Shown here in pieces: positions 1-64,000 of a stretch of DNA of 64,000 nucleotides (position 1 is its first letter; each line of letters opens with the position of its first letter). Position numbers and translations under genes: made by a program. The DNA is from Rufibacter radiotolerans (GTDB lineage: Bacteria; Bacteroidota; Bacteroidia; Cytophagales; Hymenobacteraceae): contig NZ_CP010777.1 in NCBI RefSeq assembly GCF_001078055.1, forward strand, positions 1,944,408 to 2,008,407, written 5' to 3'. The notes under the pieces are model-generated. The model ran no database searches and had not been told where the DNA came from. It worked only from the letters and a program-made list of their open reading frames with translations.

Positions 1-203
1 GGCCTGCGTTTAAAGCCGTATAGGATAAATTTTTAATTTTACTGCCTCGGGAAACCCTTATTGAAATATAGGGTTTATACGGTATTTTTCTAAAACGCCT
101 CAAATACCTATTTATGAGTATTCCAGATAAGCGGAAAAGGTAGGTACTTTGTCAGCAGATGGAGTTGATAAAACTTCCATTACAGGGTTTTTATGTTTGT
201 TTG

Positions 204-234
204 AAAAGGGGGCATCGGGGGACGCCCCCTTTTT
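204..234. terminator. Intrinsic terminator hairpin
   Basis: A 10-bp stem (AAAAGGGGGC paired with GCCCCCTTTT) is followed by a T run on the plus strand and preceded by A residues, so it can work in both directions. It lies 30 bp past the stop of the minus-strand aldo/keto reductase. The rest of bases 1-264 shows no gene, only a weak fragment of the window-wide hairpin family near 75-105. Confidence 0.7.
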
Positions 235-264
235 ACATTTAAACGCCTGAAGTTTCTCCTTGGG

Positions 265-1251
265 CTACCAGGCCTGGTGAACGGCTGGTCTGAGGTACTG
301 GTCATAGATGGCCTTCACCCCTTCCATCTGGGCTGCACTTAAGGCCGGCAGCTCGGCGGCCTGAATGTTGGACCGCACCTGTTCTGGTCTGGAGGCACCC
401 GGAATAACCGTGCTGATCTCGGGGAACATAAGCACCCATCTCAAGGCCCAGGCCGCCAAAGACGGCTCCGCCGGAAACAGTTTCTTCAGTTCCTCTACCG
501 CTGCCAGCCCCTGCTCATAGTCTACCCCGGAAAACGTCTCGCCTTTGTCAAATGCCTCGCCGTGCCGGTTAAACGCCCGGTGATCCTCGGGGTTAAAGGT
601 GGTGTTGCTGGACATTTTACCGCTGAGCAAACCGCTGGCCAATGGCACCCGGGCAATCAGGCCAATGTTGTTTTCCTTGGCGGCGGCAAAAAGCTGCTCG
701 GTTGGTTTCAACCGGAACATATTGAAAATAACCTGCACCGTGGTCACGTTGGGGTATTTCATGGCCATGAGGGCCTCGTCCACCAATTCCACGCTCACGC
801 CCAGGTTTCTGATCTTGCCCTGCTCTTTCAGCTTTTCAAAGGCGCCAAAAATCTCGGGTCTGGAATAGACCTCGGTAGGCGGGCAATGGAGCTGCACCAG
901 GTCCAAGGTCTCCAGTTTCATGTTCTGCAGGCTTTCCTCCACGTAGCTAATCAGGCGTTCTGGGGTGTAGCCTTCGGCGGTGTGGGGCTGAATCTGGCGT
1001 CCGCATTTGGTGGCCAGGAACACTTCCTCAGAGCGGCTTTTCACCACTTTAGCAACGGCTGCCTCGCTTTGCCCATCACTGTACACATCGGCGGTGTCAA
1101 TGAAATTCACGCCCGCGTCAATAGCCGCATGAATGATCTCCTCGGCTTTCTTTTCATTGAAGGGCTCTCCCCAGCCGCCGCCTACCTGCCAGGTACCCAA
1201 AGATATTTCTGAAACGTTGAATCCGCTTTTGCCTAGTTTTCTATAGTTCAT
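265..1251 (-). CDS. Aldo/keto reductase
   Basis: NAD(P)H-dependent aldo/keto reductase of 328 residues, the usual length for the superfamily, expected to be a cytosolic (alpha/beta)8 barrel reducing aldehydes or ketones. The catalytic tetrad is visible: Asp52 and Tyr57 in the DTADVY motif, Lys82 in ATKCG and His122 in LVQLHCPP. The C-terminal TVIPGASRPEQV is the cofactor-binding region. It starts at ATG with the same MNYR opening as the reductase just upstream (1320-2216), and only 68 bp separate them, so they probably form an operon. The substrate cannot be read from sequence. Confidence 0.93.
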   Translation of the reverse strand: MNYRKLGKSGFNVSEISLGTWQVGGGWGEPFNEKKAEEIIHAAIDAGVNFIDTADVYSDGQSEAAVAKVVKSRSEEVFLATKCGRQIQPHTAEGYTPERLISYVEESLQNMKLETLDLVQLHCPPTEVYSRPEIFGAFEKLKEQGKIRNLGVSVELVDEALMAMKYPNVTTVQVIFNMFRLKPTEQLFAAAKENNIGLIARVPLASGLLSGKMSSNTTFNPEDHRAFNRHGEAFDKGETFSGVDYEQGLAAVEELKKLFPAEPSLAAWALRWVLMFPEISTVIPGASRPEQVRSNIQAAELPALSAAQMEGVKAIYDQYLRPAVHQAW

Positions 1252-1319
1252 GAGAGTGGTTATTTGTTATGAATGCTTCTTGCGTGTACCGCAAAAGGGC
1301 GCAAAAGGATAAGACAAAT

Positions 1320-2216
1320 TTAACGGTGCTGCTCATACATACGGGCTGGCACTTTCTGTTGCAGTAAATTCACCTGGTCCTGGCTCAAGGGCGCAGACTG
1401 GGCGGCAGCCAAGGCCTGGGCCAACTGCTCTTCAGTCCGGATACCCAGCACCGCCGAGGCCACTGCCGGAGATTGCAGCGCGTACCGCACGGCCACCCCT
1501 TCCGGGTTACTTCCAGCGCCCGCCATTGTTTTTACCGCTTCTGCCGCGCGGGAAACTTCTTCTAAGGAATGGGAAAGATACGGTTTAGGTGGTTTGCCCA
1601 GGAGAAGCCCTTGCGCCAACGAGCCGCGGGCCAAGACGCTGATCTGGTTTTGGTTAAGCAAATCCAGCACCTGCTCCTCGGGCCGCCGGTCTAACAGGCT
1701 GTACTGCATCATGACACATACCAGGTTAGACCGCTGCACATATTCCCGTATCACATTAGGCCTGATGGAGGAAATGCCGTAATGCCTGATTTTTCCTTGC
1801 GCTTTGAGAAGCTCAAACGCCTCAATGGTTTCCTCAATGGGGTCTTCTAAAGTGCCGCCGTGTAGTTGGTACAGGTCCAGGTAAGAGGTTTGCAGGCGCT
1901 TCATGCTTTTTTCTACTGCCTCCAGAATGTAAGCCTTGGAAGGGTTCCAGTCCCAGCCGCTGCCATCGGGTCGCCATTGGTTGCCTACCTTGGTGGCCAG
2001 AATAACCTGATCGCGTTTGCCTTTGAAAGCCTTGCCTACAATTTCCTCGTTCCTGCCCTGGTCATAGAGGTCGGCGGTGTCAAAGAAGTTGATGCCTCCC
2101 TCCAGCGCCTGGTGCAGTAAGTTTATGTCTTCCTTTTCCTCACCCTTTAAAGACATGCACCCAAAACTTATCTCGCTTACCGGTAAATCTGATTTCCCTA
2201 AAGGTCTGTAGTTCAT
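1320..2216 (-). CDS. Aldo/keto reductase (second, upstream in operon)
   Basis: Second NAD(P)H-dependent aldo/keto reductase, 298 residues. The tetrad is complete: Asp46 and Tyr51 (FDTADLY), Lys76 (ATKVG) and His119 (LYQLHGG). It is shorter and clearly diverged from its neighbour, so this is not a recent tandem duplication. It is the first gene of a minus-strand pair. About 40 bp upstream, 2256-2263 read on the minus strand give TATCTTTG, matching the Bacteroidota -7 box TAnnTTTG, but I see no -33 element at the right distance. The physiological substrate is unknown. Confidence 0.93.
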   Translation of the reverse strand: MNYRPLGKSDLPVSEISFGCMSLKGEEKEDINLLHQALEGGINFFDTADLYDQGRNEEIVGKAFKGKRDQVILATKVGNQWRPDGSGWDWNPSKAYILEAVEKSMKRLQTSYLDLYQLHGGTLEDPIEETIEAFELLKAQGKIRHYGISSIRPNVIREYVQRSNLVCVMMQYSLLDRRPEEQVLDLLNQNQISVLARGSLAQGLLLGKPPKPYLSHSLEEVSRAAEAVKTMAGAGSNPEGVAVRYALQSPAVASAVLGIRTEEQLAQALAAAQSAPLSQDQVNLLQQKVPARMYEQHR

Positions 2217-2388
2217 AGTCTCGAAATGTTAAGGCTAAGGTGGGGTTCTTCCTGCCAAAGATAAACCAAAACCCAGTGTAGAGGTAGTTTCCAAAAAGTA
2301 ACTCCTAAACGACAAAGGGCATTCTTTAAAACGATCCTTAACGAATCAAAAGGCCCAAAGAGATTATATCACAAGAAAACACCTTTTC

Positions 2389-2426
2389 CGTTTTATGGCT
2401 ATTTTCTGAAAAACGGCCCTAAAACG
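2389..2426. repeat. Hairpin-family copy (degenerate)
   Basis: Imperfect member of the GGCCTGTTTT/AAAACAGGCC hairpin family, with outer CGTTTT and AAAACG conserved and the core eroded. It sits between divergent genes (aldo/keto reductase and alpha-glucosidase), upstream of both, where a simple terminator role is not expected. The rest of the 339-bp gap has no gene. Confidence 0.5.
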
Positions 2427-2555
2427 CTTCCACTCCAAACCAGAGTATGAGATACTTAATCCACTCGTTCGGGTTAGCGTATAAACCCGTAGTTACTTCC
2501 ACAGCTTAATTTGTAAAGGGCAGAACCTGCTCCTTCACGCCTGAATAAAAAATCT

Positions 2556-4163
2556 ATGCAAGCAGCACAACAGCACCTTTGGTGGCAGGAAGGCGTCATC
2601 TACCAGATTTACCCCAGGTCTTTCCAGGACAGCAACCAGGACGGAGTAGGAGATTTGCCCGGCATCATCCAGCGGCTGGACTACTTAAAATGGCTTGGCG
2701 TAGATGCCATCTGGATCTCTCCCATCTTTGAGTCGCCCATGGCTGATTTTGGGTATGATATCTCCAACTACACCGGCATTCATCCGTTGTTTGGCACCAT
2801 GGCAGATTTTGACCAACTGCTGCAAGAGGCGCACGCCCGAGGGTTACGGGTTCTCCTGGACCTGGTGCCTAACCACACCTCAGACCAGCACCCCTGGTTT
2901 CTGGAATCGCGCTCCAGCAGAGACAACCCCAAGCGGGATTGGTACATCTGGAAAGACCCGCTACCCGATGGCTCCCCGCCCAACAACTGGCTGGCCATGT
3001 TTGGGGGCACCGCCTGGGAATGGGACGAGGCCACGCAGCAATATTACTACCACGGTTTCCTGAAGGAACAGCCCGACCTGAACTGGCGCAACCCCGAGGT
3101 GCAGGCCGCCATGCTGGACGTGATGCGTTTCTGGTTTGACAAAGGCATTGACGGATTCCGGATAGACGTGATCTACCACATGATCAAAGATGCCAACTTC
3201 CGGAACAACCCCGCCAACCCAGACTATACGCCCAACCAGGCTACTTATAACCAGTTGCTGCCGGTATACTCCACAGACCAGCCAGAGGTGCATGAAATTG
3301 TGCAGATGATGCGCCAGGTAGCCAATGAATACGAGGACCGCGTGTTGATTGGCGAGATTTACCTGCCCATCAGCAAGCTGGTCACCTACTATGGGGTGGA
3401 CAATTCTGGTGTGCACCTGCCCTTTAATTTTCAATTACTCACCCTGCCCTGGGAAGCCCTGCAGGTAGCCTCGGCCATTGATGAGTATGAAGGTGCCCTG
3501 CCCCAGGATGGCTGGCCCAACTGGGTGCTCGGCAACCATGACCAGCCCCGCATCATCAGTCGGGTGGGCGCGGCCCAGGCCCGGGTGGCTGCCTTGCTGC
3601 TGCTTACCTTAAGAGGTACGCCTACTATCTATTATGGAGAGGAGATTGGCATGCGGGATGTGCCTATTCCTTTTGAGGAAGTGCAGGACCCGCAGGGCCT
3701 AAACATGCCAGACAAGAACCTGAGCCGCGACCCGGCCCGCACCCCCATGCAATGGGACACCAGTGAGAACGCCGGCTTCACCACGGCCAAACCCTGGCTG
3801 CGCCTGGGGCGCTCCTTCCACCGGGAGAACGTGTTGGTGCAGCAGGAAGACGAATACTCCATGCTAACGCTTTACCGCCGGCTCCTTCAACTTCGCAAAC
3901 AGGAACCGGCTTTGGCCATAGGCAGCTACACCCCAATTTACTCAGATACCCAGATTGTTTCCTACCTACGGCAAGCCGAAGGCCATGACAGCTTTTTCAT
4001 TCTCCTGAACCTCAGCCACCGGCCCTGCTATTTTAAAGCTAGAAACATGTCTATCAGGGGGACAGTGGAAGCGGCCACCCTGCCCGAGCTGGAAGGCATG
4101 GAGGTGAATGACACCCTTAACTTGGCGGGCGACGAAGGCGTGATCATCAGGTTAAAACGGTAA
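2556..4163 (+). CDS. GH13 alpha-glucosidase
   Basis: Glycoside hydrolase family 13 enzyme of 535 residues, expected to release glucose from alpha-glucosides or maltodextrins by the retaining mechanism. The barrel motifs occur in order: DLVPNH near 102-107, nucleophile Asp204 in GFRIDV, acid/base Glu267 in IGEIYL and Asp329 in GNHDQPR. The QPDLNW motif near 172-177 is typical of the alpha-glucosidase/oligo-1,6-glucosidase group. There is no signal peptide, so it is cytosolic. A TreZ follows 85 bp downstream on the same strand, which suggests linked maltodextrin and trehalose metabolism. Trehalose synthase (TreS) is less likely because TreS motifs and the maltokinase partner are absent. Confidence 0.9.
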   Translation: MQAAQQHLWWQEGVIYQIYPRSFQDSNQDGVGDLPGIIQRLDYLKWLGVDAIWISPIFESPMADFGYDISNYTGIHPLFGTMADFDQLLQEAHARGLRVLLDLVPNHTSDQHPWFLESRSSRDNPKRDWYIWKDPLPDGSPPNNWLAMFGGTAWEWDEATQQYYYHGFLKEQPDLNWRNPEVQAAMLDVMRFWFDKGIDGFRIDVIYHMIKDANFRNNPANPDYTPNQATYNQLLPVYSTDQPEVHEIVQMMRQVANEYEDRVLIGEIYLPISKLVTYYGVDNSGVHLPFNFQLLTLPWEALQVASAIDEYEGALPQDGWPNWVLGNHDQPRIISRVGAAQARVAALLLLTLRGTPTIYYGEEIGMRDVPIPFEEVQDPQGLNMPDKNLSRDPARTPMQWDTSENAGFTTAKPWLRLGRSFHRENVLVQQEDEYSMLTLYRRLLQLRKQEPALAIGSYTPIYSDTQIVSYLRQAEGHDSFFILLNLSHRPCYFKARNMSIRGTVEAATLPELEGMEVNDTLNLAGDEGVIIRLKR

Positions 4164-4248
4164 GTAATAATTCTATTTTAATTCCTGCGTAGGTCTGGCA
4201 TTGGGTAAACCAACCTATGTTGGAAGAAGAAGTTTTAGAGGAAACAAG

Positions 4249-6099
4249 ATGAAAAAAGTAGGCGCGGTCTATGCCGCCGATGGAAGATGTACGTTCAGGG
4301 TCTGGGACCCATTAAAGGAATCTATGGTCCTAAAGCTGGTGTCCCCGGTGGAGCAGCAACTGGAAATGCAAAGAGAGGCGCATGGCTATTTCTCCCTGGA
4401 GTTAGCCAACATTGACCCCGGCACCCGCTACTTTTTCATGCCCAACGGCGAAAAGGCCTTCCCTGACCCTGCCTCCTCCTTTCAGCCCGAAGGGGTGCAT
4501 GGCCCCTCTGAGGTGGTGGACACCGGAGCATATCTGTGGCAAGACAGCACCTGGCGCGGCCTCCCCTTCCAGGACCTGGTTTTGTATGAACTGCACGTGG
4601 GCACCTTCACCCCCGAAGGCACTTTTGAGGCCATCATTCCCTTGCTGCCGGACTTAGTGGAGACCGGCATCAATGCCTTGGAATTGATGCCGGTGGCCCA
4701 GTTTCCAGGTGACCGCAACTGGGGCTATGACGGTGTATACCCCTATGCGGTGCAGGATTCATACGGAGGTCCGTTGGGCTTAAAAACCCTGGTGGACGCC
4801 TGCCACGCCCTGGGCATAGCTGTGTTCCTGGACGTAGTTTTTAACCACCTAGGGCCGGAAGGGAATTACCTGGGCAATTTTGGCCCCTTCTTCACCAACA
4901 AATACAAAACGCCCTGGGGCGATGCCCTCAATTTTGACGGAGACTGGTCTGATGGGGTGCGGGAGTATTTTGCGGGCAATGCCCTGTTCTGGTTTGAGGA
5001 ATACCACGTGGACGGCCTCCGGTTAGATGCCATTCACATGGTCTATGACAACGGCGCGGTGCACTTCTGGGAATATACCCACCAACAGGTGAAACTCTTG
5101 GGCCAGAAACTGGGCCGGCCGCTGTACCTCACCGCCGAAAGCGACTTAAACAGCCCTAAAGTGGTGAAGGACCCGGAGATGGGCGGCTATGGCTTTGACG
5201 CCCAGTGGCTGGATGATTTTCACCATGCCCTCTATGTACTGCTGGATAAAAAAGGGAAAGACCGCTACAAAGACTTCGGAAAGCTGGAGCAATTGGCCAA
5301 GGCCTATAAAGACGGGTTTGTGCATAGCGGGGAGTATGTGACCTTTAGAAAACGCAAACACGGCGTGTCTTCTGCGGGGGTGTCCGGCGAAAAATTTGTG
5401 GCCTTCAACCTAAACCATGACCAGGTGGGCAACCGCGTGAAAGGCGAACGGCTAAGCGTATTGGTGAATCTGGATCGGCAAAAATTAGCCGCTGCCGCTC
5501 TGCTCCTGGCCCCTTACGTACCGTTGCTTTTCATGGGCGAAGAATACGGGGATACAGCTCCTTTCTACTACTTTATTAGTCACTCAGACAAAGACCTTGT
5601 CAAGGCGGTGCAGCAAGGCAGGAAAGAAGAGTTCGCGGATTTCGGATTTGACATTGCTCCGCCAGACCCGGTGGCAGAGCAAACCTTCCAGGACTCCAAG
5701 CTTCAGTGGGACAAAAGAACCAAGGGAAAGCATCACCTCCTGTTGCAATGGCACCAGCACCTTCTTCACCTCAGAAAGCAAGAGCCTATCCTAAGGAACT
5801 TCAACAAGAATGATGTGCTGGTGAATTTATTAGGAAATGCTGGATTGGTGCTGCACCGCCAGAGCATTGGCGGACAGGAACACCTGCTTTGCCTTTTCAA
5901 CTTCTCTGAGGAGAAAACTGCTTTTAACTTTCCGGTTTGGGTGGAAAATTGGGAAAAGATCCTTGATTCTACAGAAACGCAATGGCAGGAGAAGAAAGGA
6001 AAAGCCGTTCCGCTACCTTCAAAGGTTACTGCCGGAAGCCAAATGCAATTGCCTGCTTTGAGCGTGGCGGTATATAAAGGCCAAGAGGAGATTGAGTAA
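4249..6099 (+). CDS. treZ: Malto-oligosyltrehalose trehalohydrolase (copy 1)
   Basis: TreZ hydrolyses the alpha-1,4 bond next to the terminal trehalosyl unit of maltooligosyltrehalose and releases trehalose. The 616-residue protein has an N-terminal E-set domain followed by a GH13 barrel with LDVVFNHLGPEGNYL, nucleophile Asp in DGLRLDAIH, Glu in TAESDLN and Asp in NHDQVGNR. I chose ATG 4249 over TTG 4201 because an AGAGGAAA ribosome site precedes it and the earlier codons do not resemble the family. It follows the alpha-glucosidase on the same strand. A second, diverged treZ lies at 28726-30573 in the glgX/treY-malQ operon, so the genome has paralogues. Confidence 0.9.
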   Translation: MKKVGAVYAADGRCTFRVWDPLKESMVLKLVSPVEQQLEMQREAHGYFSLELANIDPGTRYFFMPNGEKAFPDPASSFQPEGVHGPSEVVDTGAYLWQDSTWRGLPFQDLVLYELHVGTFTPEGTFEAIIPLLPDLVETGINALELMPVAQFPGDRNWGYDGVYPYAVQDSYGGPLGLKTLVDACHALGIAVFLDVVFNHLGPEGNYLGNFGPFFTNKYKTPWGDALNFDGDWSDGVREYFAGNALFWFEEYHVDGLRLDAIHMVYDNGAVHFWEYTHQQVKLLGQKLGRPLYLTAESDLNSPKVVKDPEMGGYGFDAQWLDDFHHALYVLLDKKGKDRYKDFGKLEQLAKAYKDGFVHSGEYVTFRKRKHGVSSAGVSGEKFVAFNLNHDQVGNRVKGERLSVLVNLDRQKLAAAALLLAPYVPLLFMGEEYGDTAPFYYFISHSDKDLVKAVQQGRKEEFADFGFDIAPPDPVAEQTFQDSKLQWDKRTKGKHHLLLQWHQHLLHLRKQEPILRNFNKNDVLVNLLGNAGLVLHRQSIGGQEHLLCLFNFSEEKTAFNFPVWVENWEKILDSTETQWQEKKGKAVPLPSKVTAGSQMQLPALSVAVYKGQEEIE

Positions 6100-6171
6100 T
6101 AAGGGGCCGGCCTTTAAAAGTTTAGCCTTTGGACTGCGCCCTTTTTTCCTACTTTAAGGCACTGCCTTTCC

Positions 6172-6217
6172 TTTCCGTTTTAGATCTGTTTTCCTAAAAA
6201 CAGGCCTAAAACGGAAA
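6172..6217. repeat. Hairpin-family copy between convergent genes
   Basis: Palindromic copy with flanking arms TTTCCGTTTTAG and CTAAAACGGAAA and the core TGTTTT/AAAACAGGCC. It lies between the convergent ends of treZ and the membrane protein gene and probably terminates one or both transcripts. Confidence 0.8.
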
Positions 6218-6262
6218 TTGCTTAATGAGCATGGTACCTATTTACTGCTACAGTTTCCATCC

Positions 6263-6925
6263 TTACAATTTGGCCCAGGGGTTCAGGCCTTCGGTTTTAA
6301 ACTTGAAGTAGAGTAGTAGGAAATACACCAGGTCCAGAATGAATATCCCGCTGTAAATCAAGATCAATAGGTAGGAATTAGGGAAGTACAGGTAGAAGAG
6401 CAATGAAGGGAAAAGCGTACCCACCATTTTACTCAGCGCAATGTATACCGATTGCCCCGCCATGCTGTTCCGCTTCAGGAACATCCTCACAAACAACACC
6501 GACATCATCAAATTCTGGGCGAAGGCCGCATAAATGCCAATGTAGTCGTTGAATTCGCGGGCCATGAGCATGATGGTGAGCGCGCAGAAAACCAGGGTAA
6601 AAAAGAAAGTGCCGTAGAAAAGCGGGCGGGGAAGATGGTTCGGGAATTCGCGCTTTCCGTACCTCAGGTATTGCGCTAAAATGCCTATGTCAAACAGCAG
6701 CCACAGGTAATCAATGTACAGTTGGGGTTTGGGGTGGGGATATACAAACGCGAAAATAAACTCCCAGGCCACGTTGGCGCACAATGCCACCATGGGCATG
6801 CCGTAGAGTTTATCTAAGTAGCCCCGGCGCAGAATCAGGATATAGGTAATGGTCCAGAATAGGCCGCTGCTAATCTGCAGGATCATTCCCAGGGTGGGGT
6901 CTATATGGACAGGGTTCTGTAACAT
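6263..6925 (-). CDS. Candidate transmembrane (Pyr4/PaxB-like) terpene cyclase
   Basis: Integral membrane protein of 220 residues with about seven hydrophobic segments and no signal peptide. The pattern resembles Pyr4/PaxB-type membrane terpene cyclases, which protonate and cyclise prenylated or epoxidised substrates with two acidic residues. The conserved CANVAWEF places Glu55 in an early helix, and Asp198 sits in the last helix (FILDLVYF). Pyr4 itself uses Glu63 and Asp218 in a protein of similar size. A GTG at 6973 would add 16 residues, but ATG 6925 has a better upstream AGGG. No prenyltransferase or terpenoid gene is adjacent, so substrate and pathway are unknown. It could instead be an unrelated seven-helix protein. 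Confidence 0.55.
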   Translation of the reverse strand: MLQNPVHIDPTLGMILQISSGLFWTITYILILRRGYLDKLYGMPMVALCANVAWEFIFAFVYPHPKPQLYIDYLWLLFDIGILAQYLRYGKREFPNHLPRPLFYGTFFFTLVFCALTIMLMAREFNDYIGIYAAFAQNLMMSVLFVRMFLKRNSMAGQSVYIALSKMVGTLFPSLLFYLYFPNSYLLILIYSGIFILDLVYFLLLYFKFKTEGLNPWAKL

Positions 6926-7070
6926 TCTTTTCCCTAACAAGCCAAAGTTTGCTTTGTTTAGCGGTGAGGCCACATTAAGGTTGTGCTAAGAAAAGCCTTT
7001 ACTAACCATTAATCGCTATTTATAAAGGGTCTGGAATTCATAACAGGTGCCTTATGCCAACCGCCTACAC

Positions 7071-7108
7071 TGTTTTAAGGGTGTTTTCCGAAAAACAGGC
7101 CTAAAACA
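7071..7108. repeat. Hairpin-family copy in a divergent gap
   Basis: Copy with TGTTTTAAGGGTGTTTTCC on the left and AAAACAGGCCTAAAACA on the right. It lies upstream of both divergent genes (6925 and 7221), so it cannot be a terminator for either one. Confidence 0.7.
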
Positions 7109-7220
7109 CCCTTTCCCTTTTTCGCTGCCTTTTACGTAAACTTGAGTTCCCCGCATTACCTGCCAGAGGGAATCTGTTTCCTGTGGGCTTTTCCTTTCCA
7201 TCACTTTAACTGCTACCGCT

Positions 7221-8144
7221 ATGCCGCACACCTGGCCTCAACTCTCCTATGAAAAAGGGCATGAAACCTATGAGACCTTACACCTATTCACGCAGATTGT
7301 TGGGAAAATAAAGCTGTCTAAAATGCCCTGGACCAACCATTCCTGGCACGTGACGCTCAAGGTAACGCCCTACGGGTTTACTTCTGAGGCCTTGCAGGAA
7401 AAGGACTTCTCCTTCCAACTAGACTTTGATTTTCTCCAGCATCTTTTCCTGGTGAAAACCAGCACCGGAGAGACGCATTCCTTTGGACTGGAAGGCCTAT
7501 CGGTGGCGGGCTTTTACCAGAAGGTGAAGGACCTGCTGCAGGAATTGGGAATTGATTGCCATATCCATACTCTTCCCAATGAGCTGGAAAACCCCATTCC
7601 TTTTGAGAAAGATGAGACGCACAGAACCTACTTGCCGGAGCAGGCCGCCGCATTACACCAGGCCTTTTTAAAAGCGCAGGAGGTCTTCACGGAGTTCAGG
7701 GCGGGCTTCAGTGGCAAATGCAGTCCGGTGCATTTGTTTTGGGGCAGCTTTGATCTGGCCGTTTCGCGCTTTTCCGGGAAAAGGGCACCCAAACACCCGG
7801 GCGGTGTCCCGCATTTACCTGACAAAGTGGCCCAGGAAGCCTATTCGCATGAAGTATACAGCTGCGGCTTCTGGCCTGGTAACTCCTCTTTCCCCAAGGC
7901 CGCCTTCTACAGCTACATTTACCCTGAACCAGACGGTTTAGCAGACTCAGCCGTTAAACCCGCCGCCGCTTTCTTTGATAAAAGCCTTCGGGAATTCATT
8001 TTACCTTACCAGGACGTGCAGCAAGCTTCCAACCCAACGGGTGTTTTAATGGAATTTTTAAACAGAACCTATGAGGCCGCTGCAGAATTAGCCCACTGGG
8101 ATCGCAAGGAACTGGAGTTTGACTTTCATCCAGGTAAAGGCTGA
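7221..8144 (+). CDS. DUF5996 family protein
   Basis: Protein of 307 residues recognised as DUF5996, a conserved family without an assigned reaction. Visible signatures are an early TWPQLSYEKGHETYETLHLFTQIVGKI-type region (shown here only as position 4-30), a central WGSFDLAVSRFSGKRAP, and a late YSHEVYSCGFWPGN followed by aromatic AFYSYIYPEP. The many conserved His, Trp and aromatic residues suggest a small enzyme or ligand-binding protein, but that is inference. There is no signal peptide or membrane segment. It is a stand-alone gene; 306 bp without a clear gene follow. Confidence 0.8.
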   Translation: MPHTWPQLSYEKGHETYETLHLFTQIVGKIKLSKMPWTNHSWHVTLKVTPYGFTSEALQEKDFSFQLDFDFLQHLFLVKTSTGETHSFGLEGLSVAGFYQKVKDLLQELGIDCHIHTLPNELENPIPFEKDETHRTYLPEQAAALHQAFLKAQEVFTEFRAGFSGKCSPVHLFWGSFDLAVSRFSGKRAPKHPGGVPHLPDKVAQEAYSHEVYSCGFWPGNSSFPKAAFYSYIYPEPDGLADSAVKPAAAFFDKSLREFILPYQDVQQASNPTGVLMEFLNRTYEAAAELAHWDRKELEFDFHPGKG

Positions 8145-8450
8145 ACCCTTTGTGAAAACCGTTTCCAGTTTGAAAAAATCTTAACACCAAATAGGCTCAT
8201 ATTCTCGCCCTGAACGAAACTCATTAGCGAAGGGTAGCAACGTAAAGTACACGCCTTTGCAGTTCGCCCATAAGGCCCTTTTAGAATGACAAAAAAACAA
8301 TGAAAATGAAAAATGGGCTACTTAGTTCTACTTTAACATGCTTGGTCCCTTTAAACAATCCCCATCGCGGAGGGTTATTTCCCAAACAAGAAATACTACC
8401 GACGAAGGGGAAATTGACATTTCCTTTTTAAGGCAATATAAACCAGAACC
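8145..8450. other. Intergenic stretch with one doubtful small ORF
   Basis: No recognisable gene. A 43-codon plus-strand ORF (8300-8431) starts MKMKNGLLSSTL and ends 19 bp before the next gene. It has no family resemblance and no clear ribosome site. It might be a leader peptide or a decayed gene start; I do not call it. Confidence 0.3.
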
Positions 8451-9869
8451 ATGAGAATTTTATTGACGGGTACCACCGGGTACATTGGGCAGAGTTTGCT
8501 TCCGGCCTTACTGAAAGAAGGCCATGAGGTGATCTGCTGCGTTCGTGACAAAAACCGGTTCGACCTCAGTAAATTCCCTGATGCGAAACTGGAGGTGATA
8601 GAAGTCAATTTCCTGGACCGTGCCACGCTGGAAGCTATTCCAGAGGACATTGAGGCTGCCTATTACCTTATTCATTCCATGGCGACCCAGAACCAGGACT
8701 TTCAGAAACTGGAGGAAACCACCGCCCTGAACTTTAAAGACCGGATTCAGCACACCAAGGCCCGGCAGGTAATCTATCTGAGCGGCATTATTAATGACCA
8801 GCAGCTGTCCAGGCACCTGCAATCGCGCAAGCATGTAGAGGAGATTCTGGCTTCAGGCACGTTCCATCTTACCACCCTGCGGGCCGGTATCATTCTGGGT
8901 TCGGGGAGCGCCTCCTTTGAAATTATGCGTGATCTGGTGGAGAAACTTCCCATCATGATTGCCCCTAAATGGCTCAATACCCGGTCGCAGCCCATTGCCA
9001 TCAGGAATGTGATTGAATACCTGGTGGGAGTTTTGGGCCGGGAGGAAGTGTATGACCAAAGCTATGACATTGGCGGGCCAGACATCATGACCTACAAAGA
9101 AATGCTGCTTGGTTTTGCCCGGGTCCGGAACCTGAAACGGAAGATTATCACCGTGCCGGTCATGACCCCGAAGCTCTCATCCTACTGGCTATATTTTGTC
9201 ACCTCCGTTTCCTACCCGCTGGCCTCTAACCTTGTAAAGAGCATGAGCGTGGAAGTGGTCTGCAAAAAGAATAACCTGCAGCAGCTCCTCAACATTACCC
9301 TATTGCCCTTTGAAACTGCCATCAGGCTGGCGTTTGACAAGATTCAGAACGAAGGCGTGATTGCCAGCTGGAAAGATGCCCTCTCCACCAGGGTGCTGCA
9401 CGGCGGAATACCCAAATTACTAAACGTGCCCACCTTTGGCTGCTTTAAAGATACCCGGCAGGCCGAGGTGAAGGACGTAGACAAAACCCTTCAGAAAATA
9501 TGGGCCATTGGCGGCGATACCGGCTGGTACTACGCCGACTGGCTCTGGGAAATACGAGGCTTCCTGGACAAGTTAGTGGGCGGAGTGGGCTTGCGCAGAG
9601 GCCGCAAAAACAGCACAAAAATACACGCCGGCGAGTCCCTTGATTTTTGGCGGGTTCTTTATGCCAACAAGGAAGAAAAGGTTTTGCTGCTGTACGCAGA
9701 GATGAAATTACCCGGCGAAGCCTGGCTTGAGTTCAAGATAACCGACCATACCCTCACCCAGACCGCCACCTTCCGGCCGCTGGGCGTTTGGGGACGGTTG
9801 TACTGGTATGCGGTGTTTCCCTTCCATGGCTTTATCTTCAGTAACATGCTCAAGAGAATCGCCTCCTGA
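8451..9869 (+). CDS. SDR-type NAD(P)-binding protein with DUF2867 domain
   Basis: Two-domain protein of 472 residues. Residues 1 to about 230 form an atypical extended short-chain dehydrogenase fold with the nucleotide-binding start ILLTGTTGYIGQSLLPALL, resembling the YbjT/NmrA-like group. About 320-472 match DUF2867, including GDTGWYYADWLWEIRGFLD and the ending FHGFIFSNML. Such fusions are annotated as NAD(P)H-binding oxidoreductases of unknown substrate. It starts at an ATG that directly opens the Rossmann beta strand. It is monocistronic; the next gene is convergent and a hairpin terminator lies at 9908-9934. Confidence 0.85.
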   Translation: MRILLTGTTGYIGQSLLPALLKEGHEVICCVRDKNRFDLSKFPDAKLEVIEVNFLDRATLEAIPEDIEAAYYLIHSMATQNQDFQKLEETTALNFKDRIQHTKARQVIYLSGIINDQQLSRHLQSRKHVEEILASGTFHLTTLRAGIILGSGSASFEIMRDLVEKLPIMIAPKWLNTRSQPIAIRNVIEYLVGVLGREEVYDQSYDIGGPDIMTYKEMLLGFARVRNLKRKIITVPVMTPKLSSYWLYFVTSVSYPLASNLVKSMSVEVVCKKNNLQQLLNITLLPFETAIRLAFDKIQNEGVIASWKDALSTRVLHGGIPKLLNVPTFGCFKDTRQAEVKDVDKTLQKIWAIGGDTGWYYADWLWEIRGFLDKLVGGVGLRRGRKNSTKIHAGESLDFWRVLYANKEEKVLLLYAEMKLPGEAWLEFKITDHTLTQTATFRPLGVWGRLYWYAVFPFHGFIFSNMLKRIAS

Positions 9870-9907
9870 ATAGTAACTAGGTGCATCACAGATATTTTTA
9901 ATAAAAA

Positions 9908-9934
9908 AAGCCCTAAGCTAATGGCTCAGGGCTT
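9908..9934 (-). terminator. Intrinsic terminator of the lipoprotein gene
   Basis: Stem AAGCCCT/AGGGCTT extended by AGC/GCT across one mismatch. Read on the minus strand it is followed by a run of six T, which fits termination of the lipoprotein gene ending at 9990. Confidence 0.75.
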
Positions 9935-9989
9935 GGTTCCTACTTATGGTCTTAGTGAAGATTTAATCTATGGGTGAGCCCTAAAATTT

Positions 9990-10550
9990 TTAAAGGCCGG
10001 CAGTTAAAGTTGATATGATTTTAAAGTCAACTGTGGCAGAGGTAAAGGTTGTATTGGTAGAGCCTGTCATTCTAAACTGCACTATGTTTCCTCCTTTGAT
10101 TAAGTTCATCAGTTCATTCTTGTTGGCTTCCTCTAAGGGAACAGTAATGTCAGTAGAAGAAGGGGTGGAAAATTGAGTGGCTAAATCAAGGTTAGTGATG
10201 TTCCCAATTTTCTTAAAGCTGGTAGAACCGGATTGTGCAAACTCCAACTGCCCGTTTAAAATAGGTTTTACCGTATTGCCAGAGCTAGCGGTGAATTGGG
10301 TTACCTTTAAGGTGATGCCATCTAAAGTTAGATCCTTAATCTTATCCTTATGTTCCTTAAGGTCTCCATTGTTAAAGTCAACCTCTTTTATAGTAGCGTT
10401 AACCTGTTGGGCAGAGGCGCCAGTGATGGTTACAGGTACGGTGTTAGAGATATTAAAGTCCTTTTCCAAGGCATCCTCCAGACCTTCGCAAGAAGTTCCA
10501 AAGAAAACAATCATACAGGCAAACAGTGGGAGAAATAATCTTAATTTCAT
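9990..10550 (-). CDS. Predicted lipoprotein of unknown function
   Basis: Exported protein of 186 residues with a type II signal peptide: MKLRLFLPLFACMIVF followed by lipobox FGTSC, so the mature protein begins at Cys20 or so and is lipid-anchored. The mature part is acidic near its start and then rich in Thr, Val and beta-prone segments, suggesting a beta-sandwich such as a secretin- or adhesin-like domain. I do not recognise the family. A near-consensus Bacteroidota promoter lies 42 bp upstream (10592-10622), predicting a short leader of about 35 nt. A terminator follows, so it is monocistronic. Confidence 0.8.
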   Translation of the reverse strand: MKLRLFLPLFACMIVFFGTSCEGLEDALEKDFNISNTVPVTITGASAQQVNATIKEVDFNNGDLKEHKDKIKDLTLDGITLKVTQFTASSGNTVKPILNGQLEFAQSGSTSFKKIGNITNLDLATQFSTPSSTDITVPLEEANKNELMNLIKGGNIVQFRMTGSTNTTFTSATVDFKIISTLTAGL

Positions 10551-10591
10551 AATTTTTCTTTTTTTAAAATGTAATTATCTATTTTAATATT

Positions 10592-10622
10592 CAAAAATAT
10601 ACATGTTTTATTATATTCCAAA
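10592..10622 (-). promoter_or_regulatory. Bacteroidota-type promoter for the lipoprotein gene
   Basis: On the minus strand, TTTG (10622-10619), a 19-bp spacer and TATTTTTG (10599-10592) match the Bacteroidota primary-sigma consensus TTTG-N19-TAnnTTTG exactly. Transcription would begin near 10585, about 35 nt before the ATG at 10550. Confidence 0.65.
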
Positions 10623-10695
10623 TTATTACGATAAAAATTTTTCATTACCTTTTTTTAAGACCGTATTGGATTAAAACACATGTTTTGGCTAATGT

Positions 10696-11445
10696 TTATT
10701 TAATTGATGCTATTATTTTATTTATTCTATTCGTCATCCAGTAAAAATGGGAGCCTTTCCAATACACGCGTTGGCAGGAGCTGCATTGGTAAAACACGTC
10801 AAAGAATTGTCTGGTCTTTGGGGGCAAAACCGCTAACACTTACTGCTTGGGAACTTGGGTAATGGTGCCGTTACAAACCATGCAGCGGGTAAATGGTTGT
10901 ACCTGAGCCATACAGCCATACCTGGTCAAGACTCCTTTGATCTGTTCCTGCCAGTTCTGTGACCTGATCCAATAGCCCCATTCAATGCTCTTTTGTTTCA
11001 GCAAGCCTACGTCCCGGGTCAGGATCACCCGTTTTTCGGTCTCACTGGCCTGGGCTATTTCTTGGTCATGGGCATTTGGGTCCAGGCGGGCATCAAATCC
11101 CAACAGCCGCAGGTACCGCGCCAATTTACCCAGGTGCACATCCAGCACAAACCTGATAGGCCGGGGCGCCGGGACTTGCAAAGGCGGTAAATGGTTTCCC
11201 TCTACTTCTGGCTCTACCGGAAATACCTCCAATTGGGCTGGCGCAACCAGCAACTCGGAAAATGGAATAGAAGATCCATTGAGAAGGATTTGCCCTACCT
11301 CTGGGTGGGGCACGCCCAGGGCTTCTATCACATCTTTCACAGAGGCGGTTCTATACAGTTGGTAAGAAATCCATCCATCCCGCTGCACCTTAGGCAGAAA
11401 ATCGGTTAATCCTCCGTGAAACAAGATATTGACCAGGTTCCCCAT
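10696..11445 (-). pseudogene. Mut7-C ubiquitin/RNase protein interrupted by an in-frame TAA
   Basis: The first 201 codons (11445-10843) give an N-terminal ubiquitin-like domain, then a Mut7-C PIN-type domain beginning FVLDVHLGKLARYLRLLGFD with acidic LTRDVGLL. The protein stops at TAA 10842-10840 right after CNGTITQVPKQ. The same frame continues without a break for another 47 codons, reading VLAVLPPKTRQFFDVFYQC, then SSCQRVYWKGSHFYWM, to a second TAA at 10698-10696. That tail is the missing family C-terminus and holds the second CxxC of the four-Cys zinc site. A single change (for example GAA to TAA) explains it. Readthrough or a still-active truncated protein is possible; a sequencing error must also be excluded. 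Confidence 0.85.
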
Positions 11446-11717
11446 TTTAATGGTTTGCAGATTTTACTTTCCCGTCTTTTCCTATTTGTAAGAAGTACGC
11501 CCAAAGGGTGTATTAGATGCGGCAGGTTTCTCTTGTCTTTTCAGGCAAGTTTCCTTAACGGCTACCAGTGAAGTGCCTTTCTCCCATGGCCATTCTTTTA
11601 CTTGCAAAAGTTTACTTTCCCTGACTATACCGGGCCTTTTGAAATTTGCGGCTACCTAACCCAAATTGATTGCGTACAATTGGGGATACTTTATTCCAGA
11701 ATATTTCCATACAACAT

Positions 11718-12590
11718 ATGAGCGAGCCAACTAAAGTACCTTCTACTTTTCTGCTAGGCGGAGAATTCACTATCAACCGGATGGGCTACGGGGCCATGCG
11801 CATAACCGGCGAAGGCATCTGGGGGCCCCCTAAAGACAAAGAAGAATCCCTAAGGGTTTTGAAACGGGCCCTTGAACTGGGCATTAATTTTATAGACACA
11901 GCAGATTCATACGGCCCCAATGTGTCTGAGGAACTGATTGCGGAGGCGCTTTACCCCTATCCTAAGGACCTGGTAATCGGGACCAAGGGCGGACTTCTGC
12001 GCACCGGCCCAAACCAGTGGCCTATCAATTCTTCCCCAGAGCACCTCAAAGAAGCCTTACAGGGAAGTCTGGAACGGTTGAAACTGGAAACTATTGACCT
12101 GTACCAGTTGCACCGGGTAGACCCGGAAGTACCCTTCGCCAAATCTTTGGAGTTTTTGCAGGACGCCCAGGAACAGGGCCTGATCAAACACGTGGGCCTT
12201 TCTGAGGTGACGGTAGAACAGATCAAGCAGGCGCAGGAGTACGTGAAGGTGGCCTCGGTGCAGAACATGTACAGCGTAGACAACCGCAAATGGGAGCCGG
12301 AATTGACTTTCTGCGAAGAAAACGACATCGCGTTTATTCCGTGGTACCCTCTGGCGGGTGGTAACCAGCAGGCTTTGGAGAAACTGAAATCCGTAGGCGA
12401 CAAGCATCAGGCAAGCGTGCAGCAAATTGCCCTGGCTTGGCTATTGCACCGTTCGCCCAATATCCTGCTCATACCGGGTACCTCCAAAGTAAAACATCTG
12501 GAAGAGAACTACCAGGCCGTGAATATTAAACTCTCTGACGAGGATTTCTCTGACCTGGATAAGTTGAGTTCGGCAAATATTTCTGGGTAG
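11718..12590 (+). CDS. Aldo/keto reductase (third)
   Basis: Aldo/keto reductase of 290 residues with Asp60 and Tyr65 (IDTADSY), Lys90 (GTKGG) and His132 (YQLHRVD). The opening GGEFTINRMGYGAMRIT and the ending LLIPGTSKVKHLEEN place it in the AKR13/YakC-like group, different from the two reductases at 265-2216. ATG 11718 is preferred over the TTG at 11670, whose extra 16 residues do not fit the family. A strong bidirectional terminator follows. The substrate is unknown. Confidence 0.9.
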   Translation: MSEPTKVPSTFLLGGEFTINRMGYGAMRITGEGIWGPPKDKEESLRVLKRALELGINFIDTADSYGPNVSEELIAEALYPYPKDLVIGTKGGLLRTGPNQWPINSSPEHLKEALQGSLERLKLETIDLYQLHRVDPEVPFAKSLEFLQDAQEQGLIKHVGLSEVTVEQIKQAQEYVKVASVQNMYSVDNRKWEPELTFCEENDIAFIPWYPLAGGNQQALEKLKSVGDKHQASVQQIALAWLLHRSPNILLIPGTSKVKHLEENYQAVNIKLSDEDFSDLDKLSSANISG

Positions 12591-12611
12591 CAAAATTGCC
12601 ATTGTTCTATA

Positions 12612-12651
12612 AAAAAAGGGAGGCCGGTTTTACAAACGGCCTCCCTTTTTT
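12612..12651. terminator. Strong bidirectional terminator
   Basis: Perfect 15-bp stem (AAAAAAGGGAGGCCG with CGGCCTCCCTTTTTT) and a 10-nt loop between the convergent aldo/keto reductase and msrA genes. Both strands have a U tract. Confidence 0.9.
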
Positions 12652-12670
12652 GTAAGCTAACTTCTGGGCC

Positions 12671-12710
12671 CCTGTTTTAAAGCTATTTTTATAAAAACGA
12701 CTTTAAAACG
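12671..12710. repeat. Hairpin-family copy (degenerate)
   Basis: Copy with TGTTTTAAAGC and GACTTTAAAACG arms just past msrA's stop, in the same convergent gap as the strong terminator at 12612-12651. The core GGCCTG is lost. Confidence 0.5.
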
Positions 12711-12725
12711 CTTTTAGTGAGCTAA

Positions 12726-13280
12726 TTAAGATTTCTTCCAGTGACGTTCCAGAAAGCCGGCGCGGCCTGACCCAATGTGGTATCGGTTATAATGCGAGGG
12801 GTTCTTTTTGTAATAGTCCTGGTGGTATTCTTCGGCGCGGTAAAAAGGGGCAGCCGGTAAAATAGCCGTTACGATAGGTTCTTCATACGGACCCTTCTGC
12901 TGCATTTCCTCTTTAGAGATCTCAGCCTGCTCCTTCTGCTTTTCTGAGTGGTAGAAGATGGCGGTTTTATAAGAGGAACCCCGGTCGCCAAACTGTCCGC
13001 CGGCGTCGGTGGGGTCAATGGATTGCCAGAAAATGTCCAGTAACTCAGGGTAGGAAATAACCGATGGGTCAAAGGTGACCTGTACCGCCTCATAGTGGCC
13101 GGTGGTTTCAGAGCACACCTGCTCATAGGTAGGGTTAGGCACGTGGCCGCCGGTGTACCCAGAGACTACCTCCAGCACGCCCTCATATTTATGGAACGGT
13201 TTTACCATGCACCAGAAGCAACCGCCGGCAAAAGTGGCCACTTCATACGTTTTCTTTTCTTTGGGGATTTCGTCCGTCAT
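12726..13280 (-). CDS. msrA: Peptide-methionine (S)-S-oxide reductase
   Basis: MsrA reduces methionine-S-sulfoxide in proteins and in the free amino acid, repairing oxidative damage with thioredoxin as donor. The signature GGCFWC (catalytic Cys) appears near residues 19-24 and is followed by [27 protein letters not shown] and [10 protein letters not shown] complete the family pattern. The length of 184 residues is normal for a stand-alone MsrA with no fused MsrB. I chose ATG 13280 rather than TTG 13298. There is no signal peptide, so it is cytosolic. It is monocistronic on the minus strand. Confidence 0.95.
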
Positions 13281-13386
13281 CTTAGGTTCTGTTTGCAAGG
13301 GATACGGTTTGTTAGAGTTTAACTCAAATTCCTGGCTTTTGTTTCCTGGGCTCTACATGCGGTTAAAACTGATGAATGTGCTTCTG

Positions 13387-13424
13387 CGTTTTGGGCCTGT
13401 TTTTGGCAAAACAGGCCCAAAACG
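13387..13424. repeat. Hairpin-family copy (near consensus)
   Basis: CGTTTTGGGCCTGTTTT, loop TTGGC region, AAAACAGGCCCAAAACG: an almost perfect core palindrome in the gap between the hydrolase gene and msrA. The basal arms beyond CG do not pair, unlike the long copies. Confidence 0.85.
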
Positions 13425-13549
13425 TATCTGGGTTTGCCCGCTCGTCACTTATCCACGGGGGTGCGTAAGTTGTGCGTAATCTCTGTAACCTTTTGTGACG
13501 GACTAGCCCTCAACTGCTTAGCGAAACAAGGTCAATTGGGGCAAGAAAA

Positions 13550-13586
13550 AAGCCCGGCTTTGCTGTAAGTAGACAATGCCCGGCTT
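13550..13586 (-). terminator. Terminator of the serine hydrolase gene
   Basis: Stem AAGCCCGGC/GCCCGGCTT with one mismatch. On the minus strand it ends in a six-T run and begins 5 bp past the hydrolase stop. Confidence 0.7.
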
Positions 13587-13591
13587 GAAGG

Positions 13592-15439
13592 TTATTGGTT
13601 AAGGGCAGTAGGAGTCCCTTTTTTGATAGCCGCGTAAATGGCATCCTGAATGCGGGGCCTGATGTTAAGCGATAAAAGCTTGTTAGATACTTTGGGGTGT
13701 ACCCTGTTGCTCAGGAATATATACACCAGGTTTTGCGCCGGGTCTACCCACACGCAGGTTCCGGTGTACCCTGTATGGCCGTAGGTGGCCGGCGACGCCA
13801 GTTTAGACGGATACCCTTTGGCGCTGTCTGGGTCCCAACGGTCAAAGCCCAGGCCGCGGCGGCTCACCGCTGATTGCTTGGCCGTAAACAAATCTACGGT
13901 GGTGGGTTTGAAATACTCCACCCCCCCGTAGGTGCCACGGTTCAGCATCATCTGATACAGGATGGCCATGTCATTGGCGGTAGAGAACAAACCGGCGTGG
14001 CCGGATACGCCTCCCAATCGGGCTGCGCCCCCGTCATGCACATAACCCTGCAGCAGCGACTTCCGGAAATAGGTGTCATCTTCGGTGGGCACAATGCGGT
14101 TCTTGTCAAAGCGCTGCAACGGCAGGAACCCCGCGGTTTGCATGCCCAATGGGCGGTAGAACCGCTCCTGTACCAACGCATCTAAAGGCTCCTGGGCCTG
14201 ACGCTCTACCACTTCCTTGATCAGGTACATGGTAATGTCTGAGTACACATACTTGCCGGGCGTGGCCATCTTGGCCTGCAACATGCGCGGCCACATCACC
14301 TCCTTGTAATAGTCTTTGCGCAGGAACAGGCTGTCTCCAGCTTGTACCGTGTAAAGCTCTGACGGCGTTTTCTGCGCGTCTTTGGCCAGCACCGGTAAAT
14401 TAACGCCCGCCGGCAAGCCTGACTGATGTAGCAGAATATCCTTTATGGTCAGGTTGGCTTTGCTGGTGTTTCTGGCCGATGGGATATAGGAACCCAGCGT
14501 ACTGGTTAAGTTCACATGTTTCTGGTCATAGAGTTGCATCACGGCCATGGTGGTGGCAGAGATCTTGGTGATAGAGGCTAGGTCATAAATGTCGGTGATC
14601 TGGGTGAGGCGGCTTTTGCCATAGGTATGATGCCCATACGCCTTGTTAAAGATCACTTTCCCGTCTTTCACCACCATCACCACGGCACCCGGCGTAGCCT
14701 GTTGTTGAATGGCCTCTGCCACAATGGCGTCAATGGGTTGTTCCAGGTCGGCGGCGTTTATGCCTACCTCTTCCGGGATGCTGTATTTCAGTCGCGTGGC
14801 CTTGGTCAGGGAACCCGCTCCTTTCTGGTATTTAGCCGAATAGCTTTTGTCTAGCTTTCCGGTTACCGGTACGCCGCCAAAAATGGCTTGGGCCGCAAAC
14901 TGCGCAGTAATGGGAGTTTCTTTCTCTACCCAGATCATGGGTGCCGTAAAGATGTCTGCATTGGATAAGGCGCTCTGTTTCCCATACACCGCCAGGACCA
15001 GGTGCTTGGTTTGTTGCAACTGCTCCAAAAACGCCCGCTTCACGTCATCTTGCAAAGCGGCTTCTGGCAACTGCACTATTACGGTCTGGTAGAATTTCAA
15101 CTCATCTTGCAGGCGGTTAAACAAAGAATCATTGTCAAACCCAGAAGCGGCAAAGGAGGTGACGAAAGTATATTTATTAAGCAGGCTGTCAAACTGAGGA
15201 CCGAAGGTGGCGCCCAGGTTAATGGAGGCAATTTTCTGGGACAGGTCTTTAATGGGAAGGAAGCCTTTCTGGTTGTTGAGCAACACCGTGGTCTTGGCGG
15301 CCTCTTTGTGTTGCTGCAGCCAGGTGAGGTTTTTCTTGCGGGAGCTTTCTTCCACGGGCCGTCCGGCAAAGCTTATCAAAATGATGAGGGCCAGGGTGAA
15401 ATACTGCAGAAAACTCAACTGAGGGGAAAAACGGCGCAT
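13592..15439 (-). CDS. Exported beta-lactamase-family serine hydrolase with orphan GH3 C-terminal domain
   Basis: Protein of 615 residues. A signal peptide or membrane anchor covers about 1-28. Residues about 40-190, starting at TTVLLNNQKGFLPI, look like the C-terminal domain of a GH3 beta-N-acetylhexosaminidase. About 215-600 form a class C beta-lactamase/esterase-like domain with SITK (nucleophile Ser and Lys), YSD (KYVYSDITMY) and HTGYTG. In many Bacteroidota these parts are fused behind a GH3 TIM barrel in a protein near 1000 residues, likely for peptidoglycan turnover. Here the barrel is missing and the signal peptide leads straight into the remnant. ATG 15439 is preferred over TTG 15448. 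The activity on a cell-wall peptide or ester is inferred. Confidence 0.85.
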   Translation of the reverse strand: MRRFSPQLSFLQYFTLALIILISFAGRPVEESSRKKNLTWLQQHKEAAKTTVLLNNQKGFLPIKDLSQKIASINLGATFGPQFDSLLNKYTFVTSFAASGFDNDSLFNRLQDELKFYQTVIVQLPEAALQDDVKRAFLEQLQQTKHLVLAVYGKQSALSNADIFTAPMIWVEKETPITAQFAAQAIFGGVPVTGKLDKSYSAKYQKGAGSLTKATRLKYSIPEEVGINAADLEQPIDAIVAEAIQQQATPGAVVMVVKDGKVIFNKAYGHHTYGKSRLTQITDIYDLASITKISATTMAVMQLYDQKHVNLTSTLGSYIPSARNTSKANLTIKDILLHQSGLPAGVNLPVLAKDAQKTPSELYTVQAGDSLFLRKDYYKEVMWPRMLQAKMATPGKYVYSDITMYLIKEVVERQAQEPLDALVQERFYRPLGMQTAGFLPLQRFDKNRIVPTEDDTYFRKSLLQGYVHDGGAARLGGVSGHAGLFSTANDMAILYQMMLNRGTYGGVEYFKPTTVDLFTAKQSAVSRRGLGFDRWDPDSAKGYPSKLASPATYGHTGYTGTCVWVDPAQNLVYIFLSNRVHPKVSNKLLSLNIRPRIQDAIYAAIKKGTPTALNQ

Positions 15440-15673
15440 GGCGGGCAAATAAGCGTAAAGTCAAAAAGGGTTCTGGTAGGAAAGAGATACAAAATACATG
15501 CCTCTTTTACAGCTTTGGAAAGAGGCAACCTCTAAGCTTATAAGTGGAATTAGTTTAAAGGGCAACTTTCCTGCCCTCAAGATAAAAGAAATTTAGCATT
15601 GCCCCGGGGACTGAACCCAGGTTTATTTCTGCCGAAGGAAAATGCTTCTTGAAAAGAAAGTGCCGTCTTGCGC

Positions 15674-16366
15674 CTACCCCAACCCAGCTTCTTTGCCTAG
15701 CACCACCAGATCGGCTACGTTGGAGGTGCCCAGGCTGGCCTGGATGTTACGGCGGTGGGTATTGACGGTATGCACGCTTAAAAAAAGCTGATCGGCGATG
15801 GCCTGGGAGCTTAGTCCTTTACAAACCAGGTTCAGGATCTCTTTCTCCCGCTTGCTCAGACGGTTGATCAGGAGTTGGTTTTTCTGCGCTAGATTTTCCC
15901 TAAGGGCCTCAATCAGTTGCTTCTCCGTGTTCATGCGGGGGCTCATGTCTACGTCTACGCAGATAATGGACTTTACCTGTCCGTCCTGCTCATGGCAAAA
16001 GGCCTTGGCCCAGCCCATAAACCATTTGTAGGTATCCTGTTCTTTGTGTTTGGCCCTGAACATGCCGCCGTATTCGGCTCCGGTGTATTCCTGGTAGTGG
16101 GTAACGCTGTCCTTGGGAATGTTCAGATCTTCTAGGTGCACAATCTGGCGCATGTACTCCATGGTGCCCATGGCTTTTATTTCCTCCAGGGTGTAGCCCA
16201 GAGATTGCTCGTTGGTTTTGTTGCACCAGATCACCCCTTCTTTAAAATCAGAAAGGTAAATATTAGCAGGCACCTCCTGGACCACCCTTTCCAGGAAATC
16301 ACATTTTTCCTGAAGTGCCTCTAACTTCCTCAATAGCTCATCTTTACCCAAGTCCTTATTCGTCAT
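15674..16366 (-). CDS. PAS-domain LuxR-type transcriptional regulator
   Basis: Regulator of 230 residues. The first 30 residues look coiled-coil-like (LLRKLEALQEKCDFLERV). A PAS fold follows at about 35-145, seen in YLSDFKEGVIWCNKTNEQSL (a 20-residue stretch) and the FRAKHKEQDTYKWFMGWAKA region. A LuxR/GerE helix-turn-helix lies at about 165-225 with LSKREKEILNLVCKGLSSQ and HTVNTHRRNI. No receiver or kinase domain is present, so the PAS part probably senses a ligand or redox state directly. It is monocistronic and its target genes are not evident. Confidence 0.9.
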   Translation of the reverse strand: MTNKDLGKDELLRKLEALQEKCDFLERVVQEVPANIYLSDFKEGVIWCNKTNEQSLGYTLEEIKAMGTMEYMRQIVHLEDLNIPKDSVTHYQEYTGAEYGGMFRAKHKEQDTYKWFMGWAKAFCHEQDGQVKSIICVDVDMSPRMNTEKQLIEALRENLAQKNQLLINRLSKREKEILNLVCKGLSSQAIADQLFLSVHTVNTHRRNIQASLGTSNVADLVVLGKEAGLG

Positions 16367-16420
16367 TCCCTACAAAAAATAAAAGATAGGCAGATTAAAG
16401 GAGACAATGATATTTATCAC

Positions 16421-17038
16421 TTAAAGATAAAGAAGCCTTTTTTTATTTTCTACTACGGGTAGGGCAAATTCCTGCACTTCTTTTACTTCGCCAGAGGCTA
16501 AAGGTTGTAAGCGCATGTCTCCAATTCGTACCCGTATGAGCCTGAGGGTAGGAAACCCCACGGCCGCGGTCATTTTCCTTACCTGCCGGTTCTTGCCTTC
16601 GGTGAGGGTGATAGATACCCAACTGGTGGGCCCATGCCGATCATCGCGCACCCGCCTGGATCGCTCGGGGAAACCGGGAGCCGGGTCTAAACGGAAGGCT
16701 TTACAGGGAAGCGTCTGGTAAGGCTGTTTTTCATGTGATATCTCAATGCCGCCCGCCTGCAACTGGGCTATAGCCTCTGGGGTAATGATACCGTCTACCT
16801 GGGCGTAGTATTCTTTCTCTACCTTTCGGCCGCGCACGTACTCGCTCATTTTTCCGTCTGTGGTGAGCAGCAGCAAGCCCTCGCTGTCCTGGTCCAGGCG
16901 GCCAATGGCCATGGAACCTGCCGGAAAATCATACAACGTACCCAACAAGTGCTTGTTTTTAGGGTTGCCTATAAACTGACTGATGTAGCCGAAGGGTTTG
17001 TGCAGAAGAAAATGGCGGTGCTGAGGCTCAGACTCCAT
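16421..17038 (-). CDS. rRNA pseudouridine synthase, RluE/RsuA family
   Basis: Small-type pseudouridine synthase of 205 residues without an S4 domain, resembling RluE, which modifies a 23S rRNA uridine. The catalytic Asp lies in GRLDQDSEGLLLLTTDGK. The C-terminal signature LTEGKNRQVRKMTAAVGFPTL with LIRVRIG is intact. An Arg-rich insertion (FPERSRRVRDDRHGP) near residue 125-140 is a Bacteroidota-type loop. It starts at ATG. The exact target site is inferred from the family. The 232-bp gap upstream holds two degenerate hairpin-family copies and no gene. Confidence 0.9.
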   Translation of the reverse strand: MESEPQHRHFLLHKPFGYISQFIGNPKNKHLLGTLYDFPAGSMAIGRLDQDSEGLLLLTTDGKMSEYVRGRKVEKEYYAQVDGIITPEAIAQLQAGGIEISHEKQPYQTLPCKAFRLDPAPGFPERSRRVRDDRHGPTSWVSITLTEGKNRQVRKMTAAVGFPTLRLIRVRIGDMRLQPLASGEVKEVQEFALPVVENKKRLLYL

Positions 17039-17049
17039 GAAGGGTATTT

Positions 17050-17089
17050 CTGTTTTGGCGCTAATTTCCGAAAAATGGCCTTAAAACGG
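17050..17089. repeat. Hairpin-family copy (degenerate)
   Basis: CTGTTTTGGCGC and GGCCTTAAAACGG arms are recognisable but the core is mutated. It lies in the gap between the LytTR regulator and the pseudouridine synthase. Confidence 0.45.
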
Positions 17090-17189
17090 AAATTGGGCTG
17101 CAGAAAGATGCAGGTTTTCTGGGCGAGATTCGCTTTTTTGAAAGGATTGATGGGTAAAAGGAAGGCTGGGCCTACCCTATTTCGGCACT

Positions 17190-17229
17190 TCCGTTCAGAG
17201 GCTGTTTTTCTTAAAACGTCCTTAAAACA
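17190..17229. repeat. Hairpin-family copy (degenerate)
   Basis: Second weak copy in the same gap: GAGGCTGTTTTTCTT with AAAACGTCCTTAAAACAG. It lies about 40 bp past the stop of the LytTR regulator, where it could help termination. Confidence 0.4.
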
Positions 17230-17270
17230 GATGAGCGGAGGCTTGAAGAACTGTAAGGTGCTGGGTTCGC

Positions 17271-17942
17271 TTACCCTGGCAGAAGTGGCTGGTAAGAAGC
17301 ACCCACCGGCACTTCATGGCCTTGCACCTGTATCTGGTGGCGTTCTATCTTGTCAATCTTGTCTTTGGCCACCAGGTAAGAACGGTGCACCCGGGTAAAT
17401 TTTTCCGGCGGAAGCAGGTCCATTACTTCGCCCATGGTCATGCGTGACAGTAGTTTCTTCTCCTTTAACACAAAGGTCACGTAGTTGCCGGCGGCCTCCA
17501 GAAACAGGATTTCCTCAAAACAGACCTTTACCTGCTCATAGCCGGTTTTCAGGAAAATGAATTCTTTTGTCGGGGTGCGCTTTCCCCTTAGTTGTAGAAG
17601 TTCCTGCGCTTTGTTGCAGGCTTTCACAAACCTGGCCAGGGAGAAAGGCTTTAGCAGATAGTCTATGGCGTCTAACTCAAAACTGGTCACGGCGTGCTCA
17701 GAATACGCTGTGGTGAATATGACCATGGGTTTTTGCTGCAGGCTGGTGACAAACTCCAGGCCGGTGATATCGGGCATTTTAATATCCAGGAAAAGCAGGT
17801 CTACAGAGTTGGTTTGCAAATAGTCCAGGGCCTGAAAGGCGTCAGTGAAACAGGCCACCAATTCAAGGTATGGCACCTTGCCCGCCAGGGATTTGACAAC
17901 TTCCAGCGCCATGGGTTCATCATCTATCGCAATTGCTCTCAT
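17271..17942 (-). CDS. LytTR-family response regulator
   Basis: Response regulator of 223 residues. The receiver domain (about 1-118) has the acidic pair in IDDEP and phospho-acceptor Asp53 in FLDIKMPD, with TTAYSEHA and LKPFSLARFVKA completing the fold. The LytTR DNA-binding domain occupies about 130-223 (VCFEEILFLEAAGNYV, FTRVHRSYLV). It follows the sensor kinase gene by 33 bp on the same strand, so it is almost certainly its cognate partner. The C-terminal end, ASYQPLLPG, is normal for the family. Targets are unknown. Confidence 0.95.
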   Translation of the reverse strand: MRAIAIDDEPMALEVVKSLAGKVPYLELVACFTDAFQALDYLQTNSVDLLFLDIKMPDITGLEFVTSLQQKPMVIFTTAYSEHAVTSFELDAIDYLLKPFSLARFVKACNKAQELLQLRGKRTPTKEFIFLKTGYEQVKVCFEEILFLEAAGNYVTFVLKEKKLLSRMTMGEVMDLLPPEKFTRVHRSYLVAKDKIDKIERHQIQVQGHEVPVGASYQPLLPG

Positions 17943-17975
17943 GGATTTAAAGGGGCTCTCTTACAGGTGGCTTGA

Positions 17976-19481
17976 TTACAGTTGAAGCGTGAGGTGGACA
18001 AAATACTCTTCGGGGGTGTTTCTGATGATCAATTCATGCTTGCCGGGGTACAACAGGGCCAGTCGCTGCTTTACGTTCACCAACCCAATGCCCGATTGGT
18101 TTTTCTCCGGGTCGTTATCGGTTTTGGCGTGGGCGCTGTTGTAGACATCAAAATACAACTTATTTTGGTCACAGTGCAGGGTTATTTTAATCCAGGATTG
18201 GTTTTTCAGGCTGATGCCGTGCTTAAAGGCATTCTCCACAAACGGGATCAACAACATAGGGGCAATGAACTTATCGTCTATCACGTCTTCTATTTTGGTC
18301 TGAATCTGGATGTTTGGCGAAGTAGAGATCCGGAGCATTTGCAGGTCTATGTAATTGCGCATGTACTCTACCTCCCGTGAAAGCAGAATCTTTTGCTGCA
18401 GGTTCTCATGCAGCATAAAGCGCATCATGTCACCCAGCATCTGAATGCCTTGCGCGGTGCGGTCGCTGTTTTCCTGCAGGGCGGTGCCGTACAGGGTGTT
18501 TAAAGCGTTGAACAGAAAATGCGGGTTGATCTGGGACCGCAGAAAATCAAGGTTGGCGTTGGAAGTACCTAATTCCTTCTGGAGCACGGCTACTTCTTCC
18601 TTGCCTTTCATTTGCCTCTTATACAGCATCCAGACAAGCGGTAGCGTGACAAACAGCTGGAAAATGCTGTTGACTAAGCTATAGGCAAAAGCTGTTTCCT
18701 CATCATGAATAAAGATTAAACTTACTAAGGCCACTGGCAGGTAAGCAAGGACCCAAACCAGCACGCTTTTGCTCATGTAGGACCGGAAAGGCTTTTTATT
18801 GGGTAAAGACTTAGGAATAAGGTAATAGAATGAGTAGCAGTAGTAAAGTATCCCCAAGGGGGCCGTAATTCCCCACGCTACAAGCACTTCTCCATCGGCA
18901 TCGGCCAAAAACAACAGAAACATGCTCACCAGAAACACCACAAAAGCCGTCTGTACGTCACGGGTCAAAAACCTGAACCTGTTTTGAATTACCGCAGAGT
19001 TGGTAAGCAGGTACGTGCTCACATATTTGATAAAGGTATAAAAGGCAAACAGCGCAAAGAGGGTGAGAGTTGTATGGAAACTTTCTAAAAAAATGGACTC
19101 ATACGTGTCTTCTTCGGTTCTGAACTGGCCAAAGCGGTACGCCTGCAGGTAGGTGTTGGTAATACTGAAAAGCAATCCTAAAAACAAAAACGCCAACAAC
19201 ACCCATAACACATTTTTCGCCACCTTCTCTTTGGCTAACAGTTTAGGGATTAGGATGAAGTTTAAAATCAACACCGTCAGGAAGGTTCCTATAAACTGGA
19301 GCAGCTGTGGCGTAAAAAAATTGCGGTAATAGTAAAAGCGAATGCCCTCGTCCTGGAATTTCTCTAAATACGGAACCTCTGGCCCTGTAACGAGAAAAAG
19401 CACTGCAAAGGCAAAGATGGTGATCGCCGCCCAGAATTCTATTTTACTTTGGAAGGTGGGTGTTGGAAGGATACTTTTCAT
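17976..19481 (-). CDS. LytS-type sensor histidine kinase
   Basis: Membrane sensor kinase of 501 residues. The N-terminal half has seven or eight hydrophobic segments with no extracellular domain, followed by a short coiled coil (KGKEEVAVLQKELGTSNANL, 20 residues). The His_kinase domain has QINPHFLFNALNTLYG with the phospho-accepting His. The ATPase region shows FVENAFKHGI and the glycine motif NQSGIGLVNVKQRL. It lacks a typical HisKA domain, as expected for LytS/YehU-type kinases that pair with LytTR regulators. It is the first gene of a two-gene operon. The signal is unknown. Confidence 0.93.
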   Translation of the reverse strand: MKSILPTPTFQSKIEFWAAITIFAFAVLFLVTGPEVPYLEKFQDEGIRFYYYRNFFTPQLLQFIGTFLTVLILNFILIPKLLAKEKVAKNVLWVLLAFLFLGLLFSITNTYLQAYRFGQFRTEEDTYESIFLESFHTTLTLFALFAFYTFIKYVSTYLLTNSAVIQNRFRFLTRDVQTAFVVFLVSMFLLFLADADGEVLVAWGITAPLGILYYCYSFYYLIPKSLPNKKPFRSYMSKSVLVWVLAYLPVALVSLIFIHDEETAFAYSLVNSIFQLFVTLPLVWMLYKRQMKGKEEVAVLQKELGTSNANLDFLRSQINPHFLFNALNTLYGTALQENSDRTAQGIQMLGDMMRFMLHENLQQKILLSREVEYMRNYIDLQMLRISTSPNIQIQTKIEDVIDDKFIAPMLLIPFVENAFKHGISLKNQSWIKITLHCDQNKLYFDVYNSAHAKTDNDPEKNQSGIGLVNVKQRLALLYPGKHELIIRNTPEEYFVHLTLQL

Positions 19482-19668
19482 CAGGCACGTTATTTATGGG
19501 GCAATGATACCGTAATGCCTTCGGGGGTTAAAATAAATGTGATGAAAGGGGGGTAAAAAGGGATGAATGGGTGTTTTTGCTTTCGCCCGGTTTGCCTTGA
19601 TGGAGGGTTTTAGGATAAAGCATTTGCTTTCGCTGGGGTGCGCGCATTCCGCTTTCACCTTGGATTGG

Positions 19669-19965
19669 CCGCCTTTGCCTGAGTCCTTATGCTGTAATGT
19701 TTCATGGTTTCCCTCCGAGCGCTCACGGCCGCGGGGCCCCGTCTTTCCCCCTCGCACTGCCCTTGCGGCTTCTTTGCCTTCTGCCCTTAGTAAAGCCATT
19801 GCAGGGCCACAAGCGAGGCGCTCGGAGTAAAGACTGGAAACAGAATATGCGTGGAGGAATTTTTGTTTTAAGCACGTTTTCCGGAAAACAGGCCCAAAAC
19901 GCTTTACCTCCTACTAAGCGCAGACTCTCCCCTTGAGGGGAGCGCAGAGGGGTGTTTACACAGGA
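19669..19965. repeat. Composite dispersed repeat, copy A
   Basis: About 300 bp shared with 32933-33246 and 49065-49391. Order: GAGTCCTTATGCT; a GC-rich block with CTCCGAGCG, GGCCGCGGGGCCCCGTCTTT and CTCGCACTGCCCTTG; then the reverse arms CAAGCGAGG, CGCTCGGAG and AAAGAC; a hairpin-family copy (19865-19900); and a tail with CTCCCCTTGAGGGGAG and GTGTTTACACAGGA. The paired arms predict a branched structure. ORFs inside it are not conserved between copies, so it is non-coding. The remainder of the 19482-20048 gap has no gene. Confidence 0.85.
19865..19900. repeat. Hairpin-family copy inside composite repeat A
   Basis: GTTTTAAGCACGTTTTCC and GGAAAACAGGCCCAAAAC. Its nested position is shared with copies B and C of the composite repeat. 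Confidence 0.65.
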
Positions 19966-20048
19966 GGGCACATTTGGACATCAACTCCGTTTCAAGCCCC
20001 TTTTTACCAAACCGCCCCCAAAAATGCTTTACAGACCAGAAACTTCAT

Positions 20049-20600
20049 TTACTCCCCTCCCAACGGAAACTCTTCCAGCACGCTGTAGACCGGGTGCGGG
20101 GAGCCCAGGGTAGATTTCCAGAGGGCCAGGGTATTCACGGGGTACAAAACTTCGGTGACGGGGGCGACAATGGATAAATGGCGGGGCACGGTTCCCTCCT
20201 TCCTGAAGCGGCAGACAGTCACGTGCGGAATGAATTTCTCCTGCCTGGGTGGCGTGGGCGAAAGAACCTGGGTCAATTCCTGACTTAGGTGCGTGAATGC
20301 TGCGTTCGGCCGGAAGCGGGCCCAGACCAGCCGGGGCAACCGGGCTTTTGGACCGGGTTCCAGTTGCTCCAGTTCTAAGGTGAAGGGCTGATGCTTTTGG
20401 GCCACCTGACGCAAAGTCTCCCGTATGCTTCCCTGCTCTTGTACCGGTACATTCCCAATAAAATATAGGGTCAGGTGCAGGTTCTGTACCGGTATGTGCC
20501 TGACGGCGTCATCGGTATACTCCTGCCGGGCTTCGTCCAGGTAAACCTTCAGCGCTTCTGGTAACGGGGCAGCCACAAATAAACGGACAGTGTCTTGCAT
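20049..20600 (-). CDS. thpR: RNA 2',3'-cyclic phosphodiesterase
   Basis: Member of the 2H phosphoesterase superfamily (ThpR/LigT), 183 residues, which opens 2',3'-cyclic phosphates on RNA. Both catalytic tetrapeptides are present: HLTL near residue 42 (NLHLTLYFIGN) and HVTV near residue 126 (FIPHVTVCRF), about 84 residues apart as the fold requires. The start RLFVAAPLPEALK matches the family N-terminus. It is cytosolic and stands alone on the minus strand. The reverse RNA-ligation activity described for some LigT proteins cannot be judged here. Confidence 0.92.
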   Translation of the reverse strand: MQDTVRLFVAAPLPEALKVYLDEARQEYTDDAVRHIPVQNLHLTLYFIGNVPVQEQGSIRETLRQVAQKHQPFTLELEQLEPGPKARLPRLVWARFRPNAAFTHLSQELTQVLSPTPPRQEKFIPHVTVCRFRKEGTVPRHLSIVAPVTEVLYPVNTLALWKSTLGSPHPVYSVLEEFPLGGE

Positions 20601-20820
20601 AGTGGTAAAGGCTTATTCTTCTTACGATGAATTCAAAAATGTGGGAATAGGGGAAGCTTAGGACAAGAAAAATGTTACCTGACACCCTTAAGGCAAGGTC
20701 TTCCCCTTTGGTTGTGGTCTTATCCTTCTCTTAGTATAGATCCTTTTTGTCTGTTCCCTTTGGTCTCCTTCCTCAGAATTTATGAACATGCTTGTTTTCT
20801 AAGCAAGAACTCTTTATTAT

Positions 20821-20870
20821 TATAGGTCAAAAAACCTATAAATGATATTTATAAGCAAAACACCTTATAA
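20821..20870 (+). promoter_or_regulatory. Two adjacent inverted repeats upstream of satD
   Basis: TATAGGT-CAAAAA-ACCTATA (20821-20840) and TTATAAG-CAAAACAC-CTTATAA (20849-20870) are both perfect 7-bp inverted repeats. They sit 36-85 bp before the SatD-like gene, whose product has a C-terminal helix-turn-helix. They look like operators, possibly for autoregulation. The match between operator and protein is inference. Confidence 0.5.
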
Positions 20871-20905
20871 TTATTCTTTATAGATAATTCAACCTATGCA
20901 AGCAA

Positions 20906-21607
20906 ATGCAACCCATGATAGCAGTTTTAACGGGTGATATTATAGATTCTACCTTGCTAAGCGACTCAGAGAGGGCTCGTTTAAACCAAGTCATGAACGA
21001 GGGCTTGACAACTTTGGTGGGCAAGGACCATTATGAGATCTTCAGGGGCGATAGTTTCCAAATTCTACTGGATACCCCTTCTCTGGCACTGAAAACCGCT
21101 ATTCAAGTGCGGTGCCTGTTACGGAAAAGCCTGATCTCTGACCAATTGCACCAGAACCCCACCAGCAAGAAAGCCTCAAAGGCGAACCCTCTCCAGTATT
21201 CTTATAAAAGAGAGGTAGTGGACGCCCGTATTTCTATAGGCTTAGGGAAAACAGGCTATAAAGGACCCAACATCAAAACCTCAGACGGCGAGGCCTTCCA
21301 GCTGTCAGGGAGGGCGCTGGACAGCCTGAAAAGCAAAGGTCCCCGATTGGTGGTGGCAACGCCCCAGGAGGAGTTCAACGCGTACATGGAGGTCATTTGC
21401 TCGTTGCTGGATGTCTTTATTAATAATTGGTCGGTGCAGCAAGCCGAGGTAATCTATGAACTGCTGGAGGGCAAGAAGCAACAGGAAATAGCCGATATGC
21501 TTCATATCACCCAAGCCTCTGTGAGCCAACGCATCTCTTCGGCCCATTGGCAGGAAGTGGAGAAAGCAGTGGCCTTGTTTCAGCAAAAAACCAAAAACCT
21601 AGCGTAA
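20906..21607 (+). CDS. SatD family protein with C-terminal helix-turn-helix
   Basis: Protein of 233 residues. The start MIAVLTGDIIDSTLLS is typical of SatD-like proteins; the nucleotidyl-cyclase-like opening with Asp in TGDIIDS suggests a degenerate cyclase or nucleotide-binding fold (about 1-150). The end has a sigma-region-4-like helix-turn-helix (QQEIADMLHITQASVSQRI). ATG 20906 and ATG 20915 are both possible starts. Its stop overlaps the start of a DUF3307 gene in TAATG, so the two are translationally coupled. Two perfect inverted repeats lie upstream. SatD is named from a streptococcal secretion and acid-tolerance locus; its function here is not known. Confidence 0.85.
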   Translation: MQPMIAVLTGDIIDSTLLSDSERARLNQVMNEGLTTLVGKDHYEIFRGDSFQILLDTPSLALKTAIQVRCLLRKSLISDQLHQNPTSKKASKANPLQYSYKREVVDARISIGLGKTGYKGPNIKTSDGEAFQLSGRALDSLKSKGPRLVVATPQEEFNAYMEVICSLLDVFINNWSVQQAEVIYELLEGKKQQEIADMLHITQASVSQRISSAHWQEVEKAVALFQQKTKNLA

Positions 21608-22392
21608 TGGCCGGCTTTACCCAACCAGAAATATTATTGCTGCTAAAGTTAGTGCTGGCGCACTGCCTGTCAGATTTCGCGCTGCAACCCACAGCCTGGG
21701 TAGAAAACCGGGCGCGCCGGAAGTTTAGATCCAGAAAACTGTACTACCACATTGGCATCACCGGGGTGGTCACGTTCTTGCTCTCGCAGAGTTGGCAGCT
21801 GGCGCTCTGGATTACCGTCACCCATCTGCTCATTGACCTCTGGAAAGCCTACCAGAAGTGCACCACCCTCTATTTTCTGATAGACCAATTGTTACACTTC
21901 CTGATGCTGGGGGTAGGCTGGCTCTACTATGTAAATGGCCACCTGGCCCCGGACGTTGTATTGAATAACTACCGCTTTATGGTGTACCTCACGGGGTTCT
22001 TTATCGCTACTTTCCCGTTGAGTATTGTCATAAAAGTGCTAACCGCCAAATGGGGAACTGGAAACAAACGGAGGCCTAAACCCATGAAGGATACGGCAGA
22101 AGATAATTCCCTAGAAGGGCCGAAAGTGCCTGCGGTACCAGAGGACAGCCGTTGGAATGAATTGAAAGAGGCCGGCCGCTGGATTGGCATTATTGAACGG
22201 GTGCTCATCATTTCGTTTGTGCTGCTGGACCAGTATGAGGCCATCGGGTTTCTGGTTGCCGCCAAAACCATTATCCGGTTCAAAGAGACAGACCAGCGCA
22301 AGTCAGAATACTTCCTGTTCGGTACCCTGCTGAGCATCAGCCTTTCCATTTTTCTGGCCCTGGTCATGAAGATGGCGTTGGGGCTGGAATAA
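21607..22392 (+). CDS. DUF3307 membrane protein
   Basis: Integral membrane protein of 261 residues with about five hydrophobic segments. The N-terminal half is DUF3307: LLLLKLVLAHCLSDFALQP, then YYHIGITGVVTFLL and ITVTHLLIDLWKAYQ, with His and Asp residues embedded in the helices. A hydrophilic loop follows near 160-205, then a second membrane part ending EYFLFGTLLSIS. I chose ATG 21607, which overlaps the satD stop (TAATG); the ORF could open 60 bp earlier but that would lie inside satD. SatD and DUF3307 probably act together. The biochemical role is unknown. Confidence 0.88.
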   Translation: MAGFTQPEILLLLKLVLAHCLSDFALQPTAWVENRARRKFRSRKLYYHIGITGVVTFLLSQSWQLALWITVTHLLIDLWKAYQKCTTLYFLIDQLLHFLMLGVGWLYYVNGHLAPDVVLNNYRFMVYLTGFFIATFPLSIVIKVLTAKWGTGNKRRPKPMKDTAEDNSLEGPKVPAVPEDSRWNELKEAGRWIGIIERVLIISFVLLDQYEAIGFLVAAKTIIRFKETDQRKSEYFLFGTLLSISLSIFLALVMKMALGLE

Positions 22393-22412
22393 GTAAGGCG
22401 AAAGAAAAGAAC

Positions 22413-22460
22413 AAAGGCCCTGCCCTTTTTTAGGTTTAACCTTTAAGAGCAGGGCCTTTT
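22413..22460 (+). terminator. Terminator of the satD-DUF3307 operon
   Basis: Stem AAAGGCCCTGC/GCAGGGCCTTT with a loop that can itself fold through AGGTTTAACCT, followed by TAAATAG. It begins 20 bp past the DUF3307 stop. Confidence 0.8.
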
Positions 22461-22530
22461 AAATAGCCTTGTATAATACGCAGGGAAGAGCATTTTTGGA
22501 ACAGGCCTTTAAGGCCCCATGCTCCAAAAA

Positions 22531-23232
22531 TTAAAAGTCCTGACCCAGGGAGATTTCACTCACATTTTTGAGTTCGTTCAGGTCTTTGTACAGCTCCTTC
22601 ACGCTCACGTTTTCCGGGAAATACACATACAGGAGAATCTTGGAATTTTGCTTGTTGGTAGACTGCACCACGTTAATGTTCTTGGTCACAATCTCATATT
22701 TCTCCAGAATAGAAAAGACCTTGCTGGTCTCCAGCTTGGCAGATTTGAAATTGATTTTCAGGGTTTTCAAGGCCCCTCCCCTAAAAATCCTTTTGCCAAC
22801 TTTATCTAGGGTAGACAATACAAACAGCAACAGCAAGGTCACCAGAATGGCCGCCTCATACATACCTGTGCCAATGGCCAAACCCACGGCGGCCACGGCC
22901 CAGATGGTGGCGGCGGTGGTTAACCCGTGGGTGTTCACGCCCAACTTGTAGATAGCCCCGGCCCCCAGAAACCCTATCCCCGAGACAACCTGGGCAGCAA
23001 TTCTACCCGGGTCTGCGTTCTTGTAATGAGAAAACGTCTGCGGAATATAAATGGAGATGAGCATAAGCAGGCAGGAACCCACGCAGATAATAATAAGCGT
23101 CCGCAGCCCTGCCGTATGCCGGTTACGCTCCCGCTCCCACCCCAAAAGCCCGCCCAACAAAATACTGAGCATAAGCCGGGCGGCAATAACGGGCATAGTG
23201 ATTTCCGTAGAATCTAAAAAAGAGAAGTCCAT
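22531..23232 (-). CDS. MgtC/SapB family membrane protein
   Basis: Membrane protein of 233 residues. The N-terminal half carries the MgtC signature ARLMLSILLGGLLGWERE, then HTAGLRTLIIICVGSCL, GIGFLGAGAIYK and the TTAATIWAVAAVGLAIGTG helix, giving four or five segments. The C-terminal 90 residues form a soluble ACT-like domain. MgtC of Salmonella is linked to magnesium limitation and ATP synthase regulation, but many environmental relatives (SapB/YhiD) have unknown roles, so no transport function should be assumed. It is monocistronic and convergent with DUF3307. Confidence 0.92.
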   Translation of the reverse strand: MDFSFLDSTEITMPVIAARLMLSILLGGLLGWERERNRHTAGLRTLIIICVGSCLLMLISIYIPQTFSHYKNADPGRIAAQVVSGIGFLGAGAIYKLGVNTHGLTTAATIWAVAAVGLAIGTGMYEAAILVTLLLLFVLSTLDKVGKRIFRGGALKTLKINFKSAKLETSKVFSILEKYEIVTKNINVVQSTNKQNSKILLYVYFPENVSVKELYKDLNELKNVSEISLGQDF

Positions 23233-23395
23233 ACCATTTCTTAGGTTCAGCCCGGTGACAGGCGTTCCAACACTTAAACTTTAAAGATAGCCCTATTAAC
23301 GCATCTGCCCAAAAAGGAGAGCTTCGGAGCGCCAGCGTCCGGATTAACTCCCATAAAAAGAAGAAATCATTCCTGAGCGAATTGTTTGACTAAAC

Positions 23396-23430
23396 AAAAA
23401 GCCCTGTTCTAGGTAGTTCAGGGCTTTTTT
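23396..23430. terminator. Intrinsic terminator, bidirectional
   Basis: AAAAAGCCCTG and CAGGGCTTTTTT form an 11-bp stem with a 12-nt loop. On the minus strand it would back up termination of the DUF2911 gene. Confidence 0.8.
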
Positions 23431-23472
23431 CATGAAAGTGAGGCGAAGGAAACGCTAACCTTATATAAAGTA

Positions 23473-23526
23473 GAAGCGTCTGTTTTAGGCCTGTTTTCAG
23501 AAAAACAGGCCTAAAACAGACGCTTC
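23473..23526. repeat. Hairpin-family copy with perfect 25-bp arms
   Basis: Best-defined copy: arms of 25 bp (basal GAAGCGTCTG, then TTTTAGGCCTGTTTT) around a 4-nt loop, with no mismatch. The basal 10 bp are unique to this copy but pair perfectly with CAGACGCTTC. It sits 32 bp past the DUF2911 stop. Confidence 0.95.
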
Positions 23527-23557
23527 CTTTTGTAATCCTAATCCGGGCTCCAGGACC

Positions 23558-24088
23558 TTATTTAATAGCCACCGGCACTTCCAGGTTCTCCCATTTCAAA
23601 AAAAGGCCTTTGGGTGTGATTTCATACACAAGGCTTTCATTCATCTTGGCAGATTTACGAGGCTTTACCAAAACGGTGAGCACATTGTTAGCGGGATCAA
23701 AGTTGGCGCCCTGGCGGGTTACGCCCCATTGGCCGGTCTGGGAGTTGAAGATGATCTGCCACTCTTTCTGGCCAGGCACCGCAAATAAGCTGTACTTACC
23801 GGCTTTAAGGGTTTTCCCTTGTACTTTAATGTCTTTGTCGGTGGTAAAGGTGGTGGCTTCATTGGCGCCCATGCGCCAGGCTTTTCCGTAAGGCACCAAT
23901 TCGCCCCAAATGGTTCTGCCTTTCACAGATGGGCTGCTATAGGCCACGGTGATGGTGGCGGCCCCTACTTTACCGGTAGCCGTAGCGGCCGGACTTGCTT
24001 TGGGCTTGGCATCCTGGGCAAAGGCAGTGAAGCCCATGGCAAACAGGAAAAGGAAGGTGAAGAGAAGATTTTTCTTTGGCATGTTCAT
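23558..24088 (-). CDS. DUF2911 exported protein
   Basis: Secreted protein of 176 residues with a clear signal peptide (about 1-24, LFTFLFLFAMGFTAFAQ). The mature part matches DUF2911, common in Bacteroidota: ITVAYSSPSVKGRTIWGELV, then GKAWRMGANEATTFTTDKD and LKAGKYSLFAVPG, a probable beta-sandwich. Biochemical function is not established for the family. ATG codons at residues 1 and 3 are both usable. It stands alone, with a hairpin-family palindrome and a terminator downstream. Confidence 0.9.
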   Translation of the reverse strand: MNMPKKNLLFTFLFLFAMGFTAFAQDAKPKASPAATATGKVGAATITVAYSSPSVKGRTIWGELVPYGKAWRMGANEATTFTTDKDIKVQGKTLKAGKYSLFAVPGQKEWQIIFNSQTGQWGVTRQGANFDPANNVLTVLVKPRKSAKMNESLVYEITPKGLFLKWENLEVPVAIK

Positions 24089-24173
24089 AGTAATTCATTT
24101 TTTGGTGATACTTCTAAAGTAAAGGTTTTTATAATTTAAAGAAAATTTAGGAGAAGAAAGGTTCCGGAATCCA

Positions 24174-27100
24174 TTAGTCGCGGTTATACAACCAGGTCCA
24201 CTCCCTTAACTGCTCTTCTGTCTTTTTGTTTATCTGGCCGGGCAATAAACGCCAGCCCCAGTTTCCCTCGCCTTTGCCCGGGGTGTTCATGCGGCCTTTC
24301 TCATCAATGCCCAGCACATCTTGCAGAGGCAGAATAGCGGTCTTCGCCACTGAGGCGTAGGCCAGCCGGGCCATGACCCAATAAATATCAGACTCGCTCA
24401 GGCCGCGGCCCACGTAGTGCTCAATCTGTTTATGGTGCGCCTTGCCTTCCTGGCGGTACCACCCCAAAGTGGTGTTATTGTCATGGGTGCCCGTATAGGC
24501 GATAAAGTTACGGCCGTAGTTATGCGGCATATAGGCATTCTGTGGCATTTCATCGCCCCAAGCAAACTGCAGAATCTTCATGCCGGGCAGGTTGAAATCA
24601 TCACGCAGTTTCAGGACCAGGTCATTGATCTCGCCCAGGTCCTCGGCTATAAACGGCAGACTCCCCAGTTCTTTTTCTACAAAGGTGAAAAACTCGGCCC
24701 CTGGCCCTAATTTCCATTCGCCTTGCTTGGCGGTGGATTCGCCGGCGGGCACTTCCCAGTAATCGGCGAAGGCCCTGAAGTGGTCCAGGCGCACCAGGTC
24801 ATACAGTTCCATATTCTTGCGCAGCCGGCCTATCCACCAGCTGTAGTCCTGTTCTTTGAGCACGTCCCACTTAAAGACGGGCATACCCCATAGCTGACCG
24901 TCTTCTGAGAAATCATCGGGCGGCACGCCGGCCACGCCGGTCATGTTCCCTTCGTCATCCACCGCAAAAATGTCCCGGTTGCCCCATACATCCACGCTGT
25001 CATAGCTAATGTAAAAGGGCATGTCTCCGAACATTTGGATGCCGCGGTTGTTGCAGTAAGTGCGCAGGTTTTTCCATTGCCTGGCGAAGATAAACTGCAC
25101 CCATTTGATCTTTTCTATGTCTAGAGCATGCTCCTGGGCCAGTTGCTCCAGCGCCTCCGGGTCACGTTGTCGGTAAGGTTCCTCCCACTGGAACCAAGCG
25201 CTGCCGCCATTCTGCTCCTTCAACAGCACATACAGCCCGAAGTCATGTAGCCAACCGGCCTCTGAACCGGCGTAGTCAACAAACTGCTGCTGCAAGGTGG
25301 GGAAGTCGCCGGCTTTAAAGGTTTGCCAGGCGCGTTCCAGCAGCTCGTCTTTCACGCGTTTGGCTTGCTCATAGTCCACGCTGCCTGTTTGCGGCAGGTA
25401 ATACGCCGGCAGTTCGTCATGGGTTAGCAACCCATCTTTCACCAACTGCTCCGGACTGATAAGCAAGGGATTGCCGGCCCGGCTGGAGATGGAACTGTAG
25501 GGCGAATACCCCTGGCCCGCCTCTATGGGGTTAAGGGGCAGCAACTGCCAGTACTTTTGGTGGCTGGCGTGCAGGAAGTGGGCGAAATTACGGGCCTCTG
25601 GGCCCAGGTCTCCAATACCGAAGGGCGAAGGCAAAGAGGTAAGGTGCAGCAGGATACCCGCCCCACGCTCACTCTGGGCTTTCAGTTTCAGCAGCGCCAA
25701 CGGGAAAATCCCGAACAGGTCCCCCACCATAAGTTCATGCGCATACTTGCCCGTGGTCCGGACCAACAGTTCCTGCCAGTCTTTGGGGGCTTTCTCGGGC
25801 AAGATGATCTTGGTGTCTTTCCAGTCAATCTCATGCAAGGATTTCACGCCCTGCTTTTTGGCCAGAGCCGCCAGATGCAGCGGCACGGCTACCACCAGCC
25901 AGGTATCGAGGTGCTTGCGCACGAAGGCCAAGACGTGGTCTTTGTGTTCGCCTTCCACCTCCAGGGGCAGATAGGCTCCCTTAGAGAAAAGGTTGGCGTT
26001 GTTCTTCCGCTCAGTGAACAGCGTGCGGGTGAGCCAGAGTTTGATGCGGGCATCGGTGCGGCTCTGCCAGAGATCTTCCCATAGCGCTTCCTGCTTGTTC
26101 AGGTCCACCTCATTGAGTTCCTCCAGCCAAACCTGGCGCTGCTCATAGTCCACAGGGCGGCGGTTATCGGGGTCCACCAAACTGAAGTCCCAGAGTTCGG
26201 TGCCCTGGTACACATCGGGCACGCCCGGCGCAGTGAATTTCAAGAGTACCTGGCTAAGCGAGTTAGCGATGCCAAAGTTTATCGTTTTTGCCCTGAATTT
26301 CTCAAAACTGCCCCAAAACGGCCGGCTCTTATCCAGGAGCTTGACGGCAAAGGCCTTGGTAGCCGCTTCATAATCCTCATTGGGTGTGGTCCAGTTAGAA
26401 TGTACTTTGGCCTCGCGCAGGGCTTTCTGCAAATACTCCTGCACCCGGTTCTCAAAATCATCCTCGTCCTGACCTGGCATAGGGAACGCGCCCAGCAGAG
26501 TCTGGTAAATGAGGTATTCGTCGTTGGCGTCTGGGGCGTTCTGCTGCTTAAGGTCTTGGTTGAGTTGGCGCCATTCCTGCACGGCCGCGGCCCATTCCTC
26601 GGGCATCTCGGTGAGCACGTTAAGGCGCGCGCGCACGTCCTCGCCGCGTTTGGTGTCATGGGTGGAGGTACCGTTCATGGCCAGGGGCCACTTTTTCTGC
26701 CGGTCCTGCATGGCGGCATGGAACTCCCCAGCGCTCATCCCGAAGGCTTCTGGCGCATCTCCTACCTCATTGTGCCCAATAAAGCGGTTATAGGTGTACA
26801 TGAGCGTGTCTTCCACCCCCTTGGCCATGAGCGGACCGGTAAACTGCATGAGGCGCTGGTAGAATTTCAGGGCGCGGTCCTGGTAGGAATCATCTTCGCC
26901 TTCAGGCGCCGTACCTAAAATAGCCCCCTCCAGCAACTCCACCGCCCCTTCCATTTCGGGCCTGTTTTCCCGAATCTGGTTGAAAACCAGCTGCACAGCC
27001 TCTGCCTCGGCGCCGTCTATGGGCATTTGGTTACCATAGTAGCGATACACGGGGCACTGTATCAGAAACTCCCCAATGGCCGCTTTCAACGTTTCCGCGG

Positions 27101-28406
27101 GTACGGCCCCCAAGACGTCTTCGTGCACCAGGCGCTGCTGCAAAAACAGTTGGTACAGGTTTTCCAACTCGCCGCCCATGTGCTCGGTCAGGATGTGGGC
27201 CTTTTTTTCATGGATCTGCTGGTGCACCTCGGCGCCCTCTCCCACCAGTTGGTGGTAAAGTTTATCAAAGCCTTCTTTACCAGGCTGGAAGGTAAACAGG
27301 TTGTTGACCAGTGAAAGAAAATCATAACCGCTGCTGCCTTGGATGGGCCAATGTTCTGGCAACTGCTCGCCGGGCTCCAGGATCTTCTCCACCACTAGAT
27401 ACGTCTCGTCGCCTGTGAAGTCGCGGAGCTGCTGCAGGTAACCGGTGGGGTCATAGAGGCCGTCAACGTGGTCAATGCGCAGGCCCTGGAACACACCTTC
27501 GTCCTGCAATTGCTTGATGTACTGGTGGTAGGTGGCGAAGACCTCGGGATCCTGGATGTTGAGGCAGATCAAGCCGTTCACGGTAAAGAACCGCCGGAAG
27601 TTGATCTGCGCATCGGTTTCCTGCCAGTGGCACAGTTGGTACACCTGTTCTTGGGCGATTTGCAGGATTTGTTCTTTATCTGAATTGATTTCCTGTAAGC
27701 TGGTTTCTATTGCCGCCCGCACGGTGTTATCCTGCATCAAGGAAGCCAGCTGCTGCCGGAATTCATCCCATTGGAGGGCATATGCTTTGGGGTCTTCTTC
27801 TCTATGGATCAGGTCCAGTTCTTTCAGCAACCCCGCCAAGGCTTGGTTGGATTGCCCCACACTTTGCAGGATCGTTTCATACACCCGCGGATTCAAAGGA
27901 TAGGCGCTGTCATAATAGTTAAGCACCAGGCGCTGCTGCGCCGCATCAAAGGCTACCTGCAGTTCACCGTTCTGCACCACCTCTTCCAGCTTCGCTCCTA
28001 GGAACGGGACCATCACTCGGCCGTTATAAAGAGGGCTGGTCCAGTTAATATCAAAGAATTTCTGGTACTGGCTCATGGCGCCCTTCTCAAGCACATCCAT
28101 CATCCAGGGGTTATTGACGTGAAAGGCCATGTGGTTGGGCACAATGTCCTGCAGCCAGCCAATGCCGTTTTCCTTCAGGTTACCGCTCAGGGTTTTTAAT
28201 TCTTCCTCGGTACCAATTTCCGGGTTAACCCTATGCGGGTTCACCCCATCATAGCCGTGCGTACTGCCGGGGGTGGCCTCAAAAATGGGCGAGGCGTAAA
28301 TGGTGCTCACGCCCAATTTCTGCAGATAAATGATGATGCGCTCAAAGTCCTGGAAGGTAAATTTTTGGTGGAACTGCAAGCGGTAAGTGGCGACAGGGTT
28401 ATACAT
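24174..28406 (-). CDS. treY-malQ: Fused malto-oligosyltrehalose synthase and 4-alpha-glucanotransferase
   Basis: Bifunctional protein of 1410 residues. Residues 1 to about 900 are TreY (GH13), which turns the reducing-end glucose of a maltodextrin into an alpha,alpha-1,1 trehalosyl end; seen motifs are YRLQFHQKFTF, IVPNHMAF, GLRIDHVDGLYD, VVEKILEPGE and STHDTKRGEDVRARL. From about 913 comes MalQ (GH77): GILLHLTSLPSPFGIGDLG, VRLDHFRAFADYWEVP, IAEDLGEI and GTHDNNTTLGWYR. The junction has almost no linker (KLKAQSERGAG). MalQ would disproportionate the short glucans that TreY and TreZ leave. It lies downstream of glgX and treZ on the same strand, behind a 319-bp gap with two hairpin copies. Confidence 0.95.
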   Translation of the reverse strand: MYNPVATYRLQFHQKFTFQDFERIIIYLQKLGVSTIYASPIFEATPGSTHGYDGVNPHRVNPEIGTEEELKTLSGNLKENGIGWLQDIVPNHMAFHVNNPWMMDVLEKGAMSQYQKFFDINWTSPLYNGRVMVPFLGAKLEEVVQNGELQVAFDAAQQRLVLNYYDSAYPLNPRVYETILQSVGQSNQALAGLLKELDLIHREEDPKAYALQWDEFRQQLASLMQDNTVRAAIETSLQEINSDKEQILQIAQEQVYQLCHWQETDAQINFRRFFTVNGLICLNIQDPEVFATYHQYIKQLQDEGVFQGLRIDHVDGLYDPTGYLQQLRDFTGDETYLVVEKILEPGEQLPEHWPIQGSSGYDFLSLVNNLFTFQPGKEGFDKLYHQLVGEGAEVHQQIHEKKAHILTEHMGGELENLYQLFLQQRLVHEDVLGAVPAETLKAAIGEFLIQCPVYRYYGNQMPIDGAEAEAVQLVFNQIRENRPEMEGAVELLEGAILGTAPEGEDDSYQDRALKFYQRLMQFTGPLMAKGVEDTLMYTYNRFIGHNEVGDAPEAFGMSAGEFHAAMQDRQKKWPLAMNGTSTHDTKRGEDVRARLNVLTEMPEEWAAAVQEWRQLNQDLKQQNAPDANDEYLIYQTLLGAFPMPGQDEDDFENRVQEYLQKALREAKVHSNWTTPNEDYEAATKAFAVKLLDKSRPFWGSFEKFRAKTINFGIANSLSQVLLKFTAPGVPDVYQGTELWDFSLVDPDNRRPVDYEQRQVWLEELNEVDLNKQEALWEDLWQSRTDARIKLWLTRTLFTERKNNANLFSKGAYLPLEVEGEHKDHVLAFVRKHLDTWLVVAVPLHLAALAKKQGVKSLHEIDWKDTKIILPEKAPKDWQELLVRTTGKYAHELMVGDLFGIFPLALLKLKAQSERGAGILLHLTSLPSPFGIGDLGPEARNFAHFLHASHQKYWQLLPLNPIEAGQGYSPYSSISSRAGNPLLISPEQLVKDGLLTHDELPAYYLPQTGSVDYEQAKRVKDELLERAWQTFKAGDFPTLQQQFVDYAGSEAGWLHDFGLYVLLKEQNGGSAWFQWEEPYRQRDPEALEQLAQEHALDIEKIKWVQFIFARQWKNLRTYCNNRGIQMFGDMPFYISYDSVDVWGNRDIFAVDDEGNMTGVAGVPPDDFSEDGQLWGMPVFKWDVLKEQDYSWWIGRLRKNMELYDLVRLDHFRAFADYWEVPAGESTAKQGEWKLGPGAEFFTFVEKELGSLPFIAEDLGEINDLVLKLRDDFNLPGMKILQFAWGDEMPQNAYMPHNYGRNFIAYTGTHDNNTTLGWYRQEGKAHHKQIEHYVGRGLSESDIYWVMARLAYASVAKTAILPLQDVLGIDEKGRMNTPGKGEGNWGWRLLPGQINKKTEEQLREWTWLYNRD

Positions 28407-28493
28407 GGGTGGTTGATTAGAAAATTGGGCGCTGAAGAGATTTGGTTGGACTTCTCACCCGCGGTCAACGATTTTGAAATGGGTGGATTTATT

Positions 28494-28535
28494 CTGCGTT
28501 TTAAGCCCGTTTTACGGAAAACAAGGCAAAAGCAG
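28494..28535. repeat. Hairpin-family copy (degenerate)
   Basis: CTGCGTTTTAAGCCCGTTTT with GGAAAACAAGGCAAAAGCAG. It lies 88 bp upstream of the treY-malQ start, not at a gene end. Confidence 0.5.
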
Positions 28536-28643
28536 TTATATAGATTTGTAAATATTTAAAGGGTATTTCAGGAAGTTTATTCTACATCTTCTAATAGGAG
28601 AAACTTTTAATCTCTGACGCTACAGGCAGCTAACGCAAAAATA

Positions 28644-28701
28644 TTTGGCTGGATGTTTTGGGCCTGTTTTCTCAAAAACAGGCCCAAAACATCCAGCCAA
28701 A
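28644..28701. repeat. Hairpin-family copy with perfect 27-bp arms
   Basis: Arms of 27 bp (basal TTTGGCTGGATG, then TTTTGGGCCTGTTTT) around the loop CTCA. The basal segment is private to this copy and pairs perfectly with CATCCAGCCAAA. On the minus strand it is followed by a T-rich run, so it can terminate the glgX-treZ transcript. Confidence 0.95.
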
Positions 28702-28725
28702 AAAATGACTTTGGTCCTAGGGAAA

Positions 28726-30573
28726 TTATTTGAAGGCTACCTGGTAAACCAGCGCACTTTCCGGCTGCAGGGTGACTTTGGAGCCACCGGCCGCCTTAAG
28801 CTCAGTCGCCTGCGGTCCATTCCAGTCAGGGGAAGCGGAGTCCAGCACCAGGTTCCATTCTTTGGCCCCAATGGGAAGTAGCAGCGTCTGTGGCTCAGCC
28901 GAGAAATTCATCAGGCACACTACCTGTTCATTTTGGTGCCCGCGCCGCAGAATCAGGGTTTGGTGGGCCTCGTTCTCCTCTACAGCCACATGCTCCCGGT
29001 TTAACTTCTTGAGGGCAGGAAGCTCTTGGCGCAGGCGCAGAAGCGTTTGGTAATACCGGAACATGGTTTGGTGCAGCTCTTCTTCCAGTAACTCCCATTG
29101 CAGCTTAGATTGCAAGAACGTCTTTTCAGCCATGGGGTCCGGGGCCTCGCCCTGGGCATGGAAAGCCGCAAATTCCGCTTTCCGGCCTTCGCGCACGGCT
29201 TGCGCCAGCTGAGGGTCTGTGTGGCTCACGAAGTACTGAAATGGGTTGGGCTCACTGTATTCCTCCCCCATCCAGAGCATAGGTAGAAACGGACTGAAAA
29301 TAACGGCGGCGGCAGCCAGCTTTTGCATCTCAAAACTCACCAGTTGGCCCAGGCGCTCACCCAGCATGCGGTTGCCCACCTGGTCATGGTTTTGGCTGAA
29401 CACGATAAACTGGTGGCCTGGGTTATGCTCTGCTTTAACACCGAAGCTCTTGAACCTGTGCGGCGAGTATTGCCCGTCATAAACGTAAGCATCGCGGTAA
29501 GCTTTGGCTAGGTCACAGATTCCGGTAAAGTCTGCATAATACCCCGTGTTCTCGCCAGTCATGGTCACCCTGAGCGCGTGGTGAAACTCATCTACCCATT
29601 GGGCGTCCATGCCGTAGCCTTGTTCCTCTAGCGGGTTAATGAAGCGGGTGTCGTTCAGGTCCAGTTCCACTATCATGTGGTGGGTCCGTCCGGTCTTTTC
29701 CATCAGGTAATTTACATGCTGCTTCATTTCCCTGAGGATATGCACCGGGCTGAAGTCTTTGATGGCGTGCACAGCGTCTAACCGGACGGCATCTATATGA
29801 TAATCCCGGAACCACATGAGCAGGTTCTCAATAAAGTAGCGCCGCACGTCATCGCTCCAGGCATCATCAAAATTAATGGCCGGTCCCCAGGGAGTGTTGT
29901 ATTTGTCTGTGAAATAATGGCCGTAGACTCCCAGGTAATTCCCTTCGGGGCCCAGGTGGTTGTACACCACATCCAGCACCACGGCAAGTCCTTTCTGATG
30001 ACATACATTCACCAGGCGTTGCAGGCCTTTGGGGCCGCCGTAGGAATCTTGCACGGCAAACGGGAATACGCCGTCATAGCCCCAGTTTCGCTTTCCCGGG
30101 AACTGCGCCACCGGCATGATCTCAATCGCGGTCACGCCCAGTTCTATCAGGTAATCCAGCTTTTGCTCCAGACCTGCAAAGGTGCCCTGCGGGGTAAACG
30201 TGCCCACATGCAGTTCATACAACACATAGTCTTGGAGAGGAAGGTTTTGCCAGGACTCATCGTCCCACTGGAATTGCTCCAGGTCTGTGGCCTGTGAGGG
30301 ACCGTGCACTCCCAGGGGCTGTGATTTAGAGGCAGGATCTGGGTATTCCTGTTCTTCGTCTATTCTATAAGTATACGTGTCATAGGCTTTCACCTGGTCG
30401 GTTACTTCATGCCAATAGCCGTGCTCGCCTTTGCGCAACGGAATGCTGGTATTGCCGTCATTGAGCATGAGTTCCACCTGGCTGGCCTTGGGCGCCCACA
30501 CCAGAACTTCGGCCTGACCGGTAGAGGTAAAGCAAATCCCTAAAGGGCGTTTTGAAAAGTCGGCGTTACTCAT
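28726..30573 (-). CDS. treZ: Malto-oligosyltrehalose trehalohydrolase (copy 2)
   Basis: Second TreZ, 615 residues, releasing trehalose from the products of TreY. It has an N-terminal E-set domain (VLVWAPKASQVEL) and a GH13 barrel with VLDVVYNHLGPEGNYLG, nucleophile Asp in AVRLDAVHAI, Glu in MIVELDLND and Asp in SQNHDQVGNR. ATG 30573 is chosen, not the far upstream 30699: it overlaps the glgX stop in ATGAGTAA, so translation is coupled. It is clearly diverged from the copy at 4249-6099, for example VELDLND against TAESDLN. Its place between glgX and treY-malQ makes it the operon's main TreZ. Confidence 0.93.
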   Translation of the reverse strand: MSNADFSKRPLGICFTSTGQAEVLVWAPKASQVELMLNDGNTSIPLRKGEHGYWHEVTDQVKAYDTYTYRIDEEQEYPDPASKSQPLGVHGPSQATDLEQFQWDDESWQNLPLQDYVLYELHVGTFTPQGTFAGLEQKLDYLIELGVTAIEIMPVAQFPGKRNWGYDGVFPFAVQDSYGGPKGLQRLVNVCHQKGLAVVLDVVYNHLGPEGNYLGVYGHYFTDKYNTPWGPAINFDDAWSDDVRRYFIENLLMWFRDYHIDAVRLDAVHAIKDFSPVHILREMKQHVNYLMEKTGRTHHMIVELDLNDTRFINPLEEQGYGMDAQWVDEFHHALRVTMTGENTGYYADFTGICDLAKAYRDAYVYDGQYSPHRFKSFGVKAEHNPGHQFIVFSQNHDQVGNRMLGERLGQLVSFEMQKLAAAAVIFSPFLPMLWMGEEYSEPNPFQYFVSHTDPQLAQAVREGRKAEFAAFHAQGEAPDPMAEKTFLQSKLQWELLEEELHQTMFRYYQTLLRLRQELPALKKLNREHVAVEENEAHQTLILRRGHQNEQVVCLMNFSAEPQTLLLPIGAKEWNLVLDSASPDWNGPQATELKAAGGSKVTLQPESALVYQVAFK

Positions 30574-32719
30574 CGTTATCCATTTGGGTTCCGTGCACAT
30601 GATTTTTAAGGACCAGCACCGATCTTCCTTCCACATGGAATGAGTCTCCTGCGTTATACAGGGTACCCTGATCGTCTGCCAGGTTACGGAAGGTATCAAT
30701 CACCACTATCCATTGGGCGCCATATTTCTCTGGGGGAAGCTGGAAAATAAGGGAGTCATGGTAGGCATTGAAAATCACGTAAAAAGAGTCATCAATGATT
30801 ACCTCCCCTTTGGGACCCAGTGTGTGCACGCCACGCCCGTTCAGGTAAATGCCCAGGGACTTGGAATGGTCCTCGTCCCAATTCTCACCAGACATTTCCT
30901 GGCCGTTGGGTGTAAACCAGGCAATGTCTTCCAGGCCCAGGCCTTTAATAGGTTGGCCCTGGAACCAGCGGCGGCGCCGAAATACCGGATGATTCTTGCG
31001 CAAATGGATCAGTTTCCGGCTGAACTCCATTAACTCTTTGTCTGCCCCGGCCCAGTCTACCCAGGAAATCTCATTATCCTGGCAATAGGCATTGTTATTG
31101 CCTTGCTGGGTACGGCTCATCTCATCACCTGCCACCAACATGGGCACGCCCTGTGAGAGAAAGAGCGTTACCAGGAAATTTCGTTTCTGGCGGTTGCGCA
31201 GGTCTATGATCCACTGGTCTTCGGTGGGGCCTTCTACCCCACAGTTCCAGGAACGGTTATGGTCATCACCGTCATTGTTGTCCTCGCCGTTGGCCAGGTT
31301 GTGCTTCTCGTTATACGACACCAGGTCATGCAGGGTGAAGCCGTCATGGGCGGTAATAAAGTTAATACTGGCCGTAGGCCTACGGTAATCATCCATGTAC
31401 AGGTCTGAGGAACCGGTGAACCGGTTGGCAAACTCGGCCAGCATGCTTTCCTCACCGCGCCAGAAATCACGCATGCAGTCGCGGTACTTCCCGTTCCATT
31501 CGCTCCAGCCGGGCGGAAAATTACCAACTTGGTAGCCACCATCACCCACATCCCAAGGCTCCGCAATGAGTTTCACTTGGGAGATCACGGGGTCTTGGTA
31601 AATGATGTCAAAGAAGGCGCTCAGGCGGTCAACGTCATGCAGTTCGCGCGCCAACGCCGAGGCAAGGTCAAACCGGAAGCCGTCTATGTGCATTTCCAGG
31701 ATCCAGTACCGGAGGCTATCCATGATCAGGCGCAGCACGCTGGGCATGTTGGCGTTTAAGGTGTTGCCGGTGCCGGTGTAGTCCATGTAGTAGCGCTTGT
31801 CTTCCTCCATGAGCCTGTAATATGAGGCATTGTCAATTCCCTTGAACGAAAGCGTGGGGCCTTTTTCGTTGCCTTCTCCGGTATGATTGTACACCACGTC
31901 CAGGATCACCTCTATGCCGGCTTTGTGCAGCTCCTTGACCATGGCCTTGAACTCATTCACCTGTTGGCCTAACGTGCCGGAACTGGAATACCGCACATCT
32001 GGCGCGAAGAAACCAATGGTGTTATACCCCCAGTAATTGGTGAGGCCTTTATCCTGCAGGGTCCAGTCATTGATGAAGTGGTGCACCGGCAACAACTCAA
32101 TAGCCGTAATGCCCATCTCCTGTAGATACTTTATAGTCACCGGGTGCCCGATGGCCGCATATTTGCCTCTAATCTCTTCGGGAATCTCTGGGTGCAGCTG
32201 CGTGAAGCCCTTCACATGGGCCTCATAGATGATGGACTTGTAGTAGGGTATTTTAGGCGCCTTATCCCCTTCCCAGTCAAAGTGCGGGTCTACCACCACC
32301 GATTTGGGAATGTAAGGGGCACTGTCTTTTTCATTAAAGCTCAGGTCCTCGTCTTTGTGCCCGAAGTTATAGCCATATAATGAGTCGTGCCAGTTGATGG
32401 TGCCCGAAATGGCTTTGGCATAGGGGTCAATCAATAACTTGTTGCGGTTAAACCGATGCCCCTCCAGAGGTTCAAAAGGCCCATTTACCCTATAGCCATA
32501 TAATTGCCCCGGTTTTAATTCGGGAATGTAGGCATGCCAGACCTCATAGGACCGCTCCCGCATTTTAATGATAGCTGATTCTTGCTGGGCCTCCATCGAA
32601 TCAAAAAGGCAGAGTTCTACGCCAGTAGCGTTGTGGGCGTAAAGGGCGAAATTCACGCCATTGCCGTCCCAGGTGGCCCCCAAGGGAAAAGGACTTCCCG
32701 GATACGAAATAATGCTCAT
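30566..32719 (-). CDS. glgX: Glycogen debranching enzyme
   Basis: GlgX, 717 residues, hydrolyses alpha-1,6 branch points of phosphorylase-limit glycogen and yields maltodextrins, the TreY substrate. It has a CBM48 start (GSPFPLGATWDGNGVNFALY, 20 residues) and a GH13 barrel with DVVYNHTGEGNEKGP, nucleophile Asp in GFRFDLASAL, Glu in LIAEPWDVG and Asp in ITAHDGFTLHDLVSY. It is the first gene of the minus-strand cluster and overlaps treZ by 8 bp. Its ATG is at 32719. The order GlgX, TreZ, TreY-MalQ gives a complete glycogen-to-trehalose route. Confidence 0.95.
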   Translation of the reverse strand: MSIISYPGSPFPLGATWDGNGVNFALYAHNATGVELCLFDSMEAQQESAIIKMRERSYEVWHAYIPELKPGQLYGYRVNGPFEPLEGHRFNRNKLLIDPYAKAISGTINWHDSLYGYNFGHKDEDLSFNEKDSAPYIPKSVVVDPHFDWEGDKAPKIPYYKSIIYEAHVKGFTQLHPEIPEEIRGKYAAIGHPVTIKYLQEMGITAIELLPVHHFINDWTLQDKGLTNYWGYNTIGFFAPDVRYSSSGTLGQQVNEFKAMVKELHKAGIEVILDVVYNHTGEGNEKGPTLSFKGIDNASYYRLMEEDKRYYMDYTGTGNTLNANMPSVLRLIMDSLRYWILEMHIDGFRFDLASALARELHDVDRLSAFFDIIYQDPVISQVKLIAEPWDVGDGGYQVGNFPPGWSEWNGKYRDCMRDFWRGEESMLAEFANRFTGSSDLYMDDYRRPTASINFITAHDGFTLHDLVSYNEKHNLANGEDNNDGDDHNRSWNCGVEGPTEDQWIIDLRNRQKRNFLVTLFLSQGVPMLVAGDEMSRTQQGNNNAYCQDNEISWVDWAGADKELMEFSRKLIHLRKNHPVFRRRRWFQGQPIKGLGLEDIAWFTPNGQEMSGENWDEDHSKSLGIYLNGRGVHTLGPKGEVIIDDSFYVIFNAYHDSLIFQLPPEKYGAQWIVVIDTFRNLADDQGTLYNAGDSFHVEGRSVLVLKNHVHGTQMDNDE

Positions 32720-32932
32720 AGTTTAGTTTTGTGGGTATGGAAGGAGGCCTGAGAAATTAATCTTTCTTTTTCCTCGCGTACCGTGTACGCAATTTTGGCT
32801 GTGTGGTCTATGGAAGGAGGAAGAGATTAAGCAAAAACTAAAGAAAGGTGGAGGGAATAGGAAGGTCAATCGCTCTTAAGGACAGTTTGGGTTTGCCATT
32901 AGTGAATGCTATAGGCCATTGCTGGCGTTGTG

Positions 32933-33246
32933 GCCGCCTATGCCTGAGTCCTTATGCTTTGGTTGTTTCATTTGTTCCCTCCGAGCGCTCACGGCCGCGG
33001 GGCCCCGTCTTTCCCACTCGCACTGCCCTTGCGGCCACTTTGCCTTCTGCTCTTAGCTAAACCTATTGCAGGACCACAAGCGAGGCGCTCAAGGTAAAGA
33101 CTGGAATTGAGGAACGCGTGGGAAATGATTTTTTTACGATTTGCGTTTTGAGAATGCTTTAAGAAAAACGGGCTCTAAACGAAGTAGCGCCTACTACACC
33201 GCAGACTCCCCCCTTGAGGGGGGCGAAGGGGGGTGTTTACACAGGA
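32933..33246. repeat. Composite dispersed repeat, copy B
   Basis: Same order as copies A and C: GAGTCCTTATGCT, the GC-rich block with CTCCGAGCG and GGCCGCGGGGCCCCGTCTTT, reverse arms CAAGCGAGG and GCGCTC, an eroded hairpin-family copy (33144-33181), and a tail with CTCCCCCCTTGAGGGGGG and GTGTTTACACAGGAG. Stops in all conserved frames show it is not a gene. Confidence 0.85.
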
Positions 33247-33307
33247 GAGTAATAATGGCTGTCAGACTTGCCATCTTCCGACGATATCCTCAAGAGGCGC
33301 TGCCGCA

Positions 33308-33426
33308 GGGGATTGCAAATCCCCCTTTCGGTGGTTCCGGATTGCAAATCCGGAAGAGTGCTTTGGTACTTCCTACCACCAAGCTCAATACCCCCGCCGT
33401 TGTTGGTGTTCCCAGGGGCCAACAAC
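33308..33426. repeat. Array of three short perfect hairpins
   Basis: GGGG-ATTGCAAAT-CCCC (33308-33324), TTCCGG-ATTGCAAAT-CCGGAA (33335-33355) and GTTGTTGG...CCAACAAC (33399-33426). The first two share the loop ATTGCAAAT with different stems. The third resembles, in reverse orientation, the GTTGGTG hairpin at 49921-49938. Such hairpins are typical of REP-like elements mobilised in trans by Y1 transposases; none is encoded here. Confidence 0.7.
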
Positions 33427-33506
33427 CAGAGCTGCCACCAATCTCCATTTCAGTCCACGCATTTCCTCCCCTTTAAAAGGGACGACGAACTCCTGCAAAC
33501 ACTTCC

Positions 33507-33543
33507 ATTTCCAGCCCGTTTTCCCCAAAACTGGCCTAAAACA
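33507..33543. repeat. Hairpin-family copy (degenerate)
   Basis: AGCCCGTTTTCC and AAAACTGGCCTAAAACAG remain of the family pattern, 20 bp before the terminator of the next gene. Confidence 0.4.
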
Positions 33544-33556
33544 GCCTTCAACAAAT

Positions 33557-33586
33557 AAGCCGCCACAACTAATGCTGCGGCGGCTT
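33557..33586 (-). terminator. Terminator of the GapN-type gene
   Basis: Stem AAGCCGCC/GGCGGCTT with additional inner pairing, followed on the minus strand by TATTTGTTG. It lies 23 bp past the gene's stop. Confidence 0.6.
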
Positions 33587-33608
33587 TCCTAATCTATTTC
33601 CTTCTATC

Positions 33609-35267
33609 CTAGAAAATGAACTTGGTACTTAGGAAATTGGAGTTTCCGTCACTCACAATCTGATTGAAGAGTTGCTTGTTGTTCTCATTGAATTTGCTGG
33701 CGACCAATGACCGGATAGAGAAGGAACGAAGGGCGTCTACCACTGACAAGGTACCTTCGGCGCTGTCTTTGCGGCCGGTGAAGGGGAACACATCTGGCCC
33801 GCGCTGGCACTGGCAATTTATGTTCACGCGGCTTACCTGATTTACCAAGGGGTCAATGAGGAGGGAAATCTCTTCATGGTCCTGGCTGAAGATGCTTACC
33901 TGTTGCCCGTGGGTTGACTCAATGAGGTACTGAATGGGTTCTTCCAGATCATCAAATGGCACTACGGGTATCACCGGCCCGAACTGCTCCTCGCGGTAGA
34001 GTTTCATTTCTGCCTTTACCGGGTACACAATGGCGGGATATACAAAAGACTCAAAAGAGGTTCCGCCGCCTTCGTTGATCACACTGGCCCCGTGGCGGAT
34101 GGCATCATCAATACATTCTTTTAAATAAGCCGGCTTGTGCGGCTCTGGCAACGGGGTAAGCGCTACGCCTTTCTCCCAGGGCATACCATATTTTAATTTA
34201 CTTACGGCCGCCGACAGTTCTTCTAAGAAAGCATCTACCTTGCTGCGGTGAACAAAGATCACCTTAAGGGCTGTGCAGCGTTGGCCGTTGAAGGACAGCG
34301 CGCCCAGTACCGTTTCTTCCACGGATAGTTTAAGGTCGGCGTTTTGGGTAATGATGGCGGCGTTCTTGGCGTCAAGGCCAAGGATGGCGCGCAGACGGTT
34401 TACTTTGGGGTGCAGCTTTTTCAATTCGTCTGCTACCTTGCTGGAGCCAATGAGGGTGAGTACGTTGATCTTGCCAGACTGCATAAGGGCCGGCACAATG
34501 GCGTGGCCACGTCCGTAAATGGTGTTCACCACGCCTTCCGGGAAACTGTCTCTAAAGGCATCCAGCAAGGGGTAAAACAAAAGCGTGCCGTGCTTGGGGG
34601 GCTTGAAAAGAATAGTGTTGCCCATGATGAGGGCGGGAATCAACGTAGTGAAGGTCTCATTTAGCGGATAGTTGAACGGCCCCATGCAAAGCACCACGCC
34701 CAGCGGCGAGCGGCGTACCTGCGCGATGATGCCTTGCTCAATCTCAAATTTGGAGGACTGCCTGTCCAGGTTCTTGAGCGCGTCTATGGTGGCGTAAATG
34801 TATTCCACGGTGCGGTCAAACTCCTTCACAGAGTCGGCAAACGATTTGCCTATCTCCCACATGATCAGTTTCACCACCGTGTCTTTCTGGGCGATCATCT
34901 TGCGGGTAAAGTTCTCCACGCATTTGATGCGGTCATCTACGCCCATGGTAGGCCAGGCGCCGCGGCCGTTATTGTAGGCCTCCGTGGCGGCATCCAGGGC
35001 TTCCAATGCCTCTTTCTCAGTACAGACCGGGTAAGAACCAATAAGCTTACGCTGGTAAGAACCGTCTGCCTGGGCCAGCGCTACCGGCGAATACACCGCG
35101 TGGCTGGCACCTTCCCAAGCCTTCATAAAACCGTTGGAAAGGTATTCCTTCTGGTGGAGTTCGTGCGGCAAAGCATATTCCGCCGGAACTTGGTCTTCTG
35201 CTACAAAGATTGCCTTAAGGGCTTCTTGCGTGACCGGGGTAACTTCTTTTACTTCCATATTTAACAT
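33609..35267 (-). CDS. gapN: NADP-dependent glyceraldehyde-3-phosphate dehydrogenase (GapN-type aldehyde dehydrogenase)
   Basis: Aldehyde dehydrogenase superfamily protein of 552 residues. GapN oxidises glyceraldehyde 3-phosphate to 3-phosphoglycerate with NADP, bypassing the phosphorylating step and supplying NADPH. Seen: GPFNYPLNETFTTLIPALIM, LIGSSKVADEL, GLDAKNAAIITQNADL (catalytic Glu position carried within the LGLDAKN region), catalytic Cys in SFNGQRCTALK, and the ending FPFTGRKDSAEGTLSV. On the minus strand 35303-35296 give TATCTTTG, a good -7 box 28 bp before the ATG. Met1 or Met4 could be the start. General aldehyde dehydrogenase activity is the alternative. Confidence 0.85.
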   Translation of the reverse strand: MLNMEVKEVTPVTQEALKAIFVAEDQVPAEYALPHELHQKEYLSNGFMKAWEGASHAVYSPVALAQADGSYQRKLIGSYPVCTEKEALEALDAATEAYNNGRGAWPTMGVDDRIKCVENFTRKMIAQKDTVVKLIMWEIGKSFADSVKEFDRTVEYIYATIDALKNLDRQSSKFEIEQGIIAQVRRSPLGVVLCMGPFNYPLNETFTTLIPALIMGNTILFKPPKHGTLLFYPLLDAFRDSFPEGVVNTIYGRGHAIVPALMQSGKINVLTLIGSSKVADELKKLHPKVNRLRAILGLDAKNAAIITQNADLKLSVEETVLGALSFNGQRCTALKVIFVHRSKVDAFLEELSAAVSKLKYGMPWEKGVALTPLPEPHKPAYLKECIDDAIRHGASVINEGGGTSFESFVYPAIVYPVKAEMKLYREEQFGPVIPVVPFDDLEEPIQYLIESTHGQQVSIFSQDHEEISLLIDPLVNQVSRVNINCQCQRGPDVFPFTGRKDSAEGTLSVVDALRSFSIRSLVASKFNENNKQLFNQIVSDGNSNFLSTKFIF

Positions 35268-36108
35268 CTACTGGTTGATTCTATCTACAAGGCGCCAAAG
35301 ATAAAATTGCTCTGTCACAACGTTTTCAATGTGCTTTTTAAAAACTTAATACTCTAAAGCTTAGCATATTTTGCAGCGGTAATTTAGACCATAATATTTA
35401 ATATTTGCCAACATTATTAAATAAAAATCAACGCAATAGAAGTATTTGATTCATTTTAACAACATAAACTAATAATTGTTAGCAATTTTTGAATTATACT
35501 GTTTAAGCAATTATTAATCGGTTTTATTTGAAATGATGACAATTCAAACTGACTCTTAAGACTTGCTGGCATCAGGTAGGATGCTGTATATAGATTAATA
35601 AAGGATACATGGAATCTTGAGTAAAAAAGATAGGGAATGTTGAGATGTGTCAAAAAATCAGGCAGGTACCATAGTTTAGAATAAATAGGCGTTGGCTTCT
35701 TGAATTGAAACAGGATTTCCTGAATGCCTAACTGTTCAATTCTAAGCATTGGAATAGGTGCTTAAAGGCGAAATATTCCATTTAAGACTAACCTTTAGGG
35801 CTATTTTCTTGAAAACAGGTAGGATTTATGTACGGGAATAGAAAATTCAGAGAAGGGCGTAAAAAAAACTTAATTGCCAACCTTTAACCATTTAACCAGT
35901 TTACTTATAGGTTTTACACTGTTTGAGCGTAGAAACTACAATTTTCTTTTCGCTATATCTTGTTTACACTACATAATGCTATTACCCGTATACTTTTGTA
36001 AACTTCAATTTATAGAGGGAAAGAGCTTGTGCTTTTCATTTTCATGCTCTTTTGGCTAACTTCGCCGCGAGGCGTCACAACCTAACTAACCACACCTAAA
36101 TAAGTAGT
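35268..36108. other. 841-bp AT-rich gap before citrate synthase
   Basis: Strikingly AT-rich between two GC-balanced genes. A 97-codon minus ORF (35456-35749) and a 61-codon plus ORF (35874-36059) exist but have no family resemblance or ribosome site. A trace of the hairpin family lies at 35794-35829. The stretch may be a long regulatory region or a decayed acquired gene. Confidence 0.4.
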
Positions 36109-37395
36109 ATGTCTGAATTTGCTGAACTAATTCTGGAGGGCAAATCGTACCAGTTCCCTATTGTAACGGGCACTGAGAACGAGAAAGCCATTGATATTAA
36201 TGCTTTACGCGCGCAAACCGGTTACATTACCCTTGATTCCGGTTACAAAAACACCGGAGCCACCGAAAGTGCCATCACTTTTCTGGACGGCGAAGAAGGG
36301 ATTCTTCGGTACCGCGGTTACCCAATTGAGCAATTAGCCGAGAAATCCAGTTTTATTGAGGTTGCTTACCTGTTGATCTACGGCAAACTGCCTACCCAGA
36401 CAGAACTAGACAGCTTCGCGAATCAGATCAAAGTTCACACGTTGGTGAACGAGGACATGCGCAAGATTTTGGACGGTTTCCCGTACACCGCGCACCCCAT
36501 GGGTATTCTTTCGGCGTTGGTGAGCTCGCTTACCGCTTTTTACCCAGAGTCTTTGAACCCTAACCAGTCAAAGGAGGAAGTAGACCTTTCCATTATTAGA
36601 TTAATGGCCAAGCTGTCTACCATTGCTGCCTGGTCTTACAAAAACTCAGTAGGGCACCCGGTAAACTACCCTAAAAACAAACTGGATTATTGCTCTAACT
36701 TCCTGCACATGATGTTCGCGTTCCCAACCGAGGAATATGAACTGAACCCAGTGGTAGTAGATGCCCTGAATAAACTTCTTATCCTGCACGCCGACCATGA
36801 GCAGAACTGCTCTACCTCTACCGTACGTCTAGTAGGATCAGCCAACGCCAGCCTTTACTCTTCGGTTTCTGCCGGTATCAGTGCCCTTTGGGGACCGCTT
36901 CACGGTGGTGCCAACCAGGCGGTAATTGAAATGCTGGAAGCGATCAAAGCCGATGGCGGAGATTCTAAGAAATACATTGAGAAGGCAAAGGACAAAAACG
37001 ATCCGTTCCGTCTAATGGGCTTCGGGCACCGCGTGTACAAGAACTTTGACCCACGCGCTACCATTATCAAGAAAACCGCAGATGAGGTATTAAAGGCTTT
37101 GGGCATCAATGACCCTATCCTGAACATTGCCATGGAACTGGAGGCAGCTGCCTTGACAGATCCTTATTTTGTGGAGCGCAAGCTGTACCCTAACGTAGAC
37201 TTCTACTCTGGTATCATTTACCGCGCCATTGGTATCCCGACCGAGATGTTCACGGTGATGTTTGCCTTGGGTCGTCTACCCGGCTGGATTGCCCAGTGGA
37301 AAGAGATGCGCGAAGCGAAAGAGCCAATTGGCCGTCCGCGTCAAATTTACACCGGTGCTACTGAGCGGGATTATACCTCTATCAACGAGCGGTAA
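36109..37395 (+). CDS. gltA: Citrate synthase
   Basis: Citrate synthase of 428 residues, the type II hexameric length, condensing acetyl-CoA and oxaloacetate at the entry of the TCA cycle. The catalytic residues are in place: His in WGPLHGGANQ, His in MGFGHRVYKNFDPRA and Asp in PNVDFYSGIIY, preceded by LHADHEQNCSTSTVR. The N-terminal beta region (about 1-60) matches bacterial GltA. It starts at ATG with a perfect-stem terminator 25 bp past its stop, and stands alone. It likely has a strong promoter in the AT-rich gap upstream, but I cannot place it. Confidence 0.97.
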   Translation: MSEFAELILEGKSYQFPIVTGTENEKAIDINALRAQTGYITLDSGYKNTGATESAITFLDGEEGILRYRGYPIEQLAEKSSFIEVAYLLIYGKLPTQTELDSFANQIKVHTLVNEDMRKILDGFPYTAHPMGILSALVSSLTAFYPESLNPNQSKEEVDLSIIRLMAKLSTIAAWSYKNSVGHPVNYPKNKLDYCSNFLHMMFAFPTEEYELNPVVVDALNKLLILHADHEQNCSTSTVRLVGSANASLYSSVSAGISALWGPLHGGANQAVIEMLEAIKADGGDSKKYIEKAKDKNDPFRLMGFGHRVYKNFDPRATIIKKTADEVLKALGINDPILNIAMELEAAALTDPYFVERKLYPNVDFYSGIIYRAIGIPTEMFTVMFALGRLPGWIAQWKEMREAKEPIGRPRQIYTGATERDYTSINER

Positions 37396-37420
37396 GATTT
37401 CTCCTACTTATAAAAAACAG

Positions 37421-37449
37421 AAAAGTCCGGCCCTGGTGCCGGACTTTTC
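37421..37449 (+). terminator. Terminator of gltA
   Basis: AAAAGTCCGGC and GCCGGACTTTT form an 11-bp perfect stem with a 6-nt loop, symmetric enough to work on both strands. Confidence 0.9.
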
Positions 37450-37490
37450 TGTTTTACCCCTGTTTTCTGAAAAGTACCTCTTAAACGGAA
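37449..37490. repeat. Hairpin-family copy (weak)
   Basis: CTGTTTTACCCCTGTTTTC with GAAAAGTACCTCTTAAACGG. Several positions are lost. It follows the gltA terminator directly. Confidence 0.35.
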
Positions 37491-37495
37491 AACCT

Positions 37496-37972
37496 CTATT
37501 TGCCTCCTTCTTTCTTGGTAAGGATGGGTTCAGCGGACAGGGCTTTTCCTTTGTTAAAGGATTTCCAACCGCGCCAAGTCCCTGTGGAGTCATAGTACTG
37601 CCAGTCGCCGTGCCATTGGTATTTCAGGTAGCCATTTTCCTCAAAGAGATAGGCAATTCCCTGGTGAGACACCTTTCCGTTGGGGTGGTAAAAGGTAGTC
37701 AGGACTTTTTTCTTGGCCGGCTTATAGCGTTCAACCCGTTCCAGTTTTCCGTCCGGGGAATAGGTTTTCCAGGTGCCCCGCTCCTTCCCGTGGTTGAACC
37801 TACCCACATACATGAGCTGCTCAGGCTTGTGGCTGTAATATTCCCGCCATTTTCCGTGTCGGTCTCCCCTTTTACCCACCTTGTTCCATTTCCAGGGCCA
37901 TTCCACGGCCATGCTCTGAAAAGACAGTAGAACCAAGATCAGCAGTAAACCTGCCTTGTATACTTTAACCAT
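37496..37972 (-). CDS. Exported MORN-repeat (YwqK-like) protein
   Basis: Protein of 158 residues with a signal peptide (about 1-22, LLLILVLLSFQSMA). The mature part carries MORN_2-type repeats of about 22 residues: GRFNHGKERGTWKTYSPDGK, then FYHPNGKVSHQGIAY and QWHGDWQYYDSTGTWRGWK. Related proteins are often annotated as YwqK family antitoxins, but the signal peptide and lack of a toxin partner argue against that role here. MORN repeats generally bind membranes or proteins. It is monocistronic and convergent with gltA. Confidence 0.8.
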   Translation of the reverse strand: MVKVYKAGLLLILVLLSFQSMAVEWPWKWNKVGKRGDRHGKWREYYSHKPEQLMYVGRFNHGKERGTWKTYSPDGKLERVERYKPAKKKVLTTFYHPNGKVSHQGIAYLFEENGYLKYQWHGDWQYYDSTGTWRGWKSFNKGKALSAEPILTKKEGGK

Positions 37973-38199
37973 AAGATTTGCTTTTCGAAAGTGTGCCTGC
38001 CACTTTCACAGGTTTTCCTTTACCTGAAAAAAACCCGGCTTGGACCCTAGCCTTATCAAGCAGGCGGAAAAGAGGGAAGTACAAAAATTTAAAAGACAAA
38101 GTCAAGACGACAGGTTATCAATTCATTCGTTAGATTAGGTTCAGAATCACTGCCCTAAACGCCTGAAAAAAGGGCAGCCCACCCTTAAACCTTTTACGT

Positions 38200-39573
38200 G
38201 TGAAAACTCCTGCCACCTCCCGTAAACGCGCAGCCAAACCAGCAGCTGCAGCCAAATCTAGCAAGGCCTTTGTCCTGGACACGTCCGTTATTCTGTATGA
38301 CCATAGCGCGGTAGAGCATTTTGGGGAGCATGACGTGGCCATTCCCATCACGGTGCTAGAGGAACTGGACAATTTTAAAAAGGGCAATGACATCAAGAAC
38401 TTTGAAGCCCGGGAGTTCATCAGGTTCATAGATAATCTGTCTACCGAACACATGCTGCAGACCTGGATTCCCTTGCCCGGTAGCAATAAAGGAAGGTTTA
38501 AGGTCTTGATGGGCAACGGCGCGCTCCTGGATGCCGAGAAAATCTTCAATGATGACAAAGCCGACCACAAGATCCTGAATGCCACCCTTTCGCTGCAGCA
38601 GGAAATGCCGGACCATAAGGTGGTCTTGGTTACCAAAGACATTAACCTACGCCTGAAGGCAAGGGCCCTTAACCTAGCCGCCGAGGACTACGAGACGGGC
38701 AAGATCCATAACGTTTCTAACCTGTACCGAGGGAATGATCTGGTGGAGGATATTCCGCAGACCGTTATTTCGCAGCTGTATGATCAGGGCGTTTGCCCGG
38801 TAGACGAGGCCTTGCCCAACCCACCCTCAGATAACCATTACTTTATTCTACGCAGCGCTAAGTCTTCTGCCTTAGCATATTATAACCCCAAAGATCGGGC
38901 CCTGGAACGGGTAGATAAGTTAACGGCCGTGGGAGTGAAACCCCGTAATGCGGAACAAACCTTTGCCTTGCATGCCATTCTGCACCCAGACATAAAACTT
39001 GTTTCTATCCAAGGCGTTGCCGGTACCGGAAAGACTTTATTGGCCCTGGCAGGCGCTTTGGAACAGCAGGAGGTCTACCGGCAGATCTACCTGGCCCGCC
39101 CCATTGTGCCGCTAAGTAACCGCGACTTGGGTTTTCTGCCCGGCGATGCCAACTCCAAGATTGCGCCTTACATGGAGCCACTCTGGGACAACCTCAAGTT
39201 CATCCAGAACCAATACCCGGAACACAGCCGCGAAAGTAACCGCATAAAGGAAATGGTGGAAGATGAACGACTGGTCATTACGCCGCTTGCCTACATTAGG
39301 GGGCGAAGCCTGTCTAACATTATCTTTATTGTAGATGAGGCCCAGAACCTTACCCCACACGAGATCAAAACCATCATCTCCCGGGCCGGCGAAAACACCA
39401 AAATCATTTTCACCGGAGACATTTACCAGATAGACACCCCTTACCTGGATTCCCAAAGTAACGGCCTCTCCTACCTGATTGACAAAGTCAAAAACCACCC
39501 GCTTTACGCCCACGTGACCCTTCAGCGCGGGGAACGCTCTGAACTGGCCAACCTTGCTAATGACCTTCTTTAA
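38200..39573 (+). CDS. PIN-PhoH family protein
   Basis: Two-domain protein of 457 residues. About 25-160 form a PIN domain RNase fold (FVLDTSVILYD, TVLEELDNFKK, LVTKDINLRLKA). About 240-457 form a PhoH-type P-loop ATPase with Walker A GVAGTGKTLLAL near 272-283 and Walker B IIFIVDEAQNLTP. This PIN-PhoH (PhoH2/YlaK) architecture is linked to RNA unwinding and cleavage. A GTG start at 38200 opens with a basic Ala/Lys/Arg-rich tail (about 1-22) that might bind RNA. It is monocistronic and cytosolic. The RNA target is unknown. Confidence 0.92.
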   Translation: MKTPATSRKRAAKPAAAAKSSKAFVLDTSVILYDHSAVEHFGEHDVAIPITVLEELDNFKKGNDIKNFEAREFIRFIDNLSTEHMLQTWIPLPGSNKGRFKVLMGNGALLDAEKIFNDDKADHKILNATLSLQQEMPDHKVVLVTKDINLRLKARALNLAAEDYETGKIHNVSNLYRGNDLVEDIPQTVISQLYDQGVCPVDEALPNPPSDNHYFILRSAKSSALAYYNPKDRALERVDKLTAVGVKPRNAEQTFALHAILHPDIKLVSIQGVAGTGKTLLALAGALEQQEVYRQIYLARPIVPLSNRDLGFLPGDANSKIAPYMEPLWDNLKFIQNQYPEHSRESNRIKEMVEDERLVITPLAYIRGRSLSNIIFIVDEAQNLTPHEIKTIISRAGENTKIIFTGDIYQIDTPYLDSQSNGLSYLIDKVKNHPLYAHVTLQRGERSELANLANDLL

Positions 39574-39613
39574 TTGCTTATTGCTGATTGTTAATTGTTG
39601 ACCTATCTGAATT

Positions 39614-39666
39614 GAAAAACCCGTTTTGAGCCTGTTTTCTGTAAACCAGGCTCAAAACGGGTTTTC
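39614..39666. repeat. Hairpin-family copy with private basal arms
   Basis: GAAAACCCGTTTTGAGCCTG pairs with CAGGCTCAAAACGGGTTTTC; flanks outside it (GATTGTTAATTGTTG and CAACAATCAACAAT) are also partly complementary. It lies between the convergent phoH and DinB genes. Confidence 0.85.
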
Positions 39667-39729
39667 TGTTTCCCAATTGATAACTGCGCTTTTCAAAAAA
39701 GCAATCAACAATCAACAATAAACAAAAAA

Positions 39730-40254
39730 CTAAATTTTCACCAGGTAGCGCTCTTTAAAGATATTGAGGTGATGGCGCTCATGGCCAGCAATGATAAAAG
39801 CGAGCCCTGCCACAGTAACGGGTTGTCCGTTGGCATTACCCCGGCGGGAGAAAGCTGCTTCTGGCAGGGTATCTAATAAGGCAATGGTGGCGGCCCTGAT
39901 AGCATGGTGCTCGGCCAGAAGGCCAGCCAAGGTTCTTTCCTCAAAATAACCGTTTCGCACGTAATCATTTTCATCAAAGCCAGGCAAAGGCGCCTGCTCG
40001 CCGCGGGCAATGCAAAGGGCGCGGTAGGCCATAATGCGTTCCGTGTCGTTCATGTGGCCCAGCAGTTGTTTAATGGTCCATTTACCGGGCTCATAGGCGA
40101 AGTCGGCCTCCGTGGCACTTACTCGGCCAAAAAGCTGATTCACTTCTTGTTGCAGTTTCTGGAGCAGATCCAGCACATCTGCCTGCTCAGGAATTGTCTG
40201 GATGTAGGAAGTATAATAGGCGGCGTAATCGCCGGGAAGTGGTCTAGGTATCAT
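39730..40254 (-). CDS. DinB family protein
   Basis: DinB-like four-helix bundle protein of 174 residues, predicted to bind a divalent metal with three His residues. Visible His are in IKQLLGHMNDTERIM (near 65-80), in ALLAEHHAIRAA-type region near 122-123 and in AGHERHHLNIFKERYL at the end. The length is normal. Family members include thiol transferases (bacillithiol or mycothiol dependent) and proteins of unknown role; Bacteroidota make bacillithiol in some lineages, so a thiol-transferase function is possible but not shown. It is monocistronic, 73 bp from the next minus-strand gene. Confidence 0.88.
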   Translation of the reverse strand: MIPRPLPGDYAAYYTSYIQTIPEQADVLDLLQKLQQEVNQLFGRVSATEADFAYEPGKWTIKQLLGHMNDTERIMAYRALCIARGEQAPLPGFDENDYVRNGYFEERTLAGLLAEHHAIRAATIALLDTLPEAAFSRRGNANGQPVTVAGLAFIIAGHERHHLNIFKERYLVKI

Positions 40255-40327
40255 CGCGGTAGCGGCAAAGGTTAAAAGTGGGTGATAAAGCGGTTAAAAA
40301 GGTTTGTATCTGCATCCATACGCACAA

Positions 40328-41080
40328 TTACTGCTCCTGGACATTGTCAAAGATTTCTTTTACGTTTCCCTTCTCCCTTTTAACCGCCTCTTTTTTGGTT
40401 AAAATGTCCCGCCGGAGCTTGTCCTGCTTTTCCAGGTAAGGACGCAGCTGCTCACTGGGGGTAAAAGAAATCTGCTGGATGGGAGAAGTTTCATCGTCCA
40501 GTTTCACCTCCAGAATATCGCACCGAAGGGCTTCCAGTTCCCGTAGAATGGCTTTGAATTTGCTGCGGGTGCCGCTGAACCGGTAGGTGTAAGTATCGGC
40601 TTCCCGTAACCCGTACCGCGTATAGGCCCCGGCCAGAAAAGACGCTTTTTCCTGCGGGGTCTTAAAGGCATTTGTCTTCAGGGTGCCTACATACACCTTC
40701 TGGTTGGCATCATTGACCTCTTTCTCCCATTTAAAGGAATAGGCATCATTAACTTTGTCGGCTAGCCGGTCTGAGTACATCAGTTTGAACTCATGGCAGT
40801 AATAGCAGTTTTTCTGCTCCCAGTTCTCCAAAGACAGCTGAATCTTGTCATAGGTCTTTTTATTATAGGTGGTCACCAAGGAGTCAAGGTATTGGAGCAG
40901 CTTGGCTTCGGTTTGGTGGAATTTATCAATGTAGATAGCCTCTTTAGGACTATCCTTTACCCATTGCCTTCCTTTAAAGTCTTCCACCAACCCTATCACG
41001 TAAGGTTCTATGAGCACTTTCTGGGCCTTGGCCTGCAAAAAACCAGTAAGAAGAAGCGTTAAGAGTAATATTCTTTTCAT
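40328..41080 (-). CDS. Exported protein of unknown function with a CxxCH motif
   Basis: Protein of 250 residues with a signal peptide (about 1-19, ILLLTLLLTGFLQAKA). I do not recognise the family. The mature part is mostly helical and charged, with KTYDKIQLSLENWEQKNCYY and then the motif CYYCH near residues 92-96, which has the form of a c-type heme attachment site (CxxCH). It ends in a basic, coiled-coil-like tail (LRRDILTKKEAVKREKGNV). Met residues that might be axial ligands occur soon after (KLMYSD). A single heme c or a zinc site are both possible; chance occurrence is not excluded. Confidence 0.7.
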   Translation of the reverse strand: MKRILLLTLLLTGFLQAKAQKVLIEPYVIGLVEDFKGRQWVKDSPKEAIYIDKFHQTEAKLLQYLDSLVTTYNKKTYDKIQLSLENWEQKNCYYCHEFKLMYSDRLADKVNDAYSFKWEKEVNDANQKVYVGTLKTNAFKTPQEKASFLAGAYTRYGLREADTYTYRFSGTRSKFKAILRELEALRCDILEVKLDDETSPIQQISFTPSEQLRPYLEKQDKLRRDILTKKEAVKREKGNVKEIFDNVQEQ

Positions 41081-41160
41081 GCGCAGCGGTTTCTATGAAT
41101 GGTTTATAAATAGGCTGTTAAATATAGAAATTTATAATTTTCTAACCTGCAAGAAGCCTC

Positions 41161-41196
41161 CGTTTCGGGCCTGTTTTTTAAAAACCAGGCAAAAAC
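41161..41196. repeat. Hairpin-family copy (partly eroded)
   Basis: CGTTTCGGGCCTGTTTTTT with AAAAACCAGGCAAAAACC. It lies upstream of both the exported CxxCH gene and the YkvA gene. Confidence 0.5.
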
Positions 41197-41233
41197 CAGG
41201 TAGAATTTATCCAGAAGCAGCGCCCAACCGTAT

Positions 41234-41707
41234 ATGCAGCAAAAATCTTCTGACTTTAACTATATCAATATGAGCTCACTTGCAGACAAAGGTTATAGCA
41301 TCTCTAAAAACGCGGTCTTCAAATACATGATGTCTAAGGCCACCGGTCTCATGGGGAAACCCGTGAAAATTGGCTTGCTGCTGACCACCGCCTATGAGAA
41401 ACTGAAGGACTCTAACAGCAATGAAAGCGGCGTGGACCAGATCAAAGATATCATGTTCCGGTTCATACGTTTGGTAAAAGCCTATTACAACGGAACCTAC
41501 CGTGACATCAATACCAAGTCCATGCTGTTAGGCGTGGCGGTGCTGTTGTACGTGGCCACTCCCCTGGACCTTATCCCAGATTTTATTCCAATACTGGGCT
41601 TCGCCGATGACCTGAGCCTGATGGCCTGGTTTATCTCTGCCTTCCAGGAGGAACTGCAGAAATTCCAGTTATGGGAAGACAGCACCGTGGCCGTGGGCCA
41701 TTCTTAA
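41234..41707 (+). CDS. YkvA family (DUF1232) membrane protein
   Basis: Protein of 157 residues with the DUF1232 signature LLYVATPLDLIPDFIPILG followed by FADDLSLMAWFISAF, in which the two proline/aspartate motifs mark a short helical hairpin at the membrane. The first 90 residues are soluble and helical. The family is conserved but unassigned. ATG 41234 is the longest start; ATG 41270 (MSSLADKGYS) is an equally good alternative. It is monocistronic, with a hairpin-family palindrome followed by CTTCTTTTTT acting as the terminator. Confidence 0.88.
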   Translation: MQQKSSDFNYINMSSLADKGYSISKNAVFKYMMSKATGLMGKPVKIGLLLTTAYEKLKDSNSNESGVDQIKDIMFRFIRLVKAYYNGTYRDINTKSMLLGVAVLLYVATPLDLIPDFIPILGFADDLSLMAWFISAFQEELQKFQLWEDSTVAVGHS

Positions 41708-41735
41708 ACAACTTCTGGTTTCATAGCCAGCACTG

Positions 41736-41785
41736 GCGCCCTGTTTTGAGGCTGTTTTTGAGAAAACGGCTTTAAAACAGGGCGC
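41736..41785 (+). repeat. Hairpin-family copy acting as a terminator
   Basis: GCGCCCTGTTTTGAGGCTG with CGGCTTTAAAACAGGGCGC; the basal GCGCCCTG is private to this copy and pairs. It is followed by TTCTTTTTTG, so it should terminate the YkvA gene, which ends 28 bp earlier. Confidence 0.85.
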
Positions 41786-41898
41786 TTCTTTTTTGTCTGT
41801 TAGTCCCATCGTTTTTAAGTCTGCCTCTGCCCTTACTTTCATTAGTGTTCCTAGCGGCTGTTTACTATTTTTGAGCTGACTCAATTAACAACTAACGT

Positions 41899-44175
41899 AT
41901 GTTCAACCGCAAGCAATTTTGCCTTTGGGTACTGTTAGCGCTGGGTTCTTTCACTGCCTCCGCCGATGAGGGGATGTGGCTGCCAATGTTGCTCAAGCAA
42001 CTGAACGAGGCAGACATGCAGAAGAGAGGAATGCGCCTAACTGCCGAAGACATCTACAGTATCAACAAATCAAGCCTGAAAGACGCCATTGTGCAGTTTG
42101 GCGGCGGCTGTACCGGGGAGATCATCTCAAACCAGGGACTTCTGCTCACCAACCACCACTGCGGCTACGGCCAGATCCAGTCGCATAGCTCGGTAGAGAA
42201 TGACTACCTCACCAACGGTTTCTGGGCCATGACCCGTGCCGAGGAAAAGCCTAACCCAGGCCTTACCGCCACGTTCATTGTTCGCATGGAAGACGTGACC
42301 AAACAGATTCTGGGAGACGTGCCTGCCAATCTGCCCGAGGCAGAGCGCGAGAAACAGGTACAGGCCAACATCAAGAAAGTACAGGCTGCTACCACGGCCG
42401 GCACCCATTATGACGCCATCATCCGGCCTTTCTTCTATGGCAAGGAGTACTACATGTATGTGACCGAGACTTTCAAAGACATTAGAATGGTGGGCGCTCC
42501 GCCCGAAAGCATAGGAAAGTTTGGCGGTGACACCGATAACTGGATGTGGCCTCGCCATACCGGTGATTTCTCCCTGTTCCGGATCTATGCCGGCCCAGAC
42601 AATAAGCCTGCTGAGTATTCGCCTAACAACAAGCCTTACACACCTAAGCACCACCTGCCTATTTCCCTTTCTGGCATTAACCCCGGTGACTTTACCATGG
42701 TGTTCGGTTTCCCCGGCAGAACCACCGAGTACCTTCCCTCCCAGGCGGTGAGGGAGATCATGGAAATCTCTGACCCAGCCAAGGTGAAAATCAGGACCAT
42801 GAAGCTGGGTTTATTGGACCAGGACATGAAAGCTGACCCAAAGGTTAGAATCCAGTACGCCGCCAAATACGCCAGCGTGAGTAATGCCCACAAGAAATGG
42901 ATTGGCGAGATGCGCGGCTTGAAAAAGCTGGACGCCATCACCAAGAAACAAGAACAGGAACGGAAGTTTGCCGTTTGGGTGGCCCAGGAAACCGGCCGCA
43001 AAACCGAATATGGTCAGGTATTACCCCAGTTTGAGCAGAATTACGCCCAACTGGCCAAAGGCCCAACCCTGGCCCGCGATTACTACATGGAAGCGGTCCT
43101 GGGCGTGGAGTTACTGAACTATGCCCAGGCTTTTGCCACGCTTTCCAATAACATCCAGAAAGCTGATCCTGCCGCTATGGACGCGGCCGCTTTCCAGAAA
43201 GAAGTCGACAGATTAACTAAGGCGGCCACCGGCTTCTTTAAGAACTATAACCTGGCCACCGACAAAAAACTGTTTGCCAACCTGTTGCAGCTTTATGTAA
43301 AGGACTTAGATGCGAAGTATGTGCCTACCATTCTGCAAACGGTGACGAAAGATTACAAAGGAAACTGGGACGCGTACGCCAATTTCGTGTACGGCGCTTC
43401 TAACCTTACCTCCCAGGAAAAAGTGCAGGACCTTTTGAAACTCCCTATGGGTAAACTTCAGGCCAAATTACTGGCTGACCCAGCCGTTAACTTGATCAAT
43501 GCTTTCTCTTCCATTTACCGGACCAGCGTGCTACCAACGTACACGGCGTTAAATGACCAGAACACGCTCCTGAACCGCACCTATTTGCAAGGCCTGCGCG
43601 AAATGCAGAAAGACCGCAAGTTTTATCCAGACGCCAATTCTACCCTGCGGGTATCCTTTGGTCAGGTAGACACCTACAAGCCCGCCGATGGCGTGACGTA
43701 TGACTATTACACCACCCTGGAGGGCATCATGGAGAAGGAAGACCCCACAATCCCAGATTATAAGGTACCGGCTAAATTGAAAGAGCTGTACCTGAAAAAG
43801 GACTACGGCCCTTATGGCGTGAACGGAAAGATGCCGGTGGCTTTCATCGCTTCTAACCACACTACCGGCGGGAATTCGGGTTCACCGGTGATCAACTCCC
43901 GCGGTGAACTCATAGGCACCAACTTTGACCGTAACTGGGAAGGCACCATGTCTGATATCATGTATGACCCTGACCGGGTACGCAACATCAGTCTGGATGC
44001 CCGTTATTTTCTGTTCATTGTAGATAAGTTTGCCGGAGCCGGACACCTGGTGAAGGAAATGACTCTGGTCAACAACGGACCGCAGCAGCCTGCCCCTTCA
44101 GATGTGACAGTGAAAACGGAAACCAAAGTGAAGAAGGACAAGAAGAAGACCAAGATCAAAGAAAAAGTCAACTAA
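41899..44175 (+). CDS. S46 family dipeptidyl-peptidase, DPP11-like
   Basis: Periplasmic serine peptidase of 758 residues that would remove dipeptides from peptide N-termini. A signal peptide covers about 1-22 (ending FTASA). Catalytic residues are visible: His in TNHHCGYG (86/87), Asp in the HTGDFS region near 220 and Ser660 in TTGGNSGSPV. Arg678 in NFDRNWEG lies exactly 18 residues after Ser660. In Porphyromonas the same spacing separates Ser655 from Arg673, which gives DPP11 its Asp/Glu preference, whereas DPP7 has Gly. The basic Lys-rich tail is unusual. A TATTTTTG -7 box lies at 41866-41873. It is monocistronic. Confidence 0.93.
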   Translation: MFNRKQFCLWVLLALGSFTASADEGMWLPMLLKQLNEADMQKRGMRLTAEDIYSINKSSLKDAIVQFGGGCTGEIISNQGLLLTNHHCGYGQIQSHSSVENDYLTNGFWAMTRAEEKPNPGLTATFIVRMEDVTKQILGDVPANLPEAEREKQVQANIKKVQAATTAGTHYDAIIRPFFYGKEYYMYVTETFKDIRMVGAPPESIGKFGGDTDNWMWPRHTGDFSLFRIYAGPDNKPAEYSPNNKPYTPKHHLPISLSGINPGDFTMVFGFPGRTTEYLPSQAVREIMEISDPAKVKIRTMKLGLLDQDMKADPKVRIQYAAKYASVSNAHKKWIGEMRGLKKLDAITKKQEQERKFAVWVAQETGRKTEYGQVLPQFEQNYAQLAKGPTLARDYYMEAVLGVELLNYAQAFATLSNNIQKADPAAMDAAAFQKEVDRLTKAATGFFKNYNLATDKKLFANLLQLYVKDLDAKYVPTILQTVTKDYKGNWDAYANFVYGASNLTSQEKVQDLLKLPMGKLQAKLLADPAVNLINAFSSIYRTSVLPTYTALNDQNTLLNRTYLQGLREMQKDRKFYPDANSTLRVSFGQVDTYKPADGVTYDYYTTLEGIMEKEDPTIPDYKVPAKLKELYLKKDYGPYGVNGKMPVAFIASNHTTGGNSGSPVINSRGELIGTNFDRNWEGTMSDIMYDPDRVRNISLDARYFLFIVDKFAGAGHLVKEMTLVNNGPQQPAPSDVTVKTETKVKKDKKKTKIKEKVN

Positions 44176-44197
44176 ACTGGTTTTACCTTGTTTTAAC

Positions 44198-44231
44198 AAA
44201 AATAGCCCGGAAACGCTCCGGGCTATTTTTG
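44198..44231. terminator. Bidirectional terminator
   Basis: AAAAATAGCCCGGA and TCCGGGCTATTTTT form a 14-bp perfect stem with a 5-nt loop between the convergent peptidase and SDR genes. Confidence 0.92.
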
Positions 44232-44270
44232 TTTCTGCCTGTTCATTCTTTTTCTACGGCAGCAAATACT

Positions 44271-45155
44271 TTATTCCTTCTCTTTCTTACCGCGCACCAT
44301 CTGCTCAATGGTGTCCCACATATCTTGGGGTACCTGATCCAGGTAATTGAATTCGCCGCCGCCGTAGAGCCACTCACCCCCGTCAATGGTCACCACCTCC
44401 CCGTTAATGTAAGCAGAGTAGTCTGAGATAAGGTAAGCCGCCAGGTTCGCCAACTCCTGGTGCTCACCATAGCGCTTCACCGGAATGCGGTTTAAAGGGT
44501 CCAGCTTTTTGGCCAGGGCCTCAGGGAACAACCGGCTCCAGGCGCCTTCGGTAGGGAAAGGACCCGGCGCGATGGCGTTGGACCGGATGCCGTACTTGGC
44601 CCACTCAGCGGCCAGGGAGCGGGTCATGGCCAGCACCCCCGCTTTGGCAGTAGCGGAGGGCACCACGTACCCAGAACCAGTCCAGGCGTAGGTAGTCACG
44701 ATGTTGAGGATAGTACCAGGCTGCTCGTTGGCAATCCAGTGCTTACCAAGTGTAAGAGTACAGTTGTAACTACCTTTGAGAACGATGTCTACAATCACAT
44801 CAAAAGCCTTAGGCGACAAACGTTCCGTGGGGCTGATGAAATTGCCGGCCGCATTGTTCAACAAGGCATGCACGGCACCAAACTTATCCAGGGTGGCCTT
44901 CAGCATGGCCTCTACCTCCAGGGGTTTGCGCACATCACAGGCCACGGGCAGCACATGTCCTCCGGTCTTCTCCGCCATTTCCCGGGCAGACTGCTCCAGC
45001 ACGTCCATCTTGCGGCTGGTGATGACCAGGTTCGCACCCAGGGCCAGGAAATACAGGCCCATGGATTTACCCAGGCCGGTCCCGCCGCCGGTAATGATAA
45101 TTGTTTTTCCCTTCAGCGCATTGTCACGCAGCATTGGTTCAGTATAGGAGGCCAT
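44271..45155 (-). CDS. SDR oxidoreductase, 2,4-dienoyl-CoA reductase-like
   Basis: Short-chain dehydrogenase of 294 residues resembling mitochondrial 2,4-dienoyl-CoA reductase (DECR1), which removes cis double bonds during beta-oxidation of unsaturated fatty acids using NADPH. It has TGGGTGLGKSMG (cofactor), NNAAGNFISPTE, and TYAWTGSGYVVPSATAKAG, in which the usual YxxxK is replaced by SxxAK as in DECR1. The ending EWLYGGGEFNYLDQVPQDMW is a family feature. Other beta-oxidation genes are not adjacent, so the assignment rests on residues alone. It is monocistronic, at the ATG of 45155. Confidence 0.85.
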   Translation of the reverse strand: MASYTEPMLRDNALKGKTIIITGGGTGLGKSMGLYFLALGANLVITSRKMDVLEQSAREMAEKTGGHVLPVACDVRKPLEVEAMLKATLDKFGAVHALLNNAAGNFISPTERLSPKAFDVIVDIVLKGSYNCTLTLGKHWIANEQPGTILNIVTTYAWTGSGYVVPSATAKAGVLAMTRSLAAEWAKYGIRSNAIAPGPFPTEGAWSRLFPEALAKKLDPLNRIPVKRYGEHQELANLAAYLISDYSAYINGEVVTIDGGEWLYGGGEFNYLDQVPQDMWDTIEQMVRGKKEKE

Positions 45156-45278
45156 ATGGATTTCGGTTTAGAAAAAGGAAAGTTAACAGTTCTTCTTGAG
45201 TAAGGGATATTTTAACCAAAAGACTTTTTTGGTAAGTTGCAGGAACCTGACTTACGCAGGAAAGGAAATGGTGCAGCC

Positions 45279-46748
45279 CTAAAAATGATCCCGCAGAAGC
45301 TTTTTAGCGGCGATGATTCCGCTCAGGCACACCCCCGGAATTCCCTGGCCAGGGTATACGGTATCTCCGCAGAGATAGGCTTTCTTACCATCTAGCCTGG
45401 CATCTTTCATTTGCCAGGGTTTAATGCGCTGGTACTGCGGGTAGCCGCCTACCTGGCCCCACTCCCGCCCGGTCCATTCAATCCAGGCCCCAGGGGTGGC
45501 AGCCTGCACGAAATGGACGTCTTCCTCCTTAAAGAATCCCTGCTCTGCCAGAAACCGTACCACCCATTTCTCCAGATCCTTTTTCTGCGTAATCCAGGTG
45601 GTGTGCGGGTGGTGCACGTGCGTACTCACCGAGGCCACGCATTTTCCTTTGGGCGCACGCAGCTCGTCCTCTGGGTGACTAAGGCTTACAAAAATACTGT
45701 CGCTCCCAATAAACGGAACGCCACCTGGCACATGCAATTGGTGGTGCAGCACTTGCGGTGTAGTGAGTGTCCGGTCAAAGACAATGCCCCAAGTAACTGC
45801 TCCGTTTACTTCCTCGGCTGGAAGCAAAATGGGCTTCAATTTTCGTTTTATATTCTCTTCCTGGTAAAGGGAATGGACATTGTTTATGGGCACGTTGAAA
45901 AACACGAACTCCGCTTCTATTAAGCCTTTATCGGTGGTAACTTCGTATCCGCCTTGAGGTAAAGGCACTACTTTCTGCACAACCCTGCCGTACAGCATTT
46001 GGCCTTGTTTTTCCTCCAGGTACTGCACCACCCTTTCGGCGAGTTGCCTGAGTCCGCCGGGCAGGTAGTAGTTCCCATATAAGGTGTAACACAGGGCGGT
46101 AGCCCCGAACAAGACATTCACTTCTGGATGGTAATTCTGGGCTGTGATCAAAAGTTGCTGGTCCACAAACTGCACAAACCGTTCGTTATCCAATAACTTG
46201 TGCCGGGAAAGCAAATCGCGCATAGTGCTAAAAGCCAGCGGTACCAATCCAATCTGCTCCCAGCGCACCGACATAACCGCTTCCCAAACATCAGAAAGAT
46301 TACTAAAAGGAAAACTCAATTGCCTTAAGGAGGTGCGCCATACTTTCCGGCTGATGGCATAACAGGTTTCCCAAAACGCCTGCTGGCCTTCAGGCCCGAA
46401 AACCCGTTCGGCTTCCCTTATCCAATCTTCAAGACCTGGAAAGCGTGTTATTACCGTCCCATCTGTTAGGCGCACCTGCATGGGGGTCTCTAACCGAAGG
46501 GCCGGCAGTTGGATGTCTGTCTGGTCCAAAAGGTAACGCAGCGGCATGTCCGGGTCCAATCCCACCAAGGTGGTGGCGCCGGTCTCAAACCAGTAACCTT
46601 TGCGTTTGTAAGAAGAGGCGCAGCCGCCCGGATATTTGTTCTGTTCCACCACGGCTACCTGCAGGCCTTTCTGGGCCAGCAAGGCCGCCGCCGTAAGTCC
46701 GCCAAACCCGGCGCCAATAATGGCTACCTGTACCTTCTTTGTCTCCAT
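45279..46748 (-). CDS. Carotenoid desaturase/isomerase-family FAD oxidoreductase
   Basis: Flavoprotein of 489 residues with the dinucleotide-binding start VAIIGAGFGGLTAAALLAQK and the CrtI-family continuation PGGCASSYKRKGYWFETGAT. The C-terminal CGDTVYPGQGIPGVCLSG is typical of carotenoid desaturases and isomerases (CrtD, CrtH/CrtISO). Pigmented Hymenobacteraceae make carotenoids, so a step such as C-3',4' desaturation is plausible, but no carotenoid gene is nearby. ATG 46748 is chosen; the longer ORF to 46817 would overlap the divergent gene. The 67-bp divergent gap to the next gene must hold both promoters. Confidence 0.8.
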   Translation of the reverse strand: METKKVQVAIIGAGFGGLTAAALLAQKGLQVAVVEQNKYPGGCASSYKRKGYWFETGATTLVGLDPDMPLRYLLDQTDIQLPALRLETPMQVRLTDGTVITRFPGLEDWIREAERVFGPEGQQAFWETCYAISRKVWRTSLRQLSFPFSNLSDVWEAVMSVRWEQIGLVPLAFSTMRDLLSRHKLLDNERFVQFVDQQLLITAQNYHPEVNVLFGATALCYTLYGNYYLPGGLRQLAERVVQYLEEKQGQMLYGRVVQKVVPLPQGGYEVTTDKGLIEAEFVFFNVPINNVHSLYQEENIKRKLKPILLPAEEVNGAVTWGIVFDRTLTTPQVLHHQLHVPGGVPFIGSDSIFVSLSHPEDELRAPKGKCVASVSTHVHHPHTTWITQKKDLEKWVVRFLAEQGFFKEEDVHFVQAATPGAWIEWTGREWGQVGGYPQYQRIKPWQMKDARLDGKKAYLCGDTVYPGQGIPGVCLSGIIAAKKLLRDHF

Positions 46749-46815
46749 GTACAAGCAGAAACCAATTCTGGCGGGTTTTGTTGCGCCGCAGGCTGCTACC
46801 AGCGTTCTTTGTGCC

Positions 46816-47643
46816 ATGGCAACAAAAACAATAAGTGTAATGGGCTGCGGCTGGCTAGGATTGCCCCTAGCCGAAAAGCTGGTAACAATGGGCTACCAGG
46901 TGAAGGGGTCTACCACCACTCCCGGTAAAAAAGCCGTGCTTCAGGAAAAAGGCATCCAGCCGTTTTTTCTGTCTTTTCCAGAAAACATGCCCAAAACGGA
47001 GTTACAGGAATTCTTAACGGCTGAGGTATTAGTCATTAATCTTCCGCCCTCCAGATCTTCTTATGAAGCAAGCACTTATGAGCAGCTACTTGCTACCGTA
47101 CTGGAAGCCAGATCCACTACATTAAAAGCAATTCTGTTTGTCTCCTCCACCTCGGTTTACCCCGACCTGAACCGCGAGGTATTTGAAGAAGAAGCCTTGG
47201 CCTCCCCTGAGGCTACTTCCCTTATGCTTAGGTGCGAATATCTGGTGCAGCAGGTTCCTAAGGTAACCTCCACGATAGTCCGCTTTGGTGGACTCATGGG
47301 TGGCAACCGGCACCCTGGCCGTTTCCTGGCGGGCAAGACTGCGGTTCCTAACCCAACGGGTCCTGTGAACATGATCCACCTGGCGGACTGTGTGGCCCTA
47401 ATAACGGAAATCCTTCGGCAGCAAAAGTGGGGTTATACCTTTAACGCCTGCGCCCCTGTGCACCCGTCCAGAGAGGAATTCTATACTGTAGCGGCCCAAC
47501 AATTAGGGTTGGTCCCCCCAGTTTTCTCGCACCAGGAAAAGACTAGCTTCAAACTCATCAACAGCGATTACCTCCAGAAAAAACTCCACTACTCTTTCCA
47601 ATTCCCAGACCCGATCCAGTGTTTGTCTTCACCCGGGTTTTAA
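46816..47643 (+). CDS. NAD(P)-dependent epimerase-like protein (YeeZ-type)
   Basis: Extended short-chain dehydrogenase of 275 residues. It starts TISVMGCGWLGLPLAEKLV, a Rossmann signature, and ends with an epimerase-like C-terminal domain (MIHLADCVALI, FNACAPVHPSREEFY). The YeeZ group is related to NAD-dependent sugar epimerases, but the Tyr-x-x-x-Lys of active epimerases is not clear here; only SSTSVYPD shows the Ser/Thr and Tyr region. The substrate is unknown. ATG 46816 matches the family start. Oddly, codons for residues 49-62 (46960-46999) overlap a recognisable copy of the hairpin family. Confidence 0.8.
   Translation: MATKTISVMGCGWLGLPLAEKLVTMGYQVKGSTTTPGKKAVLQEKGIQPFFLSFPENMPKTELQEFLTAEVLVINLPPSRSSYEASTYEQLLATVLEARSTTLKAILFVSSTSVYPDLNREVFEEEALASPEATSLMLRCEYLVQQVPKVTSTIVRFGGLMGGNRHPGRFLAGKTAVPNPTGPVNMIHLADCVALITEILRQQKWGYTFNACAPVHPSREEFYTVAAQQLGLVPPVFSHQEKTSFKLINSDYLQKKLHYSFQFPDPIQCLSSPGF
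46960..46999. repeat. Hairpin-family-like sequence inside a gene
   Basis: CCGTTTTTTCTGTCTTTTCC with GAAAACATGCCCAAAACGG. It keeps the reading frame of the epimerase-like gene and encodes PFFLSFPENMPKT. It may be a captured copy or chance. Confidence 0.35.
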
Positions 47644-47714
47644 GGTCTATTCAGCCTTAAGCCAAACCAGACTGCCGTTTTTTGCCTATTTTTGTGATTT
47701 CAAGGGTAAAACAG

Positions 47715-48947
47715 ATGCAGGAAACAGTAGTAGTGATTGGTGGCGGAGCGGCCGGATTTTTTGGGGCCATTACCTGTGCCGAAACGAATCCTGCCTTACG
47801 GGTGATTTTACTGGAGAAAACGACCAAGCTGCTTTCCAAAGTTAGGGTTTCGGGCGGCGGGCGATGCAATGTAACCCATGCCTGTTTCCAGCCCTCTGTT
47901 TTTGCCCAGCAATACCCCAGAGGCCAGAAAGCCCTCAAAAAACTACTGCCCATGTTTGGCGCCCAGGACACCGTCAATTGGTTTGAGACCCGCGGCGTAA
48001 AACTGAAAACCGAGCCCGATGGTCGCATGTTTCCGCAGTCTAACACCTCTGAAACCATCATGGACTGCCTTCTGCAGACCGCCCGCCAGGCCGGGGTAGA
48101 GATCAAGACTGGAGTGGGTGTTAATGCTATTAAGGTTTCTGAGCATGCCCCTAAATTCACTTTGGAGTTAAGCACTGGAGAAACAATTAGGGCTTCAAAG
48201 ATATTAGTGGCCACCGGCGGAAACTCCAAACCCGAGAGCTACCAATGGCTGCAGAAACTGGGCCATACCATAGAAGCGCCCCTTCCTTCGCTCTTTACGC
48301 TTAACGTACCTAACTCCCCGTTCAAAGACCTAATGGGCGTGGCCGTCCCGAAGGCCAAAATCAAACTCACCGGTCAAAAACTGGAAACCGAAGGCCCCCT
48401 GCTCATCACCCATTGGGGACTCAGCGGGCCTGCGGTTTTACGCTTCTCGGCCTGGGGAGCTAAACTCATGTACGGCCTTCATTACACCGGCACAGCCCTG
48501 GTTAATTGGGTTCCCGATGAAACCGAGGACCAGGTGCGCGCTCAACTATTACAGCAACGGCAATCATCTCCTCGCAAATCCGTCTTCTCCAACCCCCTCT
48601 TCCAACTTCCGTCCAGGCTCTGGCAACGCCTCTGCGAGCTAGCCGAAGTTCCGGAAGTCGTTATCTGGGCAGACTTACCGGGCAAAGCCCAAAACAAATT
48701 GATTGAACTCCTGGTCAGAACTCCCTTCGCGGTAAAAGGTAAAACCACCTTTAAAGAAGAGTTCGTCACGTGCGGCGGTATTAAATTGGAAGAACTGCAG
48801 TTAGAACGGATGGAAAGCCGCCTTATCCCGGGACTGTTTTTTGCCGGCGAAGTAGTGGACATTGATGGGATCACCGGCGGCTTTAATTTCCAGGCCGCCT
48901 GGACCGGGGGGTATTTGGCAGGGAAAGCCATGGCGGAAGGAAAGTAA
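47715..48947 (+). CDS. BaiN/RdsA (HI0933, YhiN) family flavoprotein
   Basis: FAD-dependent NAD(P)H oxidoreductase of 410 residues. The start VVVIGGGAAGFFGAI binds FAD, and SGGGRCNVTHACF is the HI0933 signature. It ends GEVVDIDGITGGFNFQAAWTGG, also typical. BaiN takes part in bile-acid dehydroxylation in gut clostridia and RdsA in a different reduction, but most environmental members have unknown substrates. ATG 47715 is preferred to TTG 47682 because the FAD motif follows at once. TATTTTTG, a perfect -7 box, lies at 47687-47694. It is monocistronic. Composite repeat C follows its stop. Confidence 0.88.
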   Translation: MQETVVVIGGGAAGFFGAITCAETNPALRVILLEKTTKLLSKVRVSGGGRCNVTHACFQPSVFAQQYPRGQKALKKLLPMFGAQDTVNWFETRGVKLKTEPDGRMFPQSNTSETIMDCLLQTARQAGVEIKTGVGVNAIKVSEHAPKFTLELSTGETIRASKILVATGGNSKPESYQWLQKLGHTIEAPLPSLFTLNVPNSPFKDLMGVAVPKAKIKLTGQKLETEGPLLITHWGLSGPAVLRFSAWGAKLMYGLHYTGTALVNWVPDETEDQVRAQLLQQRQSSPRKSVFSNPLFQLPSRLWQRLCELAEVPEVVIWADLPGKAQNKLIELLVRTPFAVKGKTTFKEEFVTCGGIKLEELQLERMESRLIPGLFFAGEVVDIDGITGGFNFQAAWTGGYLAGKAMAEGK

Positions 48948-49064
48948 TACAAAGTGTTTTTGCTTCTAGCTGGCTTGCCTGAATTTAGTTTAGAGTATAG
49001 GCAGCTTGCGGTTTCTTTAATAGTAATTTCCTATTCCGCCTTTGGCTAGCGTGGTGGCTACTGT

Positions 49065-49391
49065 CGCCTAAGTCCTTATGCTGGGTTGTTCCATCTGTTC
49101 CCTCCGAACGCTCACGGCCGCGGGGCCCTGTCTTTCCCCCTCGCACTGCCCTTGTGGCCACTTTGCCTGCTGCTCTTAGTAAAGCTTGACTATGGCCACA
49201 AGCGAGGCGCTCGGAGTAAAGACTGGAATTGAGGGAATGCGTGGGAATGCATGATAAAACGTGGGAATGCATGATAATATTTGATTTCACATTTTGAGGC
49301 CGTTTTCCTAAAAACAGGCCCAAAAGGCAATAACCTTTACAAAGCGCGGACTCTCCCCTTGAAGGGAGCGCAGAGGGGTGTTTACACAGGA
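49065..49391. repeat. Composite dispersed repeat, copy C
   Basis: Same modules as A and B in the same order, with AGTCCTTATGCTG, the GC-rich block and reverse arms, and the tail CTCCCCTTGAAGGGAG plus GTGTTTACACAGGA. It also has a 23-bp tandem duplication (GTGGGAATGCATGATAA, at about 49242-49280) that A and B lack. A hairpin-family copy sits at 49290-49327. Confidence 0.85.
49290..49327. repeat. Hairpin-family copy inside composite repeat C
   Basis: CATTTTGAGGCCGTTTTCC with AAAACAGGCCCAAAAGG, in the same relative place as in copies A and B. Confidence 0.6.
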
Positions 49392-49469
49392 AAACACAAA
49401 TGCAGTAGATGAACCATCCTCCATTAAATAAGTACTTCACAGATAAGTCACAGAAGTAACTTCCGCGCC

Positions 49470-49945
49470 ATAGTAGAGGGCCATTGGCACAGACACTCGT
49501 AGGAGCAGCGCACGCTACGAGGTCTTTTGAGCCAGCACAGTCTGCCAGCAAGCGGCTTTCCCTCCGCCCGCAGGGCGATAAAGGCATTGCAACGGACCAA
49601 CAGCAACCCATGTCCTGCCCCGCACCATGCGGAGGGCCGCCACCGCGTAGCCCGAAGCATGGGCAGGGGCAAGCAGCGGCTAATCAAACGGCAGTAGCCT
49701 AAGCTCCCTACGCAGCAGATAGCCTTTGCCAGGTGGTACTTGAGTGATGCCCCGCCTGTCTGAGCGGCAGCGAGTTCGGGGCTTCTTGATTCTTTTGGTT
49801 AGGTTGAGCAGCAAGGAGAAAAGTGACAGACGCGGGCAGGCCGCGACTCCCGCTTGGAGGCTTGGTAGGAAGAGAATAGAAAGCAAAGGAGCAATGGCAA
49901 ATAGACCAGCAGTAGAGTTCGTTGGTGAGAACACCAACAACGGCT
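49470..49945. repeat. Unexplained GC-rich module ending in a GTTGGTG hairpin
   Basis: No family-like ORF. It ends with GTTGGTG-AGAA-CACCAAC (49921-49938) and then AACGGC; composite B is followed by a similar hairpin in the opposite orientation. It may be a degraded mobile element or a longer REP-type array. Confidence 0.4.
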
Positions 49946-49993
49946 AAACCCTAAAGGGCTAAAAATCCAGACTTTTCCTTAAAATAGGGCAAA

Positions 49994-50030
49994 AAAATAA
50001 ACGCAGCATTCTTAGTGCTGCGTTTATTTT
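49994..50030 (-). terminator. Terminator of the DEAD-box helicase gene
   Basis: AAAATAAACGCAGCA and TGCTGCGTTTATTTT form a 15-bp perfect stem, symmetric in A and T tracts, 93 bp past the helicase stop. Confidence 0.85.
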
Positions 50031-50123
50031 AAAACAGATACTAAACCCTTTATTAACTTTTAAGCTCTGTCCCTATCTTATACGGGAGGCTTTTCAGCAG
50101 GGTTATCTTATTTGAAATTATTT

Positions 50124-52037
50124 TTAGTAATCTCTTCTTTTTCTTTCCCGGAAGCTTCCGCCACCGCTGCCACCGCTGCTGCGACCACCACGGTCTCCAC
50201 CGCCGAAGCGACTTCCTCCGCCGGCGCTGCCGCCACGGTCACCACCTCGGTCACGGTCGCCATAGCTACCGCCACCGCGGTTTCCGCCGTAGCCACCTCG
50301 GTCGCCGCTACGGTCACGGTCTCCGCCGTAGCCGCCTCTGCTGCCACCACGGTCACCGCCACGATCTCTGTCGCCAAATGGCTTGTCATAGAATTTCTTT
50401 CTAGGACGGTCTTCCAGCTCCTGTAGCTCACGTCCGCCTTCGGCAGGGTCCATGTTCTTCTTCTCAGCTTTCTGGAATTTCACGGTCATGCCGTTGATTT
50501 CAGTAACTGATAAGCGCTCCAGAATTTCAGGGGTGTATTCGGTTGGTACTTCAATGAAGCTGAACCGGTCATACAGATCAATATCACCTACTTTGCCACC
50601 AGGGATGCTGGTGCTGTTGGTAAGGATATCTACCAGGTCTTTGGGGTGCAGACGGTCTTTCTTGCCAAGGGTCACAAACAGACGGTCAAACCCGGCTTTA
50701 GGGCCACCTTTGGCCTCACCGGCTTCGGCGCTCTTCTCTTTGTTCTTGGTGTCTTTCATCACCAATTTCAGCAAGGCAGCGGCAATATCCATGGTAGTTA
50801 AATCCTGGTCAACCAGGCGTTCCACTTTAAGGACATACTTGGCCAAGCTACCCTTAGCAATTACCTCTTTCACCTGGTCTAACAGCAAGGTGGTGCGCAC
50901 CTCGGCTACATCTTCATAGGTAGGCACGTTCTGACGGATGATCTTCGCTTTGGTGAAGCGCTCAATGTCACGAAGTTTGTAAAGGTCACGGCCTGCCACA
51001 AACGAGAAGGCTTTTCCAGACTTACCGGCACGGCCAGTACGGCCAATACGGTGTACGTAGCTTTCATCATCCTGCGGAAGGTCATAGTTGATTACGGCTT
51101 CCACGTTGTCAACGTCAATACCACGGGCGGCAACGTCGGTAGCCACTAGAATTTCCAGCGTACCGGCTTTGAACTTGCCCATCACGTTGGAACGCTGGTT
51201 TTGGTTCAGGTCACCGTGTAAGCCATCGGCGAAGTAGCCGCGGGCCTGTAGGTGTCCTACCAGCTCGTCTACCATGCGTTTGGTGTTACAGAAGATGATT
51301 ACCACCTTAAAGTTGTACATGTCAATAAGACGGGTGGTTACATCCATCTTGCCGCCACTGCGAACCTCAAAGTAGATCTGCTCAATATTGGTCACGGTCA
51401 GTTGCTGCTGGGTTACCTTCACAATCTCAGGATTGGTCTGGTACTTGCGCGTCAGCTCCATGATTGGCTTGCTCATTGTAGCCGAGAAGAACACCGTCTG
51501 GCGGTTTTCTGGCATATGGCTCAGCACAAACTCAATGTCTTCCCGGAATCCCATGTCCAGCATTTCATCAGCCTCATCAAGGATGATGGTTTTGGTGGTT
51601 TCCAGTTTAAGAGTTCCTCTTTCAATGTGGTCCATCACACGGCCGGGCGTCCCGATCACGATCTGTACCCCCTGACGGAGGGCGCGTAATTGGCGCTCAT
51701 AGGGCTGACCACCATAGATAGGCACTACGCTGATGCCTTTTTTGTATTTTACAAGTTTCTGTATCTCCTCTGATACCTGAATAGCCAACTCACGGGTTGG
51801 GCAAAGGATGAGCGCCTGTACTTCACGGTTGTTAGGGTCAATACCTTCAATAGTAGGTATGGCGAAGGCGGCGGTTTTACCTGTACCGGTCTGGGCTTGC
51901 CCGATAACATCACGACCTTCCAATAACACCGGAATAGCGGCAGTCTGAATAGGAGAAGCTTCTTCGTAGCCTAAGTCCACGATAGCGCGCTGGATTTCTT
52001 CCGACAACGGAAGCTCCTGGAATTTAATTCTTTCCAT
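50124..52037 (-). CDS. DEAD-box RNA helicase with RGG tail
   Basis: ATP-dependent RNA helicase of 637 residues, likely unwinding structured RNA during ribosome assembly or cold adaptation. The core has AQTGTGKTAAFAIP (Walker A), ILDEADEMLDMGF, FSATMSKPIME and HRIGRTGRAGKSG. A DbpA-like RNA-binding domain covers about 460-560 (FVTLGKKDRLHPKDL). From about 575 the tail is dominated by Arg-Gly-Gly and Asp-Arg repeats, a low-complexity RNA-binding region that may promote condensates. ATG 52037 is chosen over 52091. CAAAGGTA and CAAATTTA on the plus strand at 52193 and 52203 are -7-like boxes without a clear -33 site. Confidence 0.95.
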   Translation of the reverse strand: MERIKFQELPLSEEIQRAIVDLGYEEASPIQTAAIPVLLEGRDVIGQAQTGTGKTAAFAIPTIEGIDPNNREVQALILCPTRELAIQVSEEIQKLVKYKKGISVVPIYGGQPYERQLRALRQGVQIVIGTPGRVMDHIERGTLKLETTKTIILDEADEMLDMGFREDIEFVLSHMPENRQTVFFSATMSKPIMELTRKYQTNPEIVKVTQQQLTVTNIEQIYFEVRSGGKMDVTTRLIDMYNFKVVIIFCNTKRMVDELVGHLQARGYFADGLHGDLNQNQRSNVMGKFKAGTLEILVATDVAARGIDVDNVEAVINYDLPQDDESYVHRIGRTGRAGKSGKAFSFVAGRDLYKLRDIERFTKAKIIRQNVPTYEDVAEVRTTLLLDQVKEVIAKGSLAKYVLKVERLVDQDLTTMDIAAALLKLVMKDTKNKEKSAEAGEAKGGPKAGFDRLFVTLGKKDRLHPKDLVDILTNSTSIPGGKVGDIDLYDRFSFIEVPTEYTPEILERLSVTEINGMTVKFQKAEKKNMDPAEGGRELQELEDRPRKKFYDKPFGDRDRGGDRGGSRGGYGGDRDRSGDRGGYGGNRGGGSYGDRDRGGDRGGSAGGGSRFGGGDRGGRSSGGSGGGSFRERKRRDY

Positions 52038-52571
52038 TAATTTTTGATAGTGTTTATAAAGACAATACACCTGCCCTAGGGTATTCGTCATTTATCAAGA
52101 TTTCGTTGCGGGAAACCGCACAGAGGTTTGCTTGAGAAGTGCCTTATTGCCAAAAAATGAGACCAAACGGAGTCTCGGCGTGTATTGTGGGGCAAAGGTA
52201 CGCAAATTTATAGCATGTTCCTAATATTCTACCCGAATGCCGGTAACTACTTTACAGGTAAGTGCCTAAACAGGAACTACTTTGCGAAAAAAATACCGAA
52301 CCGGAGCAAACGTTAATTAAATTTTAAAAGTAGGTCTAATTAATGGACGCCTCGTATAAACACGTATAAACAAAATTAAACACGTATATAAGAATTGAAT
52401 CAGACAGCAGAACCATCTCCCTCCCCCTTCCCACATGGGAATCCCCTTTAAGAGTCAGCCGGGCTTTCCATACTTGAACGCTTGGTGCTGATAGGATCAA
52501 TGTATGGTAGGCGTATGGTGTAACCCAGAGGCCTAAAGCGGGTGTTGGCAGGAATTTTTTTTTTTGGTCTG
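52038..52571. other. 534-bp divergent regulatory gap
   Basis: No gene is seen. It lies between the divergent helicase and unknown-protein genes, is AT-rich towards the right, and contains the 10-bp direct repeats at 52353-52392 and a run of ten T just before 52572. Confidence 0.6.
52353..52392. repeat. Phased 10-bp direct repeats
   Basis: Four units of 10 bp: CGTATAAACA, CGTATAAACA, AAATTAAACA, CGTATATAAG. The period is one helical turn, so bound proteins would lie on one DNA face. They are placed between divergent genes, like operator iterons. Confidence 0.5.
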
Positions 52572-53147
52572 ATGATTCATTTTACTACAATCTCCAAAAA
52601 CCAGCGGGAGTTTAACCTCATTGCTATAGGGTCGCTGGCCTTTAAGATGTATTCTCGGTTCTTGATGGACCGCACGGTACAAAACTGCACCCAGAATACG
52701 CTCAACGTGGTATCCGTGACCAGATTACCAGTTCTAGATCCGCATAAAAACAACTTTTACGTAGCCTTGATCTCAGATCTGGATGCCCCCGAATTGTACC
52801 CCTTATGTGACTATTTAATGAAAGCCCGCATTAACTTCGGGTATACGGTGGGCGAGGTCATGGCCTTGAACGACTCCCCCACTTATCTCAAGCGAATCCA
52901 TAAACTCAAGAATTCCTTTGACGTGCTGGTGGAACTGGAGAATTTTCTGGTGGTAGACAGCCGTGAACTGAACAAGCAGGAGAAGCACGCCTTCCTCAGC
53001 ACCAATTTCACCCTGCAACTACTCTGCATGCTCAAGCAGGTTTGCCAGACCGAATTTTCAGTTGCTGCTAAAACCACTACCTCCACAGCCCAGACCTTCC
53101 ACTTTGGCGGCCGGACTTCCTATACCAGCCGACTGCCCTTTTTATAA
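52572..53147 (+). CDS. Protein of unknown function
   Basis: Protein of 191 residues that I cannot place in a family. It has no signal peptide and no membrane segment. The pattern is alpha/beta: IHFTTISKNQREFNLIAIGS near the start, then NFYVALISDLDAPELYPL and INFGYTVGEVMALNDSPTYL. It ends in a Ser/Thr/Phe-rich tail (TSTAQTFHFGGRTSYTSRLP). ATG 52572 is chosen; the ORF opens at 52542, but those codons come from a poly-T tract. It is flanked by a 10-bp direct-repeat region and two hairpin-family copies. Its function is unknown. Confidence 0.6.
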   Translation: MIHFTTISKNQREFNLIAIGSLAFKMYSRFLMDRTVQNCTQNTLNVVSVTRLPVLDPHKNNFYVALISDLDAPELYPLCDYLMKARINFGYTVGEVMALNDSPTYLKRIHKLKNSFDVLVELENFLVVDSRELNKQEKHAFLSTNFTLQLLCMLKQVCQTEFSVAAKTTTSTAQTFHFGGRTSYTSRLPFL

Positions 53148-53208
53148 GAAGCCCTTTACAAGCTCACGTAGCGCAAGAGGAATTCAACATAAGACAGTGC
53201 CAAATTAA

Positions 53209-53261
53209 GCCAAATGCGTTTTAAGCCCGTTTTAGCCAAAACAGGCTAAACCGCATTTGGC
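53209..53261. repeat. Hairpin-family copy with private basal arms
   Basis: Basal GCCAAATGCG pairs perfectly with CGCATTTGGC; the inner GCCCGTTTT/AAAACAGGC core has a few mismatches. It lies 62 bp past the stop of the unknown protein. Confidence 0.85.
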
Positions 53262-53337
53262 TTTCACCTTTACAAAGTCGCACAAAGCATCGCCTTGCGG
53301 GAAAAACCTGGAGCTTTGTCTTTCTATAGAAGAAGAC

Positions 53338-53378
53338 GCATTTTTTGCCTATTTTCGTAAAAACAGCCCCAAAACAGG
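53338..53378. repeat. Hairpin-family copy (degenerate)
   Basis: GCATTTTTTGCCTATTTTC with AAAAACAGCCCCAAAACAGG. It is the second copy in the 310-bp gap before the AddA-like gene; the gap holds no gene. Confidence 0.5.
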
Positions 53379-53457
53379 GGGGATCATATAGGAGAAGACA
53401 AACAGTTTCTGGTTAATTTATTACTATTTCTTAATTACCAATTCTTAATTCGCAAAA

Positions 53458-56400
53458 GTGCCTGCTACCTTTAAAATATATTCCTCTTCTGCCGGCTCCG
53501 GTAAAACGTACCAACTTACCAAAGAGTACCTTAAACTGGCCCTGCAGAGCGAAGATCCTTCCTACTACAAGAATATCCTGGCCATTACCTTCACCAATGA
53601 CGCGGCCCAGGAAATGAAGACCCGTATTTTGGGGGCCCTGCGGAGTTTCAATGATTCTACCCAATCTGAGAAGGAAAAAGCCAAGAGCGACGATCTTTTG
53701 GTTAACATATTAAAGGAGATACAGGAAGAATACGATCAACCTAACTTAACAGAAGCCACTTTGCGCGGACGGGCGGCGCGGGTGTTTGACCACGTGCTCT
53801 TCCATTACTCAGAATTTGCCGTCAGTACCATTGACTCCTTCGTGAACAAGGTGGTGAGCGCCTTTACCACGGAGCTAAAACTGCCCCATAACTTTGAGGT
53901 AGATATGGACGCGCAGACGCTATTGAGCACTGCCGTGAGCCTACTTTTAAACAAGGTGAACACCAAGGACGAGAACAAGCTGCTGGCCGAAACCCTGCAG
54001 CAATATGCCCTGGAGAAAGCTGAGGAAGGAAAGAGCTGGAACAACCTCCCCGAAGAACTCGCCGACTTCGCCCGCCACCTGTTGAACGAGCAAACCTATG
54101 AGCACTTGCTGGACATAGGCAAGCTAACCTTACAGGATTTCAAGAAAATACGGCAAGACCTCTACACCCAGAAAACAGACATTGAGAAGCAAATTCAAGC
54201 CCTGGCGCAGGAAGCCTCTGACCTGATCCATACGCATAACATACAGCCAGAGGAGATGTCTTATGGCAAAAACGGGATCTACTCCTATTTCAGGAAGTGG
54301 AACGTGATCTTTGACATTACCACCGCTAACAGCAATGCCACCAAAACGGTAAACGATGACAAGTGGCCCAGCGCCAAAGCCAGCACCGGCGCCAAAGTCA
54401 GCCTGGACCAAATCAAAGGCCGGCTCTCTGAATTATACCGCGGCATTGAGAACCTAAAAGAGCGCGAAAGCCAAAACCACATCATCATCTCGGCCATGCT
54501 GCCGCACCTCTACAAATTGAGTGTGCTTAGTGAGCTGGAGCGCTGCATTCAGGAAATAAAGCTGGACAAAAACCTGGTGCACATCTCCGAGTTCAACAAG
54601 CGCATCACGGAGATTGTCTTGCAGGAGCCAATTCCCTTTATCTATGAGCGGCTGGGCGAGCGGTACCAGCATATCTTGATTGATGAGTTCCAGGACACGT
54701 CGGTATTGCAGTGGAACAACCTGTTGCCCCTGGTGGAGAATGCCTTGAGCGGAGGCGGTTTTAACATGGTGGTGGGTGACGCCAAGCAGGCCATTTACGG
54801 CTGGCGGGGCGGCGAGATGGAGCAGATATTGCATCTGCACCGCAACCAGACTCAGTTCCTGTACCAGAATTCCCGGTTTGAGGAGAACGTGGCCCCGCGG
54901 TATGACACCCTGCGCTGGACCCTTACCCCAGATCACCTGAACACCAATTACCGCAGCGCCCCGGAAATCATCACCTTCAACAATGAGCTGTTCTGGTTTA
55001 TCAGCCAGGCCAACCCACAGTTTCCGCTGCTGCAGGCTATCTATGATGAACACTTCGCGCAGAAATCGCCGGCCGGCAAAACCACAGGTCAGGCGCACCT
55101 GCAGGTGCTGTTCACGCATGATGAGGACAGTCCCCGCCGCTATCACCTTGATTCCTGCGCCCGCACGGAAGAACTCTATGTTGGCTACGCCGAAGAGGAC
55201 CTCCTCTCCTACCAGGAAAGTACCCTGCAACTGGTGCTGCAGATGGTGCAACAGGCCCAGGCCGATGGCTACGCCCCCCGAGATATTGCCATTCTGAGCC
55301 GCACCAACCGCAACAGCAAACTGGTGGCCAACTTCCTGAAGCAGAAGAAATACGACATCATCTCCCAAGACTCTTTGTCCCTGCAGTTTGCCGAGGTCAT
55401 TAATCTAATCATTGCTTTCTTCCGGTTATTGAACCAACCGGCAAACGGCCTGGCAAGGTCGCAGGCCTTGTACTTGGTCTACAAAGTAGTGCACCAGGAA
55501 CTACCCGATAATGTGACTACCAACAAGATTGCCTGGCTGGCCACCCATCAAAGCATTGACCCATTTTTCCAGTTTCTTCAGGAGCAGGGCTTTGACATCG
55601 CCTACCGCGATGCGGGCAACTTGTCTATCTATGAACTCACCGAGAAACTAATCAGAGTCTTTGACCTGCTGGGCAAGAACAATGAGTGCGAATACCTGTT
55701 CCGGTTCCTGGACTTGGTGCTGGAGTACACGCTCAAAAACAGCAACAACCTCAATAACTTCCTGGAGTATTGGGACCTGCACAAAGAGCACCTGAGCATC
55801 AACACGCCCAAAGACCGTGACGCCATCACCATTACCAGCATCCACAAAGCCAAAGGCCTGGACTACCCCGTGGTCATTGTGCCGTTCTGTGACTGGAGCC
55901 TGGAGCCGCAGCAAGCTTCTTTGCTCTGGGGCACGCTCCCGTCCAGCGTAGCCGGCGATAGCAAACTGCGCACCGCAGTGGTGACCCTTAATAAGAAACT
56001 GGAGCAAACCGCCCTGCAAGACCAATACACCCTGAAGCTGGAGAAGACCTTTATTGAAAACCTAAACATGCTCTACGTAGCCCTCACCCGCCCCGTGGAC
56101 CGGCTTTACCTCATTGCCAAGGCGCAGGATTTCAAGAGCGGAAAATCTCAGAAAAACGTGAGCTATTGGCTACACAAGTTCCTGGAAAGCAAAGAGCTCT
56201 GGCAGGAAGGCAACTACTGTTACCAGCTATCCAAAGGCGCCCAGCAGGCCATCCACCACAACCCCATCTCTGAGGAAGTGTACGTGTTGGACAAGTTCAC
56301 CTCTTCTGACTGGGCCAAGAACCTGAAACTGAAACAGCACGCCAACAATGTCTTCGACTTTGAGACCCAGCAGGAACACCGTCGCTGGAACCGTAAACTC

Positions 56401-56823
56401 CACTACGCATTGGCCCGCATCTCCTACGCCGATGAGGCGCCTAAAGCCCTTCGGCAATTGGTGCACCAGGGCATCATATCGCAGCGCGAGATGACTACCC
56501 TCACCCAGATGGTGACCCACGTACTGGAACACCCGCAAATGCAACGCTTTTTCAGCCGCACCATGACCGTGGAGAACGAACGCGAAGTGCTGGACGTGCG
56601 CACCAACCGCTACAAACCAGACCGCATCGTGTTCGGGGAGACCGGTGACGTGACGCTTATAGACTATAAACTTCCCCCCGCCAAGCCGGAATATTCTGAG
56701 AACCTGAATTCTTATGCGGCCCTGTTTAGGGAATTGGTGTTCAGTAAGATCACTTGTGTGGTGTATTATTTTGAAGAGGAGCGCGTGGAAGAATGGGAGT
56801 ATGTGGGGGAAGAGGTGGAGTAG
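53458..56823 (+). CDS. AddA/RecB-like helicase-nuclease
   Basis: UvrD-type helicase with a fused nuclease, 1121 residues, likely the helicase subunit of an AddAB-type double-strand-break resection complex. Walker A SSAGSGKTYQLTKEY is near residues 9-20. Helicase motifs follow: DEFQDTSVLQWNNLL, GDAKQAIYGWRGGE, ITSIHKAKGLDYPVVIVP and NMLYVALTRPVDRLYL. The C-terminal PD-(D/E)XK nuclease shows RYKPDRIVFGE and VTLIDYKLP. The start is GTG 53458. Its probable partner, the AddB-like gene at 59532, is 2.7 kb away across mqo and a phosphatase. It is not a typical recBCD arrangement. Confidence 0.93.
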   Translation: MPATFKIYSSSAGSGKTYQLTKEYLKLALQSEDPSYYKNILAITFTNDAAQEMKTRILGALRSFNDSTQSEKEKAKSDDLLVNILKEIQEEYDQPNLTEATLRGRAARVFDHVLFHYSEFAVSTIDSFVNKVVSAFTTELKLPHNFEVDMDAQTLLSTAVSLLLNKVNTKDENKLLAETLQQYALEKAEEGKSWNNLPEELADFARHLLNEQTYEHLLDIGKLTLQDFKKIRQDLYTQKTDIEKQIQALAQEASDLIHTHNIQPEEMSYGKNGIYSYFRKWNVIFDITTANSNATKTVNDDKWPSAKASTGAKVSLDQIKGRLSELYRGIENLKERESQNHIIISAMLPHLYKLSVLSELERCIQEIKLDKNLVHISEFNKRITEIVLQEPIPFIYERLGERYQHILIDEFQDTSVLQWNNLLPLVENALSGGGFNMVVGDAKQAIYGWRGGEMEQILHLHRNQTQFLYQNSRFEENVAPRYDTLRWTLTPDHLNTNYRSAPEIITFNNELFWFISQANPQFPLLQAIYDEHFAQKSPAGKTTGQAHLQVLFTHDEDSPRRYHLDSCARTEELYVGYAEEDLLSYQESTLQLVLQMVQQAQADGYAPRDIAILSRTNRNSKLVANFLKQKKYDIISQDSLSLQFAEVINLIIAFFRLLNQPANGLARSQALYLVYKVVHQELPDNVTTNKIAWLATHQSIDPFFQFLQEQGFDIAYRDAGNLSIYELTEKLIRVFDLLGKNNECEYLFRFLDLVLEYTLKNSNNLNNFLEYWDLHKEHLSINTPKDRDAITITSIHKAKGLDYPVVIVPFCDWSLEPQQASLLWGTLPSSVAGDSKLRTAVVTLNKKLEQTALQDQYTLKLEKTFIENLNMLYVALTRPVDRLYLIAKAQDFKSGKSQKNVSYWLHKFLESKELWQEGNYCYQLSKGAQQAIHHNPISEEVYVLDKFTSSDWAKNLKLKQHANNVFDFETQQEHRRWNRKLHYALARISYADEAPKALRQLVHQGIISQREMTTLTQMVTHVLEHPQMQRFFSRTMTVENEREVLDVRTNRYKPDRIVFGETGDVTLIDYKLPPAKPEYSENLNSYAALFRELVFSKITCVVYYFEEERVEEWEYVGEEVE

Positions 56824-56890
56824 GAAGCCCTTCAACTTTCTCCATAGCGCAAGCATATTAATACCTTCTTCAAATGCCCCTTATCTCTTT

Positions 56891-56979
56891 TGTCATCCTG
56901 AAAGGAACTCGTGGGCGAAAAGTAACAGCGTGTCAACTATGCCATTACCGTTCGCTAACAAGCTCCTTCCAGGATGACA
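56891..56979. repeat. Inverted-repeat element (TGTCATCCTG...CAGGATGACA)
   Basis: Arms TGTCATCCTGAAAGGA and TCCTTCCAGGATGACA enclose about 55 bp, with inner GTGGGCGAA and TTCGCTAAC also partly paired. It has the form of a miniature inverted-repeat element. It lies between the AddA-like gene and mqo. Confidence 0.7.
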
Positions 56980-57082
56980 GCGAGAGGGAGGGCAGAACTA
57001 AGACACTTTCATCACCTTTCTCCCCTCCCACAACACTTTCTTCCTCTTTCCTCGTACTCTATCTACCAACAAGAAAGAGACC

Positions 57083-58594
57083 ATGGATAAAATAGTCACC
57101 ACCCCCGATGTTGTTTTAATTGGGGCCGGCATCATGAGCGCCACCCTGGGCGTGATGCTGAAGCAGTTGCAGCCAGATTTAACCATTGAGATATATGAAC
57201 GTCTGGGAGAGGTTGCCTCAGAAAGCACCGATGCCTGGAACAACGCCGGCACGGGACATTCCGCTTTCTGCGAGCTGAACTATACCCCAGAGAAACCAGA
57301 CGGTTCCATAGACATCTCCAAAGCCAACGTTATTGCCGAATGGTTTGAGCAGTCGCGTCAGTTCTGGGCTTTTCTAGTGGAACAGGGCATCATTGACGAT
57401 CCCAAAGTATTCATTAGAAGCGTGCCGCACATGAGCTTTGTCTGGGGAGATAAGAACGTGGAGTTCCTGCGCAAGCGATTTGAAGCTATGACCACTTCTC
57501 CGCTTTTCCAGGGCATGCAATATTCAGAGGAATATGAGCAGCTCACCCGCTGGATGCCACTGATCATGCAAGGCCGTGACACTTCCCAGCCATTGGCCGC
57601 TACCCGCATGGAAGCCGGTACTGATGTCAACTTTGGCTGCCTGACCCGGCACATGTTCAAATACCTGAAGGAAATGGGCGGCGTGGATTTGTTCCTGAAC
57701 CATGAGGTGCGCTCCTTCCGGAGGAAAGAAGACGGATTGTGGCGCGTACGCGTGAAAGACCTGAACACCAAGCAGAAGCGTAGGGCCCGCACCAAATTTG
57801 TGTTCATTGGCGCCGGTGGCGGATCTTTGCCCCTCTTATTGGAATCCGGGATTCCGGAAGGCGAAGGCTTTGGAGGTTTCCCGGTGAGTGGCCAGTGGCT
57901 GAAGTGTACCAACCCATACGTAATCGCCAAGCACCAGGCCAAAGTGTACGGGAAAGCAGCCGTGGGGTCTCCTCCTATGTCGGTGCCTCACCTGGATACC
58001 CGGGTGATCAATGGCAAGAAAGCCTTGCTTTTCGGGCCATATGCCGGGTTTACCACCAAGTTCTTGAAGAAGGGTTCCTTCTTTGATTTGCCGCTGTCTA
58101 TAAAAGTCAACAACCTCAGGCCAATGCTGGCCGCGGGCTATACTAACATCCCTTTGACCAAGTATCTGATCAGTCAGGTGCTGCAGTCAGAAGAAGACCG
58201 TATTGCGGCACTTAGGGAGTACGTGCCTACCGCGAGGCCCGAAGACTGGGAACTGGAGATTGCTGGTCAGCGGGTGCAAGTCATTAAGAAAGACGAAGAA
58301 AAAGGCGGCGTCCTGGAATTCGGGACGGAAGTGGTGAGCGCGGCAGATGGTTCCTTGGCAGCTCTTTTGGGTGCCTCGCCTGGCGCATCAACGGCGGTGT
58401 CCATAATGGTGGACCTTATCTTCAAATGTTTCCCGCAAAAGGCAAACTCTCCCGAATGGCAATCTAAAATCAAGGAGATGATTCCCACGTTTGGGCATTC
58501 GCTCAAAGACGAACCGCAGCTAACCGAAGAAATGCGCGCCTACACCAGCCGTGTATTGGAGTTGGAAGAAGCACACGTTCCGCACCGCGGATAG
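57083..58594 (+). CDS. mqo: Malate:quinone oxidoreductase
   Basis: Membrane-associated FAD enzyme of 503 residues that oxidises malate to oxaloacetate and gives the electrons to quinone, an alternative or complement to NAD-dependent malate dehydrogenase. The start VLIGAGIMSATLGVMLKQL binds FAD; NNAGTGHSAFCELNY and the ending GASPGASTAVSIMVDL are family signatures. Length and order match bacterial Mqo. An AAGAAAGAGA ribosome site precedes ATG 57083. It is monocistronic, with a hairpin-family palindrome and poly-T serving as its terminator. Confidence 0.96.
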   Translation: MDKIVTTPDVVLIGAGIMSATLGVMLKQLQPDLTIEIYERLGEVASESTDAWNNAGTGHSAFCELNYTPEKPDGSIDISKANVIAEWFEQSRQFWAFLVEQGIIDDPKVFIRSVPHMSFVWGDKNVEFLRKRFEAMTTSPLFQGMQYSEEYEQLTRWMPLIMQGRDTSQPLAATRMEAGTDVNFGCLTRHMFKYLKEMGGVDLFLNHEVRSFRRKEDGLWRVRVKDLNTKQKRRARTKFVFIGAGGGSLPLLLESGIPEGEGFGGFPVSGQWLKCTNPYVIAKHQAKVYGKAAVGSPPMSVPHLDTRVINGKKALLFGPYAGFTTKFLKKGSFFDLPLSIKVNNLRPMLAAGYTNIPLTKYLISQVLQSEEDRIAALREYVPTARPEDWELEIAGQRVQVIKKDEEKGGVLEFGTEVVSAADGSLAALLGASPGASTAVSIMVDLIFKCFPQKANSPEWQSKIKEMIPTFGHSLKDEPQLTEEMRAYTSRVLELEEAHVPHRG

Positions 58595-58612
58595 TTTTTT
58601 CCCTATTCACCC

Positions 58613-58662
58613 AACCGCCGTTTTGGGCCTGTTTTTAAGAAAACAGGCCCAAAACGGCGGTT
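58613..58662 (+). repeat. Hairpin-family copy acting as the mqo terminator
   Basis: Basal AACCGCCG pairs with CGGCGGTT, continuing into TTTTGGGCCTGTTTT and AAAACAGGCCCAAAA around a short loop. It is followed by TCTTTTTTAC on the plus strand, 19 bp past the mqo stop. Confidence 0.92.
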
Positions 58663-58668
58663 TCTTTT

Positions 58669-59334
58669 TTACTCCTTATTAGGCACCACAATCAACTCCA
58701 CAGTATCCAGGTCTAAGGCGGCCAGATGCCCAAACCGGCCGGCATACACGCAACCCGCGTCAATATTAATCACGTCAATGTCTGGGGTGGTCACGGTGGT
58801 GGCCATCTGGTCTAAGGATATGGGCGTATGCCCATGAATGATTTTCCGGTTCCCTAGAATGGTTTTGTCTACCTCAAACTTACGGGTCCAGAGCATGGCC
58901 TCCGTGTCGGCAAAAGGGTCGGGCGCGCTGAAGTTGAACCCGGCATGCACCAGCAGGTAATCGTCTAGTTTAATGTATAGCTTCAGGTTCTCCAACTGCT
59001 GAAAGTAAAGTTCAGGAATCTGCTGCGGAGTGGCCACCTCAAAACTCTCCATGGCTTCGGCGCCGCCGTTCAAAAGCCATGTGGTCAGGTACGTAGAATC
59101 AGTTCTGGACTGCATTAGCATTTCCTCATGGTTCCCGCGCAGGGCCTCTACCCTATGCCCTTCCTTCTGTAGCTCAACTATGTAATCCAACACGCCTTTA
59201 GAATCGGGCCCGCGGTCAATGTAATCGCCCAACAGGTACAGCGTATCGGTGGTCTTGAGTTGTAGCTCCTTCTCCACTAAATACCGGAAGGTCTTTTGGC
59301 AACCATGAATATCTGACACTGCGTAACGACTCAT
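58669..59334 (-). CDS. Serine/threonine-type metallophosphatase
   Basis: Calcineurin-like phosphoesterase of 221 residues, similar to lambda-type PrpA/PphA phosphatases. The metal-binding motifs are intact: VSDIHGC (Asp, His), LGDYIDRGPDSKG, RGNHEEML and a late HGHTPI. Targets could be phosphoproteins or dinucleotides such as Ap4A; the sequence does not decide. There is no signal peptide, so it is cytosolic. It is convergent with mqo, only 74 bp away, with the hairpin terminator between, and begins at ATG 59334. Confidence 0.92.
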   Translation of the reverse strand: MSRYAVSDIHGCQKTFRYLVEKELQLKTTDTLYLLGDYIDRGPDSKGVLDYIVELQKEGHRVEALRGNHEEMLMQSRTDSTYLTTWLLNGGAEAMESFEVATPQQIPELYFQQLENLKLYIKLDDYLLVHAGFNFSAPDPFADTEAMLWTRKFEVDKTILGNRKIIHGHTPISLDQMATTVTTPDIDVINIDAGCVYAGRFGHLAALDLDTVELIVVPNKE

Positions 59335-59406
59335 TGGTAAAGGTTTAGGTTAAGGGCTAAAATGTACGTACGGGATTACCGGGTTTGGGTCTTCCAAAGG
59401 CAGGAA

Positions 59407-59444
59407 TGTTTTTGGCCTGTTTTCAGAAAAACAGGCTCAAAACA
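59407..59444. repeat. Hairpin-family copy
   Basis: TGTTTTTGGCCTGTTTTC and GAAAAACAGGCTCAAAACA. It lies between divergent genes, upstream of both the phosphatase and the AddB-like gene. Confidence 0.8.
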
Positions 59445-59531
59445 AATTTTATAGCTTGGTAACAAGTATTACGTCTTCCCCCCAGAATGCCGTAACTTGC
59501 TTTTTATTACGTGCTACCAGATACGCTCCCC

Positions 59532-62447
59532 ATGCAATCTTTCCTGCGGCAAGCCGCTGACCATATTTACCAGGCCTACACAGACCAGCTCAGTGACCTG
59601 TGCATTGTATTGCCTACCCGGCGGGCTACGCTTTATTTTAAGAATGCCTTGGCGGAGGCCGCGCCTACCGGCATCTGGTCGCCGCAGATTTACTCCATGG
59701 AGGAGTTTGTCTGCAACATGGCCAATGTAGAAGTATTGGAGCCTCTGCACCTGCAGCTGGATTTGTATGACATCATGCTGCGCTTTGACCCCAAGCTGGA
59801 CTTTGACCAATTTGTGGGTTGGTCCTCTACCCTGCTGGAAGATTTCTCACGCATGGACATGGAGCTGGTAGACCCCGCCGCGGTGTTTGACTACGTGAGC
59901 GAAGCCAAGGCCCTGGAACGCTGGGACCCGGGTAAACCAGGTAGCAGCACGCCCACAGAAAACGTGAAGCAATATTTCCAGCTCTGGACCAACCTGGAAC
60001 GCACCTACCATGCCCTGCGCCAGAAACTGCAGAAAGACAAGCAGGCCTACACTGGCATGGCCTTCCGGATGGTGGCCGACCGGATCAAGGACATTGCCAA
60101 AAGCGAGAAAGGCTGTTTTAGGTACGTGTTCATTGGCTTGAATGCCCTTTCCCGCGCCGAGCAGCACATCATTCAGACCTTATTGTCTGCCGGCAAAGCC
60201 GAGGTTTTCTTCGACTCAGATGACTTTTACATGAATCTGGAGTCAGATAAACGGGCGGGGCATTTCCTGAAGCGTTACAAAGCCAAATGGCCCCTGCCCG
60301 AGTGGAACTGGCAACAGAACCTGCTCCTTACCGATACCAAGGAAATTAACGCCATTGGGGTGGCCAATGCCAGCATGCAAGGCAAGATTGCTGGGCAGTT
60401 GCTCCGCGAGATCCGGGAAAAAGACCCCGCCGCCGAGATTGCCATCGTGCTACCGGATGAGACCTTGCTCTTGCCGGTGCTTCACTCCATCTCAGACGAG
60501 GTCTCTGATTACAACGTGACCATGGGCCTGTCATTCAAGGGTACGCCCCTGTTCAACCTCATTGATCTGCTTTTTGAGGTGCATCTTACGGGCGTGGTAC
60601 AACCCACTGACTCCGGCTTCCGGATTAACCGCTACCACCACCTGGCGGTCACCAAGCTGCTGCAGCACCCATTCTTGCGCCGCTATGAGCAATACCTCAA
60701 CAGCGTGGCTGAGCGCGAGACCGACCTTGATCTGTTCCAACACGTGCTGGACGAGATGGTACAACGGAACAGCGTGCTCCTCACCGCCGAAGAAATTATT
60801 AAGCTGGGTCGCGAGCACCCCATGTTCATTACCCTTTTTAGAACCTGGAACGACTGCACCGACCTGATTGACACGCTCTACCAACTGGTGGACGCCCTGG
60901 GCCGCATTTACCGGGTGGAAACTGAGAACCCCATTGAAACCGAGTACCTCTACATTCTTTACACCATTGTCAAGCGCCTGGACACGCTCTTTGATTGCCG
61001 CGAGCATAAGATCTCGGTGCGCAGTTTCAAGAAATTCCTGTATGAGCAGATAGGCAACACCAAGCTCCCTTTCAGCGGGGAACCCATCTCGCCTACCCAA
61101 GTCATGGGGATGCTGGAGACCCGCGCCCTGGACTTTGAGAACCTCATTATCCTGAGCGTAAACGAGAATGTGCTCCCCCAGCCTAAGAAGCAGAACTCGC
61201 TTTTTCCGTATGACGTGTTGCGCACCTTCGGGCTGCCTACTTATGCTGAACAAGAGAGCATTACCTCTTACTACTTCTACCGGTTGTTGCAGCGGGCCAA
61301 GCGCGTGAACCTGCTGTACGTGCTGCCTTCAGATACCTATGGTTCTGGGGAGAAATCAAGATTCATCCTGCAGTTGCAGCATGATCTGGCGCCCCGCAAC
61401 CCCAACATCACTTTCCGGGAATTAACGGCGGTAGTAGAGCATTTGGACACCAAAGAATACGAGCCGGACATCATCATTCAGAAAGATGAAGAGGTGCTCA
61501 GCAAGATGAAAAACGAGCTGCGGCGCGGCCTCTACCCTTCCCATCTGAACCAGTTTGTCAACTGCTCCTTGCAGTATTATTTCAGCCGGATTGCCAAGCT
61601 ACAGGAAGTGGAGGAGATTGATGAACTGGTGGGCGCTGATACCTTCGGGACGATTGTGCACCAGGTGCTGGAAGACTATTTCAGGCCGTTTGCCGAAGAG
61701 GCCCGCCCTATTGAGAAAGCCGATGTAGACGGGATGCTGGCCGGATTACCGGACAAAGTGCAGCAGGAATTCAAGCGCGGTACCCTGGGGAACCTGCCGG
61801 AGCAGGGCATGAACCTGATTCTCTACAAGGTGGCCGTGCAACTGCTCACCCGCTACCTGCAAGGGCTCCAAACTTCGGAAGAACTGCCGCTCTACATTCT
61901 TTCCCTGGAAGACACCCTGCAGACCGAATTGGAAGTAACCTTGCCTTCCGGCGAAAAGGTGCCCGTGCAGATCTCAGGCAAAGCCGACCGCATTGACCTG
62001 AGTGGCCGCACCCTGCGCGTGATTGACTACAAAACCGGCAAAGTGCTGGCCCCTAGCCTAAAAGTAAAACCCGAAGACCTGGAAGCCACCCTGCTGCACG
62101 ACCGACACCTGGACAAAGTGCGGCAGCTTTGGCTGTACCGCTATATTCTAGCCAAAGAGATCCAGAAAGGCAGCCTTCTGGAAAGCAAAGTCCTGAACTT
62201 ACCCAAAGCGCAGTATGAATACGAAGCCGGCATTATCTCCTTTAGGAACCTGGGCGCTGGGGTGCTCACCTCTGAGCTTCCGTTTGTAGATGCCGCCGGA
62301 GAACCCGCGGACTTCATGCAAACTACGGAGCGTCTTCTTAAAGACTTGGTGGTCCGAATGCTGGACCCCGCAGAACCTATAAGAAAAACCAACGACCTGG
62401 AAACCTGCCAATACTGCGCCTACAAAAGTATCTGCGCCAGAGGTTAG
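59532..62447 (+). CDS. AddB-like PD-(D/E)XK nuclease
   Basis: Protein of 971 residues, probably the nuclease partner of the AddA-like helicase. The N-terminal two thirds are a degenerate, probably inactive helicase fold (CIVLPTRRATLYFKNALAEA, VMGMLETRALDFENLIILS). The C-terminal nuclease has ISGKADRIDLSG and LRVIDYKTGKV. Four cysteines sit where AddB binds an iron-sulfur cluster: one in NCSLQYYF and three in CQYCAYKSIC at the very end. I chose ATG 59532 over the GTG at 59511. It is monocistronic; the AddA-like gene lies 2.7 kb upstream rather than adjacent. Confidence 0.9.
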   Translation: MQSFLRQAADHIYQAYTDQLSDLCIVLPTRRATLYFKNALAEAAPTGIWSPQIYSMEEFVCNMANVEVLEPLHLQLDLYDIMLRFDPKLDFDQFVGWSSTLLEDFSRMDMELVDPAAVFDYVSEAKALERWDPGKPGSSTPTENVKQYFQLWTNLERTYHALRQKLQKDKQAYTGMAFRMVADRIKDIAKSEKGCFRYVFIGLNALSRAEQHIIQTLLSAGKAEVFFDSDDFYMNLESDKRAGHFLKRYKAKWPLPEWNWQQNLLLTDTKEINAIGVANASMQGKIAGQLLREIREKDPAAEIAIVLPDETLLLPVLHSISDEVSDYNVTMGLSFKGTPLFNLIDLLFEVHLTGVVQPTDSGFRINRYHHLAVTKLLQHPFLRRYEQYLNSVAERETDLDLFQHVLDEMVQRNSVLLTAEEIIKLGREHPMFITLFRTWNDCTDLIDTLYQLVDALGRIYRVETENPIETEYLYILYTIVKRLDTLFDCREHKISVRSFKKFLYEQIGNTKLPFSGEPISPTQVMGMLETRALDFENLIILSVNENVLPQPKKQNSLFPYDVLRTFGLPTYAEQESITSYYFYRLLQRAKRVNLLYVLPSDTYGSGEKSRFILQLQHDLAPRNPNITFRELTAVVEHLDTKEYEPDIIIQKDEEVLSKMKNELRRGLYPSHLNQFVNCSLQYYFSRIAKLQEVEEIDELVGADTFGTIVHQVLEDYFRPFAEEARPIEKADVDGMLAGLPDKVQQEFKRGTLGNLPEQGMNLILYKVAVQLLTRYLQGLQTSEELPLYILSLEDTLQTELEVTLPSGEKVPVQISGKADRIDLSGRTLRVIDYKTGKVLAPSLKVKPEDLEATLLHDRHLDKVRQLWLYRYILAKEIQKGSLLESKVLNLPKAQYEYEAGIISFRNLGAGVLTSELPFVDAAGEPADFMQTTERLLKDLVVRMLDPAEPIRKTNDLETCQYCAYKSICARG

Positions 62448-62558
62448 GTACTAGTTGTTGGTGATTAGTTATTAGTGATTAGGAGCTAGGGTTATAAGAG
62501 GCAATTAAAAATGGGTAAGGGAATCTGAAGTGAGTGCTTTTTGCAGAATGCTTACAAA

Positions 62559-62598
62559 CAGTTTTAAGCCTGTTTTCCGCAAAACAGCCCCTAAACGG
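62559..62598. repeat. Hairpin-family copy
   Basis: CAGTTTTAAGCCTGTTTTCC with AAAACAGCCCCTAAACGG, about 110 bp past the AddB-like stop. Confidence 0.7.
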
Positions 62599-62743
62599 AA
62601 AAGCCTAATTTTCTCTTCCTGGAGGGAGAGGGTTAGGGGGCTACGGTTATTAAGCCCAAGGACCAAATTGGCTATAAAATGCTACCTATTTGGCACCTTC
62701 CTCCAGGCAAATTAAAGAATCACACACCAAGCTCCCCAGCATA

Positions 62744-62785
62744 AAAAAAGCACTTCCTCTACCACTGGAGAAGATGTGCTTTTTT
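62744..62785 (-). terminator. Terminator of the DUF4920 gene
   Basis: AAAAAAGCAC and GTGCTTTTTT form the base of the stem, with inner CTTC/GAAG pairing. It lies 37 bp past the gene's stop and has U tracts on both strands. Confidence 0.75.
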
Positions 62786-62821
62786 GTTTTAACTTGCTGA
62801 GTTTTGTCAGCGAGCTTATAT

Positions 62822-63295
62822 TTATTTGACCACCAAAACCCCGTTGGCTACAAAGACAATGTCTTTCTTTGGCTGGGTAATGCTGGCAATTTCTTCTTTG
62901 CTTTTGTTGGCGTCCTGGGCCAGGTGTTTCAGGTCTTCCACGCTAGTTTCTTTTACTTTGGCGGTGCCGTCCAATATCACCGTTTTGCCAACAATGTCCT
63001 GAGGCATAAAGAAGCCGTAGTCCTTAAAGTTGACCATGATAGGCTCACCATTGGCCCTGGCCAATTTCATAAAACAGCCTTTCTTTTTGCAGACCTCCAC
63101 CACGGTTCCTTCCACTTTCCCGGTAAAAACAGAATCTGTAGCCAGTTTCGCGGTCATTTCCGGCAGTTGAATCGCTTTCTTGGCGTTCACTTTTTTACCG
63201 TAGGTCATGCCCGGCTTCGCTGCAGGAATATTGGTTTGCGCAAAGGCCACCGATAGGCTGAAAAAGGCAAACAGGAGGATAGATAGTCGTTTCAT
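62822..63295 (-). CDS. DUF4920 exported protein
   Basis: Protein of 157 residues with a signal peptide (about 1-19, LLFAFFSLSVAFA). The mature part matches DUF4920: FTGKVEGTVVEVCKKKGCFM, an OB-fold-like beta barrel with two Cys spaced for a metal or disulfide, then MVNFKDYGFFMPQDIVGK. The family is common in Bacteroidota and unassigned. ATG 63295 is chosen; the longer ORF from 63337 would push the signal peptide inward. It is monocistronic with a terminator downstream. Confidence 0.88.
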   Translation of the reverse strand: MKRLSILLFAFFSLSVAFAQTNIPAAKPGMTYGKKVNAKKAIQLPEMTAKLATDSVFTGKVEGTVVEVCKKKGCFMKLARANGEPIMVNFKDYGFFMPQDIVGKTVILDGTAKVKETSVEDLKHLAQDANKSKEEIASITQPKKDIVFVANGVLVVK

Positions 63296-63447
63296 GGGAT
63301 TAGTTCTTTTTAACAGTGTATTTTTAAGCCTTGGCATTGGCCCTTTGCACGTTAAGGACGAAGATAGATTGTTTTTAAATGGAAAAGCAATTTTGCTAAA
63401 GGTTTAACAAGCTGTTGCTTTAAGTATCTTTTCAACAAGCAGCACTT

Positions 63448-63493
63448 TGGTTTAGCCGAGTTTTACAAAAAACAGGCTTAAAACGCTAAACCA
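63448..63493. repeat. Hairpin-family copy overlapping a stop codon
   Basis: Basal TGGTTTAGC pairs with GCTAAACCA; the inner core is eroded. Its right arm contains the TAG stop (63486-63488) and last two codons of the DUF2062 gene, so the hairpin begins inside the coding region. Confidence 0.7.
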
Positions 63494-63986
63494 CTTGCGG
63501 AGCAGGCAATACGCGGTGCAGCACCTTTTTGCTGGAGAAATATAGCGCCAAACCAAAAGGCACAAAACAAAACAACCAGGCCAGAATGCCTACCAGATTG
63601 GCTACCCAGACCTGTTGCAAGGCCATTAACCAGTCCGCCTGAAACATTTGGGTGAGTTTGGTCAGGGAGAAAGGAATGGGCGTTACCGGGAAGATGTATT
63701 GCCCCAGATCCACAAAGGGCACGTAAAGGGCCAGTTGTAAGGGTTGCATAAGGTAGCCCAGCAGAATGGTAAAAGCCACATTCAAACGCAGGCGCAAAGC
63801 CCAGAAGGTACACAAAACCGTGGTCAGGCCTATAAAAGGAATCACCCCGAAACCCACGCCCAAAGAAATAGTGAGGGCCAGCTGGTGGGGCGTAAACCCT
63901 TGCTTGGCCAGCGCCAACAACGGGTTCCAAAGCTTTTTGCATAAAAATTTTCCTATACTTCCATTCACTCGTAAAAACAATTCCAT
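63486..63986 (-). CDS. DUF2062 membrane protein
   Basis: Membrane protein of 166 residues with DUF2062 features: GFTPHQLALTISLGVGFGVI, then TTVLCTFWALRLRLNVAFTI and GYLMQPLQLALYVPFVDLGQ. Four hydrophobic helices are visible. In other bacteria DUF2062 occurs alone or behind glycosyltransferase domains; its role is unknown. The gene starts at ATG 63986, 14 bp before the window's right edge, so upstream signals are outside view. Its last codons form one arm of a hairpin-family palindrome. Confidence 0.88.
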   Translation of the reverse strand: MELFLRVNGSIGKFLCKKLWNPLLALAKQGFTPHQLALTISLGVGFGVIPFIGLTTVLCTFWALRLRLNVAFTILLGYLMQPLQLALYVPFVDLGQYIFPVTPIPFSLTKLTQMFQADWLMALQQVWVANLVGILAWLFCFVPFGLALYFSSKKVLHRVLPAPQVV

Positions 63987-64000
63987 TCTTTCTAAAACTT

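Follow-up and report, generated by a model that had tools for sequence, protein, structure and literature searches.

The locus studied here lies in a stretch of 64,000 nucleotides of Rufibacter radiotolerans (contig NZ_CP010777.1, positions 1,944,408 to 2,008,407; hereafter the window). It comprises two genes, satD and a gene for a membrane protein, preceded by three palindromes of about 20 bp and followed by a long hairpin (Table 1). The palindromes start at 20820, 20849 and 20878, i.e., in steps of 29 and 29 bp, and the last one ends about 6 bp 5' of the satD start codon (ATG 20906, with an alternative start at ATG 20915). An earlier note on this DNA, made from the letters alone, had described two perfect inverted repeats, TATAGGT/ACCTATA and TTATAAG/CTTATAA. 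Both were found, at 20821-20840 (TATAGGT-N6-ACCTATA, the core of the first copy) and at 20849-20870, but a total of two falls short, as a third, imperfect copy follows. The gene overlap that it had read as TAATG is also there: the satD stop codon (TAA, 21605-21607) shares one base with the ATG of the DUF3307 ORF, which starts at 21607. The proposed common terminator corresponds to the strong hairpin at 22413-22459 (-25.9 kcal/mol, z -3.95), which one of 200 shuffles equalled.

Table 1. Features of the satD locus, in positions of the window.
Feature	Position	Strand	Description
Operator copy 1	20820..20841	.	TTATAGGT-N6-ACCTATAA, perfect; full letters TTATAGGTCAAAAAACCTATAA
Operator copy 2	20849..20870	.	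TTATAAG-N8-CTTATAA, perfect; full letters TTATAAGCAAAACACCTTATAA; 29 bp after copy 1
Operator copy 3	20878..20899	.	Imperfect, TATAGATAATTCAACCTATG at 20879-20898; full letters TTATAGATAATTCAACCTAT; 29 bp after copy 2
satD	20906..21607	+	233 codons; cyclase/GGDEF-fold domain, helical linker and helix-turn-helix
Membrane protein gene	21607..22392	+	261 codons; DUF3307 domain and unnamed conserved C-terminal domain
Long hairpin	22413..22459	.	Probable terminator, common to the membrane protein gene and the convergent MgtC gene

Taken as single sites, the palindromes of the window are unremarkable: allowing at most two mismatches, 5.2 were expected and eight found, a count that 18 of 100 shuffles also reach. 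Their tandem arrangement is remarkable. We scored arrays by the best pair of palindromes with 7-bp arms and equal loops of 3-9, spaced 27-32 bp apart, within 170 bp upstream of the gene. The window obtains the full score of 14, which was reached by none of 2440 shuffled upstreams of its relatives and by none of 762 upstreams of other ORFs (at least 150 codons) taken as controls from the same loci. On these controls we rejected AT-rich chance as the origin of the array, though not of the single sites. Across the 4.82-Mb genome, TATARG-N8-CYTATA occurs exactly at four sites, two of which belong to the satD array, 29 bp apart. Among the genome sites listed with at most one mismatch there was no other pair within 100 bp. 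A SatD regulon was rejected: outside satD there are two exact single sites, and the sites listed at up to that mismatch level include no further tandem array, so that a local regulator is likelier than a regulon.

To compare relatives we assembled 123 satD loci, of which 38 came from protein and family searches of genomes (the window included), 80 were named loci retrieved by pattern search and five were plasmid loci. The set includes three pairs identical in the C-terminal 180 residues of SatD, L019 and L067 being one locus taken twice; the loci are otherwise related, and thinned versions were computed. Among the 122 loci scored (all except the window), 62 had an array score of at least 13, against 1.07% of the 2440 shuffles and four of the 762 control upstreams, and 22 reached 14. 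The score was below 12 at 30 of the 122 loci, and 12 or more was reached by 12% of the shuffles. Redundancy hardly changed these proportions: scores of at least 13 were found for 60 of 119 distinct SatD sequences, for 51 of 103 loci at less than 80% identity and for 25 of 56 at less than 50%. When each period between 18 and 45 was scanned singly (score 12), peaks appeared at 28 (33 loci) and 29 (67 loci), other periods giving 6-28 loci. The chromosomal loci with clear arrays (n = 87, plasmids left out, with at least one locus, L090, from outside the Bacteroidota) had three copies in 57 cases and two in 21, counts that include three arrays of five and one of 13 that are perhaps over-extended.

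We extended the array test, with 200 shuffles each, to 18 loci that lie beyond the main set or at its border. Few or no shuffles did as well for Enterobacter kobei (0), Vibrio lentus (1), the Escherichia coli plasmid pEC34A (6), Pseudoalteromonas (5), one IMG/VR contig (0), Candidatus Loosdrechtia, a planctomycete (0), and two haloarchaeal plasmids (0 and 0); an Ignavibacteria genome gave 13. Shuffles were often as good for Sphingomonas (81), Fusobacterium (55), Omnitrophus (73), P. fragi (34), two Salinivibrio loci (34 and 143), the K. pneumoniae plasmid LR890364 (191) and two further IMG/VR contigs (180 and 163). The satD starts were chosen by rule and are doubtful for LR890364, P. fragi and the IMG/VR loci, whose array scores are thus unreliable; 29-bp repeats are present at LR890364 and L140 when a wider stretch is taken. 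Some gammaproteobacterial plasmids and two haloarchaeal ones hence carry arrays too. A stretch from Haloplanus has two pairs of GC-rich GTTCG..CGAAC palindromes, with 29 bp within a pair and 47 bp between pairs. The earlier note had proposed looking for similar repeats ahead of satD in relatives, and would have taken repeats that are not conserved there as a refutation. The outcome was the opposite: many relatives keep the arrangement, with its geometry of 28-29 bp, although the palindrome sequence varies between lineages.

The variation of the letters allowed us to ask which parts of SatD change with them. We compared operator 4-mer distances with SatD residue differences, with the distance of the N-terminal domain regressed out, in 75 loci at less than 80% identity (from 89 with clear arrays) and over 182 variable SatD columns. 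The best predictors of the operator sequence were residues 203, 205, 209 and 201, which are the top four of the 182 columns and lie in or just before the recognition helix predicted by the structure model (203-212). The next-ranked columns were 142, 208 and 6, of which 142 (0.31) and 6 (0.27) are outside the helix-turn-helix. As a block, residues 202-213 gave a partial Mantel r of 0.50, which none of 2000 permutations reached. Among windows of 12 columns, 201-212 did best (r 0.55), and the best one ending before residue 195 had r 0.25. The covariation persisted when the loci were limited to less than 60% identity (58 loci) or less than 50% (46 loci), and when the SKST class was left out (69 loci). 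For the 53 loci of the Q203..R209 class taken by themselves, the block r dropped to 0.33 (0 of 1000 permutations), and helix columns 208, 202 and 205 shared the top ranks with columns 136 and 6.

The same correspondence can be seen in individual helices. ATAAG half-sites outnumber ATTAG in 17 of the 18 loci that have a SAVNQR helix, and all five with SAVNHR go with ATTAG, a comparison made within one clade, uncorrected for kinship and with L019 and L067 counted apart. In six loci the SKST helix is paired with TTCG; the SatD of Haloplanus has SKST as well and faces GTTCG. Of 12 loci with helices of the QNV, QMV or QTV kind, 11 have CAAC(C), the Enterobacter plasmid included, and L122 is the exception. 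Helix classes are partly clade-bound.

Because the operator sequence tracks the residues of the recognition helix, SatD very probably reads its own operator array, and the earlier suggestion that its helix-turn-helix could bind the repeats gains support from this comparison. The alternative that the palindromes are the sites of another regulator, or AT-rich chance, and that SatD does not bind them could draw on the AT-richness of the copies in the window, on single sites being no commoner than in shuffles and on the share of shuffles that score 12 or more. We regard it as very improbable, given the GC-rich palindromes spaced 29 bp apart in haloarchaea and the covariation of the operators with SatD's own helix.

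The arrays end a median of 23 bp 5' of the satD start codon. The Bacteroidota -7 element is TAnnTTTG, and this box was found at 49 of the 87 array-bearing loci, where 14 were expected. Among the loci with even-length palindromes, 16 of 51 boxes start 6 bp from a dyad, which places the right half-site over the box. The exact box is absent from the 190 bp searched in the window and in its two closest congeners (L010 and L011). The putative overlap of promoter and operator in relatives fits repression, and from the position of the operators we infer repression rather than activation.

SatD consists of a cyclase/GGDEF-fold domain (residues 4-153 approximately), a helical linker and a helix-turn-helix (about 177-213). 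The family, PF16264, takes its name from the sat operon of Streptococcus mutans. The protein of the window scores 23.5 bits against PF16264, under the gathering cut-off of 29 bits, and 56 of 77 relatives match the family at E ≤ 1; by sequence it is thus related to the family, to which these relatives link it. Two haloarchaeal plasmid records label their protein as SatD family. The earlier description of SatD as cyclase-like was borne out by a profile match to the adenylyl cyclase Ma1120 (4wp8; E 8.8e-7 with A3 and 1.1e-5 with A5) and by a structure model (pLDDT 91, pTM 0.88). With this model Foldseek returned a single match at E ≤ 0.001 (4wp9, E 2.9e-4, TM 0.38 over the query), and the 50 rows listed of the VIA structural matches were cyclases, GGDEF domains, Cas10-type palms and one GTP cyclohydrolase III (Z 9.6-10.9). 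By profile and by model, the N-terminal domain is therefore assigned to the nucleotide-cyclase/GGDEF fold.

The profile alignment sets the TGDI of SatD on the FTDI of Ma1120, and RGD on its second aspartate motif (GD), whose aspartates we take to be metal-binding. Both aspartates, D11 and D49, are present at all 123 SatD loci, of which the 80 named ones were picked with short peptide patterns that may include RGDSFQ, so that this motif is enriched by selection there, which is not so for the 38 genome-search loci. Because the domain has a cyclase fold and D11 and D49 are invariant, SatD likely binds a metal-nucleotide. Residue 136, placed by eye at what we assume to be the transition-state arginine of cyclases, is an arginine in 76 of the 123 loci. 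SatD thus resembles the class III nucleotide cyclases (Ma1120, PDB 4wp8/4wp9) and GGDEF domains in its fold and in both metal aspartates, but differs from them in being fused to a helix-turn-helix that covaries with the operators, and may differ in the presumed transition-state arginine, whose position varies among the loci.

The partner has an N-terminal DUF3307 domain (residues 11-108 approximately) and an unnamed conserved C-terminal domain (about 125-261). Its DUF3307 half matches PF11750 with 81.8 bits (gathering cut-off 23), and so do all of the 72 aligned relatives at E ≤ 1. An ORF with the DUF3307 motif lies 3' of satD in 115 of the 123 loci; in 105 of them it begins no more than 15 nt beyond the satD stop codon, and in 63 it overlaps satD. 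The ORFs of L062 (by profile) and of L115 and L117 (by eye) are truncated or divergent DUF3307 ORFs. In four loci the C-terminal half alone follows satD, as seen with a profile of that half (L013, E 8.5e-30; L015, 1.6e-41; L057, 1.6e-43; L048, 1e-7), whereas L023, one of two satD genes in its genome, has no partner. Since these four loci carry that half alone, the unnamed C-terminal domain, rather than DUF3307, is the constant part of the partner. The membrane protein predicted earlier is therefore indeed fixed next to satD, but its description as a DUF3307 protein covers one half of it, and the second conserved domain distinguishes the SatD-linked partner from PF11750 as such.

Seven residues are invariant in the C-terminal domain (G190, I193, G194, E197, R198, K220 and R224, in 69 sequences), and eight polar ones in the DUF3307 half (H19, D23, Q27, H48, H73, D77, Q94 and H97). 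The latter resemble the invariant residues of an enzyme. A kinship of this half with the YdjM-type membrane hydrolases (PF04307) was considered and rejected, since hhalign gave a probability of 1.9% over 20 columns with 27 YdjM-family proteins. Fold searches with the partner gave a best E of 0.96 with Foldseek and a best Z of 5.8 with VIA, which is uninformative for helical proteins.

A cyclase-fold protein beside a membrane protein recalls the Pycsar anti-phage systems, with which the module shares one cluster on a Sphingomonas plasmid. SatD could then be an active cyclase and the membrane protein the sensor of its product, with the helix-turn-helix serving autoregulation only. The operon structure and the invariance of both metal aspartates would suit such an enzyme pair. 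Yet the Pfam families that were listed for the membrane protein include no cyclic-nucleotide-binding domain, the residue at the presumed transition-state arginine varies, and both the helix-turn-helix and its coupling to an operator array, which set SatD apart from Pycsar, suggest a role in transcription. We consider this alternative improbable.

The pair has a patchy distribution. A protein search detected satD in eight of 120 genomes of the family and in 77 of 296 genomes of the phylum (own genome counted), and this search overlooks divergent copies, e.g., that of G027. In the window the module sits between LigT and MgtC. In four congeners (G027, G054, G060 and G012) these two genes adjoin with no module between them, the gaps between the matches being 133, 169, 636 and 41 bp. 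In G057 the module is beside MgtC, with no LigT match within the 12 kb taken, and in G032, which has no MgtC match, it is flanked by two different genes from that neighbourhood. By these comparisons the satD pair comes and goes within the genus. Such a pattern, together with plasmid carriage, speaks against the view that SatD regulates a membrane or lipid enzyme as a housekeeping function and is merely prone to gene loss. This view would account for the eight enzyme-like invariant residues of the DUF3307 half and for several Flavobacteriaceae loci in which flanking ORFs recur, by size and orientation only, in a way that looks vertically inherited; we find it rather unlikely.

The module is accessory and mobile, in bacteria and archaea, and is sometimes found on plasmids. 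The E. coli plasmid pEC34A (3770 bp) encodes rop, mobA, one small ORF, satD and the DUF3307 protein, so that the pair is almost its sole cargo; five Klebsiella plasmid records have the same length, and a similar plasmid has 4.4 kb. On the Sphingomonas plasmid the module has an AAA ATPase/helicase pair with a TIR protein on one side and a Pycsar effector/cyclase set on the other, and on an Enterobacter plasmid an integrase and an AAA ATPase/helicase pair are found close by. Four IMG/VR contigs encode satD. Phage records gave no match for either protein of the window or for the Enterobacter SatD, and neither the Enterobacter module nor that of pEC34A had a DNA match in complete E. coli genomes.

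These plasmids, two of them with neighbours that are annotated as defence genes or resemble them, and the presence or absence of the module within the genus are what one would expect of a toxin-antitoxin-like or anti-phage module, in which SatD would silence the membrane protein until infection or loss of the module disturbs a nucleotide pool; SatD would then come off and the membrane protein would stop growth. The satD of S. pyogenes points the same way: PMC11323703 reports that transposon screens score it as essential, though 178 of 249 genomes have it, a combination that, by analogy, would fit a repressor of something harmful. The chromosomal neighbourhoods are more ambiguous. We picked 126 nearest neighbours (ORFs above 900 aa were not picked) and left out ten plasmid ones and one DUF3307 ORF; the resulting 115 proteins matched 106 PADLOC models, against 16 models for 114 random proteins. 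These counts are of models, and 22 of the 25 neighbour models listed are overlapping type I specificity models matched by three proteins. The excess is thus not established, and we did not adopt a general chromosomal defence-island habit as an explanation. Against the module being of this kind, the neighbour Pfam families are mostly metabolic (among the 25 of 125 listed), the two Salinivibrio copies are among ordinary genes, the Flavobacteriaceae flanks recur, and the PADLOC models gave no match for the membrane protein at E ≤ 1 and one weak CARF match for SatD. Overall we hold such a role to be possible, if doubtful.

Toxin-antitoxin operons are small, mobile and autoregulated, with a DNA-binding first gene and palindromic operators. 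The satD pair is alike in being a small mobile operon with palindromic operators and a first gene whose product is predicted to bind DNA. It differs in that no known toxin domain is found here and in the enzyme-like fold of the regulator.

We think it probable that SatD is a nucleotide-gated autorepressor of a membrane effector, in a self-contained accessory module of two genes. This reading builds on the array and its conservation, the covariation of helix and operators, the fold, the fixed pair and the presence or absence within the genus, which were established by comparison of sequences. SatD, probably as a dimer formed via its cyclase-fold domain, would bind, presumably cooperatively, to mostly two or three palindromic operators placed 28-29 bp apart before its own gene. 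Thus bound, it would shut down or tightly limit the transcription of satD and of the membrane protein gene. The cyclase-fold domain would hold a metal-nucleotide at the two retained aspartates, the ligand of SatD presumably being a nucleotide, and a change of ligand would alter operator binding and so set the level of the membrane effector. That an excess of the membrane protein harms the cell is our guess.

An immune or addiction role is a bold extension of this autorepressor reading, and we put it forward tentatively. The module would then be a mobile unit of bacteria and archaea in which a nucleotide-sensing repressor of cyclase fold and its tandem operators drift together in sequence at an unchanging geometry of 28-29 bp, and the loss of the nucleotide signal, e.g., upon phage infection, would release a membrane protein that stops growth. 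A transcription-gated immune or addiction module of this sort would, on the same tentative footing, be of a kind not yet described in the literature that we searched. The abstracts, titles and text passages covered describe neither an operator array nor a mechanism for the SatD family, and the satD-DUF3307 module is not described in them either (including those of PMC11323703, PMC8504454, PMC9282650, PMC10326533, PMC5786311 and PMC6839868).

The autorepressor reading gives an uncharacterised pair of genes a concrete mechanism, with a site for SatD, the residues that would read it and an operator to be expected for each relative. The series of operators and helices (TATAAG, TTAG, TTCG, CAACC, TATCACC and ATCGG) is a natural data set for the study of how a regulator and its operators change together. 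If the module proves addictive or protective, this would explain why an accessory satD can score as essential and why a plasmid of 3.8 kb carries little else.

The SatD-DUF3307 pair was also found on plasmids. It is almost the sole cargo of pEC34A, a 3770-bp plasmid of Escherichia coli, and five Klebsiella records match this plasmid in length. On a Sphingomonas plasmid the pair is part of a cluster spanning 11 kb. In the congener G032 the module occupies a different slot in the same neighbourhood, where MgtC had no match. The Fusobacterium DUF3307 gene is overlapped by a divergent SatD-like ORF, and no clear operator array was seen with this pair. Two haloarchaeal plasmids also carry the module, with GC-rich palindromes spaced by 29 bp.

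Within the window, a histidine kinase gene adjoins a LytTR response regulator upstream of the module, on the opposite strand. Judged by eye, an ORF of 1410 codons resembles a trehalose-forming glycosidase fused with a 4-alpha-glucanotransferase.

Coordinates of the loci
Feature	Locus	Position
Histidine kinase, LytTR regulator	window	17271-19481
1410-codon ORF	window	24174-28406
Module, pEC34A	L162	1792-3481
AAA ATPase + helicase, TIR protein, satD-DUF3307, Pycsar effector + cyclase (Sphingomonas)	L135	1159-12434
Module neighbourhood, G032	L210	4550-12014
Divergent SatD-like ORF + DUF3307 gene, Fusobacterium	L197	3159-4690
Haloarchaeal pair	L198	3270-4687
Haloarchaeal pair	L202	2270-3687
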